A stretch of 51,611 nucleotides of DNA from Clostridia bacterium (GTDB taxonomy: Bacteria > Bacillota_A > Clostridia > Lachnospirales > Cellulosilyticaceae), in assembly GCA_029239935.1 (NCBI GenBank), contig JARBTY010000006.1:1-51611 (forward strand). The letters run 5' to 3'. Positions 1 through 51,611 of this stretch are shown here, piece after piece. The position numbers were made by a program, and so were the translations under genes. Numbering within the stretch: position 1 is the stretch's first letter; the number at the start of each line of letters is the position of its first letter. The notes below the pieces were generated by a model. The model had not been told where the DNA came from. It saw only the letters and a program-made list of their open reading frames with translations, and searched no databases.

Positions 1-689
1 GCTATAAAGTACCTATAAGAATAGGTGTTAATTCTGGTTCTTTTGAAAAAAGTATTTTGAATGAATATGGGGGCGTAAATGCTCTTGCTATGCTAGAAAG
101 TGCTAAAAGACATATACAAATTCTTGAAGAGCTAGAATTCTATGATATTGTCATATCTCTCAAAGCCTCACAAGTTCCTTTAGCGATAGATGCCTATCAT
201 ACTTTTGCATGCAATTACAATTATCCATTGCATGTGGGTATTACAGAAGCTGGAACCTTTTATAAGGGGACTGTTAAATCAGCCGTTGGACTTGGAGCCA
301 TATTATCTCAAGGAATTGGAGATACCCTAAGGGTTTCGCTGTCAGATGACCCTGTCAAAGAAATCGAATGTGCAAAATATGTACTACAATCCATGCAGCT
401 TAGAAAATTTGGAGTTGAGATTATATCATGCCCTACATGTGGCAGAACAGAGGTTGATTTGATTGAGCTTGCAAAACGGGTGGAAAACGCAACAAAATCT
501 ATCAAAAAAGATATTAAGATTGCTGTAATGGGCTGTATTGTCAATGGCCCAGGGGAGGCAAAAGAAGCGGACATAGGTGTTGCCGGCGGCAAAAATGAAG
601 GACTTATTTTTAAAAAAGGGCAAATTATAAAGAAGGTAAAGGAATCAGAGCTTTTTGAAACCCTGATGAAAGAAATAGAAAATATGTAA
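1..689 (+). CDS. ispG: 4-hydroxy-3-methylbut-2-en-1-yl diphosphate synthase, IspG (5' truncated)
   Basis: IspG performs the reductive ring opening of methylerythritol cyclodiphosphate in the MEP isoprenoid pathway, using one [4Fe-4S] cluster. The open frame already runs at base 3 (reading VPIRIGVNSGS), so the gene begins before the window and the TTG near base 57 is internal. The visible 3' part holds the C-terminal cluster domain: the CPTCGR pair around base 430 and the third cysteine in the GCIVNGPGEA signature around base 532. The stop lies 16 nt before polC, so the two genes are probably co-transcribed. Identification rests on these family signatures and is firm; only the N-terminal TIM-barrel start is missing. 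Confidence 0.95.
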   Translation, partial: YKVPIRIGVNSGSFEKSILNEYGGVNALAMLESAKRHIQILEELEFYDIVISLKASQVPLAIDAYHTFACNYNYPLHVGITEAGTFYKGTVKSAVGLGAILSQGIGDTLRVSLSDDPVKEIECAKYVLQSMQLRKFGVEIISCPTCGRTEVDLIELAKRVENATKSIKKDIKIAVMGCIVNGPGEAKEADIGVAGGKNEGLIFKKGQIIKKVKESELFETLMKEIENM

Positions 690-705
690 TAGGGGAGACG
701 GTACG

Positions 706-3700
706 ATGCATTCAAAAGAGGAAAAAAAGTGTTTTTCTCATGTTTTTTCGAAACTAAACCTTAACCCTGATTTAGAAAAATATTTTGGAGACTTTACAGT
801 TGAAAATATATTTATCAATCAATATGCTAAAGAAATAGAGATTTATTTGCAAGATTTTACTTTGGGCGATGAAAGTCTTATTAAAGACTTAGAAAAAGAA
901 ATTAAAAATAATTTACAGGGCATTCATAAGGTAAGTATCCACTGTATGAAAAAAATAGGTGAGAGCCTATCCGACGAAGAAAAAATAGAAAAGTTGAAAA
1001 AAGTGTGGCAGGAAGTATTAAAAAAATTAGGACATAAGACCCCTTTTTTAGAGGCAGTATTACTATATGCAAAATGGCACTTAAAAGAAGGGCGTATGAA
1101 TTTACAAGTGCCTCATTCCTATAAGGCTTATTTACAACGTATGAATTGTAAAGAAATATTAGAAGGCATTTTATATGATCATATAGGAAATATAGGGGTT
1201 TGTTTTGAGTACTGTGATGAAATAAAAGGTATTATTCCAAAAATCAACGAAGATGTTCATAAAATCACGGAGGCAAATATTGCTCAAATTACAACAAATT
1301 ATGAACGCAATCAAGAAATAAAACAAGAGGATACAGCGGCAGAACCCACGGATGTTATACTAGGGAAAACTGTCACGGGGGATATAACTTCTCTTTCACA
1401 ACTCCCTGAGAATGATGAAATCATTTGTGTAAAAGCAACGATTTTAAATATAGATATAAGAGAACTTAAAAATGAAAATGTTTTAGTCTCACTTGATATA
1501 ACGGATTATACCTACTCTATTACTACCAAATTCTTTATAAAAAAAGATAAGTGGGAAGTGGTTAAGGGACATATAAAAAAGGGGGCATCTCTTAAAATCA
1601 GAGGACTTCTTGAATATGATTCTTTTATCCAAGAAAGGATTATTAAGGCAAAAGATATTATTAAAATAGATGCCATAAAGACCATCAGACTTGATAAAAG
1701 TATTGAAAAACGTGTTGAATTACATGCTCATACACAGATGAGTAAGATGGATGCCACAGTTAATGTAGCGCAGCTTATTGAAAGGGCCGCCAAATGGGGG
1801 CACAAAGCCATAGCTATAACGGATCATGGGGTGGTACAAGCTTTTCCGGATGCAGCTACTGCAGGTAAAAAAAATAATATTAAAGTTATTTACGGCATAG
1901 AGGCCTATATTGTTGATGACTTAGGAGCTGTTGTACAAAATTCCAAGAACCAAAGCCTTAAGGACACTTATGTGGTATTTGATATTGAAACGACAGGTTT
2001 TACACCAGGTAAGGATCGCATAACAGAAATTGGGGCCGTTAAAATAGAAAACGGAGAAATAATAGCCCGCTATGCAACATTTGTTAATCCAGAGATAGGT
2101 ATTCCTTATCATATTACGGAGTTAACAGGTATTACAGATGAGATGGTTAAGCATGCACCTAAAATAGATGCAGTCATTCCAGAGTTTTTAGAGTTTGCAG
2201 GAGAGAGTATTCTTGTTGCGCATAATGCCTCATTTGATATAGGGTTTATTAATTATTTTGCCAGCAACATGAATCAATCAGTATCACACACTGTTGTGGA
2301 TACCCTTGGACTATCCAGGCTGCTTCTGCCACAACTTTCAAAGCACAAGTTAAATATTGTAGCAGAGCATTTAGAGATTGAACTTGAAAATCATCACAGA
2401 GCTGTTGATGATGCAACAGCGACAGCTAAAATTTTCATCAAATTTATAGAAAAGCTTGAAAGTCGAGAGATCAATACTTTAGATGAAGTGAATAGGTATG
2501 CTTCAAAAGAAATTGACATCAAGAAGTTAAAAACCTATCATGCTATTATTTTAGTTAAAACGCAGGAAGGGTTAGTCAATCTCTACAACTTAGTGACTAA
2601 ATCTCATATTGAATACTTTTTTAAAAAGCCTCTTATTCCCAAAAGTGTGTACAAGCAGTACAGTGAAGGACTTATTATTGGTTCGGCTTGTGAAGCAGGA
2701 GAGTTGTTTAAAGCGGTATTAGATAATCGGCCTAAGGAACAAATAGAGAGTATTATAGATTTTTATGACTATTTAGAGATTCAGCCTCTAGGAAATAATC
2801 AATTTTTATTAGACAAGGGTAAAGTGGAATCTCTAGAGCAGCTTAAAAACATTAATAGAAAAATAGTAGAGTTAGGAAAAGTACATCATAAAAGAGTAGT
2901 TGCCACAGGTGATATTCATTTTCTTGATCCAGAGGATGAAGTATATAGGCGTATTATTATGACAGGGCAAGGTTTTAATGATGCAGGGAATCAGCCCCCG
3001 CTCTATTTTCATACGACAGATGAATTTCTAAGAGAATTTGAATATTTAGGCAAAGAAACAGCTTATGAGGTCGTGATAGAAAGTCCTAATGCAATAGCGG
3101 ATAGTATAGGACATATCAAGCCTATTCCAGATGAGACATTTCCCCCTAAAATAGAGGGAGCAGATGAGGAATTGGTTCAAATTACAACCAGTAAAGCTAC
3201 TGAAATATATGGCGAGCCTCTACCGGCACCTGTCAAAGACAGGTTAGACAGGGAACTTAATTCCATTATTAAAAATGGCTTTGCGGTATTGTACATCATA
3301 GCCCAAAAATTAGTTTGGAAATCACTTGAAGATGGCTATTTGGTAGGCTCAAGGGGTTCGGTAGGATCTTCATTTGTAGCAACAATGGCAACTATTACAG
3401 AAGTTAACCCACTGCCACCGCATTATATATGTAAGCACTGTAAATATTCGGATTTTGACTCAGAAGAAGTGAAAAAGTTCGCCGGAGGATCAGGGTGTGA
3501 TATGCCCGATAAAACATGTCCTATATGCGGTCAAAACCTGATTAAAGAAGGTCATGATATTCCTTTTGAAACCTTCCTAGGATTTGACGGAGATAAAGAG
3601 CCTGATATCGACTTGAATTTTTCAGGCGAATACCAAGCAAGGGCTCATGCTTATACAGAAGAGTTATTTGGATCATCTCATGTATTTAAGGCGGGGACAA

Positions 3701-5022
3701 TTGGTACACTGGCAGAAAAAACTGCTTATGGATTTGTTCAAAAATATTTGGAAGAAAAAAATATAAAGGTACCCAAGGCAGAAATGGGTCGGCTCATTGG
3801 TGGATGTACAGGGATTAAACGTACGACTGGACAACATCCGGGAGGACTTATGGTTGTGCCAAGAGATAATAATATTCATAACTTTTGCCCAGTGCAAAGA
3901 CCTGCAAATGATATGAAATCCACAGTAACAACAACCCATTTTGACTACCACTCTATTAGCGGAAGGCTATTAAAATTAGATATATTAGGTCATGATGATC
4001 CAACAATTATACGAATGCTTGAAGATTTAACACAGCTCAATGCGACAACCATTCCGTTAGATGACCAGAAGGTTATGTCTTTGTTTACAGGCACAGAGGC
4101 ACTAGGTATTGCAAAAGAACAGATTAATAGCGAAGTAGGTTCCCTGGGAATTCCAGAGTTTGGGACTAAGTTTGTAAGACAGATGTTAGTAGATACTAAG
4201 CCAAAGACATTCTCTGAGCTTATCAGGATATCGGGACTTTCTCATGGAACGGATGTATGGCTCAATAATGCTCAGGAATTGGTCAGACAAAGAACAGCCA
4301 ACCTCTCCCAGGTTATATCCACACGAGATGATATCATGGTTTATCTTATTATTGAAGGGGTAGAAAAGAAAAATGCTTTCAAAATCATGGAATGTGTTAG
4401 GAAAGGTAAGGGTTTAACAGAAGAACAAGAGCAAGAGATGAAGAGCGCTGGTGTTAAAGAATGGTATATTGAATCTTGTAAAAAGATTAAATATATGTTT
4501 CCCAAAGCTCACGCAGCAGCCTATGTTATGATGGCTTTTAGAATTGCCTATTTTAAAGTTTATTATCCTGAAGCCTTTTATGCTGCTTATTTTTCCATAC
4601 GTGCAAAAGGTAATTTTGACTATGAAATCATGGGGTTAGGACCAGAGGTTTGCGTCAGGGCTATCAAAGACTTAGAACAAAGGCAGGTTTTATCTACAAA
4701 GGAAAAGGACACACTCACAGTGTTAGAACTTGTCAGAGAAATGTATGCAAGAGGTATCAAATTTAATAAGATTGATTTATATCAATCGGATGCAGAAAGA
4801 TTTATCATTCAAGAAGATGGGATTTTGCCGCCGTTCAATTCATTACAAGGATTAGGAGATACTGCTGCAAAAAATATTTTAGAAAAAAGGAAATACGGGG
4901 AATTTTTATCCGTTGAGCAATTTAGAAATGAGACTAAAGTAAGTACAACGATTATCGAGCTTATGAAAAAATATGACATCTTAAAAGGAATACCTGACAC
5001 AAGTCAGTTGACTTTGTTCTAG
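706..5022 (+). CDS. polC: DNA polymerase III subunit alpha, Gram-positive PolC type
   Basis: Replicative polymerase with built-in 3'-5' proofreading. Domains in order: an N-terminal region, an OB fold (about residues 225-320), a PHP domain split around the exonuclease (HAHTQMSKMDA near 340), a DnaQ-like exonuclease from about 423 (DIETTG, HNASFD and HRAVDDA carry its acidic residues), and the polymerase palm with PDIDLNF near 965. A CxxC...CxxC zinc site spans about 907-940 and helix-hairpin-helix sequence lies near the C-terminus. At 1438 aa it is full length. The ATG at 706 follows a GGGGAG ribosome binding site. It sits 16 nt after ispG, as in many Clostridia. No classical terminator follows. 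Confidence 0.98.
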   Translation: MHSKEEKKCFSHVFSKLNLNPDLEKYFGDFTVENIFINQYAKEIEIYLQDFTLGDESLIKDLEKEIKNNLQGIHKVSIHCMKKIGESLSDEEKIEKLKKVWQEVLKKLGHKTPFLEAVLLYAKWHLKEGRMNLQVPHSYKAYLQRMNCKEILEGILYDHIGNIGVCFEYCDEIKGIIPKINEDVHKITEANIAQITTNYERNQEIKQEDTAAEPTDVILGKTVTGDITSLSQLPENDEIICVKATILNIDIRELKNENVLVSLDITDYTYSITTKFFIKKDKWEVVKGHIKKGASLKIRGLLEYDSFIQERIIKAKDIIKIDAIKTIRLDKSIEKRVELHAHTQMSKMDATVNVAQLIERAAKWGHKAIAITDHGVVQAFPDAATAGKKNNIKVIYGIEAYIVDDLGAVVQNSKNQSLKDTYVVFDIETTGFTPGKDRITEIGAVKIENGEIIARYATFVNPEIGIPYHITELTGITDEMVKHAPKIDAVIPEFLEFAGESILVAHNASFDIGFINYFASNMNQSVSHTVVDTLGLSRLLLPQLSKHKLNIVAEHLEIELENHHRAVDDATATAKIFIKFIEKLESREINTLDEVNRYASKEIDIKKLKTYHAIILVKTQEGLVNLYNLVTKSHIEYFFKKPLIPKSVYKQYSEGLIIGSACEAGELFKAVLDNRPKEQIESIIDFYDYLEIQPLGNNQFLLDKGKVESLEQLKNINRKIVELGKVHHKRVVATGDIHFLDPEDEVYRRIIMTGQGFNDAGNQPPLYFHTTDEFLREFEYLGKETAYEVVIESPNAIADSIGHIKPIPDETFPPKIEGADEELVQITTSKATEIYGEPLPAPVKDRLDRELNSIIKNGFAVLYIIAQKLVWKSLEDGYLVGSRGSVGSSFVATMATITEVNPLPPHYICKHCKYSDFDSEEVKKFAGGSGCDMPDKTCPICGQNLIKEGHDIPFETFLGFDGDKEPDIDLNFSGEYQARAHAYTEELFGSSHVFKAGTIGTLAEKTAYGFVQKYLEEKNIKVPKAEMGRLIGGCTGIKRTTGQHPGGLMVVPRDNNIHNFCPVQRPANDMKSTVTTTHFDYHSISGRLLKLDILGHDDPTIIRMLEDLTQLNATTIPLDDQKVMSLFTGTEALGIAKEQINSEVGSLGIPEFGTKFVRQMLVDTKPKTFSELIRISGLSHGTDVWLNNAQELVRQRTANLSQVISTRDDIMVYLIIEGVEKKNAFKIMECVRKGKGLTEEQEQEMKSAGVKEWYIESCKKIKYMFPKAHAAAYVMMAFRIAYFKVYYPEAFYAAYFSIRAKGNFDYEIMGLGPEVCVRAIKDLEQRQVLSTKEKDTLTVLELVREMYARGIKFNKIDLYQSDAERFIIQEDGILPPFNSLQGLGDTAAKNILEKRKYGEFLSVEQFRNETKVSTTIIELMKKYDILKGIPDTSQLTLF

Positions 5023-5029
5023 TCTGGGG

Positions 5030-5058
5030 TTGATTTTTGAATCTAAAAGGAGTATAAT
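5030..5058 (+). promoter_or_regulatory. Promoter of the rimP-nusA-infB operon
   Basis: TTGATT at 5030-5035 and TATAAT at 5053-5058 are separated by 17 nt, a near-consensus vegetative promoter just after the polC stop. Initiation near 5065 would give a leader of about 110 nt before rimP containing the hairpin at 5084-5113. Confidence 0.7.
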
Positions 5059-5083
5059 TAATAATTATAAATTTAGAACTTGA

Positions 5084-5113
5084 AGAAAGAGTGGGTATAC
5101 ACCCACTCTTTCT
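5084..5113 (+). promoter_or_regulatory. Perfect 13-bp hairpin in the rimP operon leader
   Basis: AGAAAGAGTGGGT pairs perfectly with ACCCACTCTTTCT around a 4-nt loop (ATAC). The following bases, TATATTGCG, are not a U-run, so it is not a textbook intrinsic terminator. It lies downstream of a good promoter and about 65 nt before rimP, so it is inside the operon leader. It may act as an attenuator, a processing site or a transcript stabiliser, or it may be the weak end of polC transcription. Confidence 0.65.
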
Positions 5114-5177
5114 ATATTGCGAGCGTGTATATATAATAAAGTTTATGTCAAACTATATTATATGAAAGGATGAGGAT

Positions 5178-5639
5178 ATGAATAAGAAGCAAATTATTGA
5201 TAGTGTAACCTGTTATTTAGAACCTATTTTAGATGAAAATCAGTATGAGTTGGTGGATGTAGAATTTGTAAAAGAAGGACCTTCCTTTTATTTGAGGATA
5301 TATATTGATAAGGAAGGTGGCATTACTATTGAGGACTGCCGGAAGACAAGCCGGGCGATAGAAGAAGTTCTAGATGAAAAAGATCCCATAGAAACCCCTT
5401 ATATTTTAGAGGTGAGCTCTCCAGGACTGGATAGAATCTTGAAGAAAGATAAAGATTTTGAAAAATTTAAAGGTGCCATGGTAGATGTTAAACTTTATGA
5501 GGCTATAGATAAGAGAAAGCAATTTACAGCCAAACTGCTTGAGAAAACGTCAGAACACCTGTTAATAGAAGATGAGGGTGATAAAATAGAAATTCAAATG
5601 AAAAATGTAGCCGTTGTAAGGCTAGCTATTATGTTTTAG
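5178..5639 (+). CDS. rimP: Ribosome maturation factor RimP
   Basis: Cytoplasmic assembly factor for the 30S subunit. At 153 aa it has the usual length. The N-terminal half (LVDVEFVKEGPSFYLRI, then IDKEGGITIEDC) is the RimP alpha/beta domain, and the family signature LEVSSPGLDR is followed by the small SH3-like C-terminal domain. The ATG at 5178 follows AAAGGATGAGG. It is first in the classic rimP-nusA-ylxR-ylxQ-infB-rbfA order and about 60 nt ahead of nusA. The operon promoter at 5030-5058 and the hairpin at 5084-5113 lie upstream and may set expression of the whole unit. Confidence 0.95.
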   Translation: MNKKQIIDSVTCYLEPILDENQYELVDVEFVKEGPSFYLRIYIDKEGGITIEDCRKTSRAIEEVLDEKDPIETPYILEVSSPGLDRILKKDKDFEKFKGAMVDVKLYEAIDKRKQFTAKLLEKTSEHLLIEDEGDKIEIQMKNVAVVRLAIMF

Positions 5640-5651
5640 GAGAGCGTTCAC

Positions 5652-5675
5652 CTTAAGTAAAATGATTTATTTAAG
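5652..5675 (+). other. Small hairpin between rimP and nusA
   Basis: CTTAAGTAAA pairs with TTTATTTAAG (one G-U pair) around the loop ATGA. It occupies most of the 63-nt rimP-nusA gap and ends about 16 nt before the AGAGGAGG ribosome binding site of nusA. There is no U-run, so a processing or stability role is likelier than termination. It is AT-rich and could be fortuitous. Confidence 0.4.
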
Positions 5676-5702
5676 TGGATATAATTTTAGAGGAGGATTC
5701 AC

Positions 5703-6830
5703 ATGAATCAAGAGTTCATTACTGCAATTGACCAAATTGCAAAATCAAAAGGGATAAATAGAGATAAACTCATTGAGGCTATTAAGCAATCAATAGAAGT
5801 CGCATGTAAAAAGCATTTTGGCATTGGGGCTGGGGTCAAACAAAATATTAAAATCAATATTGATGATAAAACAGGTGATGTTAAGGTTTTTGCTTCTAAA
5901 AAGGTTGTAGAAGATGAAGAAGTAACTAATGCAGTACTAGAAATAGCACTGACAGAAGCACAGTTGATTAATCCTCTTATTAAGGTGGAGGATATTGTTG
6001 ATGTAGAGATTACCCCTAAAAACTTTGGACGTATTGCTGCTCAAAATGCTAAACAGGTTGTTATACAAAAGATTAAGGAAGCAGAGCGTCAGATGGTATA
6101 TGATGAATACAGTGTCAGATTAAATGATATTGTCAAAGGAAAAGTATTAAGAAAAGAAAAAAATGGGTATATCGTAGAATTGGATTTTACGGAAGCTTCC
6201 TTACCACTTACAGAAGCCATACCTACTGAAGATTTTGACGGACAGATGGAGCAAGGAAATGGCATAAGCGGGTACAAAGCTTTTTATTTGCTTAATGTAA
6301 AAGATTTTAATAAAAATGAAGGAAAAGCAGATACTAAGAATAAAAATGCTGGCGCACAAGTCATTGTTTCAAGAACACACCCAGAGCTTGTTAAAAGATT
6401 ATTTGAACAAGAGGTAGTAGAAATAAAAGAAGGAACAGTGGTTATTAAAAGTATAGCCAGAGAAGCTGGCTCACGCACCAAAATAGCTGTTCATTCAAAT
6501 GATCCATTAGTAGATCCCGTTGGAGCATGTGTGGGAGAAAAAGGCAAAAGGATTAATAACATCGTTCAAGAACTTAATGGTGAAAAAATAGATGTTGTAC
6601 GTTGGTGTGAAGATGCTAAGGAATTTATAAAAGAGGCCCTTAGTCCTGCAAAAGTATTGGAAGTAGAGCTTGTAGAAAATGGTGGAGAAAGAAATGCAAA
6701 AGTTCTAGTCCCAGTCAATATCCTTACACTTGCTATAGGAAAAGGCGGACAGAATGTAAGGCTTGCAGCTAAACTGACAGGATGGAAAATAGACATTAAG
6801 AGTATCCAGACAGACGAAGAAGAGGAGTGA
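5703..6830 (+). CDS. nusA: Transcription termination/antitermination factor NusA
   Basis: NusA binds RNA polymerase and nascent RNA and modulates pausing, termination and antitermination. At 375 aa it is the short firmicute form: N-terminal RNAP-binding domain (about 1-125), S1 domain (about 135-215, ending in the VSRTHPELVKRLF signature), KH1 with GEKG in GACVGEKGKRINNI, and KH2 with GKGG in AIGKGGQNVRLAA. It lacks the proteobacterial C-terminal acidic repeats. The S1 domain has a somewhat long Asn/Lys-rich loop (NKNEGKADTKNKNAG) before the SRTHP motif. The ATG at 5703 has a strong AGAGGAGG site. It is second gene of the rimP operon, 4 nt before ylxR. Confidence 0.97.
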   Translation: MNQEFITAIDQIAKSKGINRDKLIEAIKQSIEVACKKHFGIGAGVKQNIKINIDDKTGDVKVFASKKVVEDEEVTNAVLEIALTEAQLINPLIKVEDIVDVEITPKNFGRIAAQNAKQVVIQKIKEAERQMVYDEYSVRLNDIVKGKVLRKEKNGYIVELDFTEASLPLTEAIPTEDFDGQMEQGNGISGYKAFYLLNVKDFNKNEGKADTKNKNAGAQVIVSRTHPELVKRLFEQEVVEIKEGTVVIKSIAREAGSRTKIAVHSNDPLVDPVGACVGEKGKRINNIVQELNGEKIDVVRWCEDAKEFIKEALSPAKVLEVELVENGGERNAKVLVPVNILTLAIGKGGQNVRLAAKLTGWKIDIKSIQTDEEEE

Positions 6831-6834
6831 TGGT

Positions 6835-7110
6835 ATGAAACCAAGAAAGATTCCTTTGCGTAAATGTACTGGATGTAATGAAATGAAAAATAAGAAAGAA
6901 ATGATAAGGATTGTAAGAAGTAATGAGGGCCAATTTTCATTAGACTTTCACGGCAAGAAACCTGGCAGAGGTGCTTATGTTTGTAAAAATATTGAATGCC
7001 TCAATTTAGCGGAGAAAAACAAGGGATTAGAAAGGTCATTTAAGACAGTTGTAGATAAAGAAATATATAGCGAACTAAGAAAAGAGTTTAAGACCTATGA
7101 TGGAGAATAG
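6835..7110 (+). CDS. ylxR: YlxR family RNA-binding protein (DUF448)
   Basis: Small basic protein of 91 aa with the YlxR signature RKCTGCNEMKNKKEMIRIVR and GKKPGRGAYVC; the cysteines in CTGC and in the GAYVC...C segment are typical. Family members are nucleic-acid binding, and the Bacillus subtilis member has been reported to interact with RNase P. The gene starts 4 nt after nusA and overlaps ylxQ by 14 nt, so translation is coupled. Identification comes from motif and position. Its function in this organism is only inferred. Confidence 0.92.
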   Translation: MKPRKIPLRKCTGCNEMKNKKEMIRIVRSNEGQFSLDFHGKKPGRGAYVCKNIECLNLAEKNKGLERSFKTVVDKEIYSELRKEFKTYDGE

Positions 7111-7408
7111 AATTTATCAGATGATAGCCCTTTGTCAAAAAGCAAGAAAGCTTGTAGCAGGTGAATTTGCAGCTAAACAATCGGTTTTGCAAAAAATAGC
7201 TTTATTGGTAATTGTAGCAGAAGATGCTTCAGATAATACAAAAAAATTATTTAAAGACAAATGTTCTTATAGGAATATTCCTTGTGTAGAGTGGGGAACT
7301 AAAGAACAGCTTGGAAAAATTTTAGGAAAAGAAATGAGAGCGGTGATAAGTATAACAGATGGGAATTTTGCAGCTAAAATAAATGAAATGTTAAGCAGTA
7401 TCCAATAA
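7097..7408 (+). CDS. ylxQ: L7Ae/L30e/S12e/Gadd45 family RNA-binding protein (YlxQ)
   Basis: A 103-aa single-domain protein resembling the YlxQ branch of the L7Ae family, which binds kink-turn RNA. The conserved opening IALCQKARKLVAGEFA, then LLVIVAEDASDNTKKLF and CSYRNIPCVEWGTKEQLG, match that fold. Two successive ATGs (7097 and 7100) lie inside the 3' end of ylxR, so it is translationally coupled. infB follows after 18 nt. The role is likely in RNA or ribosome metabolism, inferred from family and operon. Confidence 0.9.
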   Translation: MMENRIYQMIALCQKARKLVAGEFAAKQSVLQKIALLVIVAEDASDNTKKLFKDKCSYRNIPCVEWGTKEQLGKILGKEMRAVISITDGNFAAKINEMLSSIQ

Positions 7409-7426
7409 ATACTTGGAGGTGGATTT

Positions 7427-9505
7427 ATGTCTAAAGTAAGAGTATATGAAGTAGCCAAGCAATTAGATATAAGTAGTAAAAATATAATGGATAAATTAAA
7501 GGAATATGGTGTTGAAGTACATAGCCATATGAGTACTTTAGAAGATAACGAAGTAGCATTAATCATGAATTATTACAAACAAGTCAATCAAAAGACAGAA
7601 AGTAAGCCGAAAGAAGTAACATCACAAAGTAATGCAAACAAAGCAATAGAAAAAAATCCTAATAAAGGGCATGGTGACATCATAGAAACGAAAAATAACA
7701 CTCCTCAACCCATCATAAAACAAGTAACTCCAATAGAGCCAGAAGTGCAAGAAATCAAAATCATTCAAGTACCCACAGCTATCGCTATCAAAGACTTAGC
7801 ACAAAAGCTAGAAGTCACTTCAACAGAAATTATTAAACGTTTGATGAAAAAAGGCAGAATTGTTTCAATTAATCAAGAGATAGATTTTGATTTAGCGGTA
7901 AAGGTTGCAGAAGAGTTCGACGTTTTAGTAGAAGCGGAAGAAGAAAGAGATTTAATGGAAGAAGTATTTGGTGAAGTGCAGGATGATGAAGAACAATTGG
8001 TTGAAAAACCGCCTGTGGTAGTTGTTATGGGACATGTAGACCATGGTAAAACTTCTTTACTGGATGCTATACGTTCAACAAGTGTAACAGCTAAAGAGGC
8101 TGGTGGTATCACCCAACATATCGGGGCATCATCTATTAGTTTAAATGGTAAAAAAATAACTTTTCTAGATACTCCTGGACATGAAGCTTTTACAGCAATG
8201 CGTATGAGAGGTGCACAAGTTACAGACATTGCCATTCTTGTAGTAGCGGCAGATGACGGGGTTATGCCTCAAACAATCGAAGCAATCAATCATGCCAAAG
8301 CAGCTAATGTACAAATTATCGTTGCCATGAATAAAATGGACAAACAAGGGGCAAACCCAGATAGAGTCAAACAAGAACTAGCCGATCAAGGACTTCTTGT
8401 AGAGGATTGGGGAGGAGACATCATATGTGTACCTGTATCAGCTATTAAAAGAGAAGGACTTGATACCCTATTAGAAATGGTATTGTTGGTGGCAGAAATG
8501 TCAGACCTTAAGGCAAATCCTAACAGAAAAGCAAGAGGAACGATTATAGAAGCACAGCTGGATAAAGGCAGAGGTCCAGTCGCTACAGTCCTTATACAAA
8601 GCGGTACACTAAAAATTGGAGATCCTATTGTTGCAGGAGCAGCTTATGGCAGGGTCAGGGCAATGGTAGATGATAAAGGAAGATCCGTGAAAAAGGCTGG
8701 TCCGTCTATGCCGGTAGAAATACTTGGGTTATCTGAAGTGCCAACTGCAGGAGATATGTTCTATGTATCAAATAGTGACAAACAGGCAAGACAAGTTGCT
8801 GAAAGAATTAAAGCGCAAGGAAGAGTGCATCTTATAGGACAAACACCACAGAAGGTTTCATTAGATGATTTGTTTACTCAAATTCAAGAAGGCAAAATGA
8901 AGGAATTAAATATTGTTATTAAGGCAGATGTTCAAGGATCTGTTGAAGCTGTTCGTCAAAGTCTTGAGCGCTTAAGTAATGATGAAGTTAGAATCAGAAC
9001 ACTTCATGGAGGGGTAGGAACCATCACGGAGTCAGATGTGATGTTAGCCTCTGCATCCGGAGCTATTATCATTGGATTTAACGTAAGACCTGAAGCGGCT
9101 ACAAAAGCTATTGCAGATGCAGAGCAAGTAGATATTAGATTGTATCGCGTCATCTATAATGCGATAGAAGATATTAAAGCGGCTATGAAAGGTATGTTGG
9201 ATCCAGAATATGTTGAAAAAGTCATTGGTCATGCAATGATTAGGCAAACTTTCAAAGTATCTGGTGTAGGAACAGTAGGTGGAGCCTACGTAACGGATGG
9301 AAAGATTGTCAGAAATTCAGGCGTACGTATCATACGTGACGGTATTGTTGTATATGAAGGGCATCTTACTTCACTTAAAAGGTTTAAAGACGATGCTAAA
9401 GAAGTCAATACAAATTATGAATGTGGTGTAATGTTTGAAAGATTTAATGATTTAAAAGAAAATGATATTGTAGAAGCCTTTGTTATGCAAGAGATTCCTA
9501 GATAA
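7427..9505 (+). CDS. infB: Translation initiation factor IF-2
   Basis: GTPase that places fMet-tRNA in the 30S initiation complex. The 692 residues comprise an IF2_N module at the very start ([18 protein letters not shown]), a short charged linker, a second IF2_N-like segment, the GTPase domain with [12 protein letters not shown] (G1), DTPGHEAF (G3) and NKMDKQ (G4), and then domains II-IV ending in the fMet-tRNA-binding C2 fold. The linker is short next to enteric IF-2, typical of Firmicutes. The ATG at 7427 has a TTGGAGGTGG ribosome binding site. It lies 18 nt after ylxQ and 34 nt before rbfA. Confidence 0.98.
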
Positions 9506-9539
9506 CGAAGAGACACCTTTGAAAAGAGAGGGATAAAAT

Positions 9540-9899
9540 ATGTCAGCTCAAAGAATGACTAGAATTAATGAAGAAATTAAAAAAGAATTAGCGCAGCTTG
9601 TGAGTTATGAAATAAAAGACCCAAGAGTAAGTGATGCAATTGTTAGTATTGTTGCAGTAGAGACAACTAATGATCTTAAAACTTCAAAAGTATATATCAG
9701 TGTCTTACAGGGCAACAAAAAAGAAGATGTGATAAATGGACTTAATGCAGCTCATGGATTTCTTAGAAAAGAAGTTGCCAGAAGAATTAACCTCAGAAAT
9801 ACACCGGAGTTCATCTTTAAACTAGATGAATCGATAGAATATGGTATGCATATGTCAAAAATGATACAAGATGTGATGAAAGCCAGTGATAAAACATGA
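9540..9899 (+). CDS. rbfA: 30S ribosome-binding factor RbfA
   Basis: RbfA is a KH-like factor that promotes late maturation of the 30S subunit and 16S rRNA 5'-end processing. The 119-aa protein has the diagnostic start RMTRINEEIKKELAQL and the central IKDPRVSDAIVSIVAVETT and LKTSKVYISVL segments, ending in FKLDESIEYGMHMSKMI. The length is usual. The start at 9540 follows AGAGAGGG. Its stop overlaps the next gene in ATGA (9896-9899), implying coupled translation. Confidence 0.95.
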   Translation: MSAQRMTRINEEIKKELAQLVSYEIKDPRVSDAIVSIVAVETTNDLKTSKVYISVLQGNKKEDVINGLNAAHGFLRKEVARRINLRNTPEFIFKLDESIEYGMHMSKMIQDVMKASDKT

Positions 9900-10837
9900 T
9901 TAAAGAGATAATAGATGTAGTCAAGCAATCTAAGCATATCGTGTTGGCAGCTCATGTAAGTCCGGATGGCGATGCAATGGGTTCGCTAGCCGGTATGGCT
10001 AATATATGCAGTTTTTTAGAAATTCCTTATACAGTACTTGTAGAACAAGTACCTAAGGAATATGCTTTTGTCACATCGAACATCTGTATTGCAGATAAGC
10101 TGGAAGAAATCTACGATACTTTTATTTGTTTAGACTGCGGAGATGTATTCAGGCTTGGAAAATACAAGGATTATTTTGAAAGAGCAAAAACTACGATTAA
10201 TATAGATCATCATGAGACGAATAATGGGTTTGCAACGTATAATTATGTTAAAAAAGATGCATCTTCTACATGTGAATTGATATTTGACATCATTGAGGCA
10301 GCGCAAATACCTCTTACACAAAGTATTGCTCAGGCTATTTATACGGGTCTGGTGACGGATACGGGAGGGTTTATGCACTCTTGTACTAAGCCAAGTACGC
10401 ATATTGCTGTATCTAAACTGCTAGCAATACCCTTTGACTTTAGCGCCATTTATTATAAGCTTATCCATCAAAAAACAGAGAAGGCCATAAGCCTTCAGAG
10501 CAGAGCGGTAAACCATATGACTAAACTTTGTGATGGAAAAGTCTTTTTGTCCTATATTACAGAAAATGATTTAGAAACCTATCATGCATCTAGAGAAGAT
10601 GCCTCCAGTATAGTCACTTATATCAAAAATATAATGGGATGTGAAGTAGCGGTATTTATCTATCCAAGCCAAGAACCTGGAGCCTATAAAATAAGCTTAA
10701 GGAGCAATGCGCCTTATAATGTAGCAGAGTTTGCGGCGTTCTTTAATGGTGGCGGGCATATAAGAGCTGCAGGAGCTACTATTGAGGGAAAATTAGAAGA
10801 AGTAATAGAAAAAGTTAAAAAACATCTTACATTTTAA
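9896..10837 (+). CDS. nrnA: DHH/DHHA1 phosphoesterase, NrnA-like oligoribonuclease
   Basis: Members of this group degrade nanoRNAs and pAp, and some hydrolyse c-di-AMP/pApA. The 313-aa protein carries the DHH metal motifs in order: HVSPDGDAMGS near residue 21, CLDCGD near 80, the DHH signature in NIDHHETNNGFA near 102, and TDTGGF near 154. The DHHA1 RNA-binding signature GGGHIRAAGA is near the C-terminus. It has no obvious Shine-Dalgarno and starts in a 4-nt overlap with rbfA. This placement between rbfA and truB is the standard firmicute order. The exact substrate is not deducible from sequence alone. Confidence 0.9.
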   Translation: MIKEIIDVVKQSKHIVLAAHVSPDGDAMGSLAGMANICSFLEIPYTVLVEQVPKEYAFVTSNICIADKLEEIYDTFICLDCGDVFRLGKYKDYFERAKTTINIDHHETNNGFATYNYVKKDASSTCELIFDIIEAAQIPLTQSIAQAIYTGLVTDTGGFMHSCTKPSTHIAVSKLLAIPFDFSAIYYKLIHQKTEKAISLQSRAVNHMTKLCDGKVFLSYITENDLETYHASREDASSIVTYIKNIMGCEVAVFIYPSQEPGAYKISLRSNAPYNVAEFAAFFNGGGHIRAAGATIEGKLEEVIEKVKKHLTF

Positions 10838-10876
10838 CAATGAAAGGCAACAAATGCATTCAAGGAAGGATTCAGC

Positions 10877-11776
10877 ATGTTTAATGGCATTATAAGTATC
10901 TATAAAGAAAAAGGTTATACATCTCATGATGTTGTCGCAAAAGCCAGAAGAATATTATCAGAAAAAAGAATTGGACATACAGGTACATTGGATCCACAGG
11001 CCGAAGGGGTGTTGCCATTGTGTATTGGGCAAGCAACAAAAGTGGTTCAGTACATCACAGACGCGGATAAATGTTATGAGGCAGAGGTGATATTAGGTGC
11101 CTATACGACTACGGAGGATCAAACAGGAGAGATTGTAGAGACATTTGATGTTAAGGTAACAAGGGAAGAAATAGAGCAGGTTGTTGCTTCATTTAAGGGC
11201 ACGTATCATCAAATTCCCCCTATGTACTCGGCTATTAAACTCAATGGAGTTAGATTATATGAACTGGCTAGAAAAGGAATTGTTGTTGAAAGGCCGAAAA
11301 GAGAAGTGAAGATCTATGACTGCAAAATCATAAGCTGGCTTACAGACAAACAGTTTAAAATACAAGTTCACTGTTCAAAAGGCACCTATATCAGGACTCT
11401 TTGTACAGATATAGGACAAAAGTTAGGTTGTGGCGCTTATATGGGTGATTTGCTAAGAACTAAGGCTGGCATGTTTACCTTAGAAAATAGTATTTCATTA
11501 GGTGACTTAGAAGCTGACAAAGAACATATCGTACAATATCTTTATCCTCTAGAAGAAATTTTTTCACAATATCCTAAAGTGCATATTAAAAGTTCAGCAA
11601 GTAAACGACTTTGTAATGGTAACAAACTTACAGCAGATGATTTTTTTGATTTAGAAGCTAAACCTCATCAGGAGTTTGTCAGAGTGTACAATAGTAATGG
11701 GTCGTTTATGGCGCTTTATAGATTTGACAGGCAGGACAATGACTTTAAAGTAGAAAAGATGTTTAATAACCAATAA
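10877..11776 (+). CDS. truB: tRNA pseudouridine(55) synthase TruB
   Basis: TruB makes the universal pseudouridine 55 in the T-loop of tRNAs. The 299-aa protein has the catalytic motif GHTGTLDPQAEGVLP, with the nucleophilic Asp at residue 39, plus YSAIKLNG and KGTYIRTLCTDIG further on. The C-terminal tail is a PUA-like region. The start at 10877 follows AAGGAAGG. It is the last gene of the rimP operon and is followed by the intrinsic terminator at 11781-11815. Confidence 0.96.
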   Translation: MFNGIISIYKEKGYTSHDVVAKARRILSEKRIGHTGTLDPQAEGVLPLCIGQATKVVQYITDADKCYEAEVILGAYTTTEDQTGEIVETFDVKVTREEIEQVVASFKGTYHQIPPMYSAIKLNGVRLYELARKGIVVERPKREVKIYDCKIISWLTDKQFKIQVHCSKGTYIRTLCTDIGQKLGCGAYMGDLLRTKAGMFTLENSISLGDLEADKEHIVQYLYPLEEIFSQYPKVHIKSSASKRLCNGNKLTADDFFDLEAKPHQEFVRVYNSNGSFMALYRFDRQDNDFKVEKMFNNQ

Positions 11777-11780
11777 AATC

Positions 11781-11815
11781 AAGCTCCTTTGATGTGATAA
11801 AATAAGGAGCTTTTT
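11781..11815 (+). terminator. Intrinsic terminator of the rimP-truB operon
   Basis: AAGCTCCTT (11781-11789) and AAGGAGCTT (11804-11812) form a 9-bp stem followed by a T-run, 5 nt after the truB stop. Confidence 0.85.
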
Positions 11816-11849
11816 GTTGGGGATAATTGGTGCAGTTTCTAAAACATTA

Positions 11850-11877
11850 TAGACATACATAGTGTTTAGGGTATAAT
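11850..11877 (+). promoter_or_regulatory. Promoter upstream of ribF
   Basis: TAGACA (11850-11855), a 16-nt spacer and TATAAT (11872-11877). The -10 is perfect and the -35 fair. It lies between the truB terminator and ribF, so ribF has its own transcript. The leader is too short for an FMN riboswitch and none is visible. Confidence 0.6.
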
Positions 11878-11916
11878 ATAAAATGAATAAAGAATAAGTA
11901 TTAAGAGGTGTGTGGG

Positions 11917-12846
11917 ATGCAATATATTTATGGAACAACAAACATAGAACAAACGGAAGAGAGTATAGTTGTTCTAGGGAATTTTGATGGAGTTCATATT
12001 GGTCACCAAAAACTGTTTGATGTTGCAAGGGAGAAGGCAGATCAAAACAAACTACAAACAATTGTTTTTTCTTTTTATCCCCATCCTAGCTGGATTATTG
12101 GAAAGGCGCCAAAGTCACTTTTGATGTCAAGAAAAGATAAACAAGAAGCTATTAACAAGCTTCAGATGGATAAACTGATTGAATATCCGTTTACCAAAGA
12201 ATTTGCAGCGATACCTCCTGAAAGATTCTTTGTAGATATTTTAATGAATCAATTAAAAGCTAAGATCATTATAATAGGCAGCAACTATTATTTTGGAAAA
12301 GGTAAGGAAGGTAATCAAGAATATTTGTATCAATTGGGAAAAAAGTATCATGTTGCAGTACATGTAGTTGATACTGTTAAAATAGATGGAAAGATTGTAT
12401 CTAGCTCAGCTATTAGGGATCTTATTATTCAAGGGAATATTGAAACAGCGAACAAGCTGTTAGGCCGTCCCTATAGTATTGCAGGAGAAGTCATAAAAGG
12501 CAAAATGCTGGGAAGAACGATAGGTTTTCCAACTATTAACATTGAAACCGAAGAAGATAGGATTTATCCGCCTAAAGGAGTCTATGCGACAAAGGTTGAA
12601 GTATATAATAAGACTTATTGGGGAATGACTAACATAGGATACAATCCCACTGTAAACGGAACAAGTAAAATGATTGAAACCCATTTATTTGATTTTAATG
12701 ATGAGCTTTATAGCCAGGTAGTCAAAATTTGTTTTTATAGCTATATCAGACAAGAACAAAAGTTTAATAGTCTGCAATTATTATCTGAACAGATACAAAA
12801 AGATAAAAAGCAAGTCCTAATGTTTTTTGAATCTGAGGGAAAGTAG
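11917..12846 (+). CDS. ribF: Bifunctional riboflavin kinase/FAD synthetase RibF
   Basis: RibF phosphorylates riboflavin to FMN and adenylylates FMN to FAD. The N-terminal FAD synthetase domain carries GNFDGVHIGHQKLF (a nucleotidyltransferase HxGH-type motif) and VSSSAIRDLI; the C-terminal flavokinase domain begins near residue 180 with KGKMLGRTIGFPTINI. The protein is 309 aa. I chose the ATG at 11917 because AGAGG lies 8 nt upstream; a GTG at 11908 in frame would overlap that site. It stands alone between its promoter and that of rpsO. Supply of FMN and FAD fits a flavin- and Fe-S-rich fermenter. Confidence 0.95.
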   Translation: MQYIYGTTNIEQTEESIVVLGNFDGVHIGHQKLFDVAREKADQNKLQTIVFSFYPHPSWIIGKAPKSLLMSRKDKQEAINKLQMDKLIEYPFTKEFAAIPPERFFVDILMNQLKAKIIIIGSNYYFGKGKEGNQEYLYQLGKKYHVAVHVVDTVKIDGKIVSSSAIRDLIIQGNIETANKLLGRPYSIAGEVIKGKMLGRTIGFPTINIETEEDRIYPPKGVYATKVEVYNKTYWGMTNIGYNPTVNGTSKMIETHLFDFNDELYSQVVKICFYSYIRQEQKFNSLQLLSEQIQKDKKQVLMFFESEGK

Positions 12847-12876
12847 TTTACAAAAATACGAAGTATATGCTATACT
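12847..12876 (+). promoter_or_regulatory. Promoter of rpsO
   Basis: TTTACA (12847-12852), an 18-nt spacer and TATACT (12871-12876) preceded by TGC, giving an extended -10. It starts right after the ribF stop and would make a leader of about 85 nt. Confidence 0.65.
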
Positions 12877-12893
12877 ATTAGGTGTTGTATGCC

Positions 12894-12933
12894 GTTACTC
12901 AGACACTGGAGGCTCCGACCGTATCTTAGTAAT
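12894..12933 (+). promoter_or_regulatory. Leader hairpin of rpsO, probable S15 autoregulatory element
   Basis: GTTACTCAGACAC (12894-12906) pairs with GTATCTTAGTAAT (12921-12933) in a 13-bp arm with two internal mismatches and one G-U, closing a 14-nt loop that contains GGAGGCTCC. Ribosomal protein S15 represses its own mRNA through structured leaders in several phyla. The location directly before the rpsO ribosome binding site fits that role. The assignment comes from structure and position, not from a covariance match. Confidence 0.6.
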
Positions 12934-12965
12934 AGGTGTTACTTAAATTAAAGGAGGTCAATAAT

Positions 12966-13229
12966 ATGACAAAAGAACGTAAACAAGAATTAATTGAGAA
13001 ATATGGAAGAGCTGCTCAAGACACAGGTTCTCCAGAAGTACAAATTGCTTTGTTAACTGAAAGAATTAATCACTTAACAGATCACTTACGTATGCACAAA
13101 AAAGATCATCATTCACGCCGTGGGCTATTAATGATGGTAGGTAAAAGAAGAGGTCTTTTAGATTATCTTATCAAAACAGATATTGAAAGATACCGTACAA
13201 TTATTGCAGAACTTGGCATTAGAAAATAA
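12966..13229 (+). CDS. rpsO: 30S ribosomal protein S15
   Basis: Primary 16S rRNA-binding protein of the 30S platform, 87 aa from the ATG at 12966. This start is preceded by AAAGGAGGTC and gives the canonical length; a TTG at 12936 in frame is upstream of that site and lies in the leader. The family hallmarks [31 protein letters not shown] and [11 protein letters not shown] are intact. It is followed by an intrinsic terminator and then pnp, the classic rpsO-pnp pairing. The leader hairpin suggests feedback control by S15. Confidence 0.97.
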
Positions 13230-13232
13230 TTT

Positions 13233-13259
13233 AAAGGGTGGAGTATTCCGCCCTTTTTT
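13233..13259 (+). terminator. Intrinsic terminator after rpsO
   Basis: AAAGGGTGGA (13233-13242) pairs with TCCGCCCTTT (13247-13256, one G-U) around GTAT, followed by a T-run. It starts 4 nt after the rpsO stop. Partial read-through may feed pnp, since I see no clear pnp promoter. Confidence 0.85.
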
Positions 13260-13278
13260 GCAAGCTAACTAAAGTATA

Positions 13279-13362
13279 GAAGAGAAATTATGTTTTTGTG
13301 CAATGTTATAAGTAGCTTAAAGATAAGATACCTATAAGATTGCGCAACAGAAGTTTCTCTTC
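13279..13362 (+). promoter_or_regulatory. Long-range leader hairpin upstream of pnp
   Basis: GAAGAGAAA (13279-13287) pairs perfectly with TTTCTCTTC (13354-13362). Inside it TTGTGCAAT (13296-13304) pairs with ATTGCGCAA (13339-13347, one G-U), and further short stems fit within. The element ends 36 nt before the pnp start. In Escherichia coli a comparable pnp leader stem is cut by RNase III and used by PNPase for autoregulation; a similar role here is inference. Confidence 0.6.
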
Positions 13363-13398
13363 GTACAATGATAATTTATTGAGAGAGGAATAACAAAT

Positions 13399-15522
13399 AT
13401 GGTAAAAAATTATTCAATGATACTGGCTGGGAGAAAGCTTTCAGTCGAAATCGGTAAAGTGGCTGAGCTGGCAAGTGCGGCGGCTATGGTAAGTTATGGA
13501 GAGACAGTTATTTTAGCTACTGTTGTAGCAAGTGACGAGCCTAGAGAGGGGATAGACTTTTTCCCTTTAAATGTTAACTATGAGGAAAAGTTTTATGCTG
13601 TTGGGAAAATACCTGGAGGATTTATAAAAAGAGAAGGTAGACCCTCAGAAAGATCTATTCTTACATCAAGAGTGATAGACAGGCCTTTAAGACCGCTGTT
13701 TCCAAAAGACTATCGTAATGATGTAGTTCTTACAACAACTGTGTTATCGGTGGATCCTGAGTGCAGTCCTGAAGTTACAGCTATGATTGCATCGTCACTT
13801 GTAATAGATATTTCGGAGATACCTTTTAAAGGACCTGTTGGTTCAGTACAAGTAGGGTATGTAGACGGAGAATTTGTGATTAACCCCAATATGGAGGAGA
13901 GAACAAAATCTAAGCTTGCACTTACAGTTTCTTCAACCAGTGAAAAAGTCATGATGATTGAAGCAGGAGCAGATGAGTTAGAAGATGACATTATGTATGA
14001 AGCAATCATGAAAGGCCACGAAGCGAACCAAGAAGTCGTTGCCTTTATTGAGAGTATCAAAGCGGACTGCGGTAAAGAGAAACGAGAAGATTATGCCAAA
14101 TTTGGTGTGCCAACAGAGATTTATGCTGAGATTACATCAGTAATTGGTGATGCTGAGATGGAAGAGGCAGTATTTACAGATGATAAACAAACCAGAGAAA
14201 AGCAATTAAAGACTTTAAAAAATAAAGTGATTGATAAGCTTACAGAAGAAGGTAAATTAGAACAGCTTACCTATCTAGAAGATGCTTTCTATCTTTTTGA
14301 GAAAAAAACAGTACGCCGAATGATATTAAAAGAATCAAAACGTCCTGATGGCCGTACGTTAGAAGAAATCAGACACTTAGCGGCAGAAGTAGACTTACTG
14401 CCAAGAGCTCATGGAACGGGAATGTTTACAAGGGGACAAACACAGGTACTAACAATCACTACATTAGGCTCTTTATCAGATACACAGGTATTAGATGGAT
14501 TAGACGAGCTTGAAGTATCAAAAAGATATATGCATCACTATAATTTCCCACCTTACTCTGTAGGAGAAGCGAGAGCGCCTAGAGCACCGGGAAGAAGAGA
14601 AATTGGACATGGGGCATTGGCAGAAAGAGCATTGCTTCCAGTACTACCTAGTGAACAAGAATTTCCTTATGCCATCAGACTTGTATCAGAAGTCTTAAGT
14701 TCAAATGGATCAACTTCTCAGGCAAGTATATGTGGTTCTACATTGTCACTTATGGCAGCTGGTGTACCGATTAAAGCGCCAGTAGCAGGCATCTCAGTTG
14801 GACTTGTAACAGGAGACACAGAAGATGAATTTGTTCTTTTAACAGATATTCAGGGACTAGAAGACTTTTTTGGAGATATGGACTTTAAAGTAGGTGGAAC
14901 CCATAAAGGGATAACAGCTATTCAAATGGATATGAAAATACAAGGACTGACACCTGAAATTATCAAAGGTGCCCTGGAACAAACAAAAAAAGCAAGATTT
15001 TATATATTAGATGAAGTCATGTTAAAAGCGATTGATAAACCACGACAGGAATTGTCTCCTTATGCACCAGTTATCACTCAGATTATGATTGATCCAGAAA
15101 AAATCAGTGAAGTGATTGGACCTAAAGGGAAAATGATTAATAGAATCATTGATGAAACAGGTGTCAAGATCGATATAGAGGATGATGGCAGAGTCTTTAT
15201 CTGTGGCAATGATGCAGAAAAAGCAAATAAAGCAATCAGAATGATAGAGGGCATTGCCAAACCAGTGGAAGAAGGTCAAGTTTTCACAGGGAAAGTAGTT
15301 AAACTGATGAATTTTGGGGCATTTGTAGAACTTGTACCAGGTAAAGAAGGTTTAGTGCACATTTCACAGTTCTCCCATGAAAGAGTAGCAAAGGTAGAGG
15401 ATGCTGTAGCCATAGGCGATGAGATAGAAGTTAAAGTTATAGAAATAGATAAGCAAGGCAGAATTAATCTATCCAGAAAAGCACTTCTTGCTAAGCCAGA
15501 AAAAGCAAGTCAAGACGAATAA
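13399..15522 (+). CDS. pnp: Polyribonucleotide nucleotidyltransferase (PNPase)
   Basis: Phosphorolytic 3'-5' exoribonuclease acting in mRNA decay. The 707-aa protein has two RNase PH-like domains (about 1-240 and 310-550) with the signatures GKIPGGFIKREGRP, HGTGMFTRGQTQ and SNGSTSQASICGS, then a KH domain with GPKG near residue 574 and an S1 domain from about 627 (FTGKVVKLMNFGAFVEL). The length is standard. The ATG at 13399 follows GAGAGAGGA. It sits between rpsO and a terminator-like hairpin. The large leader hairpin at 13279-13362 suggests post-transcriptional control. Confidence 0.98.
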   Translation: MVKNYSMILAGRKLSVEIGKVAELASAAAMVSYGETVILATVVASDEPREGIDFFPLNVNYEEKFYAVGKIPGGFIKREGRPSERSILTSRVIDRPLRPLFPKDYRNDVVLTTTVLSVDPECSPEVTAMIASSLVIDISEIPFKGPVGSVQVGYVDGEFVINPNMEERTKSKLALTVSSTSEKVMMIEAGADELEDDIMYEAIMKGHEANQEVVAFIESIKADCGKEKREDYAKFGVPTEIYAEITSVIGDAEMEEAVFTDDKQTREKQLKTLKNKVIDKLTEEGKLEQLTYLEDAFYLFEKKTVRRMILKESKRPDGRTLEEIRHLAAEVDLLPRAHGTGMFTRGQTQVLTITTLGSLSDTQVLDGLDELEVSKRYMHHYNFPPYSVGEARAPRAPGRREIGHGALAERALLPVLPSEQEFPYAIRLVSEVLSSNGSTSQASICGSTLSLMAAGVPIKAPVAGISVGLVTGDTEDEFVLLTDIQGLEDFFGDMDFKVGGTHKGITAIQMDMKIQGLTPEIIKGALEQTKKARFYILDEVMLKAIDKPRQELSPYAPVITQIMIDPEKISEVIGPKGKMINRIIDETGVKIDIEDDGRVFICGNDAEKANKAIRMIEGIAKPVEEGQVFTGKVVKLMNFGAFVELVPGKEGLVHISQFSHERVAKVEDAVAIGDEIEVKVIEIDKQGRINLSRKALLAKPEKASQDE

Positions 15523-15533
15523 GTTAAATACAG

Positions 15534-15562
15534 AGGTATCTATAATATCATTATAGGTACCT
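15534..15562 (+). terminator. Terminator-like hairpin after pnp
   Basis: AGGTATCTATAAT pairs with ATTATAGGTACCT (13 bp, one G-U) around ATC, 11 nt after the pnp stop. The downstream sequence TTATAACTG is only weakly U-rich, so termination may be partial. Confidence 0.55.
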
Positions 15563-15599
15563 TTATAACTGTAGTGTTTTTAGAGGGGATTTTAACTTT

Positions 15600-16277
15600 A
15601 TGTATAGAAAAGTAGAGAACAGCGTATATGCAGGCTTTGCAGCAGGGTGGTTTATTGGATGTCAAGTGCTGATAATAGGGATAGTTAAATTTTTAGTTGG
15701 AGAGCCTGAACTGTTTTTGGAGTATTATAATCAGCATATGTATAAGATTAACCTATGGGTACAGATCGTGTGTATGTTAGGTTTTTTATTAATAGATAGC
15801 AGAGTGATGAAAAGTAACTTTTTATCCGAATACAAAGACTGGCAAAATAAAAAGGTAGTCAAATATATCTTTTATGGGATAGGATTTTGGTTGGTGTCAA
15901 CTGTAGTAAATGGTGTACTGATTGTTTTTTTCTCCGATTACTCTTCCCAAATACAAACATTATTCATGAATGAAGAAAAGGTGGCAAGGTTTATGGTGCT
16001 TGTGGTTTTTGCGCCTTTAGTTGAGGAGTATGTTTTTAGAGGGAAAATTCAGGCACGTCTTAAAACGGCTTTTGGTGCACCGATGGCGATTGTAATACAA
16101 GGGGTTTGTTTTGGTCTTATTCATGCTATAGCCTTGCAAAAGATCTATGCTTCTCTTTTGGGAATAGGTTTTGGTATCGTTAAAGAAAAAGAAAAAAATC
16201 TGCAAAGTAGCACCGTGATGCATATGACGATTAATCTCATAGGATGGACAATAGGTACCTTCATAAACAACTCATGA
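15600..16277 (+). CDS. CPBP family intramembrane metalloprotease-like protein
   Basis: Integral membrane protein of 225 aa with hydrophobic segments near residues 14-34, 55-67, 90-115 and 128-140, and further ones in the C-terminal third. The Abi/CPBP motifs are present: EEYVFR (E142, E143, R147), FGLIHA with H175, and HMTIN with H208 and N212. These are the residues that line the active site in Rce1-type proteases. Bacterial members include possible immunity or processing factors; the substrate here is unknown. The ATG at 15600 follows AGAGGGG. It is 20 nt before the flavin reductase gene, so the two probably share a transcript. Confidence 0.8.
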   Translation: MYRKVENSVYAGFAAGWFIGCQVLIIGIVKFLVGEPELFLEYYNQHMYKINLWVQIVCMLGFLLIDSRVMKSNFLSEYKDWQNKKVVKYIFYGIGFWLVSTVVNGVLIVFFSDYSSQIQTLFMNEEKVARFMVLVVFAPLVEEYVFRGKIQARLKTAFGAPMAIVIQGVCFGLIHAIALQKIYASLLGIGFGIVKEKEKNLQSSTVMHMTINLIGWTIGTFINNS

Positions 16278-16297
16278 TAAAGATGGAGAAATAGACT

Positions 16298-16888
16298 ATG
16301 AAACAAAAATGGAAAGCTGGCAACATGATTTATCCTTTGCCAGCTGTAATGATAAGTTGTGGTGATCAAGAAAAACCTAATATTATAACAGTTGCCTGGA
16401 CAGGAACAATATGTACCAATCCACCGATGACGTATATTTCTCTTAGACCATCTAGGTTTTCTTATGGGCTTATTAAAGAAAGTGGTTATTTTGTTGTCAA
16501 TTTAACAACAAAAAGTCTTGTTAAAGCTACTGATTACTGTGGTGTAAGATCAGGAAAGGATAGGGATAAATTTAAAGAAATGGGGCTGACCCCTGTTTTT
16601 TATGATGAAGTGCCATGTCCAATGATTGAGGAGAGTCCGGTAAGTATAGTATGTAAAGTTAGAGAAATAAAGGAACTAGGTTCTCATCATATGTTTATTG
16701 CAGATGTTTTAAATGTGTATGTAGATGGAACTTATATAGATGAAAAGGGGAAATTTCATCTTAATCAAACAGAGCTTATAGCCTATTCTCACGGAGCCTA
16801 TTTAACTTTAGGCAAGGAGATAGGTACCTTTGGTTATTCGATCAAGAAAAAAACAAAGAAAAAAAGTAAAAGGATCAACAAAAACTAA
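16298..16888 (+). CDS. Flavin reductase-like / flavoredoxin-type FMN-binding protein
   Basis: A 196-aa soluble protein of the flavin reductase-like domain family, related to flavoredoxin and split-barrel FMN proteins. Recognisable stretches are PLPAVMISCG near the start, ITVAWTGTICTNPPM, SYGLIKESGYFVVNL and ATDYCGVRSGKDRDKF. Such proteins bind FMN and move electrons in anaerobes. The C-terminus is a lysine-rich tail (KKKTKKKSKR) not required by the domain. The ATG at 16298 has a GGAGAAA site. Its last codons form part of the bidirectional terminator at 16865-16912. Partner and substrate are unknown. Confidence 0.85.
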   Translation: MKQKWKAGNMIYPLPAVMISCGDQEKPNIITVAWTGTICTNPPMTYISLRPSRFSYGLIKESGYFVVNLTTKSLVKATDYCGVRSGKDRDKFKEMGLTPVFYDEVPCPMIEESPVSIVCKVREIKELGSHHMFIADVLNVYVDGTYIDEKGKFHLNQTELIAYSHGAYLTLGKEIGTFGYSIKKKTKKKSKRINKN

Positions 16889-16912
16889 TTATGTTTTGTT
16901 GATCTTTTTACT
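16865..16912. terminator. Bidirectional intrinsic terminator between convergent genes
   Basis: A 19-bp stem (one G-U pair) with arms at 16865-16883 and 16894-16912 and a 10-nt loop. A-rich sequence on one side and T-rich on the other serve as U-tracts for both directions. It overlaps the end of the flavin reductase gene and abuts the stop of the minus-strand DUF4397 gene. Confidence 0.85.
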
Positions 16913-17542
16913 TTATAATTTCAAATAAGAATTGCCATCTAGAGGAATGACAACTATATGCGGGAACTCTTTCGAACCATTGCCTAGCGTGTAGATGGAA
17001 TAAAATCTGCTAGGTTTTAAACGTATGTTAGGAGCAGAAACTAGAACCTTGCCTGTTTTACTTTCCTTAAGCTGAAGGGTATAAATCCCAGGATTTTTAG
17101 GGGTATAGTTGGTAATTTCGCTATAGCTGACTCTTTTAAACAAAGGCACATCATCGGATAAAAAGACATCTACAGCAGCAGAATTGCCACCTGAATGGCC
17201 AAATCGGATCAGAAAGTTGTTTGAAGGGATGGTTCTTAAAACATCTTCAATTTTATAAATATCTATTCCTGTACCTTCTCTTGATTTTGGAGCGACAGTG
17301 CTCGTATAGATTTTTTGATCTGAGATATTTAAAACTTTGGTGCAAAGGACAATGGGGTTTTTTGTTCTGGACAGATGAACAGTATGCTGTCCAGGGGGCA
17401 ATGCAATATATTCAGTGAAGTCTTCATACAACACATCATTAAAACGCAGCTTATTGTCTATATAGATATCAATGCCATATTTAATAGGCAAAGCATGGAA
17501 AAAACGAATATAAGACAATGATATGGGGTCTGTTTTGGACAT
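16913..17542 (-). CDS. DUF4397 domain-containing protein
   Basis: Minus-strand gene of 209 aa if started at the ATG at 17542, which has TTGGAGGC 7-8 nt upstream; an ATG 36 nt further out has no such site. Two DUF4397-like beta repeats are visible: YIRFFHALP...GIDIYIDNKL...YIALPPGQHTVHL and FLIRFGHSGG...AVDVFLSDDV...PKNPGIYTLQL. There is no signal peptide, membrane helix or catalytic motif. The function of the family is unknown; in spore formers it is often linked to envelope or spore proteins, which I cannot test here. It is the only minus-strand protein gene in the window. Confidence 0.75.
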   Translation of the reverse strand: MSKTDPISLSYIRFFHALPIKYGIDIYIDNKLRFNDVLYEDFTEYIALPPGQHTVHLSRTKNPIVLCTKVLNISDQKIYTSTVAPKSREGTGIDIYKIEDVLRTIPSNNFLIRFGHSGGNSAAVDVFLSDDVPLFKRVSYSEITNYTPKNPGIYTLQLKESKTGKVLVSAPNIRLKPSRFYSIYTLGNGSKEFPHIVVIPLDGNSYLKL

Positions 17543-17676
17543 AGTTAGAGCCTCCAAGTATAGAATAACATAGTACATTATATGTAAATAAATTGTAAAT
17601 GTGTTAAAATATAGCTATGATTAAGATAAAAACAAAAGAGGATCGCAAAACTTTACAGAGATTATAGATAACAATA

Positions 17677-17705
17677 TTGTACTGTAAATGGCTGCGTGAT
17701 AAAAT
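17677..17705 (+). promoter_or_regulatory. Candidate promoter of the AlbA_2-DRTGG-hydrogenase module
   Basis: TTGTAC (17677-17682), 17 nt, TAAAAT (17700-17705), about 45 nt upstream of the TTG start at 17751. It is a moderate match. The remaining intergenic DNA from 17579 is AT-rich and otherwise featureless. Confidence 0.45.
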
Positions 17706-17750
17706 GAATTATGGCGTTTCTTAGATAGGATTAAAGAAAGGAGTTAGTCA

Positions 17751-18878
17751 TTGAATAGTAATAAATTAAAATATCTTCTTAAAAATGATGAAGGATTTAA
17801 ATTAGACTTTAAACTGAAACTATCTTTAGAATTAGAATCGGATAAAAAAGAATTTGTGAAAGATGTGATAGCTCTGGCTAATACCCCAGGTGGAAGGGGA
17901 TATATAGTATTTGGTATAGAAGATAAAACAAGAAAAATTGTTGGCATAGAAGACATTCCCGATCATATAGAGGAGAAAATTCAACAGACTATCGTCAATA
18001 GAAGTGTTCCACCGGTACCGGTCATGTTTGAACTTCAAAAGGTAAAGGATAAGACAATAGGGATCCTTACCATATTCAAGAGTATGCAGATTCCCCACCA
18101 AATGTTACAAACTGGCGCATTTTATGTAAGGAGAGGTTCGACAACAGATAAGGCAACAAGATACGAAATAGCAAATATGTTACAGCAGTTTGGCATGCTT
18201 AGTTTTGAGAATGTTCCCTGTAGAAATGCAACGCTTGAAGAATTAGATTTTGAGCTCATTGAAAAACAGATAGGCCATTTAGAAATTTATAAACAGCAAG
18301 ACAAGTTGATTTTAGCTGCCTTCGGCATTATTGCAACAGATTTAGAGAAAGGAAGCTATTATCCTACCTATGGAGGCCTTTTATTATTTGGTAAAAATCC
18401 GCAAAACTTTATTCCACAAGCGAGACTTGAAATTAAATACAGCGGCGAGTATATACTTATTAATGGCAATATCTCGCAGATGTTGAAAGAATTTGAGAGA
18501 GTCGCTAGCGAACTTCTCCCAGAAACCTATCCCATTGAAGGTTTGTTAGAGGTTGTTACAAACGCTGTTGCACATAGGGATTATTGGAATAACACCCAAT
18601 ATATTTATGTCAATATTAAGGAAGAGGTTATTCAGGTATCCAATCCAGCAACGTATGATTATAGAGAAATGAGAGAAGAAAGGATACGAGCCAATCCGTG
18701 GCTTTATTCCCAGTTATTTATTACTCATGAGCAAAAAGGAGGAGATTTCCACTTTGGAATAGGTCTTGAAAAAACCAAAAAACTATTTAAAGATAAAGGT
18801 TCAGTGCAGATAGAAACGAATTTGTTTGAGGGGGTTTTTCAAGTCTCTTTGCCAGGCACTGCATTCTATCAAAAGTAA
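17751..18878 (+). CDS. AlbA_2 (Schlafen-like) domain protein with C-terminal GHKL-type ATPase region
   Basis: A 375-aa protein starting at TTG 17751, 7 nt after AAAGGAG. The N-terminal 120 residues match the AlbA_2 putative DNA-binding fold (EFVKDVIALANTPGG, YIVFGIEDK, YVRRGSTT). The C-terminal half resembles the HATPase_c_4 domain of RecG-like transcriptional regulators, with VVTNAVAHRDYW as its ATP-binding N-box. Proteins of this architecture are proposed transcription regulators or helicase-related factors; roles are poorly defined. It precedes the first DRTGG gene by 21 nt, so it is probably first in the operon running to the PHP gene. There is no helicase motif. Confidence 0.75.
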   Translation: MNSNKLKYLLKNDEGFKLDFKLKLSLELESDKKEFVKDVIALANTPGGRGYIVFGIEDKTRKIVGIEDIPDHIEEKIQQTIVNRSVPPVPVMFELQKVKDKTIGILTIFKSMQIPHQMLQTGAFYVRRGSTTDKATRYEIANMLQQFGMLSFENVPCRNATLEELDFELIEKQIGHLEIYKQQDKLILAAFGIIATDLEKGSYYPTYGGLLLFGKNPQNFIPQARLEIKYSGEYILINGNISQMLKEFERVASELLPETYPIEGLLEVVTNAVAHRDYWNNTQYIYVNIKEEVIQVSNPATYDYREMREERIRANPWLYSQLFITHEQKGGDFHFGIGLEKTKKLFKDKGSVQIETNLFEGVFQVSLPGTAFYQK

Positions 18879-18899
18879 TGATATCAATTAGGAGGCCGT

Positions 18900-19250
18900 A
18901 TGAAAATAGAAGAAATCCGTCATATATTAGAAGCAAATATTTGGGTAGGGGAAGAAAGACTTGAGGGAGAAGTGCATGCAGCCTGTGGCTGTGATCTGAT
19001 GAGCGATGTTCTTGCTTTTGCAAAAGAAGAAGTATTACTACTTACAGGTCTTGTTAACCCGCAAGTGATAAGGACAGCAGAAATGCTAGATATCAAAGCG
19101 ATAGTTTTTGTTAGGGGGAAAGTTCCCACTCAAGATATGATTACAATGGCAAAGCAAAAGAGTATGATTATTCTTTCAACAGATTATCCCCTCTATATAG
19201 CCTGCGGAAAGCTTTATAGAATGGGTCTTATGAATGAAGGAGAAGCGTAG
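18900..19250 (+). CDS. DRTGG domain protein 1
   Basis: A 116-aa single-domain protein resembling the DRTGG domain found in HPr kinase N-termini, some phosphotransacetylases and CBS-domain proteins. The hallmarks are the ACGCDLMSDVLAFAKEE segment and the LLLTGLVNPQVIRTAEML and AIVFVRGKVP strands. There is no catalytic motif, so it is likely a ligand-sensing or protein-interaction module. A GGAGG site precedes the ATG at 18900. The stop lies 1 nt before the HATPase gene. The tight spacing with the ATPase and the [FeFe] hydrogenase suggests a shared complex or signalling role. Confidence 0.7.
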   Translation: MKIEEIRHILEANIWVGEERLEGEVHAACGCDLMSDVLAFAKEEVLLLTGLVNPQVIRTAEMLDIKAIVFVRGKVPTQDMITMAKQKSMIILSTDYPLYIACGKLYRMGLMNEGEA

Positions 19251-19251
19251 G

Positions 19252-19665
19252 ATGAAATTACATTATCAAGTCGATGGAGATAATTTTTTGGTTGCAGGAG
19301 AGGCTTCAGCATCTTTAAAAAGAACATTAAAGCAGCTTGGTATAGATGCAAGCATTATTAGGAAAATTGCTATATCGATGTATGAAGCAGAGATGAATAT
19401 GGTTATTCATGCTTATGGAGGAGTTATTGATGTAGAGCTATCTACTGATAAAGTAGCAATCGTTTTAAAAGATAAAGGCCCAGGTATACCAGATATTGAA
19501 CTAGCTATGAAGGAAGGTTATTCAACGGCTACTCATGAAATTAGAGAACTAGGATTTGGAGCAGGTATGGGACTGCCTAATATGAAAAGATATAGTGATT
19601 ATTTAAATGTGTATTCCGAAGTAGGAGTGGGAACGACTGTAGAGATTACCGTCTATTTAACCTAA
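19252..19665 (+). CDS. Anti-sigma regulatory factor-like Ser/Thr kinase (HATPase_c, RsbW-like)
   Basis: A 137-aa GHKL ATPase with the RsbW/SpoIIAB layout: the N-box in YEAEMNMVIHAYGG, the G1 box DKGPGIPD, and the G2 box GFGAGMGLPNMKRYSD. It is a bare kinase domain with no sensor. I start it at ATG 19252 because AAGGAG lies 9 nt upstream; an ATG at 19234 is inside that region. Family members phosphorylate STAS antagonists or bind sigma factors, but no STAS protein or sigma factor is adjacent. Its neighbours are DRTGG and hydrogenase-like genes, so the target may be a metabolic or redox regulator. Confidence 0.85.
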   Translation: MKLHYQVDGDNFLVAGEASASLKRTLKQLGIDASIIRKIAISMYEAEMNMVIHAYGGVIDVELSTDKVAIVLKDKGPGIPDIELAMKEGYSTATHEIRELGFGAGMGLPNMKRYSDYLNVYSEVGVGTTVEITVYLT

Positions 19666-19697
19666 TATTATGGAATAAGAGAGAAGGTGTTTAAGCC

Positions 19698-21017
19698 ATG
19701 CATAGTCATTCTGTAAGGCTAGAACAAGAAAAATGTATTGGATGTACAGATTGTATCAAACGATGTCCAACAGAAGCTATAAGAGTACGAGGATCTAAAG
19801 CAAAAATTATTCAAGAGAGATGTATTGACTGTGGCAATTGCATTCGCATATGCAGAAATGGTGCTAAGAAGGCTGTTACAGATGAGATAAATATGATTTA
19901 TCAGTATAAATACCGTATTGCACTGCCAGCTCCTTCGTTTTATGCACAATTTCCCAAGGCAAAAAGCATTGAGCATATTTTAGGGGCTTTATATCGTATT
20001 GGATTTACAGATTTTCTTGAAGTAGGGTGTGCAGGGGAAGTTGTTGCAAAACATACTTATGAATATGTTAAAAACGCTAAAGTTTTTCCGGTTATTTCTT
20101 CATCTTGTCCAGCTATTGTAAGGCTTATCCAAAGGCGATTTCCCTCACTCATTCAACATGTGCTCCCCATTATGTCGCCTATGGAATTAGCGGCTAGATA
20201 TATCAAGAGTGAGTACATTCAAAAAGGGATAAAGGAAGAGGAGATAGGTGTCTTTTTTATCTCCCCTTGTCCGGCAAAAGCAACAGATATCCACAGACCC
20301 AAAGGATTAAAAAAGTCCTATGTAGATGGGGTCTTATCAATGCAGGACATTTATAAAAGCATGATTCATAAGATGAGTCATGAAGAAATTGTACCTGTTA
20401 AAAGGCAAAGTAGTTATAAAGGGCTGTCATGGGCAACAAGAAATGGTGGCCTGGATGAAAATATGATTAAAAGTCATATTGCTGTTGATGGGATGGAAAG
20501 CGTTATAGGCATACTAGAGAAGATAGAAGACGGGACATTATCCAATATTAAGTATATAGAGGCGTTGGCTTGTACCGGGGGATGTTTAGGAGGAGCGTTA
20601 GCACTGGAAAATCCTTTTGTCAGCCGTTATACTTTGAAAAAATGGATTGAGGAAGATATTGCTAAAGAAGATTTTGATAATACAGAGATGCTCCAAGCTC
20701 TGTCTGAAATACCTTATGGTTTTGAAAAAAATATTACTCCACGACCTGTTTTTTCACTGGACGATGATATGGAAAAAGCCCTTCAAATGATGGAAAGTAT
20801 TGAAGTTTTATACGAGGCACTTCCAAAGATAGATTGTGGTTCTTGCGGGGCACCCACATGCAGGTGTTTTGCAGAAGATGTTATTAGACATGATGCCAAT
20901 ATTGAAGAGTGCGTTTTTATGCTTAGGAAAAAGATAAAAGATTTGTCAGAAGTGATGCACAACCTTACACAGACAGTGATTCCTACGGATCATAACAAAG
21001 AAAGAGGAGATGAGTAA
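19698..21017 (+). CDS. Non-canonical (putative sensory) [FeFe] hydrogenase
   Basis: A 439-aa protein: two 4Fe-4S ferredoxin motifs (C13-C23 and C43-C53 region), an H-cluster domain, and a C-terminal CGSCGAPTC...C 4Fe-4S motif near 380-406. The four H-cluster cysteine ligands remain: C137 (SSSCPA), C191 (SPCPAK), and C292 and C296 (CTGGC). The cysteine that relays protons in active enzymes (first C of TSCC) is Ser136, and the usual Met of MPC is Ser. This pattern, with the ATPase and DRTGG neighbours, fits hydrogenases proposed to be sensory (group D-like). Catalytic rate and group are inferred. It overlaps or nearly abuts the next gene. Confidence 0.85.
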   Translation: MHSHSVRLEQEKCIGCTDCIKRCPTEAIRVRGSKAKIIQERCIDCGNCIRICRNGAKKAVTDEINMIYQYKYRIALPAPSFYAQFPKAKSIEHILGALYRIGFTDFLEVGCAGEVVAKHTYEYVKNAKVFPVISSSCPAIVRLIQRRFPSLIQHVLPIMSPMELAARYIKSEYIQKGIKEEEIGVFFISPCPAKATDIHRPKGLKKSYVDGVLSMQDIYKSMIHKMSHEEIVPVKRQSSYKGLSWATRNGGLDENMIKSHIAVDGMESVIGILEKIEDGTLSNIKYIEALACTGGCLGGALALENPFVSRYTLKKWIEEDIAKEDFDNTEMLQALSEIPYGFEKNITPRPVFSLDDDMEKALQMMESIEVLYEALPKIDCGSCGAPTCRCFAEDVIRHDANIEECVFMLRKKIKDLSEVMHNLTQTVIPTDHNKERGDE

Positions 21018-21018
21018 G

Positions 21019-21354
21019 TTGACAATAAAAGAACTTATAAAGTTAGCAGAGTTTGAAATTGTAGCAGGGGAAAAGGGACTAGACAATGAAGTAAAAGGGG
21101 GATATGTAGGAGATTTATTAAGTTTTGTAATGTCTCATGCAGAAGAAAAAAATATATGGGTTACCATACAGGGACATATCAATTCTGTGGCAGTGGCAAG
21201 TCTTTTAGGTTTGTCTGGGATTATTCTTTCAGAGGGAGCTGAAGCAGATCCAGAGATGATTAAAAAAGCAGATGAGGAAAGCATACCTGTTTTAAGAACC
21301 AAGCTGAGCAGCTTTGATGTGGTCTGTAAAGTATCAGAGGTTATTGAGACGTAG
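21019..21354 (+). CDS. DRTGG domain protein 2
   Basis: A 111-aa protein from the TTG at 21019, 9 nt after AGAGGAG; the in-frame ATG at 21010 would leave no spacing to that site and overlaps the hydrogenase stop. The signature VKGGYVGDLLSFVMSHA, then NIWVTIQGHINSVAVASL and GIILSEGAEAD, is typical of the small DRTGG proteins beside anaerobic hydrogenase genes. No active-site motif is visible. It is clearly related in size and layout to DRTGG protein 1, 1.7 kb upstream, yet diverged in sequence. The PHP gene begins 9 nt later. Confidence 0.75.
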   Translation: MTIKELIKLAEFEIVAGEKGLDNEVKGGYVGDLLSFVMSHAEEKNIWVTIQGHINSVAVASLLGLSGIILSEGAEADPEMIKKADEESIPVLRTKLSSFDVVCKVSEVIET

Positions 21355-21363
21355 GAGGTTTTC

Positions 21364-22071
21364 ATGAAATTTGCATATGATTTTCATATACATACAGCCG
21401 CCTCGCCCTGCGCTGATGAGTATATGTCTCCCCATAATATTATCAATATGTCTCAGTTGAATGGGCTTCAAGTAATAGCTATAACAGATCATAATATATG
21501 TGCAAACTGTGAAGTGATTATGGAAATAGGCCGGCAAAATAATATTTTAGTTATTCCAGGTATGGAAATAGAGTGTATGGAGGAATTCCACTGTATTGCA
21601 CTTTTTAAAGATATGGAATCAGCCCGGTATATAGAAAACTATGTAACAGCAGCACTGCCTGCCCTTAAAAACAGAACAGAGATTTTTGGCAACCAATATC
21701 GGATGAATGAAAAAGATGAAGTGATAGGAGAAATAGACAGACTCCTGCTTACTGCTACGGCCAGATCAGCAGAAGAATTATTTAAAGAAGTGAGAGGGGC
21801 CGGGGGTATTATTTATCCAGCTCATATTGACAGAAATTCTTATAGTATTATAACGACTTTAGGATGTATTCCAGAAGAGCTCAACCTGCATACAATAGAA
21901 ATATCAAAAGGAGCATCCTTACAGACCTATGAACAAATGTATAAAGGGTTTACTATTATTCAGTCATCAGATGCCCACTATTTGCAAGATATTTCACAAA
22001 GCGCGTACTTCATGGAGGCAAAAAGTCTAACCATTTCAGATATTTTTAAATCTATAGAGCAAATAGACTGA
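21364..22071 (+). CDS. PHP domain phosphoesterase-like protein
   Basis: A 235-aa metal-dependent hydrolase fold of the PHP superfamily. Visible metal ligands: DFHIHTAASPC near residue 6 (HxH), AITDHN near 41 (DH), GMEIECMEEFHC near 63, PAHID near 158, and SSDAHYLQ near 203. Such proteins include phosphatases for histidinol phosphate or nucleotides; no substrate can be assigned. An AGGAGG site precedes the ATG at 21364. It is the last gene of the AlbA_2-DRTGG-hydrogenase operon, followed by a terminator-like hairpin. Its association with DRTGG and hydrogenase genes suggests a linked signalling or repair role. Confidence 0.8.
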   Translation: MKFAYDFHIHTAASPCADEYMSPHNIINMSQLNGLQVIAITDHNICANCEVIMEIGRQNNILVIPGMEIECMEEFHCIALFKDMESARYIENYVTAALPALKNRTEIFGNQYRMNEKDEVIGEIDRLLLTATARSAEELFKEVRGAGGIIYPAHIDRNSYSIITTLGCIPEELNLHTIEISKGASLQTYEQMYKGFTIIQSSDAHYLQDISQSAYFMEAKSLTISDIFKSIEQID

Positions 22072-22089
22072 TTCAATACGCAAGAGATT

Positions 22090-22132
22090 AGACTCTATTT
22101 CTGGATACAAGAAATAGGGCATAGTCTCTTTT
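22090..22132 (+). terminator. Probable terminator after the PHP gene
   Basis: AGACTCTATTTCT pairs with AGAAATAG and AGTCT, with a 5-nt bulge (GGCAT), followed by CTTTT. The stem is imperfect and the T-run short, but the position, 18 nt after the stop and before a new promoter, supports termination. Confidence 0.55.
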
Positions 22133-22200
22133 AAAATTTAAAAATTAAAAAATAAATAAATTAAGATAGAGTTCATCTTTAATACAAAGTATTTTATTAA

Positions 22201-22229
22201 TTGACAACATAATTTTTTTGTGGTATTTT
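22201..22229 (+). promoter_or_regulatory. Upstream hydCDBA promoter candidate
   Basis: A perfect TTGACA (22201-22206), 17 nt, then TATTTT (22224-22229). Transcripts starting here would run through the Rex operator 30 nt downstream. Confidence 0.5.
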
Positions 22230-22259
22230 CATAAAGTAAGCAATTAAATTGTAAGTTTT

Positions 22260-22277
22260 TTGTTAAATTTTTAACAA
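22260..22277 (+). promoter_or_regulatory. Rex (NADH/NAD+-sensing repressor) operator
   Basis: TTGTTAA-ATTT-TTAACAA is a perfect inverted repeat matching the Rex consensus known from Clostridia (TTGTTAA, four bases, TTAACAA); the palindrome extends to TTTTGTTAAA on the left arm. Rex leaves DNA when NADH is high, which fits derepression of an NADH-oxidising, hydrogen-producing enzyme. It overlaps the -35 of the proximal promoter. Confidence 0.85.
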
Positions 22278-22299
22278 AAGAATACAAAAGGGTTAATAT
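22271..22299 (+). promoter_or_regulatory. Rex-overlapped hydCDBA promoter
   Basis: TTAACA (22271-22276), 17 nt, TAATAT (22294-22299). The -35 is formed by the right arm of the Rex operator, so Rex binding would exclude RNA polymerase. The predicted start near 22306 leaves a short leader with GAGGAGG before the ATG. Confidence 0.6.
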
Positions 22300-22326
22300 A
22301 AAAGGAATAAATGAGGAGGATACGTT

Positions 22327-22821
22327 ATGTCATGTGAAGGTTGCAAAAATGAACTGGCCAATGAATTGTATTTAGAACTTGAAAAGTTCATTGATGAACT
22401 ACCAGAAAAAAGAGGAGCTCTTATTTCTGTGCTTCATAGAGCACAAAGTTTATTTGGATATTTACCAAGAGAAGTCCAGGTATTTGTAGGCAAAAAGCTT
22501 AATGTTCCAGTGTCGCAAGTATATGGAGTAGTTAGTTTTTACTCATTTTTCACCATGCTTCCAAAAGGGAAACATCCGATTTCAGTCTGTTTAGGAACAG
22601 CTTGTTATGTAAGAGGAGCTGACAAAGTACTGGATGCATTTAAAAGACAGTTGGGGATAGAGGTTGGACAGACAACACCAGATGGTAAATTTTCTTTGGA
22701 TGCTTTAAGATGTGTTGGGGCCTGTGGTTTAGCACCGGTTGTATTAGTGGGAGAGAGAGTATACGGACGTATTGGAACAGCGGATGAAGTTAAGAAAATT
22801 ATTAGTGAATATCAAGAATAA
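22327..22821 (+). CDS. hydC: Bifurcating [FeFe] hydrogenase subunit HydC (NuoE-like)
   Basis: A 164-aa thioredoxin-fold [2Fe-2S] protein of the NuoE family. The four cluster cysteines are CLGTAC (C-x4-C, near residue 89) and CVGAC (C-x3-C, near 138). The helical N-terminus (KRGALISVLHRAQSLFGYLP and PVSQVYGVVSFYSFF) is typical. In trimeric NAD/ferredoxin-dependent hydrogenases it passes electrons beside the HydB flavin. The ATG at 22327 has GAGGAGG. It is the first gene of a four-gene unit behind the Rex operator, 21 nt before the small ferredoxin-like gene. Confidence 0.93.
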   Translation: MSCEGCKNELANELYLELEKFIDELPEKRGALISVLHRAQSLFGYLPREVQVFVGKKLNVPVSQVYGVVSFYSFFTMLPKGKHPISVCLGTACYVRGADKVLDAFKRQLGIEVGQTTPDGKFSLDALRCVGACGLAPVVLVGERVYGRIGTADEVKKIISEYQE

Positions 22822-22842
22822 TCATTATAGGAGGGTCTTTAT

Positions 22843-23241
22843 ATGCCGAAAATTATGTCATTAGAAGAGCTCAAGAACTTAAGAGACAATGTAAAAAACA
22901 AAGTTGATTTAAGGGAAAAGGGCGAAAATGTAGATGAAATGGTAGTGATTCGTGTAGCTATGGCGACCTGTGGGATTGCATCTGGGGCGAGAGATACGAT
23001 GAATTATTTGGCTGAACTTATAAGAGAAGAGAGTTTAAATAATGTCGTTATTACGCAAAGCGGCTGTATGGGATATTGTTATGCAGAACCAACCGTTGAG
23101 GTAACACTTCCAGGTCAAGAAGCTGTAGTATACGGCCATGTTAATAAAGAAAAAGCTAAAGAAATTGTAGAAAAACATATTAAGAGCGGTGAAATGGTAG
23201 ATGGTATCATTCCAGCTGCTCACAAATCCCTAGATGAGTAA
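22843..23241 (+). CDS. Small (2Fe-2S) thioredoxin-like ferredoxin, HydD-type accessory protein
   Basis: A 132-aa protein with a thioredoxin-like [2Fe-2S] domain; likely ligands are the cysteine in MATCGIASGA and the pair in SGCMGYCYAEP. Similar genes lie between hydC and hydB in several clostridial hydrogenase operons, sometimes called hydD. The core trimer HydABC does not need it in well-studied systems, so it may be an extra electron carrier or assembly aid. An AGGAGGG site precedes the ATG at 22843, 21 nt from hydC and 21 nt from hydB. It differs from the N-terminal domain of HydB. Confidence 0.8.
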   Translation: MPKIMSLEELKNLRDNVKNKVDLREKGENVDEMVVIRVAMATCGIASGARDTMNYLAELIREESLNNVVITQSGCMGYCYAEPTVEVTLPGQEAVVYGHVNKEKAKEIVEKHIKSGEMVDGIIPAAHKSLDE

Positions 23242-23262
23242 TAGAAAAGAGGTGGCCTAGAA

Positions 23263-25050
23263 ATGTCTAAATTTACAATGCACATTTTGGTATGTGGAGG
23301 AACAGGATGTATTTCTTCGCAGTCCAATGAGATCGTAGAACAACTTAAATTTCATATAAATGAAGCAAATATGTCAGAAGAAGTACAAGTACTCAAAACA
23401 GGATGTTTTGGTTTTTGTGAAAAAGGGCCTGTTGTTAAAATACTTCCTGATAATACTTTTTATGTACAAGTTACGCCTGAGGATGCAGAAGAACTTGTAA
23501 AAGAACATATTGTAAAAGGCAGAAAAGTAGAAAGACTGCTGTACTTAGATCCAACAACAGAAGAAAAAGTATCAGATTCCAAACACATGGATTTTTATAA
23601 AAAACAAATGCGTGTGGCACTCCGTAACTGTGGTTTTATAGATCCAGATAATATTGAGGAATATATCGCTAGAGATGGTTATTCCGCACTTGGAAAAGCA
23701 CTTGGCATGACACAACAAGAAGTTATAGATGAGGTTAAAAAATCAGGACTCCGTGGCCGTGGGGGCGGTGGTTTCTCAACAGGACTCAAATGGGAGTTTG
23801 CTTATAAAAATGCTGCAGATCAAAAATATGTTGTCTGTAATGCAGACGAGGGAGATCCGGGCGCATTTATGGATCGTTCTATATTAGAAGGAGACCCTCA
23901 TTCGGTTGTTGAAGCTATGGCTATTTGTGGTTACGCTATTGGGGCTACAAAAGGATTAGTATACATCAGAGCTGAATATCCACTGGCCATCAAAAGACTT
24001 GAAAAAGCCATTGAAGATGCGAGAGAGTACGGTTTATTAGGTAAGAGCATACTTGGAAGTGATTTAGAGTTTGATATTGAAATAAAATTTGGTGCAGGAG
24101 CTTTCGTATGCGGAGAAGAAACAGCACTCATCCACTCAATGGAAGGTATGCGCGGCGAGCCGACTACAAAACCACCTTTCCCAGCAGCTAGTGGTTATTG
24201 GGGAAAACCAACCAATGTTAATAACGTAGAGACTTTTGCAAATGTTCCTGTTATTTTCTTAAAAGGAGCGGATTGGTTTGCATCTATTGGGACTGAAAAA
24301 TCAAAAGGAACAAAAGTATTTGCACTGGCAGGCAAGATTAACAATGTAGGACTTATTGAAGTACCTATGGGTATTACTTTAAGAGAGATTATCTATGATA
24401 TCGGTGGTGGTATTAAAGATGGTAAGAAGTTCAAGTCTGTACAAACAGGAGGCCCATCCGGAGGCTGTTTGACGGAAAAGGATCTTGATACACCTATTGA
24501 CTTTGATAACCTCATTGCGAAGGGATCTATGATGGGTTCCGGCGGTATGATTGTTATGGATGAAGATGACTGTATGCCGGCTATAGCAAAATTCTATTTA
24601 GAGTTTACAGAAGAAGAATCTTGTGGTAAATGTACGCCATGCCGTATTGGTACAAAACGTCTCTTAGAAATATTAGAAAAAATTACGCAAGGAAAAGGAA
24701 CAATGGAAGACTTAGATACTTTAAAAGAACTAAGTCAGGTGATTAAAGATACTGCCCTTTGTGGTTTAGGTCAGACCGCTCCAAATCCTATTCTCTCAAC
24801 CTTACAAATCTTTGAGGATGAGTATATTGCACATATTAAAGACAAAAAATGTCCTGCTGGACAATGCAGTGCATTACTAGAGTATAAAATTACAGACAAA
24901 TGTATTGGTTGTACAGCATGTGCAAGAGTATGTCCAGTAAACGCTATAACAGGAACTGTTAAACAGAAACATCTTATCGATCAGGAAAAATGTATCAAAT
25001 GTGGTGCATGTATGGATAAATGTAAATTTGCAGCTATTGTAAAAGAGTAG
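23263..25050 (+). CDS. hydB: Bifurcating [FeFe] hydrogenase subunit HydB (NuoF-like, NADH/FMN)
   Basis: A 595-aa flavoprotein handling NAD(H). Domains in order: an N-terminal thioredoxin-like [2Fe-2S] domain (CGGTGC and CFGFC, residues 11-60), the NuoF core with GLRGRGGGGFSTG (NADH), NADEGDPGAFMDR and GAGAFVCGEETA (FMN), the 4Fe-4S site SCGKCTPCR with a later CGLG, and two C-terminal ferredoxin motifs (CIGCTACARVC and CIKCGACMDKC). This is the standard HydB layout of electron-bifurcating hydrogenases. It follows AAAGAGGTGG, 21 nt after the small ferredoxin gene, and ends 18 nt before hydA. Confidence 0.96.
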   Translation: MSKFTMHILVCGGTGCISSQSNEIVEQLKFHINEANMSEEVQVLKTGCFGFCEKGPVVKILPDNTFYVQVTPEDAEELVKEHIVKGRKVERLLYLDPTTEEKVSDSKHMDFYKKQMRVALRNCGFIDPDNIEEYIARDGYSALGKALGMTQQEVIDEVKKSGLRGRGGGGFSTGLKWEFAYKNAADQKYVVCNADEGDPGAFMDRSILEGDPHSVVEAMAICGYAIGATKGLVYIRAEYPLAIKRLEKAIEDAREYGLLGKSILGSDLEFDIEIKFGAGAFVCGEETALIHSMEGMRGEPTTKPPFPAASGYWGKPTNVNNVETFANVPVIFLKGADWFASIGTEKSKGTKVFALAGKINNVGLIEVPMGITLREIIYDIGGGIKDGKKFKSVQTGGPSGGCLTEKDLDTPIDFDNLIAKGSMMGSGGMIVMDEDDCMPAIAKFYLEFTEEESCGKCTPCRIGTKRLLEILEKITQGKGTMEDLDTLKELSQVIKDTALCGLGQTAPNPILSTLQIFEDEYIAHIKDKKCPAGQCSALLEYKITDKCIGCTACARVCPVNAITGTVKQKHLIDQEKCIKCGACMDKCKFAAIVKE

Positions 25051-25068
25051 AAAAGGAGTGAGAAAACG

Positions 25069-26823
25069 ATGTCAGATCTTAAAATAACTATTGATGGCAG
25101 AGAGACTTTGGTTAAGCCAGGCGCGACCGTTTTAGAGGCAGCAAGACAAGTAGGCGTACATATACCAACTCTTTGTCACTTAGATTTACATGATACCAAA
25201 ATGGTAAATCAAGCAGCTTCTTGTAGAATTTGTGTTGTGGAAGTGGAAGGCCGCAGAAATTTAGCGCCAGCTTGTGCAACGCCTGTTACAGAGGGGATGA
25301 TTGTAAATACCCGTTCAGTAAAAGTGCTTAATGCAAGAAAGGTGGTTCTTGAGTTGTTATTATCAGACCATCCTAAAGATTGTCTAGTATGTGAAAAATC
25401 AGGACAATGTGAACTTCAAGATCTTGCTATTAAATTTGGGGTTCGTGAACTGAGAATAGGTAAAGATGGGGCTCAGTCAACTTATCCAGTAGATCCAAGT
25501 CAAGCGATTGTAAGAGATATGGATAAATGTATTATGTGCAGACGCTGTGAAACCATGTGTAATAAAGTTCAGACAGTAGGCGCATTATCAGGTATCAACA
25601 GAGGTTTTCAAGCAGTGGTTTCTACAGCTTTTGAAGTAGACCTTGTGGATTCTGTATGTACTCACTGCGGACAATGTGTTGCGGTCTGTCCAACAGGTGC
25701 ATTATGTGAAAAAGAACATGCTTGGGACGTGGTAAGACAGTTAGCAGATAAAGATAAAGTTGTAGTTGTACAAACCGCTCCAGCTGTAAGAACAGCATTA
25801 GGTGAAGAATTTGGTATGGAAGCGGGCACGCTTGTAACAGGTAAAATGGTTGCAGCTCTTAGAAGACTTGGATTTAACTATGTATTTGATACAGATTTTG
25901 CAGCAGACGTAACCATTATGGAAGAAGGGGCAGAACTGATTGATCGTATTACCCGATTTAAAGCAGGAGATAAATCAGTAAGTCTTCCTATTTTGACAAG
26001 CTGTTGCCCTGCATGGGTAAATTTCATTGAAAGTCAGTTTCCAGATTTATTAGATATCCCATCTACTGCAAGATCACCACAGCAGATTTTTGGAGCTATT
26101 GCGAAAAATTATTTTGCTGAAAAATATCAAATTCCAAAAGAAAAAATGGTTGTTGTATCTATTATGCCATGTTTAGCTAAAAAATATGAAGCCTCAAGAC
26201 CGGAATTTAATAATGATGTAGATATTTCAATCTCTACAAGAGAGTTAGCTCACTTAATTAAAAGGGCAAATATTGACTTTATTAATCTGCCAGAAGAGGA
26301 TTTTGATAATCCACTGGGTGAATCCACTGGAGCAGCTGTTATCTTTGGGACAACGGGAGGGGTTATTGAAGCAGCCACTCGTACGGCCTATGAAATTTTA
26401 ACAGGTGATACCCTAGGAAAAGTTGAGTTTGAAGAATTAAGAGGATTTGATGGGGTTAGAAGTGCTACTGTAAAAATTGGAGACATGGATCTTAATATCG
26501 GTATCGCCCATGGACTTGGAAATGCGAGAGAGCTTCTAGAAGAAATCAGAAGCGGTAATCCAAGAAATTTCCATGCTATTGAAATTATGGCTTGTCCTGG
26601 AGGATGTATAGGTGGCGGCGGTCAGCCCTACCATCATGGAGATACTGAGATTCTTAAAAAACGCCAAGCTGCAATTTATACAGAAGATAGAAATAAAACG
26701 ATTCGTAAATCTCATGAAAATCCATTTGTTAAAGAACTTTATGCAAACTACTTGGGCGAACCAATGAGCCATAAAGCCCATGAACTACTGCATACTCATT
26801 ACAAAGAACAAAATAAAGTTTGA
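25069..26823 (+). CDS. hydA: Bifurcating [FeFe] hydrogenase catalytic subunit HydA
   Basis: A 584-aa enzyme for reversible H2 formation. N-terminal [2Fe-2S] ligands (C in PTLCHLD, AASCRICVV, APAC), a His/Cys 4Fe-4S site (HPKDCLVCEKSGQC), two ferredoxin motifs (CIMCRRCETMC, CTHCGQCVAVC), then the H-cluster domain with L1 TSCCPAW (C312, C313), L2 MPCLAKKYE (C368) and L3 MACPGGCIGGGGQ (C509, C513). All catalytic residues, including the proton-relay cysteine, are intact, unlike the two hydrogenase-like neighbours. With HydB and HydC it forms a group A3-type complex coupling NADH and ferredoxin oxidation. A strong terminator follows. Confidence 0.97.
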   Translation: MSDLKITIDGRETLVKPGATVLEAARQVGVHIPTLCHLDLHDTKMVNQAASCRICVVEVEGRRNLAPACATPVTEGMIVNTRSVKVLNARKVVLELLLSDHPKDCLVCEKSGQCELQDLAIKFGVRELRIGKDGAQSTYPVDPSQAIVRDMDKCIMCRRCETMCNKVQTVGALSGINRGFQAVVSTAFEVDLVDSVCTHCGQCVAVCPTGALCEKEHAWDVVRQLADKDKVVVVQTAPAVRTALGEEFGMEAGTLVTGKMVAALRRLGFNYVFDTDFAADVTIMEEGAELIDRITRFKAGDKSVSLPILTSCCPAWVNFIESQFPDLLDIPSTARSPQQIFGAIAKNYFAEKYQIPKEKMVVVSIMPCLAKKYEASRPEFNNDVDISISTRELAHLIKRANIDFINLPEEDFDNPLGESTGAAVIFGTTGGVIEAATRTAYEILTGDTLGKVEFEELRGFDGVRSATVKIGDMDLNIGIAHGLGNARELLEEIRSGNPRNFHAIEIMACPGGCIGGGGQPYHHGDTEILKKRQAAIYTEDRNKTIRKSHENPFVKELYANYLGEPMSHKAHELLHTHYKEQNKV

Positions 26824-26850
26824 TAAATAATTAATAATTTATAATGAAAA

Positions 26851-26897
26851 ACTGATCTGCAACTAGATTTTTACTGAGTTGTAGGTCAGTTTTTTTT
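26851..26897 (+). terminator. Intrinsic terminator of the hydCDBA operon
   Basis: ACTGATCTGCAACT (26851-26864) pairs with AGTTGTAGGTCAGT (26877-26890), 14 bp with two G-U pairs, followed by a run of T. The remaining intergenic DNA to 27092 holds the next promoter and is otherwise AT-rich without visible features. Confidence 0.92.
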
Positions 26898-26962
26898 GCT
26901 GTAAAGAGTCAAAATGATAGGATAATAGGGGAGATAATAAGTAGAAAAACAGCCTTTAAAGA

Positions 26963-26991
26963 TTGACATAAAAATAACAAGAACTTATAAT
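26963..26991 (+). promoter_or_regulatory. Consensus promoter of the PAS-hydrogenase/phosphatase unit
   Basis: A perfect TTGACA (26963-26968), 17 nt, and a perfect TATAAT (26986-26991). The leader to the first ATG would be about 95 nt. No Rex site is visible, so this unit seems constitutive compared with hydCDBA. Confidence 0.8.
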
Positions 26992-27092
26992 GAGGGTAAG
27001 AGATAAAAATGTTTTAAAAATAACATAAGGTAAGGCGTTTTAGAAGCAATAGATAGAGAATGATGGTATTTTATTAAATGGGGAGTGGTGAT

Positions 27093-27338
27093 ATGAAAGT
27101 CATTAGAATATGTATTGGAAGTGCCTGTCATCTTAAAGGGTCTTATCAAGTCATTGAAACCTTTAAAGAGTTAATACAACTCTATAAGTTAGAAAACAAA
27201 CTTGAATTAAATGCAGCTTTTTGTATAGGTAGATGTACGGAAGCTGTTTCTGTAGCAAGATGGGATGAGGCGGTTTTATCCGTTTCAAAAGAAAATGCAA
27301 AAGAAATCTTTATAAATGAAATTATGGCTTATCTTTAG
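27093..27338 (+). CDS. Thioredoxin-like [2Fe-2S] protein
   Basis: An 81-aa protein, essentially a bare NuoE-type C-terminal domain: CIGSAC (C-x4-C) near residue 7 and CIGRC (C-x3-C) near 47 supply four cluster ligands. I chose ATG 27093, 7 nt after GGGAG; an in-frame ATG at 27078 precedes that site. It is 15 nt from the PAS-hydrogenase gene, so it is probably its electron partner. It lacks the helical N-terminus of HydC. Confidence 0.85.
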   Translation: MKVIRICIGSACHLKGSYQVIETFKELIQLYKLENKLELNAAFCIGRCTEAVSVARWDEAVLSVSKENAKEIFINEIMAYL

Positions 27339-27353
27339 GGAGTGACTTAAATA

Positions 27354-29078
27354 ATGTGGATTATTAATTTTTCAGAGGCAGATTGCAAAAATTGTTATGC
27401 GTGTGTACGGGCGTGCCCTGTTCATGCTATTGAAGTTAAAGCTGAACAGGCTCAAATCATGAAGGATAGATGTATTGGATGCGGAAAATGTCTAAAGGTC
27501 TGTCCGAAAAATGCCAAGCAAGTTAAAACGGAACTGGAAACGGTTAAAAAATACGTTAAATGCAAACAAACAGTCATAGCGTCTATTGCGCCGTCATTTG
27601 CAGCGCTATTTGCAGAAAATAGTCATAAAGTTGCGTCAGCACTGAAAATGTTAGGCTTTACCTATGCTGAAGAAACGGTATTAGGAGCTGATGCTGTTAC
27701 GAGTGCCTATGAGAGCTATGTAAAAACCCATGATCAATCCTGTATGATTACAAGCTGCTGTCCATCAGTTAATTATCTGATACAAAAGCATCATCCAGAG
27801 ATTATCCAAAATCTTATCCCTATTATATCGCCAGCAGTCTGTCATGGAAGAATGCTGAAAGAAAAATATGGTAAAGAGGTAAAAGTTGTTTTTATCGGAC
27901 CATGTTTATCTAAAAAGATTGAGGGCAATGAGGAAGAAGCGATAGATGCAGTGCTCACCTTTGAGGAATTAGAAAAGTGGATGCATGAAGAAAATATAGT
28001 TTTGGAGGCACTGCCGGAAGTTACTTTTGATACATGGCAGACAGAACAAAGACTTTATCCTATAGTAGGCGGTGTAACCAGAACAATAAACAAAGATACT
28101 TTGGACAAAGAGATTATTAAAGTAGATGGCATAGAAGAATGTATTGAGGTCATAGAGGCTATTAAAGAAGGAAGATTTGAAAATGTTTTATTTGAGATGA
28201 GCTGCTGCAGGCAAAGCTGTATTGCAGGTCCGGGAATGCCAAGTGACGTCCCTAATATTTATGAACGGAAAAGGAGAGTTAAAAAATATGTCGCGGCTTG
28301 CCGTGAAAAGCAGAGAGAGACCGAACCAATCAAAGGGTATGGTCAGGAAGAACTATCAAAAATAGATTTGCAGCAGTATTTTTCCAACCTCTATATACCA
28401 CTTAAAGAACCTAGTGAAGAGGAAGTTAAGAGTATACTCAGCAGTATTGGTAAATATACAAAATTGGATGAGTTAAACTGCGGAAGCTGTGGTTATCATA
28501 CTTGTAGAGAAAAAGCAGCAGCGGTATTTAATGGGATGGCTGAGGCCAATATGTGTCTGCCTTTTATGAGACAAAAAGCGGAGACCTTAACCAATGTCAT
28601 TTTTGATGCCTCACCCAATCTGATTCTTATTATTAATAGGCATTTTGAGATTTTAGAACTCAATCCAGCTGCTCAAAAATTCTTTAAAATGACGAAAGAG
28701 ACCACATCGGAGCTTCCAATTGCCATGTTTATCGATCAGGAAGTATTTGAAGAAGTCAAACGTACTAAAAAAAGTGTTTTAGGACAGAAAGTGATGATTA
28801 AAGCCAATGATGCAGTGGTTATTCAGAGTGTCATATGGATTGAATACCATCAAGTGATGTTATGGATAGCTCATGATATTACTAAGGATGAGAAACTTGA
28901 AAAGAAGCTACAGACGATGAAAATAGATGCCATTAATATGGCGCAGCAAGTTATCAATAAACAGATGACCGTGGCTCAGGAAATAGCTAGTCTTCTGGGG
29001 GAGACAACGGCTGAGACAAAAGTAACTTTAACTCAGTTAAAACAACTCATTCAAGAAGAAGAGGGCATAAAAAAATGA
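27354..29078 (+). CDS. Putative sensory [FeFe] hydrogenase with PAS domain (HydS-like)
   Basis: A 574-aa protein: two 4Fe-4S ferredoxin motifs (CKNCYACVRAC, CIGCGKCLKVC), an H-cluster domain, a CGSCGYHTC 4Fe-4S motif near 390, a PAS domain near 418-520 (NVIFDASPNLILIIN) and a helical tail. L1 is TSCCPS (C135, C136), L2 is GPCLSKKIE (C184) and L3 is CCRQSC (C285, C289 as C-x3-C), so the H-cluster ligands persist but the canonical MPC and CPGGC contexts are lost. This matches proteins proposed as hydrogen or redox sensors (group C-like). It overlaps the phosphatase gene by 4 nt, making that the likely output. Confidence 0.88.
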   Translation: MWIINFSEADCKNCYACVRACPVHAIEVKAEQAQIMKDRCIGCGKCLKVCPKNAKQVKTELETVKKYVKCKQTVIASIAPSFAALFAENSHKVASALKMLGFTYAEETVLGADAVTSAYESYVKTHDQSCMITSCCPSVNYLIQKHHPEIIQNLIPIISPAVCHGRMLKEKYGKEVKVVFIGPCLSKKIEGNEEEAIDAVLTFEELEKWMHEENIVLEALPEVTFDTWQTEQRLYPIVGGVTRTINKDTLDKEIIKVDGIEECIEVIEAIKEGRFENVLFEMSCCRQSCIAGPGMPSDVPNIYERKRRVKKYVAACREKQRETEPIKGYGQEELSKIDLQQYFSNLYIPLKEPSEEEVKSILSSIGKYTKLDELNCGSCGYHTCREKAAAVFNGMAEANMCLPFMRQKAETLTNVIFDASPNLILIINRHFEILELNPAAQKFFKMTKETTSELPIAMFIDQEVFEEVKRTKKSVLGQKVMIKANDAVVIQSVIWIEYHQVMLWIAHDITKDEKLEKKLQTMKIDAINMAQQVINKQMTVAQEIASLLGETTAETKVTLTQLKQLIQEEEGIKK

Positions 29079-30235
29079 AATTTTTTGTGGATTTCGCAAC
29101 GGGAAGCTTAAATAAATATGGTGAAGAATTATGCGGCGATAAAGTGGAATTTTTCAATGGGAAAGATAGCTTTATAGCAGTGCTTTCAGATGGTCTTGGA
29201 AGCGGTGTCAAGGCCAATATACTTGCCACTTTAACAGCAAAAATTGCCATTACAATGCTTAAAGAGGGACTCAATATTGAGGAAGTGGTGGATACCATTA
29301 TCCATACACTGCCAATGTGCTCTGTAAGAAAACTAGCTTACTCTACTTTTACGATTATAAAAGTGGATTCTAAAGGCATGGTTTATGTTGTTGAATTTGA
29401 TAATCCCAGTGTATTTTTTATAAGAGACGGTAAAATAAAAAATTTGGAAACAACAACGACAGAAATTAATGGCAGAAGTATAAAAGAAAGTAAATTTGAA
29501 CTGAGTGAAAAAGATACACTGGTATTTGTAAGTGACGGGGTGATCCATGCTGGAGCAGGTATGATACTCAATCTGGGGTGGAGCTGGAAAGAAGTAGCTA
29601 ATTATCTGCAAAATACAGTAAAGAAATCAATGCCCGCTAAGATGGTTACCAATCTTCTTCTGGGAGTATGTGAGGATCTGTACATAGAAAAACCAGGGGA
29701 TGATACAACGGTTGCAGTTATCAAAGCCATTCAGCCAAAGCAGGCCACCTTGTTTGCAGGTCCGCCGCTAGAGTATACAAGTGATAAAGAAGTGGTTAAT
29801 ATTTTAATGAATACACCAGGCAAAAAAATAGTGTGTGGAGGTACTGCCGCTAATATAGTCTCTAAAGAGATTGGTGTAGCCATTAAGACTAATTTTACGA
29901 TTATAGATAAGGATATACCACCTATTGGCTATATGAGAGGTATTGATTTAGTAACAGAAGGTGTACTCACTATAAAGGGAGCTGTTGAGCGCTTAGAACG
30001 GGTAAAGACTGCAAAAAAAATAGATTTTCTTTACGATGAAGACGGCGCTTCTAAGCTAGCTAGGATGTTATTTGAGGATTGTACCCATATTAAAATGTTA
30101 GTGGGGCGCGCCATTAATCCAGCTCATCAAAACCCGGATTTCCCCAATGAATTAAGTATCAAGCTCAATGTTTTAAAAAATCTGGAGACAGTTTTGAAAA
30201 GCTTAGGCAAACTCATTGAAGTTGAATATTATTAG
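29075..30235 (+). CDS. SpoIIE/PP2C-family Ser/Thr protein phosphatase with extra C-terminal domain
   Basis: A 386-aa protein. The N-terminal 220 residues form a PP2C/SpoIIE domain with metal-binding motifs DFATGSLNKYG, LSDGLGSGVKAN, FVSDGVIHAG and PGDDTTVAVI. The C-terminal 165 residues (from AGPPLEYTSDKE, with IVCGGTAANIVSKE and PPIGYMRGIDLVTEG) match no domain I can name. SpoIIE-type enzymes dephosphorylate STAS proteins. Here it overlaps the PAS-hydrogenase gene in ATGA, so its activity is probably gated by that protein. The RsbW-like ATPase 9.4 kb upstream is a candidate opposing kinase, by inference. Confidence 0.88.
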   Translation: MKFFVDFATGSLNKYGEELCGDKVEFFNGKDSFIAVLSDGLGSGVKANILATLTAKIAITMLKEGLNIEEVVDTIIHTLPMCSVRKLAYSTFTIIKVDSKGMVYVVEFDNPSVFFIRDGKIKNLETTTTEINGRSIKESKFELSEKDTLVFVSDGVIHAGAGMILNLGWSWKEVANYLQNTVKKSMPAKMVTNLLLGVCEDLYIEKPGDDTTVAVIKAIQPKQATLFAGPPLEYTSDKEVVNILMNTPGKKIVCGGTAANIVSKEIGVAIKTNFTIIDKDIPPIGYMRGIDLVTEGVLTIKGAVERLERVKTAKKIDFLYDEDGASKLARMLFEDCTHIKMLVGRAINPAHQNPDFPNELSIKLNVLKNLETVLKSLGKLIEVEYY

Positions 30236-30258
30236 AGAGGTCATAGACCTCTTTTTTT
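30236..30258 (+). terminator. Intrinsic terminator after the PP2C gene
   Basis: AGAGGTC and GACCTCT pair around ATA, followed by seven T. It begins right after the stop codon at 30235. Confidence 0.9.
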
Positions 30259-30290
30259 GTTTTTAGGAGTTTTTAGTAAGAGACTTCTAA

Positions 30291-30340
30291 AGAAAGAAAA
30301 TACTAAAGAGAATAGAGAAAGCAGATACTAAAGAGAATAG
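30291..30340 (+). repeat. Two-copy 25-bp tandem repeat upstream of the transpeptidase promoter
   Basis: Unit 1 (30291-30315) and unit 2 (30316-30340) match at 23 of 25 positions; the last 16 bases of each (ATACTAAAGAGAATAG) are identical. The second copy ends 1 nt before the -35 of the next promoter, a place where an activator or repressor could bind. It could also be a slippage duplication in purine-rich DNA. Confidence 0.85.
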
Positions 30341-30341
30341 G

Positions 30342-30370
30342 TTGATATTTTGTCTTTCATTTGTTATAAT
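30342..30370 (+). promoter_or_regulatory. Promoter of the L,D-transpeptidase gene
   Basis: TTGATA (30342-30347), 17 nt, TATAAT (30365-30370), a near-consensus promoter abutting the tandem repeat. Confidence 0.75.
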
Positions 30371-30412
30371 ACATAAAAGGAAAAAAATGGAAATAAATAA
30401 GGGGGACAAAAG

Positions 30413-32293
30413 GTGAAAAAAATTTGGGGAGTACTTTGTGCAGTGGTGATGTGCTGCAATAGTGTATTAGGAAATGAATTTTTAAATACCAGTAGCAATG
30501 AGAGTAAATCAGTAGAGACCTTGATACAAAACCCGCATTTAGAATCAGAAGATCACGTGAAAACTGTAAAAGAAGAAATAGTGATGTCATTTGAAAATGA
30601 CACAGAAAGAAGTATACTTATTAAAGAAGTAAGAGATGAAGAGCATATAACGCAAGGAAAGGCAGCACAAATCATTTGCCAGTATATAGGGGTTAATCCG
30701 ATTTATCTACCGGAAAAGGAGAACTGTGAAGACCCGTTTATCGGAAGGTTAGTTCTGGAGTATATTTGGGGAAGCCTTTCGTATGATGACAAACGTGTTA
30801 TCTCTTTAGAAGACTGGAAAATTGTATTTAATAAAGCCAAGCAGTTTAAAGAAGATAAAAATGCCTTTTATAATACTTTGATAGCTGAAAAGATAAATAT
30901 AAAAGAGAAGATAAACAAATATATAGAGGAGAGTTATCAAAGTTTAACGTTTAAAAACATCTCTTTAGGTAAAGCCGAACAAAGCAGGTTATCTCTTTCA
31001 GTTCATGATAAGCGCTATGGCCTCTATGAATTTTTAGATGCAACTTACATAAACCTTAGGGCGTTAGAGGACATAGGTTTCAAAAACCAAGACAACATGT
31101 ATTGGTTTGAAGCAATACAACAAGAAGATAAAGCATCTTATAAGGAGTCAAAGCCCCTTACTAAAAAAGATGTCTACATCCATAACCAGCCTATTTACAT
31201 AGGAGAACTAAAGACTTATATGCTGGAGATTGATGATGAAATGTTTGTTCCCATAAGAGCATTACAGGCCTATTTTAACTTAATCATTGCTGATGAAAAA
31301 ATACAATTGATCCTTAAAGAAAAACCTATCAGCAGCTATATATTAAATGATGGGGCTTTTATGACAAACGGTACGGATGAAGATTTAAATGTGATGTATA
31401 GTGAGTTATACTGGGACGGAAAACAACTCATTGAAAATAAGCCTGAAATCAAACGACTTCTGCCTAGTGAAAAGGTAGCTTATAATACGCAGCTTTATAG
31501 CTTGAAAAAGGGATATTACCTTAACACTCATATTCGCTACATCGAAACAGCTGGTGAAACACTTCGCTTAGACCAGCCATTAGGGCAAGATATGCTGCCG
31601 CTGTTAAAGAAGTACAATGAGGCTCTAGAGAAAGAGCAGCAGGCGAGTACGGTTAAAAAGGATACCTTATTCCCACCATCACTGATTATAGGAACCATGA
31701 AATATGCTGTGAATGGTTTTGCAAAGGGTCAAAAGGTTGAAGTCTGGGCGGCAGAAGATGGGGCAGCTTATTCGGTAAAAGACAGTCAGGGCAAAGTCAT
31801 CAAGTTTCCATGGAATAGTATTGCTATTCCCAAAGACCCGCCTACAGCCAAGGATAAGCCAAGCAAAGAACAAATAGAAGCTTTTATCAATGAGCAGGAT
31901 ATAAGCAGCAAAACAACATATCTAGTATGGACAGATTTATATAGGCAGCAAACCTATATTCTAAAAGGGTCTAAAAATAATTGGCAGCTCATTAAAACAC
32001 TGCTATGTTCTACAGGGAGAAATATTACCCCTACACCAAGGGGTGCGTTTGAACTTACCAATCGTGTACCTTATTTTGGTGTCGACAAAGGGTATCGATG
32101 TAAAAATGCTTTTCAGATATTTGGCGACTATCTCTATCACTCCATTATATTTGATGTCACGGGTACACGATTACTTGAAGGTAAAGGGGTTCTTGGACAT
32201 AGGGCTTCCCAGGGGTGTATCAGATTTTCAGAAGAGGAGAGCCTTTGGTTTTATAATACAATGCAGCCTGGTACCCGTGTGTGGATTTATTAA
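30413..32293 (+). CDS. Exported L,D-transpeptidase (YkuD domain)
   Basis: A 626-aa envelope protein from GTG 30413, preceded by GGGGGA. The N-terminus MKKIWGVLCAVVMCC is a signal peptide, probably cleaved near SVLG-NE. The middle has a copper amine oxidase N-like (stalk) segment around 260-300 (MFVPIRALQAYFNL). The C-terminal 120 residues are a YkuD domain with the catalytic His596 and Cys602 in HRASQGCIRF. Such enzymes make 3-3 peptidoglycan cross-links or attach proteins to the wall. The large pre-domain is unassigned. It is monocistronic with its own promoter. Confidence 0.85.
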   Translation: MKKIWGVLCAVVMCCNSVLGNEFLNTSSNESKSVETLIQNPHLESEDHVKTVKEEIVMSFENDTERSILIKEVRDEEHITQGKAAQIICQYIGVNPIYLPEKENCEDPFIGRLVLEYIWGSLSYDDKRVISLEDWKIVFNKAKQFKEDKNAFYNTLIAEKINIKEKINKYIEESYQSLTFKNISLGKAEQSRLSLSVHDKRYGLYEFLDATYINLRALEDIGFKNQDNMYWFEAIQQEDKASYKESKPLTKKDVYIHNQPIYIGELKTYMLEIDDEMFVPIRALQAYFNLIIADEKIQLILKEKPISSYILNDGAFMTNGTDEDLNVMYSELYWDGKQLIENKPEIKRLLPSEKVAYNTQLYSLKKGYYLNTHIRYIETAGETLRLDQPLGQDMLPLLKKYNEALEKEQQASTVKKDTLFPPSLIIGTMKYAVNGFAKGQKVEVWAAEDGAAYSVKDSQGKVIKFPWNSIAIPKDPPTAKDKPSKEQIEAFINEQDISSKTTYLVWTDLYRQQTYILKGSKNNWQLIKTLLCSTGRNITPTPRGAFELTNRVPYFGVDKGYRCKNAFQIFGDYLYHSIIFDVTGTRLLEGKGVLGHRASQGCIRFSEEESLWFYNTMQPGTRVWIY

Positions 32294-32310
32294 AAATAAA
32301 TTTTTAAATA

Positions 32311-32329
32311 AAAAGCATATGGTGCTTTT
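32311..32329 (+). terminator. Weak terminator-like hairpin after the transpeptidase
   Basis: AAAAGCA and TGCTTTT pair around a 5-nt loop, but no U-run follows the stem, so function as a terminator is doubtful. Confidence 0.35.
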
Positions 32330-32378
32330 GAGAATAATAAAGGGATGGCTCACTCATAATATAAAGGATAAGTAACAT

Positions 32379-32408
32379 TTGGAATATATTATTAGAGTGT
32401 GATATAAT
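32379..32408 (+). promoter_or_regulatory. Promoter of the M18 aminopeptidase gene
   Basis: TTGGAA (32379-32384), 18 nt, TATAAT (32403-32408), about 30 nt before the ATG at 32437. Confidence 0.6.
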
Positions 32409-32436
32409 ACTGTAGGAGCAACTAAGGAGGTAGAAT

Positions 32437-33831
32437 ATGGAAGAAATAAAAAAAGAATATAAAAATGTATGGAATAGCTATACAGAAGAAGATATGAGTC
32501 AAGTATTTGAATATGCGGAGAGGTACAAAGCATTTATATCAGATAATAAGACAGAACGGGAATGTGTACGTTCGATGGTAAAAAAGGCTGAAGAAGCAGG
32601 TTATAGGAATATAGAAGCACTTATTAAAGATGGAGCAAAAGTAGGCAGTGGAGCTAAGGTATATGCTAATTATAAGGACAAAACACTTATTTTATTTTGT
32701 ATAGGTGAGGCGCCTTTAGACGCAGGAATCAATTTGCTTGGAGCGCATCTAGACTCCCCAAGACTAGATCTTAAGCCAAACCCTTTATATGAAGATACAG
32801 AACTTGCAATGTTTAAAACCCACTATTACGGCGGGGTTAAAAAATACCAGTGGGTGGCTTTGCCGCTGGCAATACATGGGGTAGTTGTTAAAAAAGATGG
32901 GGAAGTTATTAACATAACTATAGGTGAAGATGAAAATGATCCGGTAGTGGGTATTTCTGACCTGCTCATTCATTTGGCAAAAGAGCAGATGGAGAAGAAG
33001 CTAGGTGAAGCCATTGCCGGAGAAGATCTTAATATTTGTTTAGGAAGTATTCCTCTTAAAGGTGAAGAAAAGGATAAAGTGAAGGGGAATATTTTAAAAT
33101 GGTTAAATGATAAGTATGGTATTGTAGAAGAAGACTTGGTTTCATCAGAACTAGAAATCGTGCCAGCGGGTAAAGCCAGAGATTATGGTTTAGACCGCAG
33201 CATGGTTATAGGTTATGGTCAAGATGACAGAGTATGCAGCTATGCCTCCTTTGAAGCGCAGTTAGAGGTTACTCACCCTATCAAAACGACAGCCACAGTT
33301 TTAGTTGATAAAGAAGAAATCGGGAGTGTAGGCGCTTCAGGAATGCAGTCTAAGTTTTTTGAAAATACTGTGGCGGAAGTGTTAAACTTAGTTGGCCAGT
33401 ACTCAAGCTTAAAATTGAGACGCGCGCTGGCGAATTCAAAAATGCTTTCTTCGGATGTCACTGCAGGGTATGACCCTAATCACCCCACTGTGTTAGAGAA
33501 ATACAATGCAGCTTACTTTGGCAAAGGTGTTGTATTTAACAAATATACCGGTTCAAGAGGTAAATCAGGTTCTAATGAAGCCAATGCAGAATATGTAGCT
33601 GAACTAAGAAAAATAATGGCAGATAATGAGGTAACCTGGCAAACTTCAGAACTTGGAAGACTTGACCTAGGGGGCGGTGGAACGATAGCTTATATTCTTG
33701 CAAATTATGGCATGGATGTCATAGACTGTGGGGTGGCCGTACACAGTATGCATGCCCCTTGGGAGATTACCAGTAAAGCAGATATCTATGAAATGAGAAA
33801 GGCCTATATCGCATTTTTAAAAAATGCCTAA
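32437..33831 (+). CDS. M18 family aspartyl-type aminopeptidase
   Basis: A 464-aa cytosolic zinc aminopeptidase that trims N-terminal residues from peptides. The family residues are clear: LLGAHLDSPRLDLKP (first zinc His), YGQDDRVCSYASFEA, LVDKEEIGSVGASGMQS (catalytic Glu with bridging ligands), and the last zinc His in AVHSMHAPWE. The length matches the M18 family. A TAAGGAGG site precedes the ATG at 32437. It appears to head a unit that continues with a cyclophilin and an M19 dipeptidase, all linked to peptide turnover or folding. Confidence 0.93.
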   Translation: MEEIKKEYKNVWNSYTEEDMSQVFEYAERYKAFISDNKTERECVRSMVKKAEEAGYRNIEALIKDGAKVGSGAKVYANYKDKTLILFCIGEAPLDAGINLLGAHLDSPRLDLKPNPLYEDTELAMFKTHYYGGVKKYQWVALPLAIHGVVVKKDGEVINITIGEDENDPVVGISDLLIHLAKEQMEKKLGEAIAGEDLNICLGSIPLKGEEKDKVKGNILKWLNDKYGIVEEDLVSSELEIVPAGKARDYGLDRSMVIGYGQDDRVCSYASFEAQLEVTHPIKTTATVLVDKEEIGSVGASGMQSKFFENTVAEVLNLVGQYSSLKLRRALANSKMLSSDVTAGYDPNHPTVLEKYNAAYFGKGVVFNKYTGSRGKSGSNEANAEYVAELRKIMADNEVTWQTSELGRLDLGGGGTIAYILANYGMDVIDCGVAVHSMHAPWEITSKADIYEMRKAYIAFLKNA

Positions 33832-33850
33832 AAATCAGGAGGAAACAAAA

Positions 33851-34366
33851 ATGGAAAACACTCATCCAATACTAACGATAACAATGAATGATGACCGTCA
33901 AATAATAGCTGAACTTTATGAAGAAATAGCCCCTATTACAGTGGGAAATTTTATTTCACTTGTTAAGAAAGGATTTTATAACGGGCTTACTTTTCATAGA
34001 ATCATTAAAGGTTTTATGATTCAGGGAGGATGCCCAGAAGGCACCGGAACGGGAGGCCCAGGATACCATATTAAAGGCGAGTTTGCAGCAAATGGTGTTG
34101 ACAATAACCTTAAACATCTAAGGGGCGTACTTTCCATGGCAAGAGCAATGGATCCTAACTCAGCAGGATCACAATTTTTTATTATGCATCAGGACTCACC
34201 TCATTTAGATGGACAATATGCAGCTTTTGGAAAGGTGGTAGAAGGCATGGAGGTAGTAGATGCCATAGCCAATACACAAACTGATTTCAGAGATCAACCA
34301 GCAGCCCCTGTTGTGATAAAGTCCATGGAGATTGATACAAAAGGAAAAACATATGAAGCGGTATAA
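33851..34366 (+). CDS. Cyclophilin-type peptidyl-prolyl isomerase (cytosolic)
   Basis: A 171-aa PPIase that speeds proline isomerisation. The cyclophilin core is obvious: FHRIIKGFMIQGG with the catalytic Arg, GTGTGGPGYHIKGEF, LSMARAMDPNSAGSQFFI and LDGQYAAFGKVVEG. I start it at ATG 33851, 7 nt after AGGAGG; an upstream in-frame ATG at 33824 lies inside the aminopeptidase gene. It has no signal peptide, unlike the second cyclophilin at 35818. It is co-transcribed between the M18 and M19 peptidase genes. Confidence 0.95.
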   Translation: MENTHPILTITMNDDRQIIAELYEEIAPITVGNFISLVKKGFYNGLTFHRIIKGFMIQGGCPEGTGTGGPGYHIKGEFAANGVDNNLKHLRGVLSMARAMDPNSAGSQFFIMHQDSPHLDGQYAAFGKVVEGMEVVDAIANTQTDFRDQPAAPVVIKSMEIDTKGKTYEAV

Positions 34367-34383
34367 AAAGCAGGTGACAGGGC

Positions 34384-35304
34384 ATGCCTATCATTGACTT
34401 TCACTGTGATACGATAGATAAACTTTATGCCAATCAAACAAGTTTGCTTACAAATGACTATCATATTGATTTAAACAAACTTAAAACGGGAGGCTATAGC
34501 GCACAGTGGTTTGCTATATTCATAGATAAACAGTCAACAGACAGGCCCTTGATGGAGCTGGCCAGAGACATGTACTACTATTTTATAAGTCAGGTTAATA
34601 GGCACAGTGAATATATTGAACTGGCCAAAAGCTTTGAAGACTACAAACGAATCAAGGAGCGCGGCAAAATGGCAGCTTTTTTGTCTTTAGAAGAAGGGGC
34701 CATAACAGGGGATAATCCTGAATATATTAAGGAGTGGAGTGACCTAGGAGCCAGAATGATGACACTTACGTGGAATTATGAAAACGAACTGGGGTATCCC
34801 CATTCATCCGTTCAAGGACTTACACAAAGGGGCAGGCAAACAGTAGACTATCTGAACAGTACGCCTATATTATTGGATATATCCCATTTATCTGAGACAG
34901 CCGTAAAAGAGCTTGAAACGCTATATAAAAAGCCCCTTTTGGCTTCACATTGTAATGCAAGAGGCGTCTATAGACATACCAGAAATTTATCTGATGATGT
35001 TATTAAAAAGATTGCAGAGTCAGGTGGCATCATGGGGATTAATTTATATAGCCTGTTCTTAAATGGGTCCCCAAGGAGTACGCTGGAGGCCATCTGCAGA
35101 CAAGTGGCGTATATTTATCAGCTGGGCGGGGAAGAAATTTTAGCATTAGGTACTGATTTTGATGGTATACAATGTGATTTAGAGGTATGTGATGCTGGAG
35201 AAATGGGTAAACTTATAGACAGGCTGGCAAAAATATATTCTCAAAGTTTTATTGATAAATTCACTCATCAAAATGCAGAAAGAATAATCAAGGAAAACTT
35301 ATAA
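34384..35304 (+). CDS. M19 family membrane dipeptidase-like protein
   Basis: A 306-aa metal-dependent dipeptidase of the renal dipeptidase family. The metal-binding motifs are in place: DFHCDTIDKL near residue 4 (HxD), the bridging Glu in LSLEEGA near 101, LASHCNARGVYRHTRNLSDD near 190, and LGTDFDGIQ near 258. It lacks a signal peptide, so it is likely cytosolic. The start ATG 34384 follows AGGTGA. It ends a unit with the M18 aminopeptidase and cyclophilin; together they look like peptide catabolism. Its natural substrate is uncertain. Confidence 0.93.
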   Translation: MPIIDFHCDTIDKLYANQTSLLTNDYHIDLNKLKTGGYSAQWFAIFIDKQSTDRPLMELARDMYYYFISQVNRHSEYIELAKSFEDYKRIKERGKMAAFLSLEEGAITGDNPEYIKEWSDLGARMMTLTWNYENELGYPHSSVQGLTQRGRQTVDYLNSTPILLDISHLSETAVKELETLYKKPLLASHCNARGVYRHTRNLSDDVIKKIAESGGIMGINLYSLFLNGSPRSTLEAICRQVAYIYQLGGEEILALGTDFDGIQCDLEVCDAGEMGKLIDRLAKIYSQSFIDKFTHQNAERIIKENL

Positions 35305-35312
35305 CGAATAGC

Positions 35313-35342
35313 TTGGTAAATTTTCACAGACTATGCTATAAT
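35313..35342 (+). promoter_or_regulatory. Promoter of the DUF1292 gene
   Basis: TTGGTA (35313-35318), 18 nt, TATAAT (35337-35342) preceded by TGC (extended -10). It begins 9 nt after the M19 stop. Confidence 0.65.
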
Positions 35343-35377
35343 GGTTGTGTAATTAATTCCTAAGGAGGAACGATATA

Positions 35378-35713
35378 ATGGAAGAAGATAAAAAATGCGG
35401 TTGTGGTTCTGACTGTGAACATGATGAGAGTGGCTGTGGGTGTCACGGAGAAGATCATGAAGATGCAGTCATCTATGTAACCTTTGAAGATGAAGATAAA
35501 GAAGTGGCATGCGATGTTCTGGGAATTTTTGAAGTAGATGATGTAGAATATATCGCTCTTGCACCACAAGATGAAGAAGATGTCCTTATTTATCGCTACG
35601 CTGAAGAAGGCGATGATATTAAGTTAGATGAAATCGAAACAGATGAAGAATATGATAAGGTAGCATCCGAATTTGATGAGATGTTTTTTGCACAAGCTGA
35701 AGACGAAGAATAA
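35378..35713 (+). CDS. DUF1292 domain protein with Cys/His-rich N-terminus
   Basis: A 111-aa very acidic protein. Residues 28-105 are the DUF1292 fold common in Firmicutes (VIYVTFEDEDKE, YIALAPQDEED, LIYRYAEEGDD). Unusually, residues 7-27 are a Cys/His-rich extension (CGCGSDCEHDESGCGCHGED) that could bind metal. There is no known enzyme function for the family. The ATG at 35378 has AAGGAGGAA. It is monocistronic between its own promoter and a strong terminator. Confidence 0.85.
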   Translation: MEEDKKCGCGSDCEHDESGCGCHGEDHEDAVIYVTFEDEDKEVACDVLGIFEVDDVEYIALAPQDEEDVLIYRYAEEGDDIKLDEIETDEEYDKVASEFDEMFFAQAEDEE

Positions 35714-35719
35714 TAAGTA

Positions 35720-35746
35720 AACAGGGTGAAAATCACCCTGTTTTTT
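35720..35746 (+). terminator. Intrinsic terminator after the DUF1292 gene
   Basis: ACAGGGTGA (35721-35729) and TCACCCTGT (35733-35741) form a perfect 9-bp stem around AAA, followed by a T-run. Confidence 0.92.
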
Positions 35747-35817
35747 ATAGTTTAAGGGAATAAAAAATACATAAGAGATACATACTTATAAAAAACTAGC
35801 TGAAAAAGGTGTCAGTT

Positions 35818-36462
35818 ATGAAAAAAATAAGTATGGTAGTTGCTATAATAGGTATAAGTATGTTATTATTTTATTCCGTTAATCAAGCGGCTAATACAAG
35901 TCAGACTACAGAAAATATAAAGCGTCCTATTGTTACAGTGGTATTAGATAATGATCAAACATTTAAAATAGAACTCTATCCAGAATATGCACCGAATACC
36001 GTCAATAATTTTATAGACCTTGCAAATAAGAATTTCTATGATGACATGTTGTTTTCAAAAAGGGTACCTGATTACCTGATCCAGACAGGAGACCCTATAG
36101 GTGATGGGACAGGATTCCCAGGGTACTTCATAAAAAGTGAGTGTAAACAAAATGGTTTCAAAAATAAGCTTAAATGCGAACAAGGTGTAGTCTGTATGTC
36201 AAGAGCTAAGAGATATAATACAGAAGGCTCTCAGTTTTTTATCCTGCTTCAGGATGATAAGAGCTTAAACGGAGAGTACACAGCTTTTGGAAAAGTCATT
36301 GAAGGTATAGGACTTTTGCAGGAGATCAGCCAAACACCAACGGACAATAACAATATCTTGCAGCAGGATATCAAGATAAGCAAGGTCACAGTGGATACTT
36401 TCGGTGAGGCGTATGAGGAACCAGAAGTGATTTCAATTTATGAGCACAGAGAAAAGAGATAA
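35818..36462 (+). CDS. Exported or membrane-anchored cyclophilin-type peptidyl-prolyl isomerase
   Basis: A 214-aa protein from ATG 35818, 7 nt after AAAAGGTG; a GTG at 35809 overlaps that site. The N-terminus MKKISMVVAIIGISMLLFY is a signal or anchor helix without a lipobox cysteine. The rest is a cyclophilin: LYPEYAPNTVNNFIDL, GDGTGFPGYFIKSE, VCMSRAKRYNTEGSQFFI and GEYTAFGKVIEG. The catalytic segment reads FSKRVPDYLIQTGD where cytosolic cyclophilins have FHRII, so the His is changed while the Arg is kept. It likely folds extracytoplasmic proteins. A terminator follows. Confidence 0.88.
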   Translation: MKKISMVVAIIGISMLLFYSVNQAANTSQTTENIKRPIVTVVLDNDQTFKIELYPEYAPNTVNNFIDLANKNFYDDMLFSKRVPDYLIQTGDPIGDGTGFPGYFIKSECKQNGFKNKLKCEQGVVCMSRAKRYNTEGSQFFILLQDDKSLNGEYTAFGKVIEGIGLLQEISQTPTDNNNILQQDIKISKVTVDTFGEAYEEPEVISIYEHREKR

Positions 36463-36466
36463 AATC

Positions 36467-36500
36467 AGAGGGTGTAGGATGACGCACACTCTCTTTTTTT
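36467..36500 (+). terminator. Intrinsic terminator after the exported cyclophilin
   Basis: AGAGGGTGT pairs with ACACTCTCT (9 bp, one G-U) around 10 nt, followed by a T-run. Confidence 0.8.
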
Positions 36501-36589
36501 GTCTCTTGAAGACGATTTGATAAAAAAGGAAAATAAAGTATTGAATGGTCAGACAAATAGGAGGAAACGATAGACTTATAATTTAAATC

Positions 36590-36618
36590 TTGACAATAAT
36601 GATGTATTTCTTTAGAGT
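36590..36618 (+). promoter_or_regulatory. Promoter of the topoisomerase operon
   Basis: A perfect TTGACA (36590-36595), 17 nt, TAGAGT (36613-36618), about 35 nt before the ATG at 36653. The rest of 36501-36652 shows nothing else. Confidence 0.55.
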
Positions 36619-36652
36619 AATAAGATGAGATAATGTATATAGGTGGTAGAAT

Positions 36653-38620
36653 ATGAAACAAAAAACATATGATAATCAAAGTATATCTGCGCTAAAGGGT
36701 GCAGATCGTGTGAGACTTCGACCAGGGGTTATATTTGGATCGGACGGAATAGAGGGATGTGAGCATTCAGTTTTTGAGATATTGGCGAATGCTATAGATG
36801 AAGCAAAAGAAGGTCATGGCCAACAAATAGATATTACTTTACACAAAGATTATTCTATTACAATCGAAGATTATGGGCGAGGTATTCCGGTAGATTACAA
36901 TGAAGCGGAAGAACGTTACAACTGGGAACTGGTATTTTGTGAACTCTATGCAGGAGGCAAGTATAACAACAACGATGGAGAAAATTATGAGTTTAGCTTA
37001 GGACTTAATGGACTAGGTGCATGTGCAACGCAGTATAGCTCAGAATTTATGAATGTAGAAGTGAAGCGAGATGACTATTGTTATGAACTTCACTTTGAAA
37101 AAGGCAAAAATATAGGCGGCCTTAGAAAATATAAATGTGAGTACAAAAGTACAGGTTCCCGCATACATTGGAAACCGGATAAAGAAGTTTTTACTGAGGT
37201 AGATATTCCGCCATCCTATTTTGAAGATGTTTTAAAAAGGCAGGCGATAGTTAATAAAGGTACTGCTTTTTTATTTAAAAATGAGATAGATGACGAAATC
37301 AAAACCTATTTATATGAAGAGGGCATTGTTGGTTATGTCAAAGAACTGACAAATGATAAGAACTTTACAGATGTTGTTTATATTGAACAGGAAACCAAAG
37401 GACAAGATAGTCCGGACAGGCCAGAATATAGACTTAAATTTCAAATAGCTTTTTGCTTTTGTAATGAAAGTAATCTTCTGGAATATTATCATAACTCCAG
37501 TTATTTGGAGTATGGGGGATCTCCGGATAAGGCTGTAAAAAATGCTTTTATTTATGGAATAGATCAGTATCTCAAAAGTGAAAACATCTACAACAAAGAC
37601 GAAAAAAAGATTACTTTCGTGGATATCCAAGATAGTTTAATTCTATTGTCCAACTCGTTTTCAACGGTCACCAGTTATGAAAATCAAACCAAGAAATCAA
37701 TTACTAATAAGTTTATTCAAGAAGCCATTCAAGAGTATTTAAAAGAGTACCTCTTCATTTATTTCACGGAAAATAAAGAGGAAGCGGACAAAATTGCTAA
37801 GCAGGTGTTAGTTAATAAAAGAAGCCGAGAAAAGGCTGAACGTACCCGCATCAATATTAGAAAACAATTAACGGGTTCTATTGATATAGGCAATAGAATC
37901 AAGAAATTTGTTGACTGCAGGTCAAAAGATAAAAACATTAGAGAACTGTATATTGTGGAAGGAGATTCAGCGCTTGGTTCCTGTAAGTTAGGGAGAAATG
38001 CAGAGTTTCAAGGAATTATGCCAGTAAGGGGTAAGATACTTAACTGCTTAAAATCAGACTATGACAGGATATTTAAAAGTGATATTATTGTGGACTTACT
38101 AAAAGTATTAGGCTGTGGTATAGAGATTACATCAAAGCACAATAAGGATTTACATACTTTTAATATGGATCACTTAAGGTGGAGTAAAGTCATCATTTGT
38201 ACAGATGCCGATGTAGATGGCTATCAAATCAGAACATTGATTTTGACGATGCTTTATTCCCTCGTTCCAACGCTTATTAAAGAGGGCAAAGTCTTTATTG
38301 CGGAAACGCCCCTTTACGAAATAACTACAAAAAATGAGACGTATTTTGCCTATTCAGAATATGAAAAAACAGTTCTCTTAGAAAAAATAAAGGTAAAGTA
38401 TACCCTTCAGCGGTCAAAAGGACTTGGAGAAAATGACCCCGATATGATGTGGAAAACAACAATGAGTCCAGAGACCAGACGTCTTATACAGGTATTACCG
38501 GAAGGGTCAGATGAGACAAAGGTGATGTTTGATACATTACTTGGAGACAATCTAAGTGGCAGAAAGCAATTTATTGCTACTGAGGGTCATAGATATATAG
38601 ATCTAGCGGACATGAGTTGA
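36653..38620 (+). CDS. Divergent type II topoisomerase subunit B (GyrB/ParE-like)
   Basis: A 655-aa ATPase subunit of a type IIA topoisomerase. It has the GHKL ATPase domain (EILANAIDEAKEG, EDYGRGIPVDYNE, LGLNGLGACATQYSS), a transducer domain, and a TOPRIM domain with EGDSALGSC (Glu436) and DADVDG (D518-D522), ending in SKGLGENDP. Sequence around the active site departs from standard GyrB (PVRGKILNCLKSD instead of PLRGKILNVEK), so I call it topoisomerase IV-like or a clostridial third type. It is 19 nt upstream of its subunit A partner. A chromosomal gyrAB pair presumably lies elsewhere. Confidence 0.85.
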   Translation: MKQKTYDNQSISALKGADRVRLRPGVIFGSDGIEGCEHSVFEILANAIDEAKEGHGQQIDITLHKDYSITIEDYGRGIPVDYNEAEERYNWELVFCELYAGGKYNNNDGENYEFSLGLNGLGACATQYSSEFMNVEVKRDDYCYELHFEKGKNIGGLRKYKCEYKSTGSRIHWKPDKEVFTEVDIPPSYFEDVLKRQAIVNKGTAFLFKNEIDDEIKTYLYEEGIVGYVKELTNDKNFTDVVYIEQETKGQDSPDRPEYRLKFQIAFCFCNESNLLEYYHNSSYLEYGGSPDKAVKNAFIYGIDQYLKSENIYNKDEKKITFVDIQDSLILLSNSFSTVTSYENQTKKSITNKFIQEAIQEYLKEYLFIYFTENKEEADKIAKQVLVNKRSREKAERTRINIRKQLTGSIDIGNRIKKFVDCRSKDKNIRELYIVEGDSALGSCKLGRNAEFQGIMPVRGKILNCLKSDYDRIFKSDIIVDLLKVLGCGIEITSKHNKDLHTFNMDHLRWSKVIICTDADVDGYQIRTLILTMLYSLVPTLIKEGKVFIAETPLYEITTKNETYFAYSEYEKTVLLEKIKVKYTLQRSKGLGENDPDMMWKTTMSPETRRLIQVLPEGSDETKVMFDTLLGDNLSGRKQFIATEGHRYIDLADMS

Positions 38621-38639
38621 GGACGGGGGAAGAAAGGAA

Positions 38640-40808
38640 ATGGAAGCGATGAAAGAGAATGTCATTAAGCAAAATATCACAGAGACTCTTGAAAACAATT
38701 ATATGCCTTATGCAATGAGTGTGATTGTTTCAAGAGCTTTACCAGAAATCGACGGATTTAAGCCCTCTCATAGAAAGCTGCTCTATACGATGTACCGAAT
38801 GAACCTTCTAAAATCTAATCGTACAAAATCAGCAAATATCGTTGGGCAGACAATGAAGCTTAATCCCCACGGTGATGGGCCTATTTATGAAACCATGGTA
38901 AGGCTTACCAAAGGGTATAGTGCCCTTAATACGCCATTTGTAGACTCCAAAGGTAACTTCGGGAAAGTTTATTCGCGAGATATGGCTTATGCCGCTGCAA
39001 GGTATACAGAAGCTAAGTTAAGTGATATTTGTAATGAAGTATTTAAAGATATTGAAGAGAATGCAGTGGATTATATCGATAACTATGATAATACCATGAA
39101 GGAACCAGTGCTGCTGCCGGTTACCTTCCCAAGTATTTTAGTCAATCCTAATCAAGGAATAGCTGTAGGGATGGCAAGCAATATTTGTAGTTTTAATTTG
39201 AAAGAGATATGTGAAGCAACGATTGCTTATCTAAAAAACGAGAAAGCAGATGTCACAGAATATATTTTTGCTCCGGATTTTCCAACCGGGGGGAGTCTTA
39301 TTTATCATCCAGAGGAGATGAAAGAAATTCTGAGTACTGGGAGAGGATCCTTTAAGGTACGCTCCAAATACACGTATGTAAAAAAAGAAAATTGTATCGA
39401 GATTACTGAGATTCCATATACTACCACTGTAGAAGCTATTATTGATAAAATAGAAGAACTTGTTAAAGCAGGTAAAATAAAAGAACTTTCAGATGTCCGG
39501 GATGAAACAGATTTATCAGGACTTAAAATTACAATAGACCTAAAAAGAAATACTGATCCAGATCTTTTGATGGGTAAACTTTTTAAAATGACAACACTCG
39601 AAGACAGCTTCAGCTGCAATTTTAATATTCTTATTAAAGGCAAACCGGAGGTGTTGGGTGTCAAAGCTGTTATAGCCCATTGGTGTGAATTTAGAAAAGA
39701 ATGCATCGTACGGAAGTATCTGTATAACATAGAAAAAATGGAAAAGAAGCATCATTTGTTATTAGGACTTAAAAAAATCCTTTTAGATATAGATAAAGCC
39801 ATTGATATTGTCAGAAATACTGAAAAAGAAAAGCAGGTTGTCCCAAATCTTATGGAGACATTTGATATCAGTGAGATGCAGGCAGAATATGTTGCTGAAA
39901 TCAAGCTGAGACACCTGAATAAACAATACATTATCAATACCTTAAAAGAAGTTGAACTGCTAGAAAATGATATTAAAAAACTTAAAGATATTATTGAAAA
40001 TGAAAATAAAATTAAAAAAGTCATCATAGATGAACTCAAGCAAACACAAAAGAAATATGGGCTTGACAGAAAAACGGATGTTTTAAAACGTGAAGAAGTT
40101 ATAGTCCATGAGCAAGAAGCTTTTGTTGAAGACTATAATGTAAAATTGTTTTTTACGCATCATCAGTATCTCAAAAAAATCACTCTGATTTCCTTAAGAA
40201 GCAGTGGAGAGCAAAAAATAAAAGATGATGATACGATTATTCAAGAATTAGACAGCAGTAATCGCAGCGATTTATTATTATTTAGTAATCAATGTAATGT
40301 TTATAAAATGAAGCTCCATGAAATAGAGGACTCAAAAGCCAGTCAGTTTGGAGTGTATCTACCTAACATCTTAGGTTTAGAAGAAAATGAGCAAATCATA
40401 GCTATTCATACCACAATAGATTACAGAGGTTATATGCTGTTTGGATTTGATACAGGTAAAGTGGCCAAAGTGCCGGTTTTGGCTTATGAAACAAAAACGA
40501 ACAGACGTAAGCTTGTTAAAGCGTACTATGGTCAGGCTAAATGCCAAGGGATTGTATACGCCAGTGATGAAGAGTATGTTAAGCTTACAAGGGAAGATGG
40601 CAAAGCAGCAATAGTAGCAGTCAATATGATTGGTGAAAAATTGAAAAGGGATTCCAGTGGTATTCAGGCACTTAATATTACCAAAAAAGTAGCCATGAGT
40701 CAGATAGAAAAAATGCCGGAGCTGACAGAAAAAGAGCAGAAACTAGCCGCTAAAAGTATACCGGCAACAGGTAAACAAATAGAGATAGAATATACCCAAG
40801 GAGAATAA
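38640..40808 (+). CDS. Divergent type II topoisomerase subunit A (GyrA/ParC-like)
   Basis: A 722-aa DNA-cleaving subunit. The winged-helix domain has YAMSVIVSRALPEIDGFKPS and the catalytic tyrosine in AAARYTEAKLSD (Tyr122 from ATG 38640; an in-frame ATG at 38649 is an alternative with AAAGGA upstream). A long coiled-coil tower and a shortened C-terminal beta-pinwheel follow. I see no GyrA box (QRRGGKG), so true gyrase wrapping is unlikely and a decatenase or topoisomerase IV-like role is more plausible. It is coupled to the subunit B gene and 3 nt before proB. Confidence 0.85.
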   Translation: MEAMKENVIKQNITETLENNYMPYAMSVIVSRALPEIDGFKPSHRKLLYTMYRMNLLKSNRTKSANIVGQTMKLNPHGDGPIYETMVRLTKGYSALNTPFVDSKGNFGKVYSRDMAYAAARYTEAKLSDICNEVFKDIEENAVDYIDNYDNTMKEPVLLPVTFPSILVNPNQGIAVGMASNICSFNLKEICEATIAYLKNEKADVTEYIFAPDFPTGGSLIYHPEEMKEILSTGRGSFKVRSKYTYVKKENCIEITEIPYTTTVEAIIDKIEELVKAGKIKELSDVRDETDLSGLKITIDLKRNTDPDLLMGKLFKMTTLEDSFSCNFNILIKGKPEVLGVKAVIAHWCEFRKECIVRKYLYNIEKMEKKHHLLLGLKKILLDIDKAIDIVRNTEKEKQVVPNLMETFDISEMQAEYVAEIKLRHLNKQYIINTLKEVELLENDIKKLKDIIENENKIKKVIIDELKQTQKKYGLDRKTDVLKREEVIVHEQEAFVEDYNVKLFFTHHQYLKKITLISLRSSGEQKIKDDDTIIQELDSSNRSDLLLFSNQCNVYKMKLHEIEDSKASQFGVYLPNILGLEENEQIIAIHTTIDYRGYMLFGFDTGKVAKVPVLAYETKTNRRKLVKAYYGQAKCQGIVYASDEEYVKLTREDGKAAIVAVNMIGEKLKRDSSGIQALNITKKVAMSQIEKMPELTEKEQKLAAKSIPATGKQIEIEYTQGE

Positions 40809-40811
40809 GTC

Positions 40812-41609
40812 GTGAGAGAAAAAATAAAACAATCTAAAAGAATTATTGTTAAAATAGGCACTTCTTCTTTAAGTCATGAAAATGGCAAGGTCAATCTCGA
40901 CAAAATGGAGAGATTAGCAAGAGTACTTACCAATATTAATAACTCAGGCAAGGAAGTGGTGCTCGTATCTTCAGGTGCCATTGGAGCAGGTATGCAGCGT
41001 ATAGGAAGAAATAAGCGGCCAGAAGATCTGCCTTTAAAGCAAGCAACAGCGGCTATAGGGCAGGCTATATTGATGCAGATGTATCAAAAGTTTTTTGGAG
41101 AATATAATCAAGTGATTGCACAGATCCTACTGACAAAAGATGTTATAGAAGATGAGATTAAAAAAATCAATGCTAAAAATACATTTGAGACATTGCTAGC
41201 ATTAGGTGTTATCCCTATTGTTAATGAAAACGACTGTATTTCTACAACACAAATAGAAGGGTATAGATTTGGGGATAATGATACATTATCGGCAATGGTT
41301 GCACAACTAGTAAATGCGGATACGCTGATTTTATTAACAGATATAGATGGCCTTTATACAGATAATCCTAAAGAAAATACTGAAGCCAAGCTGATTCCTA
41401 AAGTAGAGGCAATTACGCCTGAAATCGAAAGATATGCCAGCGGAGCTGGTTCGCACTTAGGCACTGGGGGAATGGCGACCAAGATTTTAGCTGCACAAAT
41501 TGCAAAAACCTGCGGAACAGATACCATTGTCGCTTCCGGAGAGCATATTGAGATATTAAATGCGTTACTTCAAGGAGAAGAATTAGGCACATGGTTTGTA
41601 GCCAATTAG
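40812..41609 (+). CDS. proB: Glutamate 5-kinase (short form without PUA domain)
   Basis: ProB phosphorylates glutamate in the first step of proline synthesis. The 265-aa protein is the amino acid kinase domain only: IVKIGTSSLS, VSSGAIGAGM, PIVNENDCIS, GDNDTLSAMVA and the GTGGMATKI loop. The C-terminal PUA domain of longer homologues is absent, a known variant. It starts at GTG 40812, 8 nt after AAGGAG at the end of the topoisomerase gene. Its usual partner proA is not adjacent in this window. Confidence 0.93.
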   Translation: MREKIKQSKRIIVKIGTSSLSHENGKVNLDKMERLARVLTNINNSGKEVVLVSSGAIGAGMQRIGRNKRPEDLPLKQATAAIGQAILMQMYQKFFGEYNQVIAQILLTKDVIEDEIKKINAKNTFETLLALGVIPIVNENDCISTTQIEGYRFGDNDTLSAMVAQLVNADTLILLTDIDGLYTDNPKENTEAKLIPKVEAITPEIERYASGAGSHLGTGGMATKILAAQIAKTCGTDTIVASGEHIEILNALLQGEELGTWFVAN

Positions 41610-41623
41610 AAAGGAAGTTAGTT

Positions 41624-41851
41624 ATGGAAATGAATGAACTTATTCAAAAAATTAATGCATTAGCCAATAAACAGAAAACATCAGGGCTTTCATCTGATGA
41701 AAAAGATGAGCAGGCGAAGCTAAGGCAGGAGTATTTACAAATATTTAGATCTAACTTTAAAGATCAATTAAAACATACCAAGATTCAAACACCAGATGGT
41801 GAACTTCATCCCCTGAAATATATGCCTCATGATGACAAAACCACAAATTAG
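41624..41851 (+). CDS. DUF896 family small protein (YnzC-like)
   Basis: A 75-aa protein from ATG 41624, after AAAGGAAG; an in-frame ATG at 41591 lies within proB. The DUF896 motif is clear: LIQKINALANKQKTSGL, EKDEQAKLRQEYL, IFRSNFKDQL and TPDGELHPLKYMP. The family is small and helical; in Bacillus some members are linked to the SOS response, but no function can be read from sequence. Its 3' end overlaps the cyclo-ligase gene by 23 nt. Confidence 0.85.
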   Translation: MEMNELIQKINALANKQKTSGLSSDEKDEQAKLRQEYLQIFRSNFKDQLKHTKIQTPDGELHPLKYMPHDDKTTN

Positions 41852-42407
41852 ACAAATCATTAAAGAGCAAAGAAAACAGCTGACAGTTCAAGAAGTCAAC
41901 AAAGCCTCTTTAGCAATTACAAGGCAGCTCCTAAAGCTAGAGGTATTTGAAGAAGCGGCAGCTATCTTCTTATATGCTGCATTTGAGACAGAGGTACAAA
42001 CAATCTGTTTGGATGAACAGGCAAGGCTTATGGGGAAAAAGCTTGCTTATCCTAAAATTGAGCTTAGCACAGGGGCAATGGACTTTTACGAGGTGCAGCA
42101 TTTCAGTGAATTGAAGCTTAGCAAATTTAAATCAATGCATATTTTAGAACCATCACCTTTACAGCATAAGCAAATAGTACCAGGTCTTAAAGATGTAGTC
42201 ATTGTGCCAGGGATAGCTTTTGATGGCTATGGCAACCGGATAGGGTATGGCGGAGGGTTTTATGACAGATACCTTAAGCGCTATCCGCACAACTATAAAA
42301 TAGGTATCTGTATGGCTTTTCAGCTTATCTCCCCTATTGAGGCAGAAGTTTTTGATGTGAAAATGAACTGTGTTTTATCAGAGCAGGGGTATTATTTGCC
42401 ATTTTAG
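41829..42407 (+). CDS. 5-formyltetrahydrofolate cyclo-ligase
   Basis: A 192-aa MTHFS enzyme converting 5-formyl-THF to 5,10-methenyl-THF with ATP. The N-terminal basic helix (IRQIIKEQRKQL) and the C-terminal ATP/folate motif PGIAFDGYGNRIGYGGGFYDRYL are typical, and the length fits. Two ATGs (41829, 41832) lie inside the DUF896 gene, so translation is coupled. The stop falls within the ruvA promoter (42396-42424). Confidence 0.92.
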   Translation: MMTKPQIRQIIKEQRKQLTVQEVNKASLAITRQLLKLEVFEEAAAIFLYAAFETEVQTICLDEQARLMGKKLAYPKIELSTGAMDFYEVQHFSELKLSKFKSMHILEPSPLQHKQIVPGLKDVVIVPGIAFDGYGNRIGYGGGFYDRYLKRYPHNYKIGICMAFQLISPIEAEVFDVKMNCVLSEQGYYLPF

Positions 42408-42424
42408 GAAGAATAGTATACAAT
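42396..42424 (+). promoter_or_regulatory. Promoter of ruvAB
   Basis: TTGCCA (42396-42401), 17 nt, TACAAT (42419-42424), partly inside the end of the cyclo-ligase gene. The -10 touches the LexA palindrome. Confidence 0.65.
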
Positions 42425-42443
42425 AAGAACAAATGTTCTTATT
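42422..42443 (+). promoter_or_regulatory. LexA (SOS) operator of ruvAB
   Basis: A 22-bp perfect palindrome with AATAAGAACA and TGTTCTTATT flanking AA. Its core GAAC-AAAT-GTTC fits the firmicute LexA box (GAAC, four bases, GTTC) and covers the predicted transcription start. ruvAB is an SOS target in many bacteria. Confidence 0.75.
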
Positions 42444-42459
42444 TAAGGAGAAGTTGGTT

Positions 42460-43056
42460 ATGATTACATATCTAAAGGGCAGCTTAGAGGAAATAAATGA
42501 AAATGCCATAGTCATAGAAGTTTATGGCATAGGGTATGAAGTGTTTTGTTGTTCACAGCAATTTTATGAACACACGAAGAATAAGGACAGTGTAACCCTA
42601 TATATCTATGAACATATCAAAGAAGATGGACACGATTTATATGGTTTTAAGCATAAAGAAGAAAGAGAATTATTTAAGAAGTTAACAAGTGTCAGCGGTA
42701 TTGGACCTAAAGGCGGCATGCAGATTTTAAATACGTATACAAGTCAAGAGATTATAAGTATTATTCTATCAGCAGATAGCAAGGCCTTAAATAAAGTGAG
42801 TGGAATAGGCCCTAAAACAGCCCAAAGAATCATTTTGGAGCTTAAAGATAGTATCGCAAAAATGGAATTTTATCATACAGACATACTTCAAGAGGTCTAC
42901 CTAGGTGCAAGTAATCAAAAGGATGAAGCCATTGAGGCGCTGACGACGCTGGGCTACAGTTTGTCAGATTCTAAAAGAGCTGTTGGAGCTATTTTTGATG
43001 AGCGTGATACCAGTGAGCAAATTATAAAAAAGGCATTAAGCTTATTGGGATTATAG
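42460..43056 (+). CDS. ruvA: Holliday junction branch migration protein RuvA
   Basis: A 198-aa junction-binding protein. The N-terminal OB fold ([20 protein letters not shown]), the two helix-hairpin-helix motifs ([16 protein letters not shown] and [16 protein letters not shown]) and the C-terminal RuvB-binding domain ([12 protein letters not shown]) are all present. I chose ATG 42460, 9 nt after AAGGAG; an ATG at 42433 in frame lies within the LexA palindrome. It is followed closely by ruvB and probably repressed by LexA. Confidence 0.96.
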
Positions 43057-43072
43057 GAAAGGGGCAATAAAA

Positions 43073-44068
43073 ATGGATAAAAGAATAATGTCTTCAGATT
43101 TACAGCTAGAAGATACTGAAATAGAAAGTAATATAAGGCCCCTTTCGCTGGATGAATATATAGGACAAAGTGCGATAAAAGAGAATATCAAAATTTTTAT
43201 AGAAGCTACTAAAAAGAGAGATGAACCACTGGATCATGTGCTTCTATATGGGCCGCCGGGACTTGGCAAAACAACCCTAGCAGGGGTTATTGCACAGGAA
43301 ATGAATGTTAAATTTAAAGTCACATCTGGTCCTGCCATCGAAAAACCAGGAGATATAGCGGCTATTTTAAATAATCTTCAATCAAGAGATATTTTATTTA
43401 TTGACGAGATCCATAGGATGAGCAAACATGTTGAAGAGGTGCTTTATTCAGCAATGGAGGATTATTGTATCGATATTGTAGTAGGTAAAGGGCCGGCTGC
43501 AAAATCTATTAGACTGTCTCTTCCAAAATTCACTTTAATAGGCGCTACTACAAGAGCAGGTATGTTAAGTGCACCCCTTCGGGATAGATTTGGGATTATC
43601 GAAAGATTAGAGTACTATTCAGTAGATGAACTCAGTACAATCATCACAAGAACAGCGAAAATCCTAAATACATCTATTACAGAGGAGGCGGCAAGGGAAC
43701 TTGCCAGATGCAGCAGGGGCACCCCTAGAGTGGCTAACAGACTTTTAAAAAGAGTAAGAGATATAGCACTTATTAAATATGACAGACCGATAGATAAAGA
43801 AATTTGTTTAAAGGCACTTGAGTTATTAAATATTGATACAAATGGTTTAGATGAAATTGACCGTAGAATTGTTCAAGCTATTGCACATCAATTCAAAGGA
43901 GGTCCCGTGGGCCTTGACACACTAGCGGCTGCTATTGGAGAAGAGAGAGATACCCTGGAAGATGTCTATGAGCCATATTTAATTAAACAAGGTCTCTTGC
44001 AGCGTACGCCGAGAGGGAGAATGCTGACACCGTATACTTATGAACTCTTTGGGATTAAATCCTACTAA
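43073..44068 (+). CDS. ruvB: Holliday junction branch migration ATPase RuvB
   Basis: A 331-aa AAA+ motor that drives branch migration with RuvA. Visible: the N-terminal [14 protein letters not shown], Walker [13 protein letters not shown], Walker B FIDEIHRM, the GATTRAG sensor 1, arginine finger region PLRDRFGI, sensor 2 [15 protein letters not shown], and the winged-helix tail ending in [12 protein letters not shown]. The ATG at 43073 follows GGAAAGGGGC, 16 nt after ruvA. The two form one SOS-controlled unit. Confidence 0.98.
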
Positions 44069-44092
44069 AAAGTGGTATTTTGTAAGGGGATA

Positions 44093-44101
44093 TGCTATAA
44101 T
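44093..44101 (+). promoter_or_regulatory. Extended -10 promoter upstream of zapA
   Basis: TGC-TATAAT at 44093-44101 with no clear -35 at the right distance. It begins 25 nt after the ruvB stop and gives a leader of about 45 nt to zapA. Confidence 0.5.
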
Positions 44102-44152
44102 TACAAAAAAAGAAGAAATAATAACATAATGATAATGATGGGGTGTTATTAA

Positions 44153-44530
44153 ATGTCGAAAAATAAAGTGGAGGTTATCATAGGCGGGAATATTTATGCC
44201 CTGCAAGGAGAAGAGTCTCAGGAACATATCCAAAAGGTGGCAGGGTTAATTGATAAACAGATAGCAAGTATTCAAAAAGCTAATGTAAGAACCAATTTAA
44301 ATACTTCCAAAATTTATATGTTAACAGCCCTTAATGTAGCAAATGAATATATTAAAACTCAAGAGGAATTGGCCGCATATGCAGATGAGTTAGAAAAGTG
44401 CAGTGCTGAGAATTTAGCCCTTAAAGATAAGATTCGGGAAATGACATTAGAACTTACAAACATGAAAAATCAGATGACAAGTACAAACATATATCATAAG
44501 AAGAATGACCATACTAACAGGGGGAGATAG
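44153..44530 (+). CDS. zapA: Cell division protein ZapA
   Basis: A 125-aa FtsZ-ring stabiliser. The N-terminal globular domain (NKVEVIIGGNIYALQGEESQ, then IQKVAGLIDKQIASI) and a C-terminal coiled coil (about residues 60-110) match ZapA. It precedes a U32 protein gene, a common clostridial order. The hairpin at 44515-44545 includes its last codons. The ATG at 44153 has only a weak site (GGGGTG), so expression may be modest. Confidence 0.85.
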   Translation: MSKNKVEVIIGGNIYALQGEESQEHIQKVAGLIDKQIASIQKANVRTNLNTSKIYMLTALNVANEYIKTQEELAAYADELEKCSAENLALKDKIREMTLELTNMKNQMTSTNIYHKKNDHTNRGR

Positions 44531-44545
44531 AAGCTTCCCCTGTTA
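44515..44545 (+). other. 12-bp hairpin across the end of zapA
   Basis: TAACAGGGGGAG (44515-44526) pairs with CTTCCCCTGTTA (44534-44545, one G-U) around a 7-nt loop. It covers the zapA stop codon and lacks a downstream U-run, so it may act as a transcript end, a processing site or a weak attenuator before the U32 gene. Confidence 0.6.
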
Positions 44546-44574
44546 ACTATATGACAAGAAAAGGTGAAAAGATT

Positions 44575-46923
44575 TTGAAAAAGGTAGAATTATTAGCTCC
44601 AGTGGGCAAAATTGAAAATGCTTATGCGGCCATAGAAAACGGCGCAGACGCACTATTTATAGGTGGAAAATTATTTAATGCCAGACAGTATGCGGATAAT
44701 TTTACAAATGAAGAACTGGAAGAAATCATCAAATATGCAAAGCTCAGATCAGTAAAGGTTTATATTACAGTTAATATCCTTATCAAAGAGACAGAAATAG
44801 AAGCATTATTTCATTATTTAAACTATTTAAATGGATTAGGTGTTGATGGAATTATAAGTCAGGATTTAGGTGTAGTGAGATTAGTGAATAAGTATTTTCC
44901 GCAGATACCTTTGCATGCCAGTACGCAGATGACTGCCAATAGTTTAGAAGATGTGTTGTTTTTACAGAAAATAGGTTTTAAAAGAGTCGTTCTTGCAAGG
45001 GAACTCCATTTAGATGAAATCCGAAAGATTGTAAAAGGCTGTGATGTTGAAATAGAAACGTTTGTCCATGGGGCATTATGTTATAGCTATTCAGGACAAT
45101 GTTTGATGAGCAGCTTAATAGGAGGAAGAAGCGGGAATCGTGGAAGGTGTGCACAGCCTTGCAGAATGAAATATACTTTACTTAAACAAGGTGAACCGGT
45201 TGGTCAAGAGGAATATGTCTTAAGTCTTAAAGACATATGTACTGTGGCCTTTATACCAGAACTTATACAAAGTGGTATAAGTTCTTTTAAAATAGAGGGC
45301 AGAATGAAATCACCGGAATATGTGGCATCAGTTGTTAGAACCTACAGAAAATATATAGATTCAGCAGAAAAGCAAATGGGGTATAAAGTCGACGCAGAAG
45401 ACATAGAGACAGTAAAAGGTGTGTTTAATAGGGGAGGATTTTCAAATGGCTATTACCTTGAAAAACCAAATAAAGAGATGCTCACGTCCATAAGTCCAAG
45501 ACATATGGGAGTGAAGGCAGGAGAAGTTACTTATTTTTCCCATAAGACGCATCAGGCAACCATTTTTTTAGAGAAGGAACTAAACCCAGGAGATGGGATA
45601 GAAATAATACGTAGTGGTCGTGAAAGTGTAGGGACCGGCATCTCAAGGCATTATGAGAAGGGGGCAGTGATTCAGTTGGTTTTTGATAAATACATCCAAA
45701 AAGGAAGTGAGGTGTATCTAACAAAAAACCATACATTGCTTAAAAATTTAAAAAGCACCTACAATCAATCGGTTAAAAAAACACCTATTGATCTTAGAAT
45801 TTATTCTAAAGTAGGTGAACCTATTAGAATACAGGCAACTTGTAAAGCAATCGATATAGTGTACAGCGGCGATATTTTAGAAGCGGCGACTCGTGCGCCC
45901 ATTACCAAAGAAAATGCGCTCAAACAGTTGACTAAGTTTGGGAATACCCCATTTATTCTTAGTCAGCTTGAGATAGACTGGGATGAGACGGGCTATGTGG
46001 CTATAAGTAAGCTGAATGAGATGAGAAGAGAGGTTGTTGCTCAAATAGAAACAAGGCTCTTACACCATGAAGCAGAGGGGCCTAAAGCCTATGCTCCTAT
46101 ACAACACCCAAGGGGAAGAGAAGAAACATTTTGGAGCATAGGAGTAAGAACTTTAGAACAGTTGGAAGCGGGGATTAAGCTGCCGCAGATAAAAGCTGTT
46201 TATTGGGAATGGCAGTATAACAATACACTGAGTGAAGAAGCGTATCGCCTTTGTCAAAAGGCTGATAAGTTTTTTTATCTTGCTTTACCGCATATTATAA
46301 AAGATGAGATATATGAGCGATTTAAAAAAGATATTCTTTATTGGGAGACACAGCCTATAGAAGGCTATTTAATAAGAAATTATGGGACATTTAATCTGCT
46401 AAAACATAGTTTAAAGCATAAGAATGTTGACTATAACTTAAATATAATGAATAATGAAGCTATAGCTATGTGGCATGAGCTGGGCGCACATCGCCTTACG
46501 CTGTCGGTAGAAACACCTAGAGAAGAGATACAAGCCTTGCGGGGGATTTTGGAAAAAATAATTTACGGATATTTGCCTGTTATGACAACAGCTCAGTGCC
46601 TGCTTCAACAAAATGGACTTTGTAAGAAACAAGATTTGAGCCAAACAAAAAATGCGTATGCAACCTATGAGCTGCAAGATAGGAAGGGAGCTAAATGGCC
46701 TATTGATACAGACTGCAAAGCGTGCAACATGCAGATTCTAACAGAAAAACCACTGGTATCTCAAGACGTTCATAAATGGGGCTTCGAGAATCTAGATTAC
46801 TTAAGATTAAATTTTACCAGTGAGTCACCAGAAGAGACAAGAAATATTTTAGAAATTTACCTTGGAGAAGAAACTGCTAAGATGAAAGCCATCAAAGGTC
46901 TGTCTTTTAAGTCTATTGAATAA
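44575..46923 (+). CDS. U32 family peptidase-like RNA hydroxylation protein (DUF3656-containing)
   Basis: A 782-aa protein of the U32 family. The N-terminal half has VELLAPVGKIENAYAAI, the FIGGKLFNARQYA motif, and the Cys-rich GQCLMSSLIGGRSGNRG followed by CAQPC. Long members with an extra C-terminal domain, like this one, resemble RlhA (23S rRNA hydroxylation) or its relatives; despite the name, peptidase activity is doubtful. I start at TTG 44575, 8 nt after AAGGTG; ATG 44551 lacks a site. Target RNA cannot be assigned from sequence. Confidence 0.8.
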   Translation: MKKVELLAPVGKIENAYAAIENGADALFIGGKLFNARQYADNFTNEELEEIIKYAKLRSVKVYITVNILIKETEIEALFHYLNYLNGLGVDGIISQDLGVVRLVNKYFPQIPLHASTQMTANSLEDVLFLQKIGFKRVVLARELHLDEIRKIVKGCDVEIETFVHGALCYSYSGQCLMSSLIGGRSGNRGRCAQPCRMKYTLLKQGEPVGQEEYVLSLKDICTVAFIPELIQSGISSFKIEGRMKSPEYVASVVRTYRKYIDSAEKQMGYKVDAEDIETVKGVFNRGGFSNGYYLEKPNKEMLTSISPRHMGVKAGEVTYFSHKTHQATIFLEKELNPGDGIEIIRSGRESVGTGISRHYEKGAVIQLVFDKYIQKGSEVYLTKNHTLLKNLKSTYNQSVKKTPIDLRIYSKVGEPIRIQATCKAIDIVYSGDILEAATRAPITKENALKQLTKFGNTPFILSQLEIDWDETGYVAISKLNEMRREVVAQIETRLLHHEAEGPKAYAPIQHPRGREETFWSIGVRTLEQLEAGIKLPQIKAVYWEWQYNNTLSEEAYRLCQKADKFFYLALPHIIKDEIYERFKKDILYWETQPIEGYLIRNYGTFNLLKHSLKHKNVDYNLNIMNNEAIAMWHELGAHRLTLSVETPREEIQALRGILEKIIYGYLPVMTTAQCLLQQNGLCKKQDLSQTKNAYATYELQDRKGAKWPIDTDCKACNMQILTEKPLVSQDVHKWGFENLDYLRLNFTSESPEETRNILEIYLGEETAKMKAIKGLSFKSIE

Positions 46924-46937
46924 AGCAGGTGAAAGAA

Positions 46938-48299
46938 GTGGGATATTTTAATTTAATGATTTTATTAAGCCGGTATATTTTTGCGGGATTTGGTATATTG
47001 TTTGTAGCAGTCGCTTTTAGTTTTATGAAACCTTTTATAACCTATTCCCTGGGAACAGTAGGTGAAAAAAATAAATTTCTTTATCTATGCATCGCTTTTT
47101 TTCATTTAGGAGGTGTCAGCATTATTGCTGGCAAACAACCGGATTTACAAATAAGGATAACTGTGATTTTAAATGGATTAATGGTGTTTTTCATCATTAC
47201 GCTTACATTATGGTTATTAAAACTATGGCATAGACAACATGAAATGATCCTCTGGAATCTGGTTTTTTTCTTAATGGATATAGGGTATCTGATGCTGGAA
47301 AGGCTTGACCATAACCTTGCTACTAGGCAGGTTATGGCTTATATGATAGGGATAGCAGCAGCTTTGATTATTCCGAGTATTCTCCCTGTTCTTATCCACG
47401 CTAAAAATAAATATTTTTATTTAGCTCTGTTAATGATGACAATGCTTTTGCCATTTTTCTTTGGGGATGAAATTCTAGGAGCAACCAATTGGGTGCAAAT
47501 AGCAGGTATTAGCTTTCAACCTTCGGAAATAGGCAAAGTGGCATTGGTGCTGTTTTTAGCTTCTCTATTTTCAGAGATTAAACCCAAGTCCAAGAGGAAG
47601 GTCCTTGGGTTTTCGGCTGTGGTGGTGTTAGGTGCACTGGTTTGTTTGGTGCTGCAAAGAGATCTAGGTGCAGCTTTGTTATATTATCTGACTTTTTTAA
47701 TGATGCTTTTTATAGCAACAGAAAAGGCTGTCTTGCCTATACTAGGTATGTTTCTAGGGGGGGGAGGAGCAACTGTGGGGTATTTTGTTTTTTCACATGT
47801 AAGAATCAGAGTAGAGGCATGGCTTGACCCTTGGAAAGATATATCAGGGACAGGGTATCAGGTGGTACAAGGATTATTTGCCCTAGGAACATGGGGGTGG
47901 CTGGGAAGTGGCTTAACAAGGGGGGCGCCCAATAAAATCCCTTTTGCAGCAGCGGATTATATCTTTGCAGCCTTATGTGAAGAATTCGGGAATTTAATAG
48001 GTATTGTTATTTTATTTGTGTACTTAGGTATCATACTACAGTGTATGCAAATCGCACTAAAACAAAAAAGTGCATTTAATAGATTTGTTGCTATGGGAAT
48101 AGCTACATTATTTGCGATACAAACTTTTATTATCATTGGTGGTGTACTCAAGCTCATTCCGCTGACAGGTATTACTTCCCCCTTTTTAAGTGCCGGAGGG
48201 TCGTCATTTGTAGTAAGTATAGGGATGATTGGCATCATGACTTATTTTTCATATCAAGAAAGAATGGTTAAGATAAAGGAAGAGGATCGGCGTGGATAA
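46938..48299 (+). CDS. SEDS family glycosyltransferase (FtsW/RodA/SpoVE)
   Basis: A 453-aa polytopic membrane protein (about ten helices) of the family that polymerises lipid II. The SEDS signatures are present: WVQIAGISFQPSEIGKVALV, LQRDLGAALLYYLTF, GTGYQVVQGLFALGTWG and the C-terminal LIPLTGITSPFLSAGGSS. I prefer GTG 46938, 6 nt after AGGTG; GTG 46929 overlaps that site. It overlaps the PBP gene by 8 nt, forming the usual SEDS-bPBP pair. Whether it works in division, elongation or sporulation cannot be told from sequence. Confidence 0.9.
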   Translation: MGYFNLMILLSRYIFAGFGILFVAVAFSFMKPFITYSLGTVGEKNKFLYLCIAFFHLGGVSIIAGKQPDLQIRITVILNGLMVFFIITLTLWLLKLWHRQHEMILWNLVFFLMDIGYLMLERLDHNLATRQVMAYMIGIAAALIIPSILPVLIHAKNKYFYLALLMMTMLLPFFFGDEILGATNWVQIAGISFQPSEIGKVALVLFLASLFSEIKPKSKRKVLGFSAVVVLGALVCLVLQRDLGAALLYYLTFLMMLFIATEKAVLPILGMFLGGGGATVGYFVFSHVRIRVEAWLDPWKDISGTGYQVVQGLFALGTWGWLGSGLTRGAPNKIPFAAADYIFAALCEEFGNLIGIVILFVYLGIILQCMQIALKQKSAFNRFVAMGIATLFAIQTFIIIGGVLKLIPLTGITSPFLSAGGSSFVVSIGMIGIMTYFSYQERMVKIKEEDRRG

Positions 48300-49692
48300 A
48301 AATAAAAAAATCATTTATAGTGTGACAGGTATTTATGTAAGTCTATTTGTGGTATTGATAGGCTATATGATTTATTTTACCGCTATCAAACAAAAGCAAA
48401 TAGCCATACATCCCTACAATACAAGACTTAATAATGTTGAGCAAGAGGTGGTAAGAGGCACGATTTATGATGCCAATATGGAGATTTTGGCAACTACCAC
48501 TGAGGGGATAAGGAAATATCCTAAAGCTTCTTTATATGCCCATGCTATAGGGTATTCTCAAAGAGGAAAAATAGGTATTGAGGCTTTAGCTAATACAGAA
48601 CTACTCTATCCTAACTACACCATTGTTTCACTTTTTAGAAATGCTTTTGCAGATGAAAAGTTTGAAGGCAGAGATATTGTCGTAACATTGGATGACAGAT
48701 ATCAAAGTGCTATTGCCAAAGCGATGGCAGGCAAAAAAGGTGGAATAGTTGTAATGGAGCCTGCTACAGGCAAGATTAAGGCTATGTATGCAGCGCCAGG
48801 GTTTGACCCTAATAATATTACTCAAGATTGGGAAGCATTAACTCAAGATACTGTGAATTCTCCGTTGGTTAATCGGACAACGAGTGGTATTTATCCACCG
48901 GGTTCTACTTTTAAAATCATAACAGCTTTAGCATATATCGATCAGATGAAAGATGAGGCAATGCAGTTTACCTATGACTGTACAGGGAAAATAACAGGTG
49001 ATGGATACGCCATTCAATGTTATAATAAAACTGCACATGGTAAAGTTAATCTGGAGAGTGCTTTTTATAAGTCTTGCAATGCCTATTTTATAAAAATGAA
49101 CGAAAACCTCACGGTTAAAAACTTAAAGGCTACGGCTGAAAAGTTAGGGTTTAATCATGCAATACATTTTGATATGGATTATGCAAAAAGCAGATTTCAG
49201 TTACAAGAGACAGATTCAGCTTTTGAAAAAGCAGCTACTTATATAGGGCAGGGAAAAACCCTGACTACACCACTTCATATGGCAATGCTCGCTTCTTGTA
49301 TAGCCAATGATGGTGTGAGTATGAAACCCTATTTAATTGATTACTCTATGAATAAAAAGGGTAAGTTAAAAGTTAAATATCTGCCTCAGTATGAGGGCAT
49401 ACTTATTGAAGAAGAAATAGCCCAAAAAATGCAGCAGTTGATGATCCAAGTGGTGGATCAAGGAACCGCTACGCAGCTTAAGAGTAGTCAGATGATAGTA
49501 GGAGGTAAGACGGGAACGGCACAAAACGAGACACCACAGGATCATTCGTGGTTTGTAGGATTTGTTAAAAGGGGTGCTGAGTCCAAAAGTGATCTTGCTT
49601 TTGCAGTAATAGTAGAAAATGGGGGTAAAGGGGCAAAGGCACTGGAGGTTACTCAAAGTATACTCGATGTCTACAAACAGATTAACCCATAA
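48292..49692 (+). CDS. Class B penicillin-binding protein (transpeptidase)
   Basis: A 466-aa peptidoglycan transpeptidase. A membrane anchor (about residues 6-29) precedes a short dimerisation region with VRGTIYDANMEILA and a transpeptidase domain carrying PPGSTFKI (S-x-x-K), KSCNAYF (S-C-N) and GGKTGTAQN (K-T-G). It is on the short side for the class and resembles the PbpA group paired with SEDS proteins. It starts at GTG 48292 inside the SEDS gene, so the pair is coupled and probably acts as a complex. Confidence 0.92.
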   Translation: MDKNKKIIYSVTGIYVSLFVVLIGYMIYFTAIKQKQIAIHPYNTRLNNVEQEVVRGTIYDANMEILATTTEGIRKYPKASLYAHAIGYSQRGKIGIEALANTELLYPNYTIVSLFRNAFADEKFEGRDIVVTLDDRYQSAIAKAMAGKKGGIVVMEPATGKIKAMYAAPGFDPNNITQDWEALTQDTVNSPLVNRTTSGIYPPGSTFKIITALAYIDQMKDEAMQFTYDCTGKITGDGYAIQCYNKTAHGKVNLESAFYKSCNAYFIKMNENLTVKNLKATAEKLGFNHAIHFDMDYAKSRFQLQETDSAFEKAATYIGQGKTLTTPLHMAMLASCIANDGVSMKPYLIDYSMNKKGKLKVKYLPQYEGILIEEEIAQKMQQLMIQVVDQGTATQLKSSQMIVGGKTGTAQNETPQDHSWFVGFVKRGAESKSDLAFAVIVENGGKGAKALEVTQSILDVYKQINP

Positions 49693-49734
49693 AAGAAAAG
49701 ACGATTATAATATTTTGGATAAAGAGGGAAGCCT

Positions 49735-50202
49735 ATGATAAAAACTGTGAGTTGTGGAGGAGTAGTGATTCATAAGGGCAAAATGCTTTTATTATATAAA
49801 GATTATAAACAAAAATATGTTGGGTGGGTATTGCCAAAAGGAACAGTAGAACTGGGAGAAAGTCATCAGATGACGGCTTTAAGAGAGGTTAAGGAGGAAG
49901 CTGGAATAGAGGCACAAATTGTAAAATATATTGGCTCTAGCCAGTATACTTTTCAAGGAAGAGAAGATATCATCAATAAGACAGTTCATTGGTATTTAAT
50001 GGCCACAGATAGCTTTTATTGTAAGCCTCAAAGAGAAGAATACTTTATTGACGCCGGTTATTATAAATATTATGAAGCCTATCATTTGCTTAAATTCAGT
50101 GATGAAAGACATATTTTAAAAAAGGCATATGACATCTACAATGAACTAAGGGGTTCAAATAATCGTTTAAATTATCCTTCAAAATCTACTAGGCATAAAT
50201 AA
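49735..50202 (+). CDS. Nudix hydrolase
   Basis: A 155-aa pyrophosphohydrolase of the MutT family. The Nudix box is complete: GTVELGESHQMTALREVKEE followed by AGIE (G-x5-E-x7-REVKEEAGI). Substrates in the family range from oxidised nucleotides to dinucleotide polyphosphates and cannot be chosen here. The ATG at 49735 follows AGAGGGAA. It ends inside the long terminator hairpin shared with the tRNA gene. Confidence 0.9.
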   Translation: MIKTVSCGGVVIHKGKMLLLYKDYKQKYVGWVLPKGTVELGESHQMTALREVKEEAGIEAQIVKYIGSSQYTFQGREDIINKTVHWYLMATDSFYCKPQREEYFIDAGYYKYYEAYHLLKFSDERHILKKAYDIYNELRGSNNRLNYPSKSTRHK

Positions 50203-50243
50203 AAACTTCCAGTCGATTTGAACTGGAAGTTTTTATTTATGCC
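50192..50243. terminator. 22-bp perfect bidirectional terminator between the Nudix gene and tRNA-Leu
   Basis: Arms 50192-50213 and 50222-50243 are perfectly complementary over 22 bp with an 8-nt loop. The inner part (AAAAACTTCCAGT and its complement) ends in T-runs for both directions. It covers the Nudix stop and touches the 3' end of the tRNA, terminating both convergent transcripts. Confidence 0.9.
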
Positions 50244-50320
50244 GCTGGCCGGACTCGAACCGTCACGTATTGCTACGCCTGATTTTGAGTCAGGTGCGTC
50301 TGCCATTCCGCCACAGCGGC
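50240..50320 (-). tRNA. tRNA-Leu(CAA)
   Basis: On the minus strand the acceptor arms GCCGCTG and CAGCGGC pair, with discriminator A at 50240; CCA is not encoded. The anticodon stem CCTGA/TCAGG closes the loop CTCAAAA, giving anticodon CAA (decodes UUG). A long variable arm (CGTA-GCAA-TACG) marks class II, as expected for leucine. The T-loop is TTCGAGT. One T-stem pair looks like A-G, a mismatch, but the rest folds well. Length without CCA is 81 nt. Confidence 0.93.
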
Positions 50321-50370
50321 AAAGGGTTCTGTATTTGTCAAAACAATATCTAACAATCAGAACAAATAAT

Positions 50371-50399
50371 ATATTACCACAATATGTATTAAATAGCAA
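50371..50399 (-). promoter_or_regulatory. Candidate promoter of tRNA-Leu
   Basis: On the minus strand TTGCTA (50399-50394), 17 nt, TAATAT (50376-50371), roughly 50 nt before the tRNA 5' end. It overlaps the region upstream of the sigma factor gene. Confidence 0.45.
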
Positions 50400-50446
50400 T
50401 ACATACTTTTATTTATTATACTATTTAATCAAGAAGGAGATAAAGG

Positions 50447-51073
50447 ATGCATGAAAATACAGAATTACAATTAATTAATCAAGCTAAAGCGGGCAATATC
50501 GATGCATTTGAGACACTCATAAAGTCATACGAAAAGTCCATCTATACTATCTGTTTAAGGATGCTTCTAAGTGAAGAAGAAGCCTATGATGCAACGCAAG
50601 AAGTCTGTGTTAAAATATGGAGACAGCTGCATATTTTTAAGGGAGATTCTAAATTAAGCACATGGATTTATAGAATTACAACCAATCAGTGCTTAGATCT
50701 ACTACGTAAAAACAAAAACAAAAATAAAAAAGAAATCTCTTTGTTTCAAAAAAATGATGACGATGAAGAGTGGATGATTGATCAAGGTAATGAAAAAGAA
50801 AACGTAGAAAAGATAATGGAAAATAAGGAATTAAAAGAAATTCTTAAAGAAGCTATCTATCAGTTAAAGGAAGATTATAAAACGGTCATCGTTCTAAGAG
50901 ATATTAATCAATATTCCTACGATGAAATAGCTCAAATACTAAATATTTCCTTGGGTACGGTAAAGTCAAGATTATCTAGGGCCAGAGCCTCACTAAGGTA
51001 TTTTTTAGAGCAGACAAAGGAACCTTACAGATCTTTTTTCGTCAAAATGAGTAACAAGGAGGGGACACAATGA
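50447..51073 (+). CDS. ECF-type RNA polymerase sigma factor
   Basis: A 208-aa sigma-70 family protein with regions 2 and 4 only. Region 2 is about residues 12-90 (FETLIKSYEKSIYTICLRML, DATQEVCVKIWRQL, TWIYRITTNQCLDLLRK), then an acidic linker and region 4 with LKEDYKTVIVLRDINQ and YDEIAQILNISLGTVKSRL. This is the ECF layout. An AAGGAG site lies 7 nt before ATG 50447. It overlaps the zinc-finger gene in ATGA, so the two are a sigma/anti-sigma pair. Confidence 0.95.
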   Translation: MHENTELQLINQAKAGNIDAFETLIKSYEKSIYTICLRMLLSEEEAYDATQEVCVKIWRQLHIFKGDSKLSTWIYRITTNQCLDLLRKNKNKNKKEISLFQKNDDDEEWMIDQGNEKENVEKIMENKELKEILKEAIYQLKEDYKTVIVLRDINQYSYDEIAQILNISLGTVKSRLSRARASLRYFLEQTKEPYRSFFVKMSNKEGTQ

Positions 51074-51611
51074 AATGTCATGAATGTATAGAACAGCTAT
51101 CAAGCTATATCGATAATAGGTTAACACCAGAAGAAGAAAAAGAAGTTGAGATGCATTTAGAAACTTGTCCGTCTTGTACTGAAGAATTGGCGATTTTAGA
51201 AACTGTTTTACAGCAGCTCAATAAGCTGAAGGATGTAGAAGTTCCTCAGACATTACACAATGATATTATGAAACGTATTGAGATAGAGTCTAAGAGTAAA
51301 AAGAACGTCTTTTATCTTAAATCCTGGATGAAATATGCAGTAAGCAGTGCAGCGGTGTTTCTTATTGTGATGATAGTGCTTCAAAATCCAAACTTTAATA
51401 GGGGAATAGATCAAGAGAATGGAACGGATAATGGGTATACGATGCAATCCAAAATGGCTGATACAGAGATGAGTCTGGCAGCAGATGAGGCATTACCAGA
51501 AGCGCCAAAAGTCGATCAAGAAAGTTCAGTGATAGCACAAAATAAAACTTCTGCACGGGGCACAGCTGATCAACAAGAACAAGTAAGTCTGTTAAGTGAG
51601 GTTATGGAGGA
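51070..51611 (+). CDS. Zinc-finger anti-sigma factor (3' truncated by the window)
   Basis: At least 180 codons are present with no stop before the window ends. The N-terminus MKCHECIEQLSSYIDN and MHLETCPSCTEEL is a ZAS/zf-HC2 domain (H-x3-C-x2-C). A single transmembrane helix (about residues 96-111, VSSAAVFLIVMIVL) follows, then a low-complexity Glu/Gln/Ala-rich extracytoplasmic part. It starts at 51070 in a 4-nt overlap with the sigma gene. Such proteins hold their ECF sigma at the membrane until a signal frees it. The sensory C-terminal region is cut off. Confidence 0.9.
   Translation, partial: MKCHECIEQLSSYIDNRLTPEEEKEVEMHLETCPSCTEELAILETVLQQLNKLKDVEVPQTLHNDIMKRIEIESKSKKNVFYLKSWMKYAVSSAAVFLIVMIVLQNPNFNRGIDQENGTDNGYTMQSKMADTEMSLAADEALPEAPKVDQESSVIAQNKTSARGTADQQEQVSLLSEVME

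Follow-up and report, generated by a model that had tools for sequence, protein, structure and literature searches.

The closest described system for the first sensor of the locus studied here is TamHydS, a group D (M2e) hydrogenase encoded upstream of a bifurcating hydABC (Land 2020, PMC8163306), a study in which the signal output of group D hydrogenases was left open. Our locus lies in a window of 51,611 nucleotides (positions 1 to 51,611 of the forward strand of Clostridia bacterium contig JARBTY010000006.1, GCA_029239935.1, Cellulosilyticaceae). Its putative sensor, HydS1, shares with TamHydS as described two N-terminal [4Fe-4S] motifs, a four-Cys H-domain, a C-terminal Cx2Cx4Cx16C motif, the lack of a PAS domain and the missing proton-relay Cys, and both loci have an adjoining ATPase gene and a group A hydrogenase downstream. 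Going by the same description, the loci differ in that the ATPase of the window is SpoIIAB-like and lacks a histidine-kinase dimerisation domain, that a pair of DRTGG genes and a PHP gene are near-constant here across the sampled Clostridia, and that the second HATPase of the hyd operon is missing in the window family.

In hfsABCD of Thermoanaerobacterium HfsB is described as PAS-hydrogenase and HfsC as Ser phosphatase (PMC5707799, PMC11837493). The order first gene, PAS-hydrogenase, phosphatase recurs, with a putative PAS domain, in module 2 of our locus (TRX-HydS2-PP2C), which, unlike hfsABCD as described, sits behind hydCDBA and has no HfsD-like gene after the phosphatase. This likeness is one of gene order and descriptions, not of sequences, and TRX, an 86-aa [2Fe-2S] protein, is equated with HfsA by position. 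For HydS of Ruminococcus albus a Ser/Thr kinase relay has been proposed (Zheng 2014, cited in PMC5707799; PMC10838669); the notion of a hydrogenase domain that senses H2 and signals via PAS to Ser/Thr phosphorylation is common to both, but the sources place one sensor beside hydA2, whereas two sensor types surround hydCDBA here. A putative hyd operon of Halanaerobium hydrogeniformans is listed as anti-sigma-type Ser/Thr kinase, Fe-S protein, iron-sulfur binding hydrogenase, PHP, NuoE, histidine kinase, ferredoxin-like protein, NADH dehydrogenase and hydrogenase; unlike the window, the operon as described has no PP2C module, and its parts are named there without interpretation (PMC4237134). ATP1, the ATPase of module 1, resembles the kinases of SpoIIAB/RsbW partner switching in being a small GHKL ATPase with a catalytic-type Glu and Asn, but module 1 has no linked STAS antagonist or sigma factor.

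Layout of the block around hydCDBA

As claimed in an earlier note on this DNA, a kinase-type unit precedes hydCDBA and a phosphatase-type unit follows it: the upstream side encodes a hydrogenase-like protein together with a SpoIIAB-like ATPase and a pair of DRTGG proteins, the downstream side a PAS-hydrogenase whose gene overlaps that of a SpoIIE/PP2C phosphatase (Table 1). A hairpin closes each of the three units, setting the two modules apart from hydCDBA. The hairpins of units 1 and 2 were chosen by eye, the pattern scan having listed neither, and none of 200 shuffles was as stable as that of unit 1. The promoter pattern scan was at chance level overall (51 found, 45.9 expected).

Table 1. 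Features of the hydrogenase block, in window positions
Feature	Position	Strand	Evidence
AlbA_2 (Schlafen-type) domain protein	17751..18878	+	Pfam PF04326, 78.3 bits
DR1, DRTGG-fold protein, invariant Ser35	18900..19250	+	
ATP1, SpoIIAB-like GHKL ATPase, presumed Ser kinase	19234..19665	+	TIGR01925, 62.3 bits, below cut-off
HydS1, putative sensory [FeFe] hydrogenase, group D / M2e type, without PAS	19698..21017	+	Fe_hyd_lg_C, 130.7 bits
DR2, second DRTGG protein	21010..21354	+	PF07085, 29.7 bits, above cut-off
PHP-domain phosphoesterase	21364..22071	+	PF02811, 35.8 bits
Terminator-like hairpin ending unit 1	22082..22130	+	-22.6 kcal/mol, z -6.3, then UUUU
Promoter-like site 5' of hydC	22201..22229	+	TTGACA-17-TATTTT, 10/12 consensus match only
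Predicted Rex-type operator, perfect	22260..22277	+	TTGTTAA-N4-TTAACAA, 0 mismatches
HydC	22327..22821	+	PF01257, 167.8 bits
HydD-like small Fe-S protein	22843..23241	+	Place in hydCDBA; profile built from window and relatives
HydB	23263..25050	+	ORF and hyd operon position, conserved in relatives
HydA, catalytic subunit	25069..26823	+	NF040763, 883.5 bits, cut-off 765
Terminator hairpin ending unit 2	26846..26895	+	-23.8 kcal/mol, z -6.2, then U run
Consensus promoter 5' of unit 3	26963..26991	+	TTGACA-17-TATAAT, 12/12
TRX, thioredoxin-like [2Fe-2S] protein, HfsA-like position	27078..27338	+	PF01257, 32.8 bits, cut-off 24.8
HydS2, putative sensory [FeFe] hydrogenase with putative PAS, group C3 / HfsB type	27354..29078	+	Fe_hyd_lg_C, 184 bits
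PP2C/SpoIIE-type phosphatase, HfsC type	29075..30235	+	Conserved C-terminal domain 222-386
Terminator ending unit 3	30234..30254	+	9-pair stem and T run, -11 kcal/mol, z -3.6

The predicted Rex-type operator lies 49 bases 5' of the hydC start. Sites with at most two mismatches to the Rex consensus precede 36 of 78 hydC genes, against an expectation of 1.15 in resampled sequence, and a Rex-type gene (Put_DNA-bind_N) was found in 12 of 14 relatives. Predicted operator and Rex-type gene together would place hydCDBA in a Rex regulon and suggest that hydrogenase transcription is under NADH/NAD+ control; thus, the sensor modules may act elsewhere or post-transcriptionally. By its family score HydA is an NADH-dependent/bifurcating group A [FeFe] hydrogenase, bifurcation itself being a prediction, and for the HydD-like protein Pfam gives just DUF1636, under its cut-off.

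The DR1-ATP1-HydS1-DR2-PHP cassette

Module 1 is a tight cassette, near-constant across the sampled Clostridia. ATP1 is encoded upstream of HydS1 in 79 of 83 HydS1 loci, DRTGG genes flank it on the upstream side in 79 and on the downstream side also in 79, PHP follows in 76, and the median intergenic gaps, in gene order, are 0, 17, 2 and -4 bases. Downstream of the cassette hydB is found in 50/83 loci, rnf or other genes in the others. The AlbA_2 protein is a family-specific neighbour outside the general cassette: its gene lies upstream in 12 of 13 HydS1 loci of the window family, one copy being broken in two pieces, and in none of the 80 loci outside it. It therefore cannot be the general phosphorylation target, a role for which the earlier note had proposed a DRTGG protein, the AlbA_2 protein or HydABC. 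HydABC as general target finds no support, as neither hydB nor hydA lies downstream in 33/83 cassettes, 10 of which have less than 6 kb of sequence there and three of which carry hyd genes on the opposite side. A DRTGG protein may be the target.

In HydS1 the H-cluster residues Cys 137, 191, 292 and 296 are kept in 82/82 sequences, and all Cys sets, i.e. the two N-terminal 4Fe-4S motifs (13-52), the H-cluster and the C-terminal set (380/383/388/405, C380-x2-C-x4-C-x16-C405), are present in 81-82 of 82. Residue 136, the proton-relay position (C299 of CpI), is Ser instead of Cys in the window, and A, S and D occupy it in 60, 10 and 5 of the 82 sequences; a Pfam scan found no PAS domain in HydS1. 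Cluster motifs, missing PAS and relay-Cys change point to a putative sensor of group D / M2e type. A HydG match is missing in 18/81 HydS1 genomes, which leaves room for HydS1 without a full H-cluster, but we read these genomes as incomplete drafts. PHP residues D6, H8, H10, D42, H43, E68, H76, H154, D203 and H205, each kept in 74/74, are presumably the metal ligands of the PHP fold.

ATP1 is a protein of 143 aa consisting of the HATPase domain alone, a histidine-kinase dimerisation/phosphoacceptor domain being absent by Pfam. It scores under the curated equivalog cut-offs for SpoIIAB (62.3 vs 135) and RsbW (31.6 vs 145, 24.9 vs 155), whereas the true SpoIIAB of a relative, G001, reaches 198.4 on the same SpoIIAB scale. 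Nevertheless, E51 and N55 align with the N-box Glu and Asn of SpoIIAB structures (GHKL fold), and E51, E53, N55 and H59 are invariant in 79/79. PP2C has the SpoIIE/PP2C fold with its metal-binding Asp residues; the catalytic residues of both the kinase-type and the phosphatase-type partner are intact, in support of the earlier note. It was also right that no STAS, sigma factor or histidine-kinase partner is adjacent: Pfam and NCBIfam searches gave no linked STAS antagonist or sigma factor among the block proteins scanned, and the two relatives G001 and G002 encode STAS only within the spoIIA operon, all three products of which score above their NCBIfam cut-offs in G001. STAS genes are present in 139/147 sampled genomes, so an unlinked STAS partner is possible in those, and 3/81 HydS1 genomes have no STAS whatever.

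DR1 and DR2 are DRTGG-domain proteins by sequence or fold match; the fold of DR1 is DRTGG/HPrK-N/MurE, with no STAS entry among the fold matches listed. S35 of DR1 is invariant (79/79), and Asp35, Ser38, Thr52 and Asn58 of DR2 are each kept in 78/78. With an invariant serine each, the DRTGG proteins are the best candidate kinase partners of ATP1. The serines may line a ligand pocket instead of taking phosphate; T49 of DR1 (78/79) and T52 of DR2 are equally conserved.

Module 2 and its co-occurrence with module 1

PP2C directly follows HydS2 in 47/49 PP2C genomes, the two genes overlapping by 4 bases in the window, and TRX lies just 5' of HydS2 in 31/33 HydS2 loci; in 15/33 relatives an additional hydrogenase is found 3' of the module, as with HfsD. 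The H-cluster residues Cys 136, 184, 285 and 289 of HydS2 are each kept in 36/38 sequences. Its PAS matches are below cut-off (PAS_9, 23.5 bits vs 27, E 7e-5; PAS, 21.1 vs 22.6, E 3e-4), and the linked PP2C-type phosphatase fits a group C3 / HfsB-type hydrogenase, as which HydS2 is tentatively classed.

Both modules are present in 33 of the 147 sampled Clostridia; a further 48 carry HydS1 without PP2C, and 16 carry PP2C without HydS1. In two of the 33 (G001 and G086) the modules lie within 20 kb, in seven on one contig but at least 200 kb apart, and in 24 on different contigs, where adjacency stays conceivable. Outside the window family, the three units thus largely show the rare co-occurrence that the earlier note would take as refutation; within the family, 6/9 PP2C genomes carry the three-unit order. 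Of the phosphorylation switch suggested in that note, the kinase and phosphatase parts are borne out by intact catalytic residues, but a single conserved switch is not supported.

Proposed mechanism and rival readings

We propose that in this block two separate [FeFe]-hydrogenase sensor modules, rather than one conserved switch, flank a hydCDBA operon that carries a Rex-type site, a reading to which, full mechanism included, we give even chances. HydS1, probably of the poorly catalytic group D type, would read H2 or the ferredoxin redox state via its H-cluster and Fe-S chain and gate the SpoIIAB-like Ser kinase ATP1, whose partner would most likely be a DRTGG protein replacing the missing STAS antagonist. 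HydS2 would sense H2/redox and set the activity of the adjacent PP2C via its PAS domain and C-terminal helix, as in hfsABC. The modules are separable, since G151, a family genome, keeps module 1 while HydS2 is lost and PP2C present only in fragments. A joint switch, in which HydS1-gated ATP1 and HydS2-gated PP2C act oppositely on the phosphorylation of one protein, is kept alive by G086, where PP2C sits not behind HydS2 but directly before DR1-ATP1-HydS1, heading the kinase cassette. This arrangement and a co-occurrence of HydS1 and PP2C slightly above expectation (p 0.037; 0.09 within HydG-positive genomes) argue against full independence, and all nine PP2C genomes of the window family have HydS1. 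Nevertheless, the loss in G151, the many genomes with one module only, the scarcity of close pairs and the hairpins between the units make a joint switch improbable.

Similarly doubtful, in our view, is that ATP1 is no protein kinase, but a bare GHKL ATPase that sequesters or remodels a partner in a nucleotide- or metal-dependent assembly with DRTGG and PHP, e.g. in Fe-S/H-cluster upkeep or with a small phosphorylated messenger. The unmet equivalog cut-offs, the complete metal-type ligands of PHP, the cassette's lack of a protein-phosphatase gene and structure 3l2b, where DRTGG belongs to the regulatory region of a pyrophosphatase, are consistent with this, whereas the invariant N-box pair speaks for a kinase and cassettes beside rnf and other genes point to regulation over hydrogenase assembly. 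It is very improbable that HydS1 and HydS2, instead of sensing, serve HydABC as catalytic subunits of low rate or as additional points of electron entry: both retain their cluster ligands, and HydS2 of the window also the proton-relay Cys (C135; 25/38 rows), but HydS1 cassettes occur without adjoining hydABC, 7 loci encode a HydS2 relative fused to a sigma-54 activator, TamHydS and TmHydS are described as having low activity (PMC6984386, PMC10055695), and the adhE transcript is reported to rise on deletion of hfsA or hfsB (PMC5707799).

In the two-module reading each sensor module is of a known kind, and their stacking round one hydrogenase suggests testable partners. More speculatively, and with low confidence, module 1 might represent a partner switch of a new class: its SpoIIAB-like kinase, controlled by a group D hydrogenase sensor, would work with DRTGG proteins (S35/S38) in place of STAS antagonists, and the window family would have recruited the hfs-type PP2C as counteracting phosphatase, so that two hydrogenase inputs feed one H2/redox rheostat. 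The near-invariance of the cassette, to which neither STAS nor sigma factor is linked in the window, reduces the search to a short partner list and two candidate serines. As deletion of hfsB is described to alter ethanol yield (PMC5707799), such a circuit would bear on the control of fermentation.

Anatomy and control sites of the block

The block consists of three units on one strand, i.e. module 1, a cassette of two DRTGG genes (DR1, DR2), the SpoIIAB-like GHKL ATPase gene ATP1, the group D-type hydrogenase-like HydS1 and PHP; the catalytic operon hydCDBA; and module 2, which is of the hfsABC type and encodes a [2Fe-2S] thioredoxin-like protein (TRX), the PAS-hydrogenase HydS2 and a SpoIIE/PP2C phosphatase (PP2C). 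The active sites are intact, and no Pfam family was found for the C-terminal domain of PP2C.

Features of the block and of related loci (window positions unless a locus is named)
Feature	Position	Score or match	Remarks
AlbA_2, DR1, ATP1, HydS1, DR2, PHP, hydC, hydD, hydB, hydA, TRX, HydS2, PP2C	17751-30235		gene order, all +
Gap between units 1 and 2	PHP end 22071, hydC start 22327		
Hairpin soon after PHP	22082-22130	z -6.3	chosen by eye; absent from pattern-scan list
Putative Rex-type palindrome	22260-22277	perfect consensus match	49 bases before hydC
Gap between units 2 and 3	hydA end 26823, TRX start 27078		
Hairpin soon after hydA	26846-26895	z -6.2	chosen by eye; absent from pattern-scan list
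Consensus promoter before TRX	26963-26991	12/12	promoter scan overall at chance level
PP2C C-terminal domain	29738-30232		residues 222-386; conserved C254-G-G, H351, other residues
Hairpin after PP2C	30234-30254	z -3.6	pattern scan and folding
ATP2 (second ATPase), example	L009 8661-9212		
PP2C at head of cassette (G086)	L141 17505-18671		
TRX adjoining PP2C (G108)	L148 5496-6948		
Protein behind PP2C	L092 8889-10502; L101 3285-4745		486-537 aa

Over the whole region, promoter-like sites (51 observed vs 45.9 expected) and terminator-like sites (7 vs 6.7) occur at chance level, as do Rex-like sites in the window at up to three mismatches (14 vs 10.98). As these loose scans are at chance, we give weight only to individually named sites, to folding scores and to the site enrichment seen among relatives.

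Rex is known to control hydrogenase genes. A Rex-type DNA-binding domain is present in 12 of 14 relatives. Scanning with a Rex-type consensus, we found no mismatch in nine, one in 12 and two in 15 of the 78 hydC upstream regions from fetched loci, i.e. 36/78 with at most two mismatches vs 1.15 expected (cumulative expectation by first-order resampling 0.00, 0.10 and 1.15 for up to zero, one and two mismatches). Sites with at most one mismatch also precede TRX-HydS2-PP2C in 10 of 49 fetched loci (0.10 expected), and sites with at most two precede the DRTGG cassette in 4/90 (0.55 expected); before AlbA_2 none was found in 12 regions. A search of the open-access literature for Rex together with hydABC found no paper.

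Two conserved but separable modules

HydS1-type proteins (>380 bits) are encoded in 81 of the 147 Clostridia genomes searched, and the closest ones, among named sources, belong to Cellulosilyticum and its relatives; all genome-wide statements concern relatives rather than the window's own genome. In the 83 HydS1 loci (80 fetched from this search, L001, L002 and the window) ATP1 lies upstream of HydS1 in 79, a DRTGG gene upstream in 79, a DRTGG gene downstream likewise in 79 and PHP downstream in 76, contig ends accounting for some of the missing genes. The median intergenic gaps within the cassette are 0, 17, 2 and -4 bases. Natural fusions of ATP1 with DRTGG, HydS1 or PP2C were not found in the fetched loci, where only HydB-sized proteins, with common Fe-S/thioredoxin-like regions, and a 55-aa remnant (L139) match several profiles. 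HydG is missing in 18 of the 81 HydS1 genomes. Counting HydS1 itself, each of the 18 encodes one or more [FeFe] hydrogenase domains, and two have HydF over the cut-off; a loss of H-cluster maturases was dropped as an explanation and the gaps were read as draft incompleteness. The class-wide searches were restricted to genomes at least 90% complete, but their results carried no completeness figures.

The earlier note read the block as one phosphorylation switch, in which two hydrogenase sensors act through kinase and phosphatase on a common target. Both modules occur in 33 of the 147 genomes, HydS1 only in 48, PP2C only in 16 and neither in 50 (Fisher p 0.037; 0.09 in HydG-positive genomes). 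Among the 33, the modules lie within 20 kb in two (G001, G086), at least 200 kb apart on one contig in seven and on different contigs in 24, and only three of the 83 HydS1 loci have PP2C nearby (window, L001, L081). The modules are thus separable, and on co-occurrence and distances a single conserved three-unit switch was rejected as a general architecture, whereas as a family-level arrangement it stands: six family genomes (G001, G149, G152, G164, G165, G170) contain the same block. A joint kinase-phosphatase circuit linking both modules is still a live rival, mainly on account of this family block and the gene order of G086; there, PP2C heads the kinase cassette rather than trailing HydS2 (PP2C-DR1-ATP1-HydS1-DR2-PHP-hydC-hydD-hydB-hydA-ATP2; TRX-HydS2 lies farther along). 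In some lineages the two modules may plausibly be linked in function.

Within the 24 genomes of the window family, HydS1 occurs in 13 and PP2C in nine, all nine also with HydS1. The block runs to TRX and part of HydS2 at a contig end in G153 and G154. Module 2 is missing at this place in G002, G166, G167 and G168, the latter two having a more distant copy elsewhere. G151 (L139) has module 1, a TRX remnant and PP2C in four fragments, and HydS2 was not found, i.e. module 2 appears in decay with module 1 kept.

Further variants of module 2 were seen. In G108, TRX adjoins PP2C with no HydS2 between, and hydB-hydA lie alongside on the other strand. HydS2-type hydrogenases of 873-911 aa are fused to a sigma-54 activator in seven loci (L095, L102, L108, L113, L115, L117, L119), five of them just before hydC, with PAS and HTH seen in L095. 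The protein behind PP2C in L092 and L101 has weak Cas12f1-like TNB matches, scoring 28.8 and 20.5 bits against a cut-off of 26.3, and is possibly encoded by a mobile element gene.

Candidate targets and partners of ATP1

HydABC, named by the earlier note as a possible phosphorylated target, was rejected as an obligate one because true hydB lies downstream of the cassette in only 50 of the 83 loci; hydA does so in 44. Neither is found downstream in 33, ten of these with less than 6 kb of downstream sequence and three (L047, L060, L067) with hyd genes on the cassette's other side. Cassettes also directly precede rnf (in L058, where six rnf products pass their NCBIfam cut-offs; in L050 and L079, judged by gene order only), PyrK-like and dihydroorotate-dehydrogenase genes (L043) or a PyrK-like gene (L030), with scores just below cut-off, and a molybdenum aldehyde oxidoreductase set (L073). 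The AlbA_2 protein, likewise suggested, is no general partner: its gene is present in the window, L001 and L002 and in 0/80 loci outside the family. A GHKL domain suspected in its C-terminal half was dropped, as ATP1 and ATP2 profiles gave no significant match and Pfam/NCBIfam none.

STAS domains occur in 139 of the 147 genomes; HydS1 genomes G067, G102 and G117 and PP2C genomes G107 and G117 are without any, although these drafts may be incomplete. Exactly one STAS is present in 25 of the 81 HydS1 genomes by our count. In G001 and G002 this sole gene adjoins SpoIIAB-like and SigF-like genes, the G001 trio scoring over the NCBIfam cut-offs for SpoIIAA, SpoIIAB and SigF. Thus, ATP1 is unlikely to have a STAS partner of its own there, though it may use SpoIIAA. 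Sequence searches against the PDB gave no strong relative of DR1 or DR2, whose invariant Ser may be peculiar to this cassette or shared by DRTGG proteins at large, and the absence of STAS among the DR1 fold matches listed does not count against a STAS relation.

A second HATPase/GHKL ATPase of about 185 aa, ATP2, lies downstream of HydS1 in 57/83 loci, with D10 and N14 invariant in 54/54 and its own C-terminal domain. The most frequent arrangement is the cassette followed by hydC-ATP2-hydD-hydB-hydA; some loci have it placed between hydC and ATP2 instead. Members of the window family carry ATP2 outside the hyd operon, elsewhere in the genome: the match is clear in 11 of 13 family genomes, partial and at a contig end in G001, and only weak in G164.

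Proposed signalling and its meaning

Most likely, two sensors act separately: HydS1 would sense H2 or the ferredoxin state and gate ATP1, whose kinase partner would be a DRTGG protein, HydS2 would gate PP2C separately from module 1, and hydCDBA transcription would be mainly under Rex. The sequences show the gene anatomy, its conservation, the integrity of the active sites and the Rex-type operator, whereas sensing, phosphorylation, the choice of partner and Rex binding are inferred.

Parts of this have precedents. PMC8163306 and PMC3608648 describe group D hydrogenases that lie upstream of bifurcating ones and have an ATPase or histidine kinase nearby, and PMC6163223 already describes a sensory hydrogenase with a kinase beside rnf. 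A similar gene set is mentioned for Halanaerobium in PMC4237134, and a Ser/Thr phosphorylation route from HydS has been proposed for R. albus, as cited in PMC5707799. In the open-access literature searched on hydrogenases with DRTGG or cassette genes, no discussion of the DRTGG pair was found; the DRTGG search yielded a single unrelated paper, and the one on cassette genes yielded the Halanaerobium paper alone.

Taken together, the parts are real, well conserved and each of a known kind, and their stacking into one block is specific to the family. What makes the block interesting is not a proven new switch but an open signalling question turned into a testable one.
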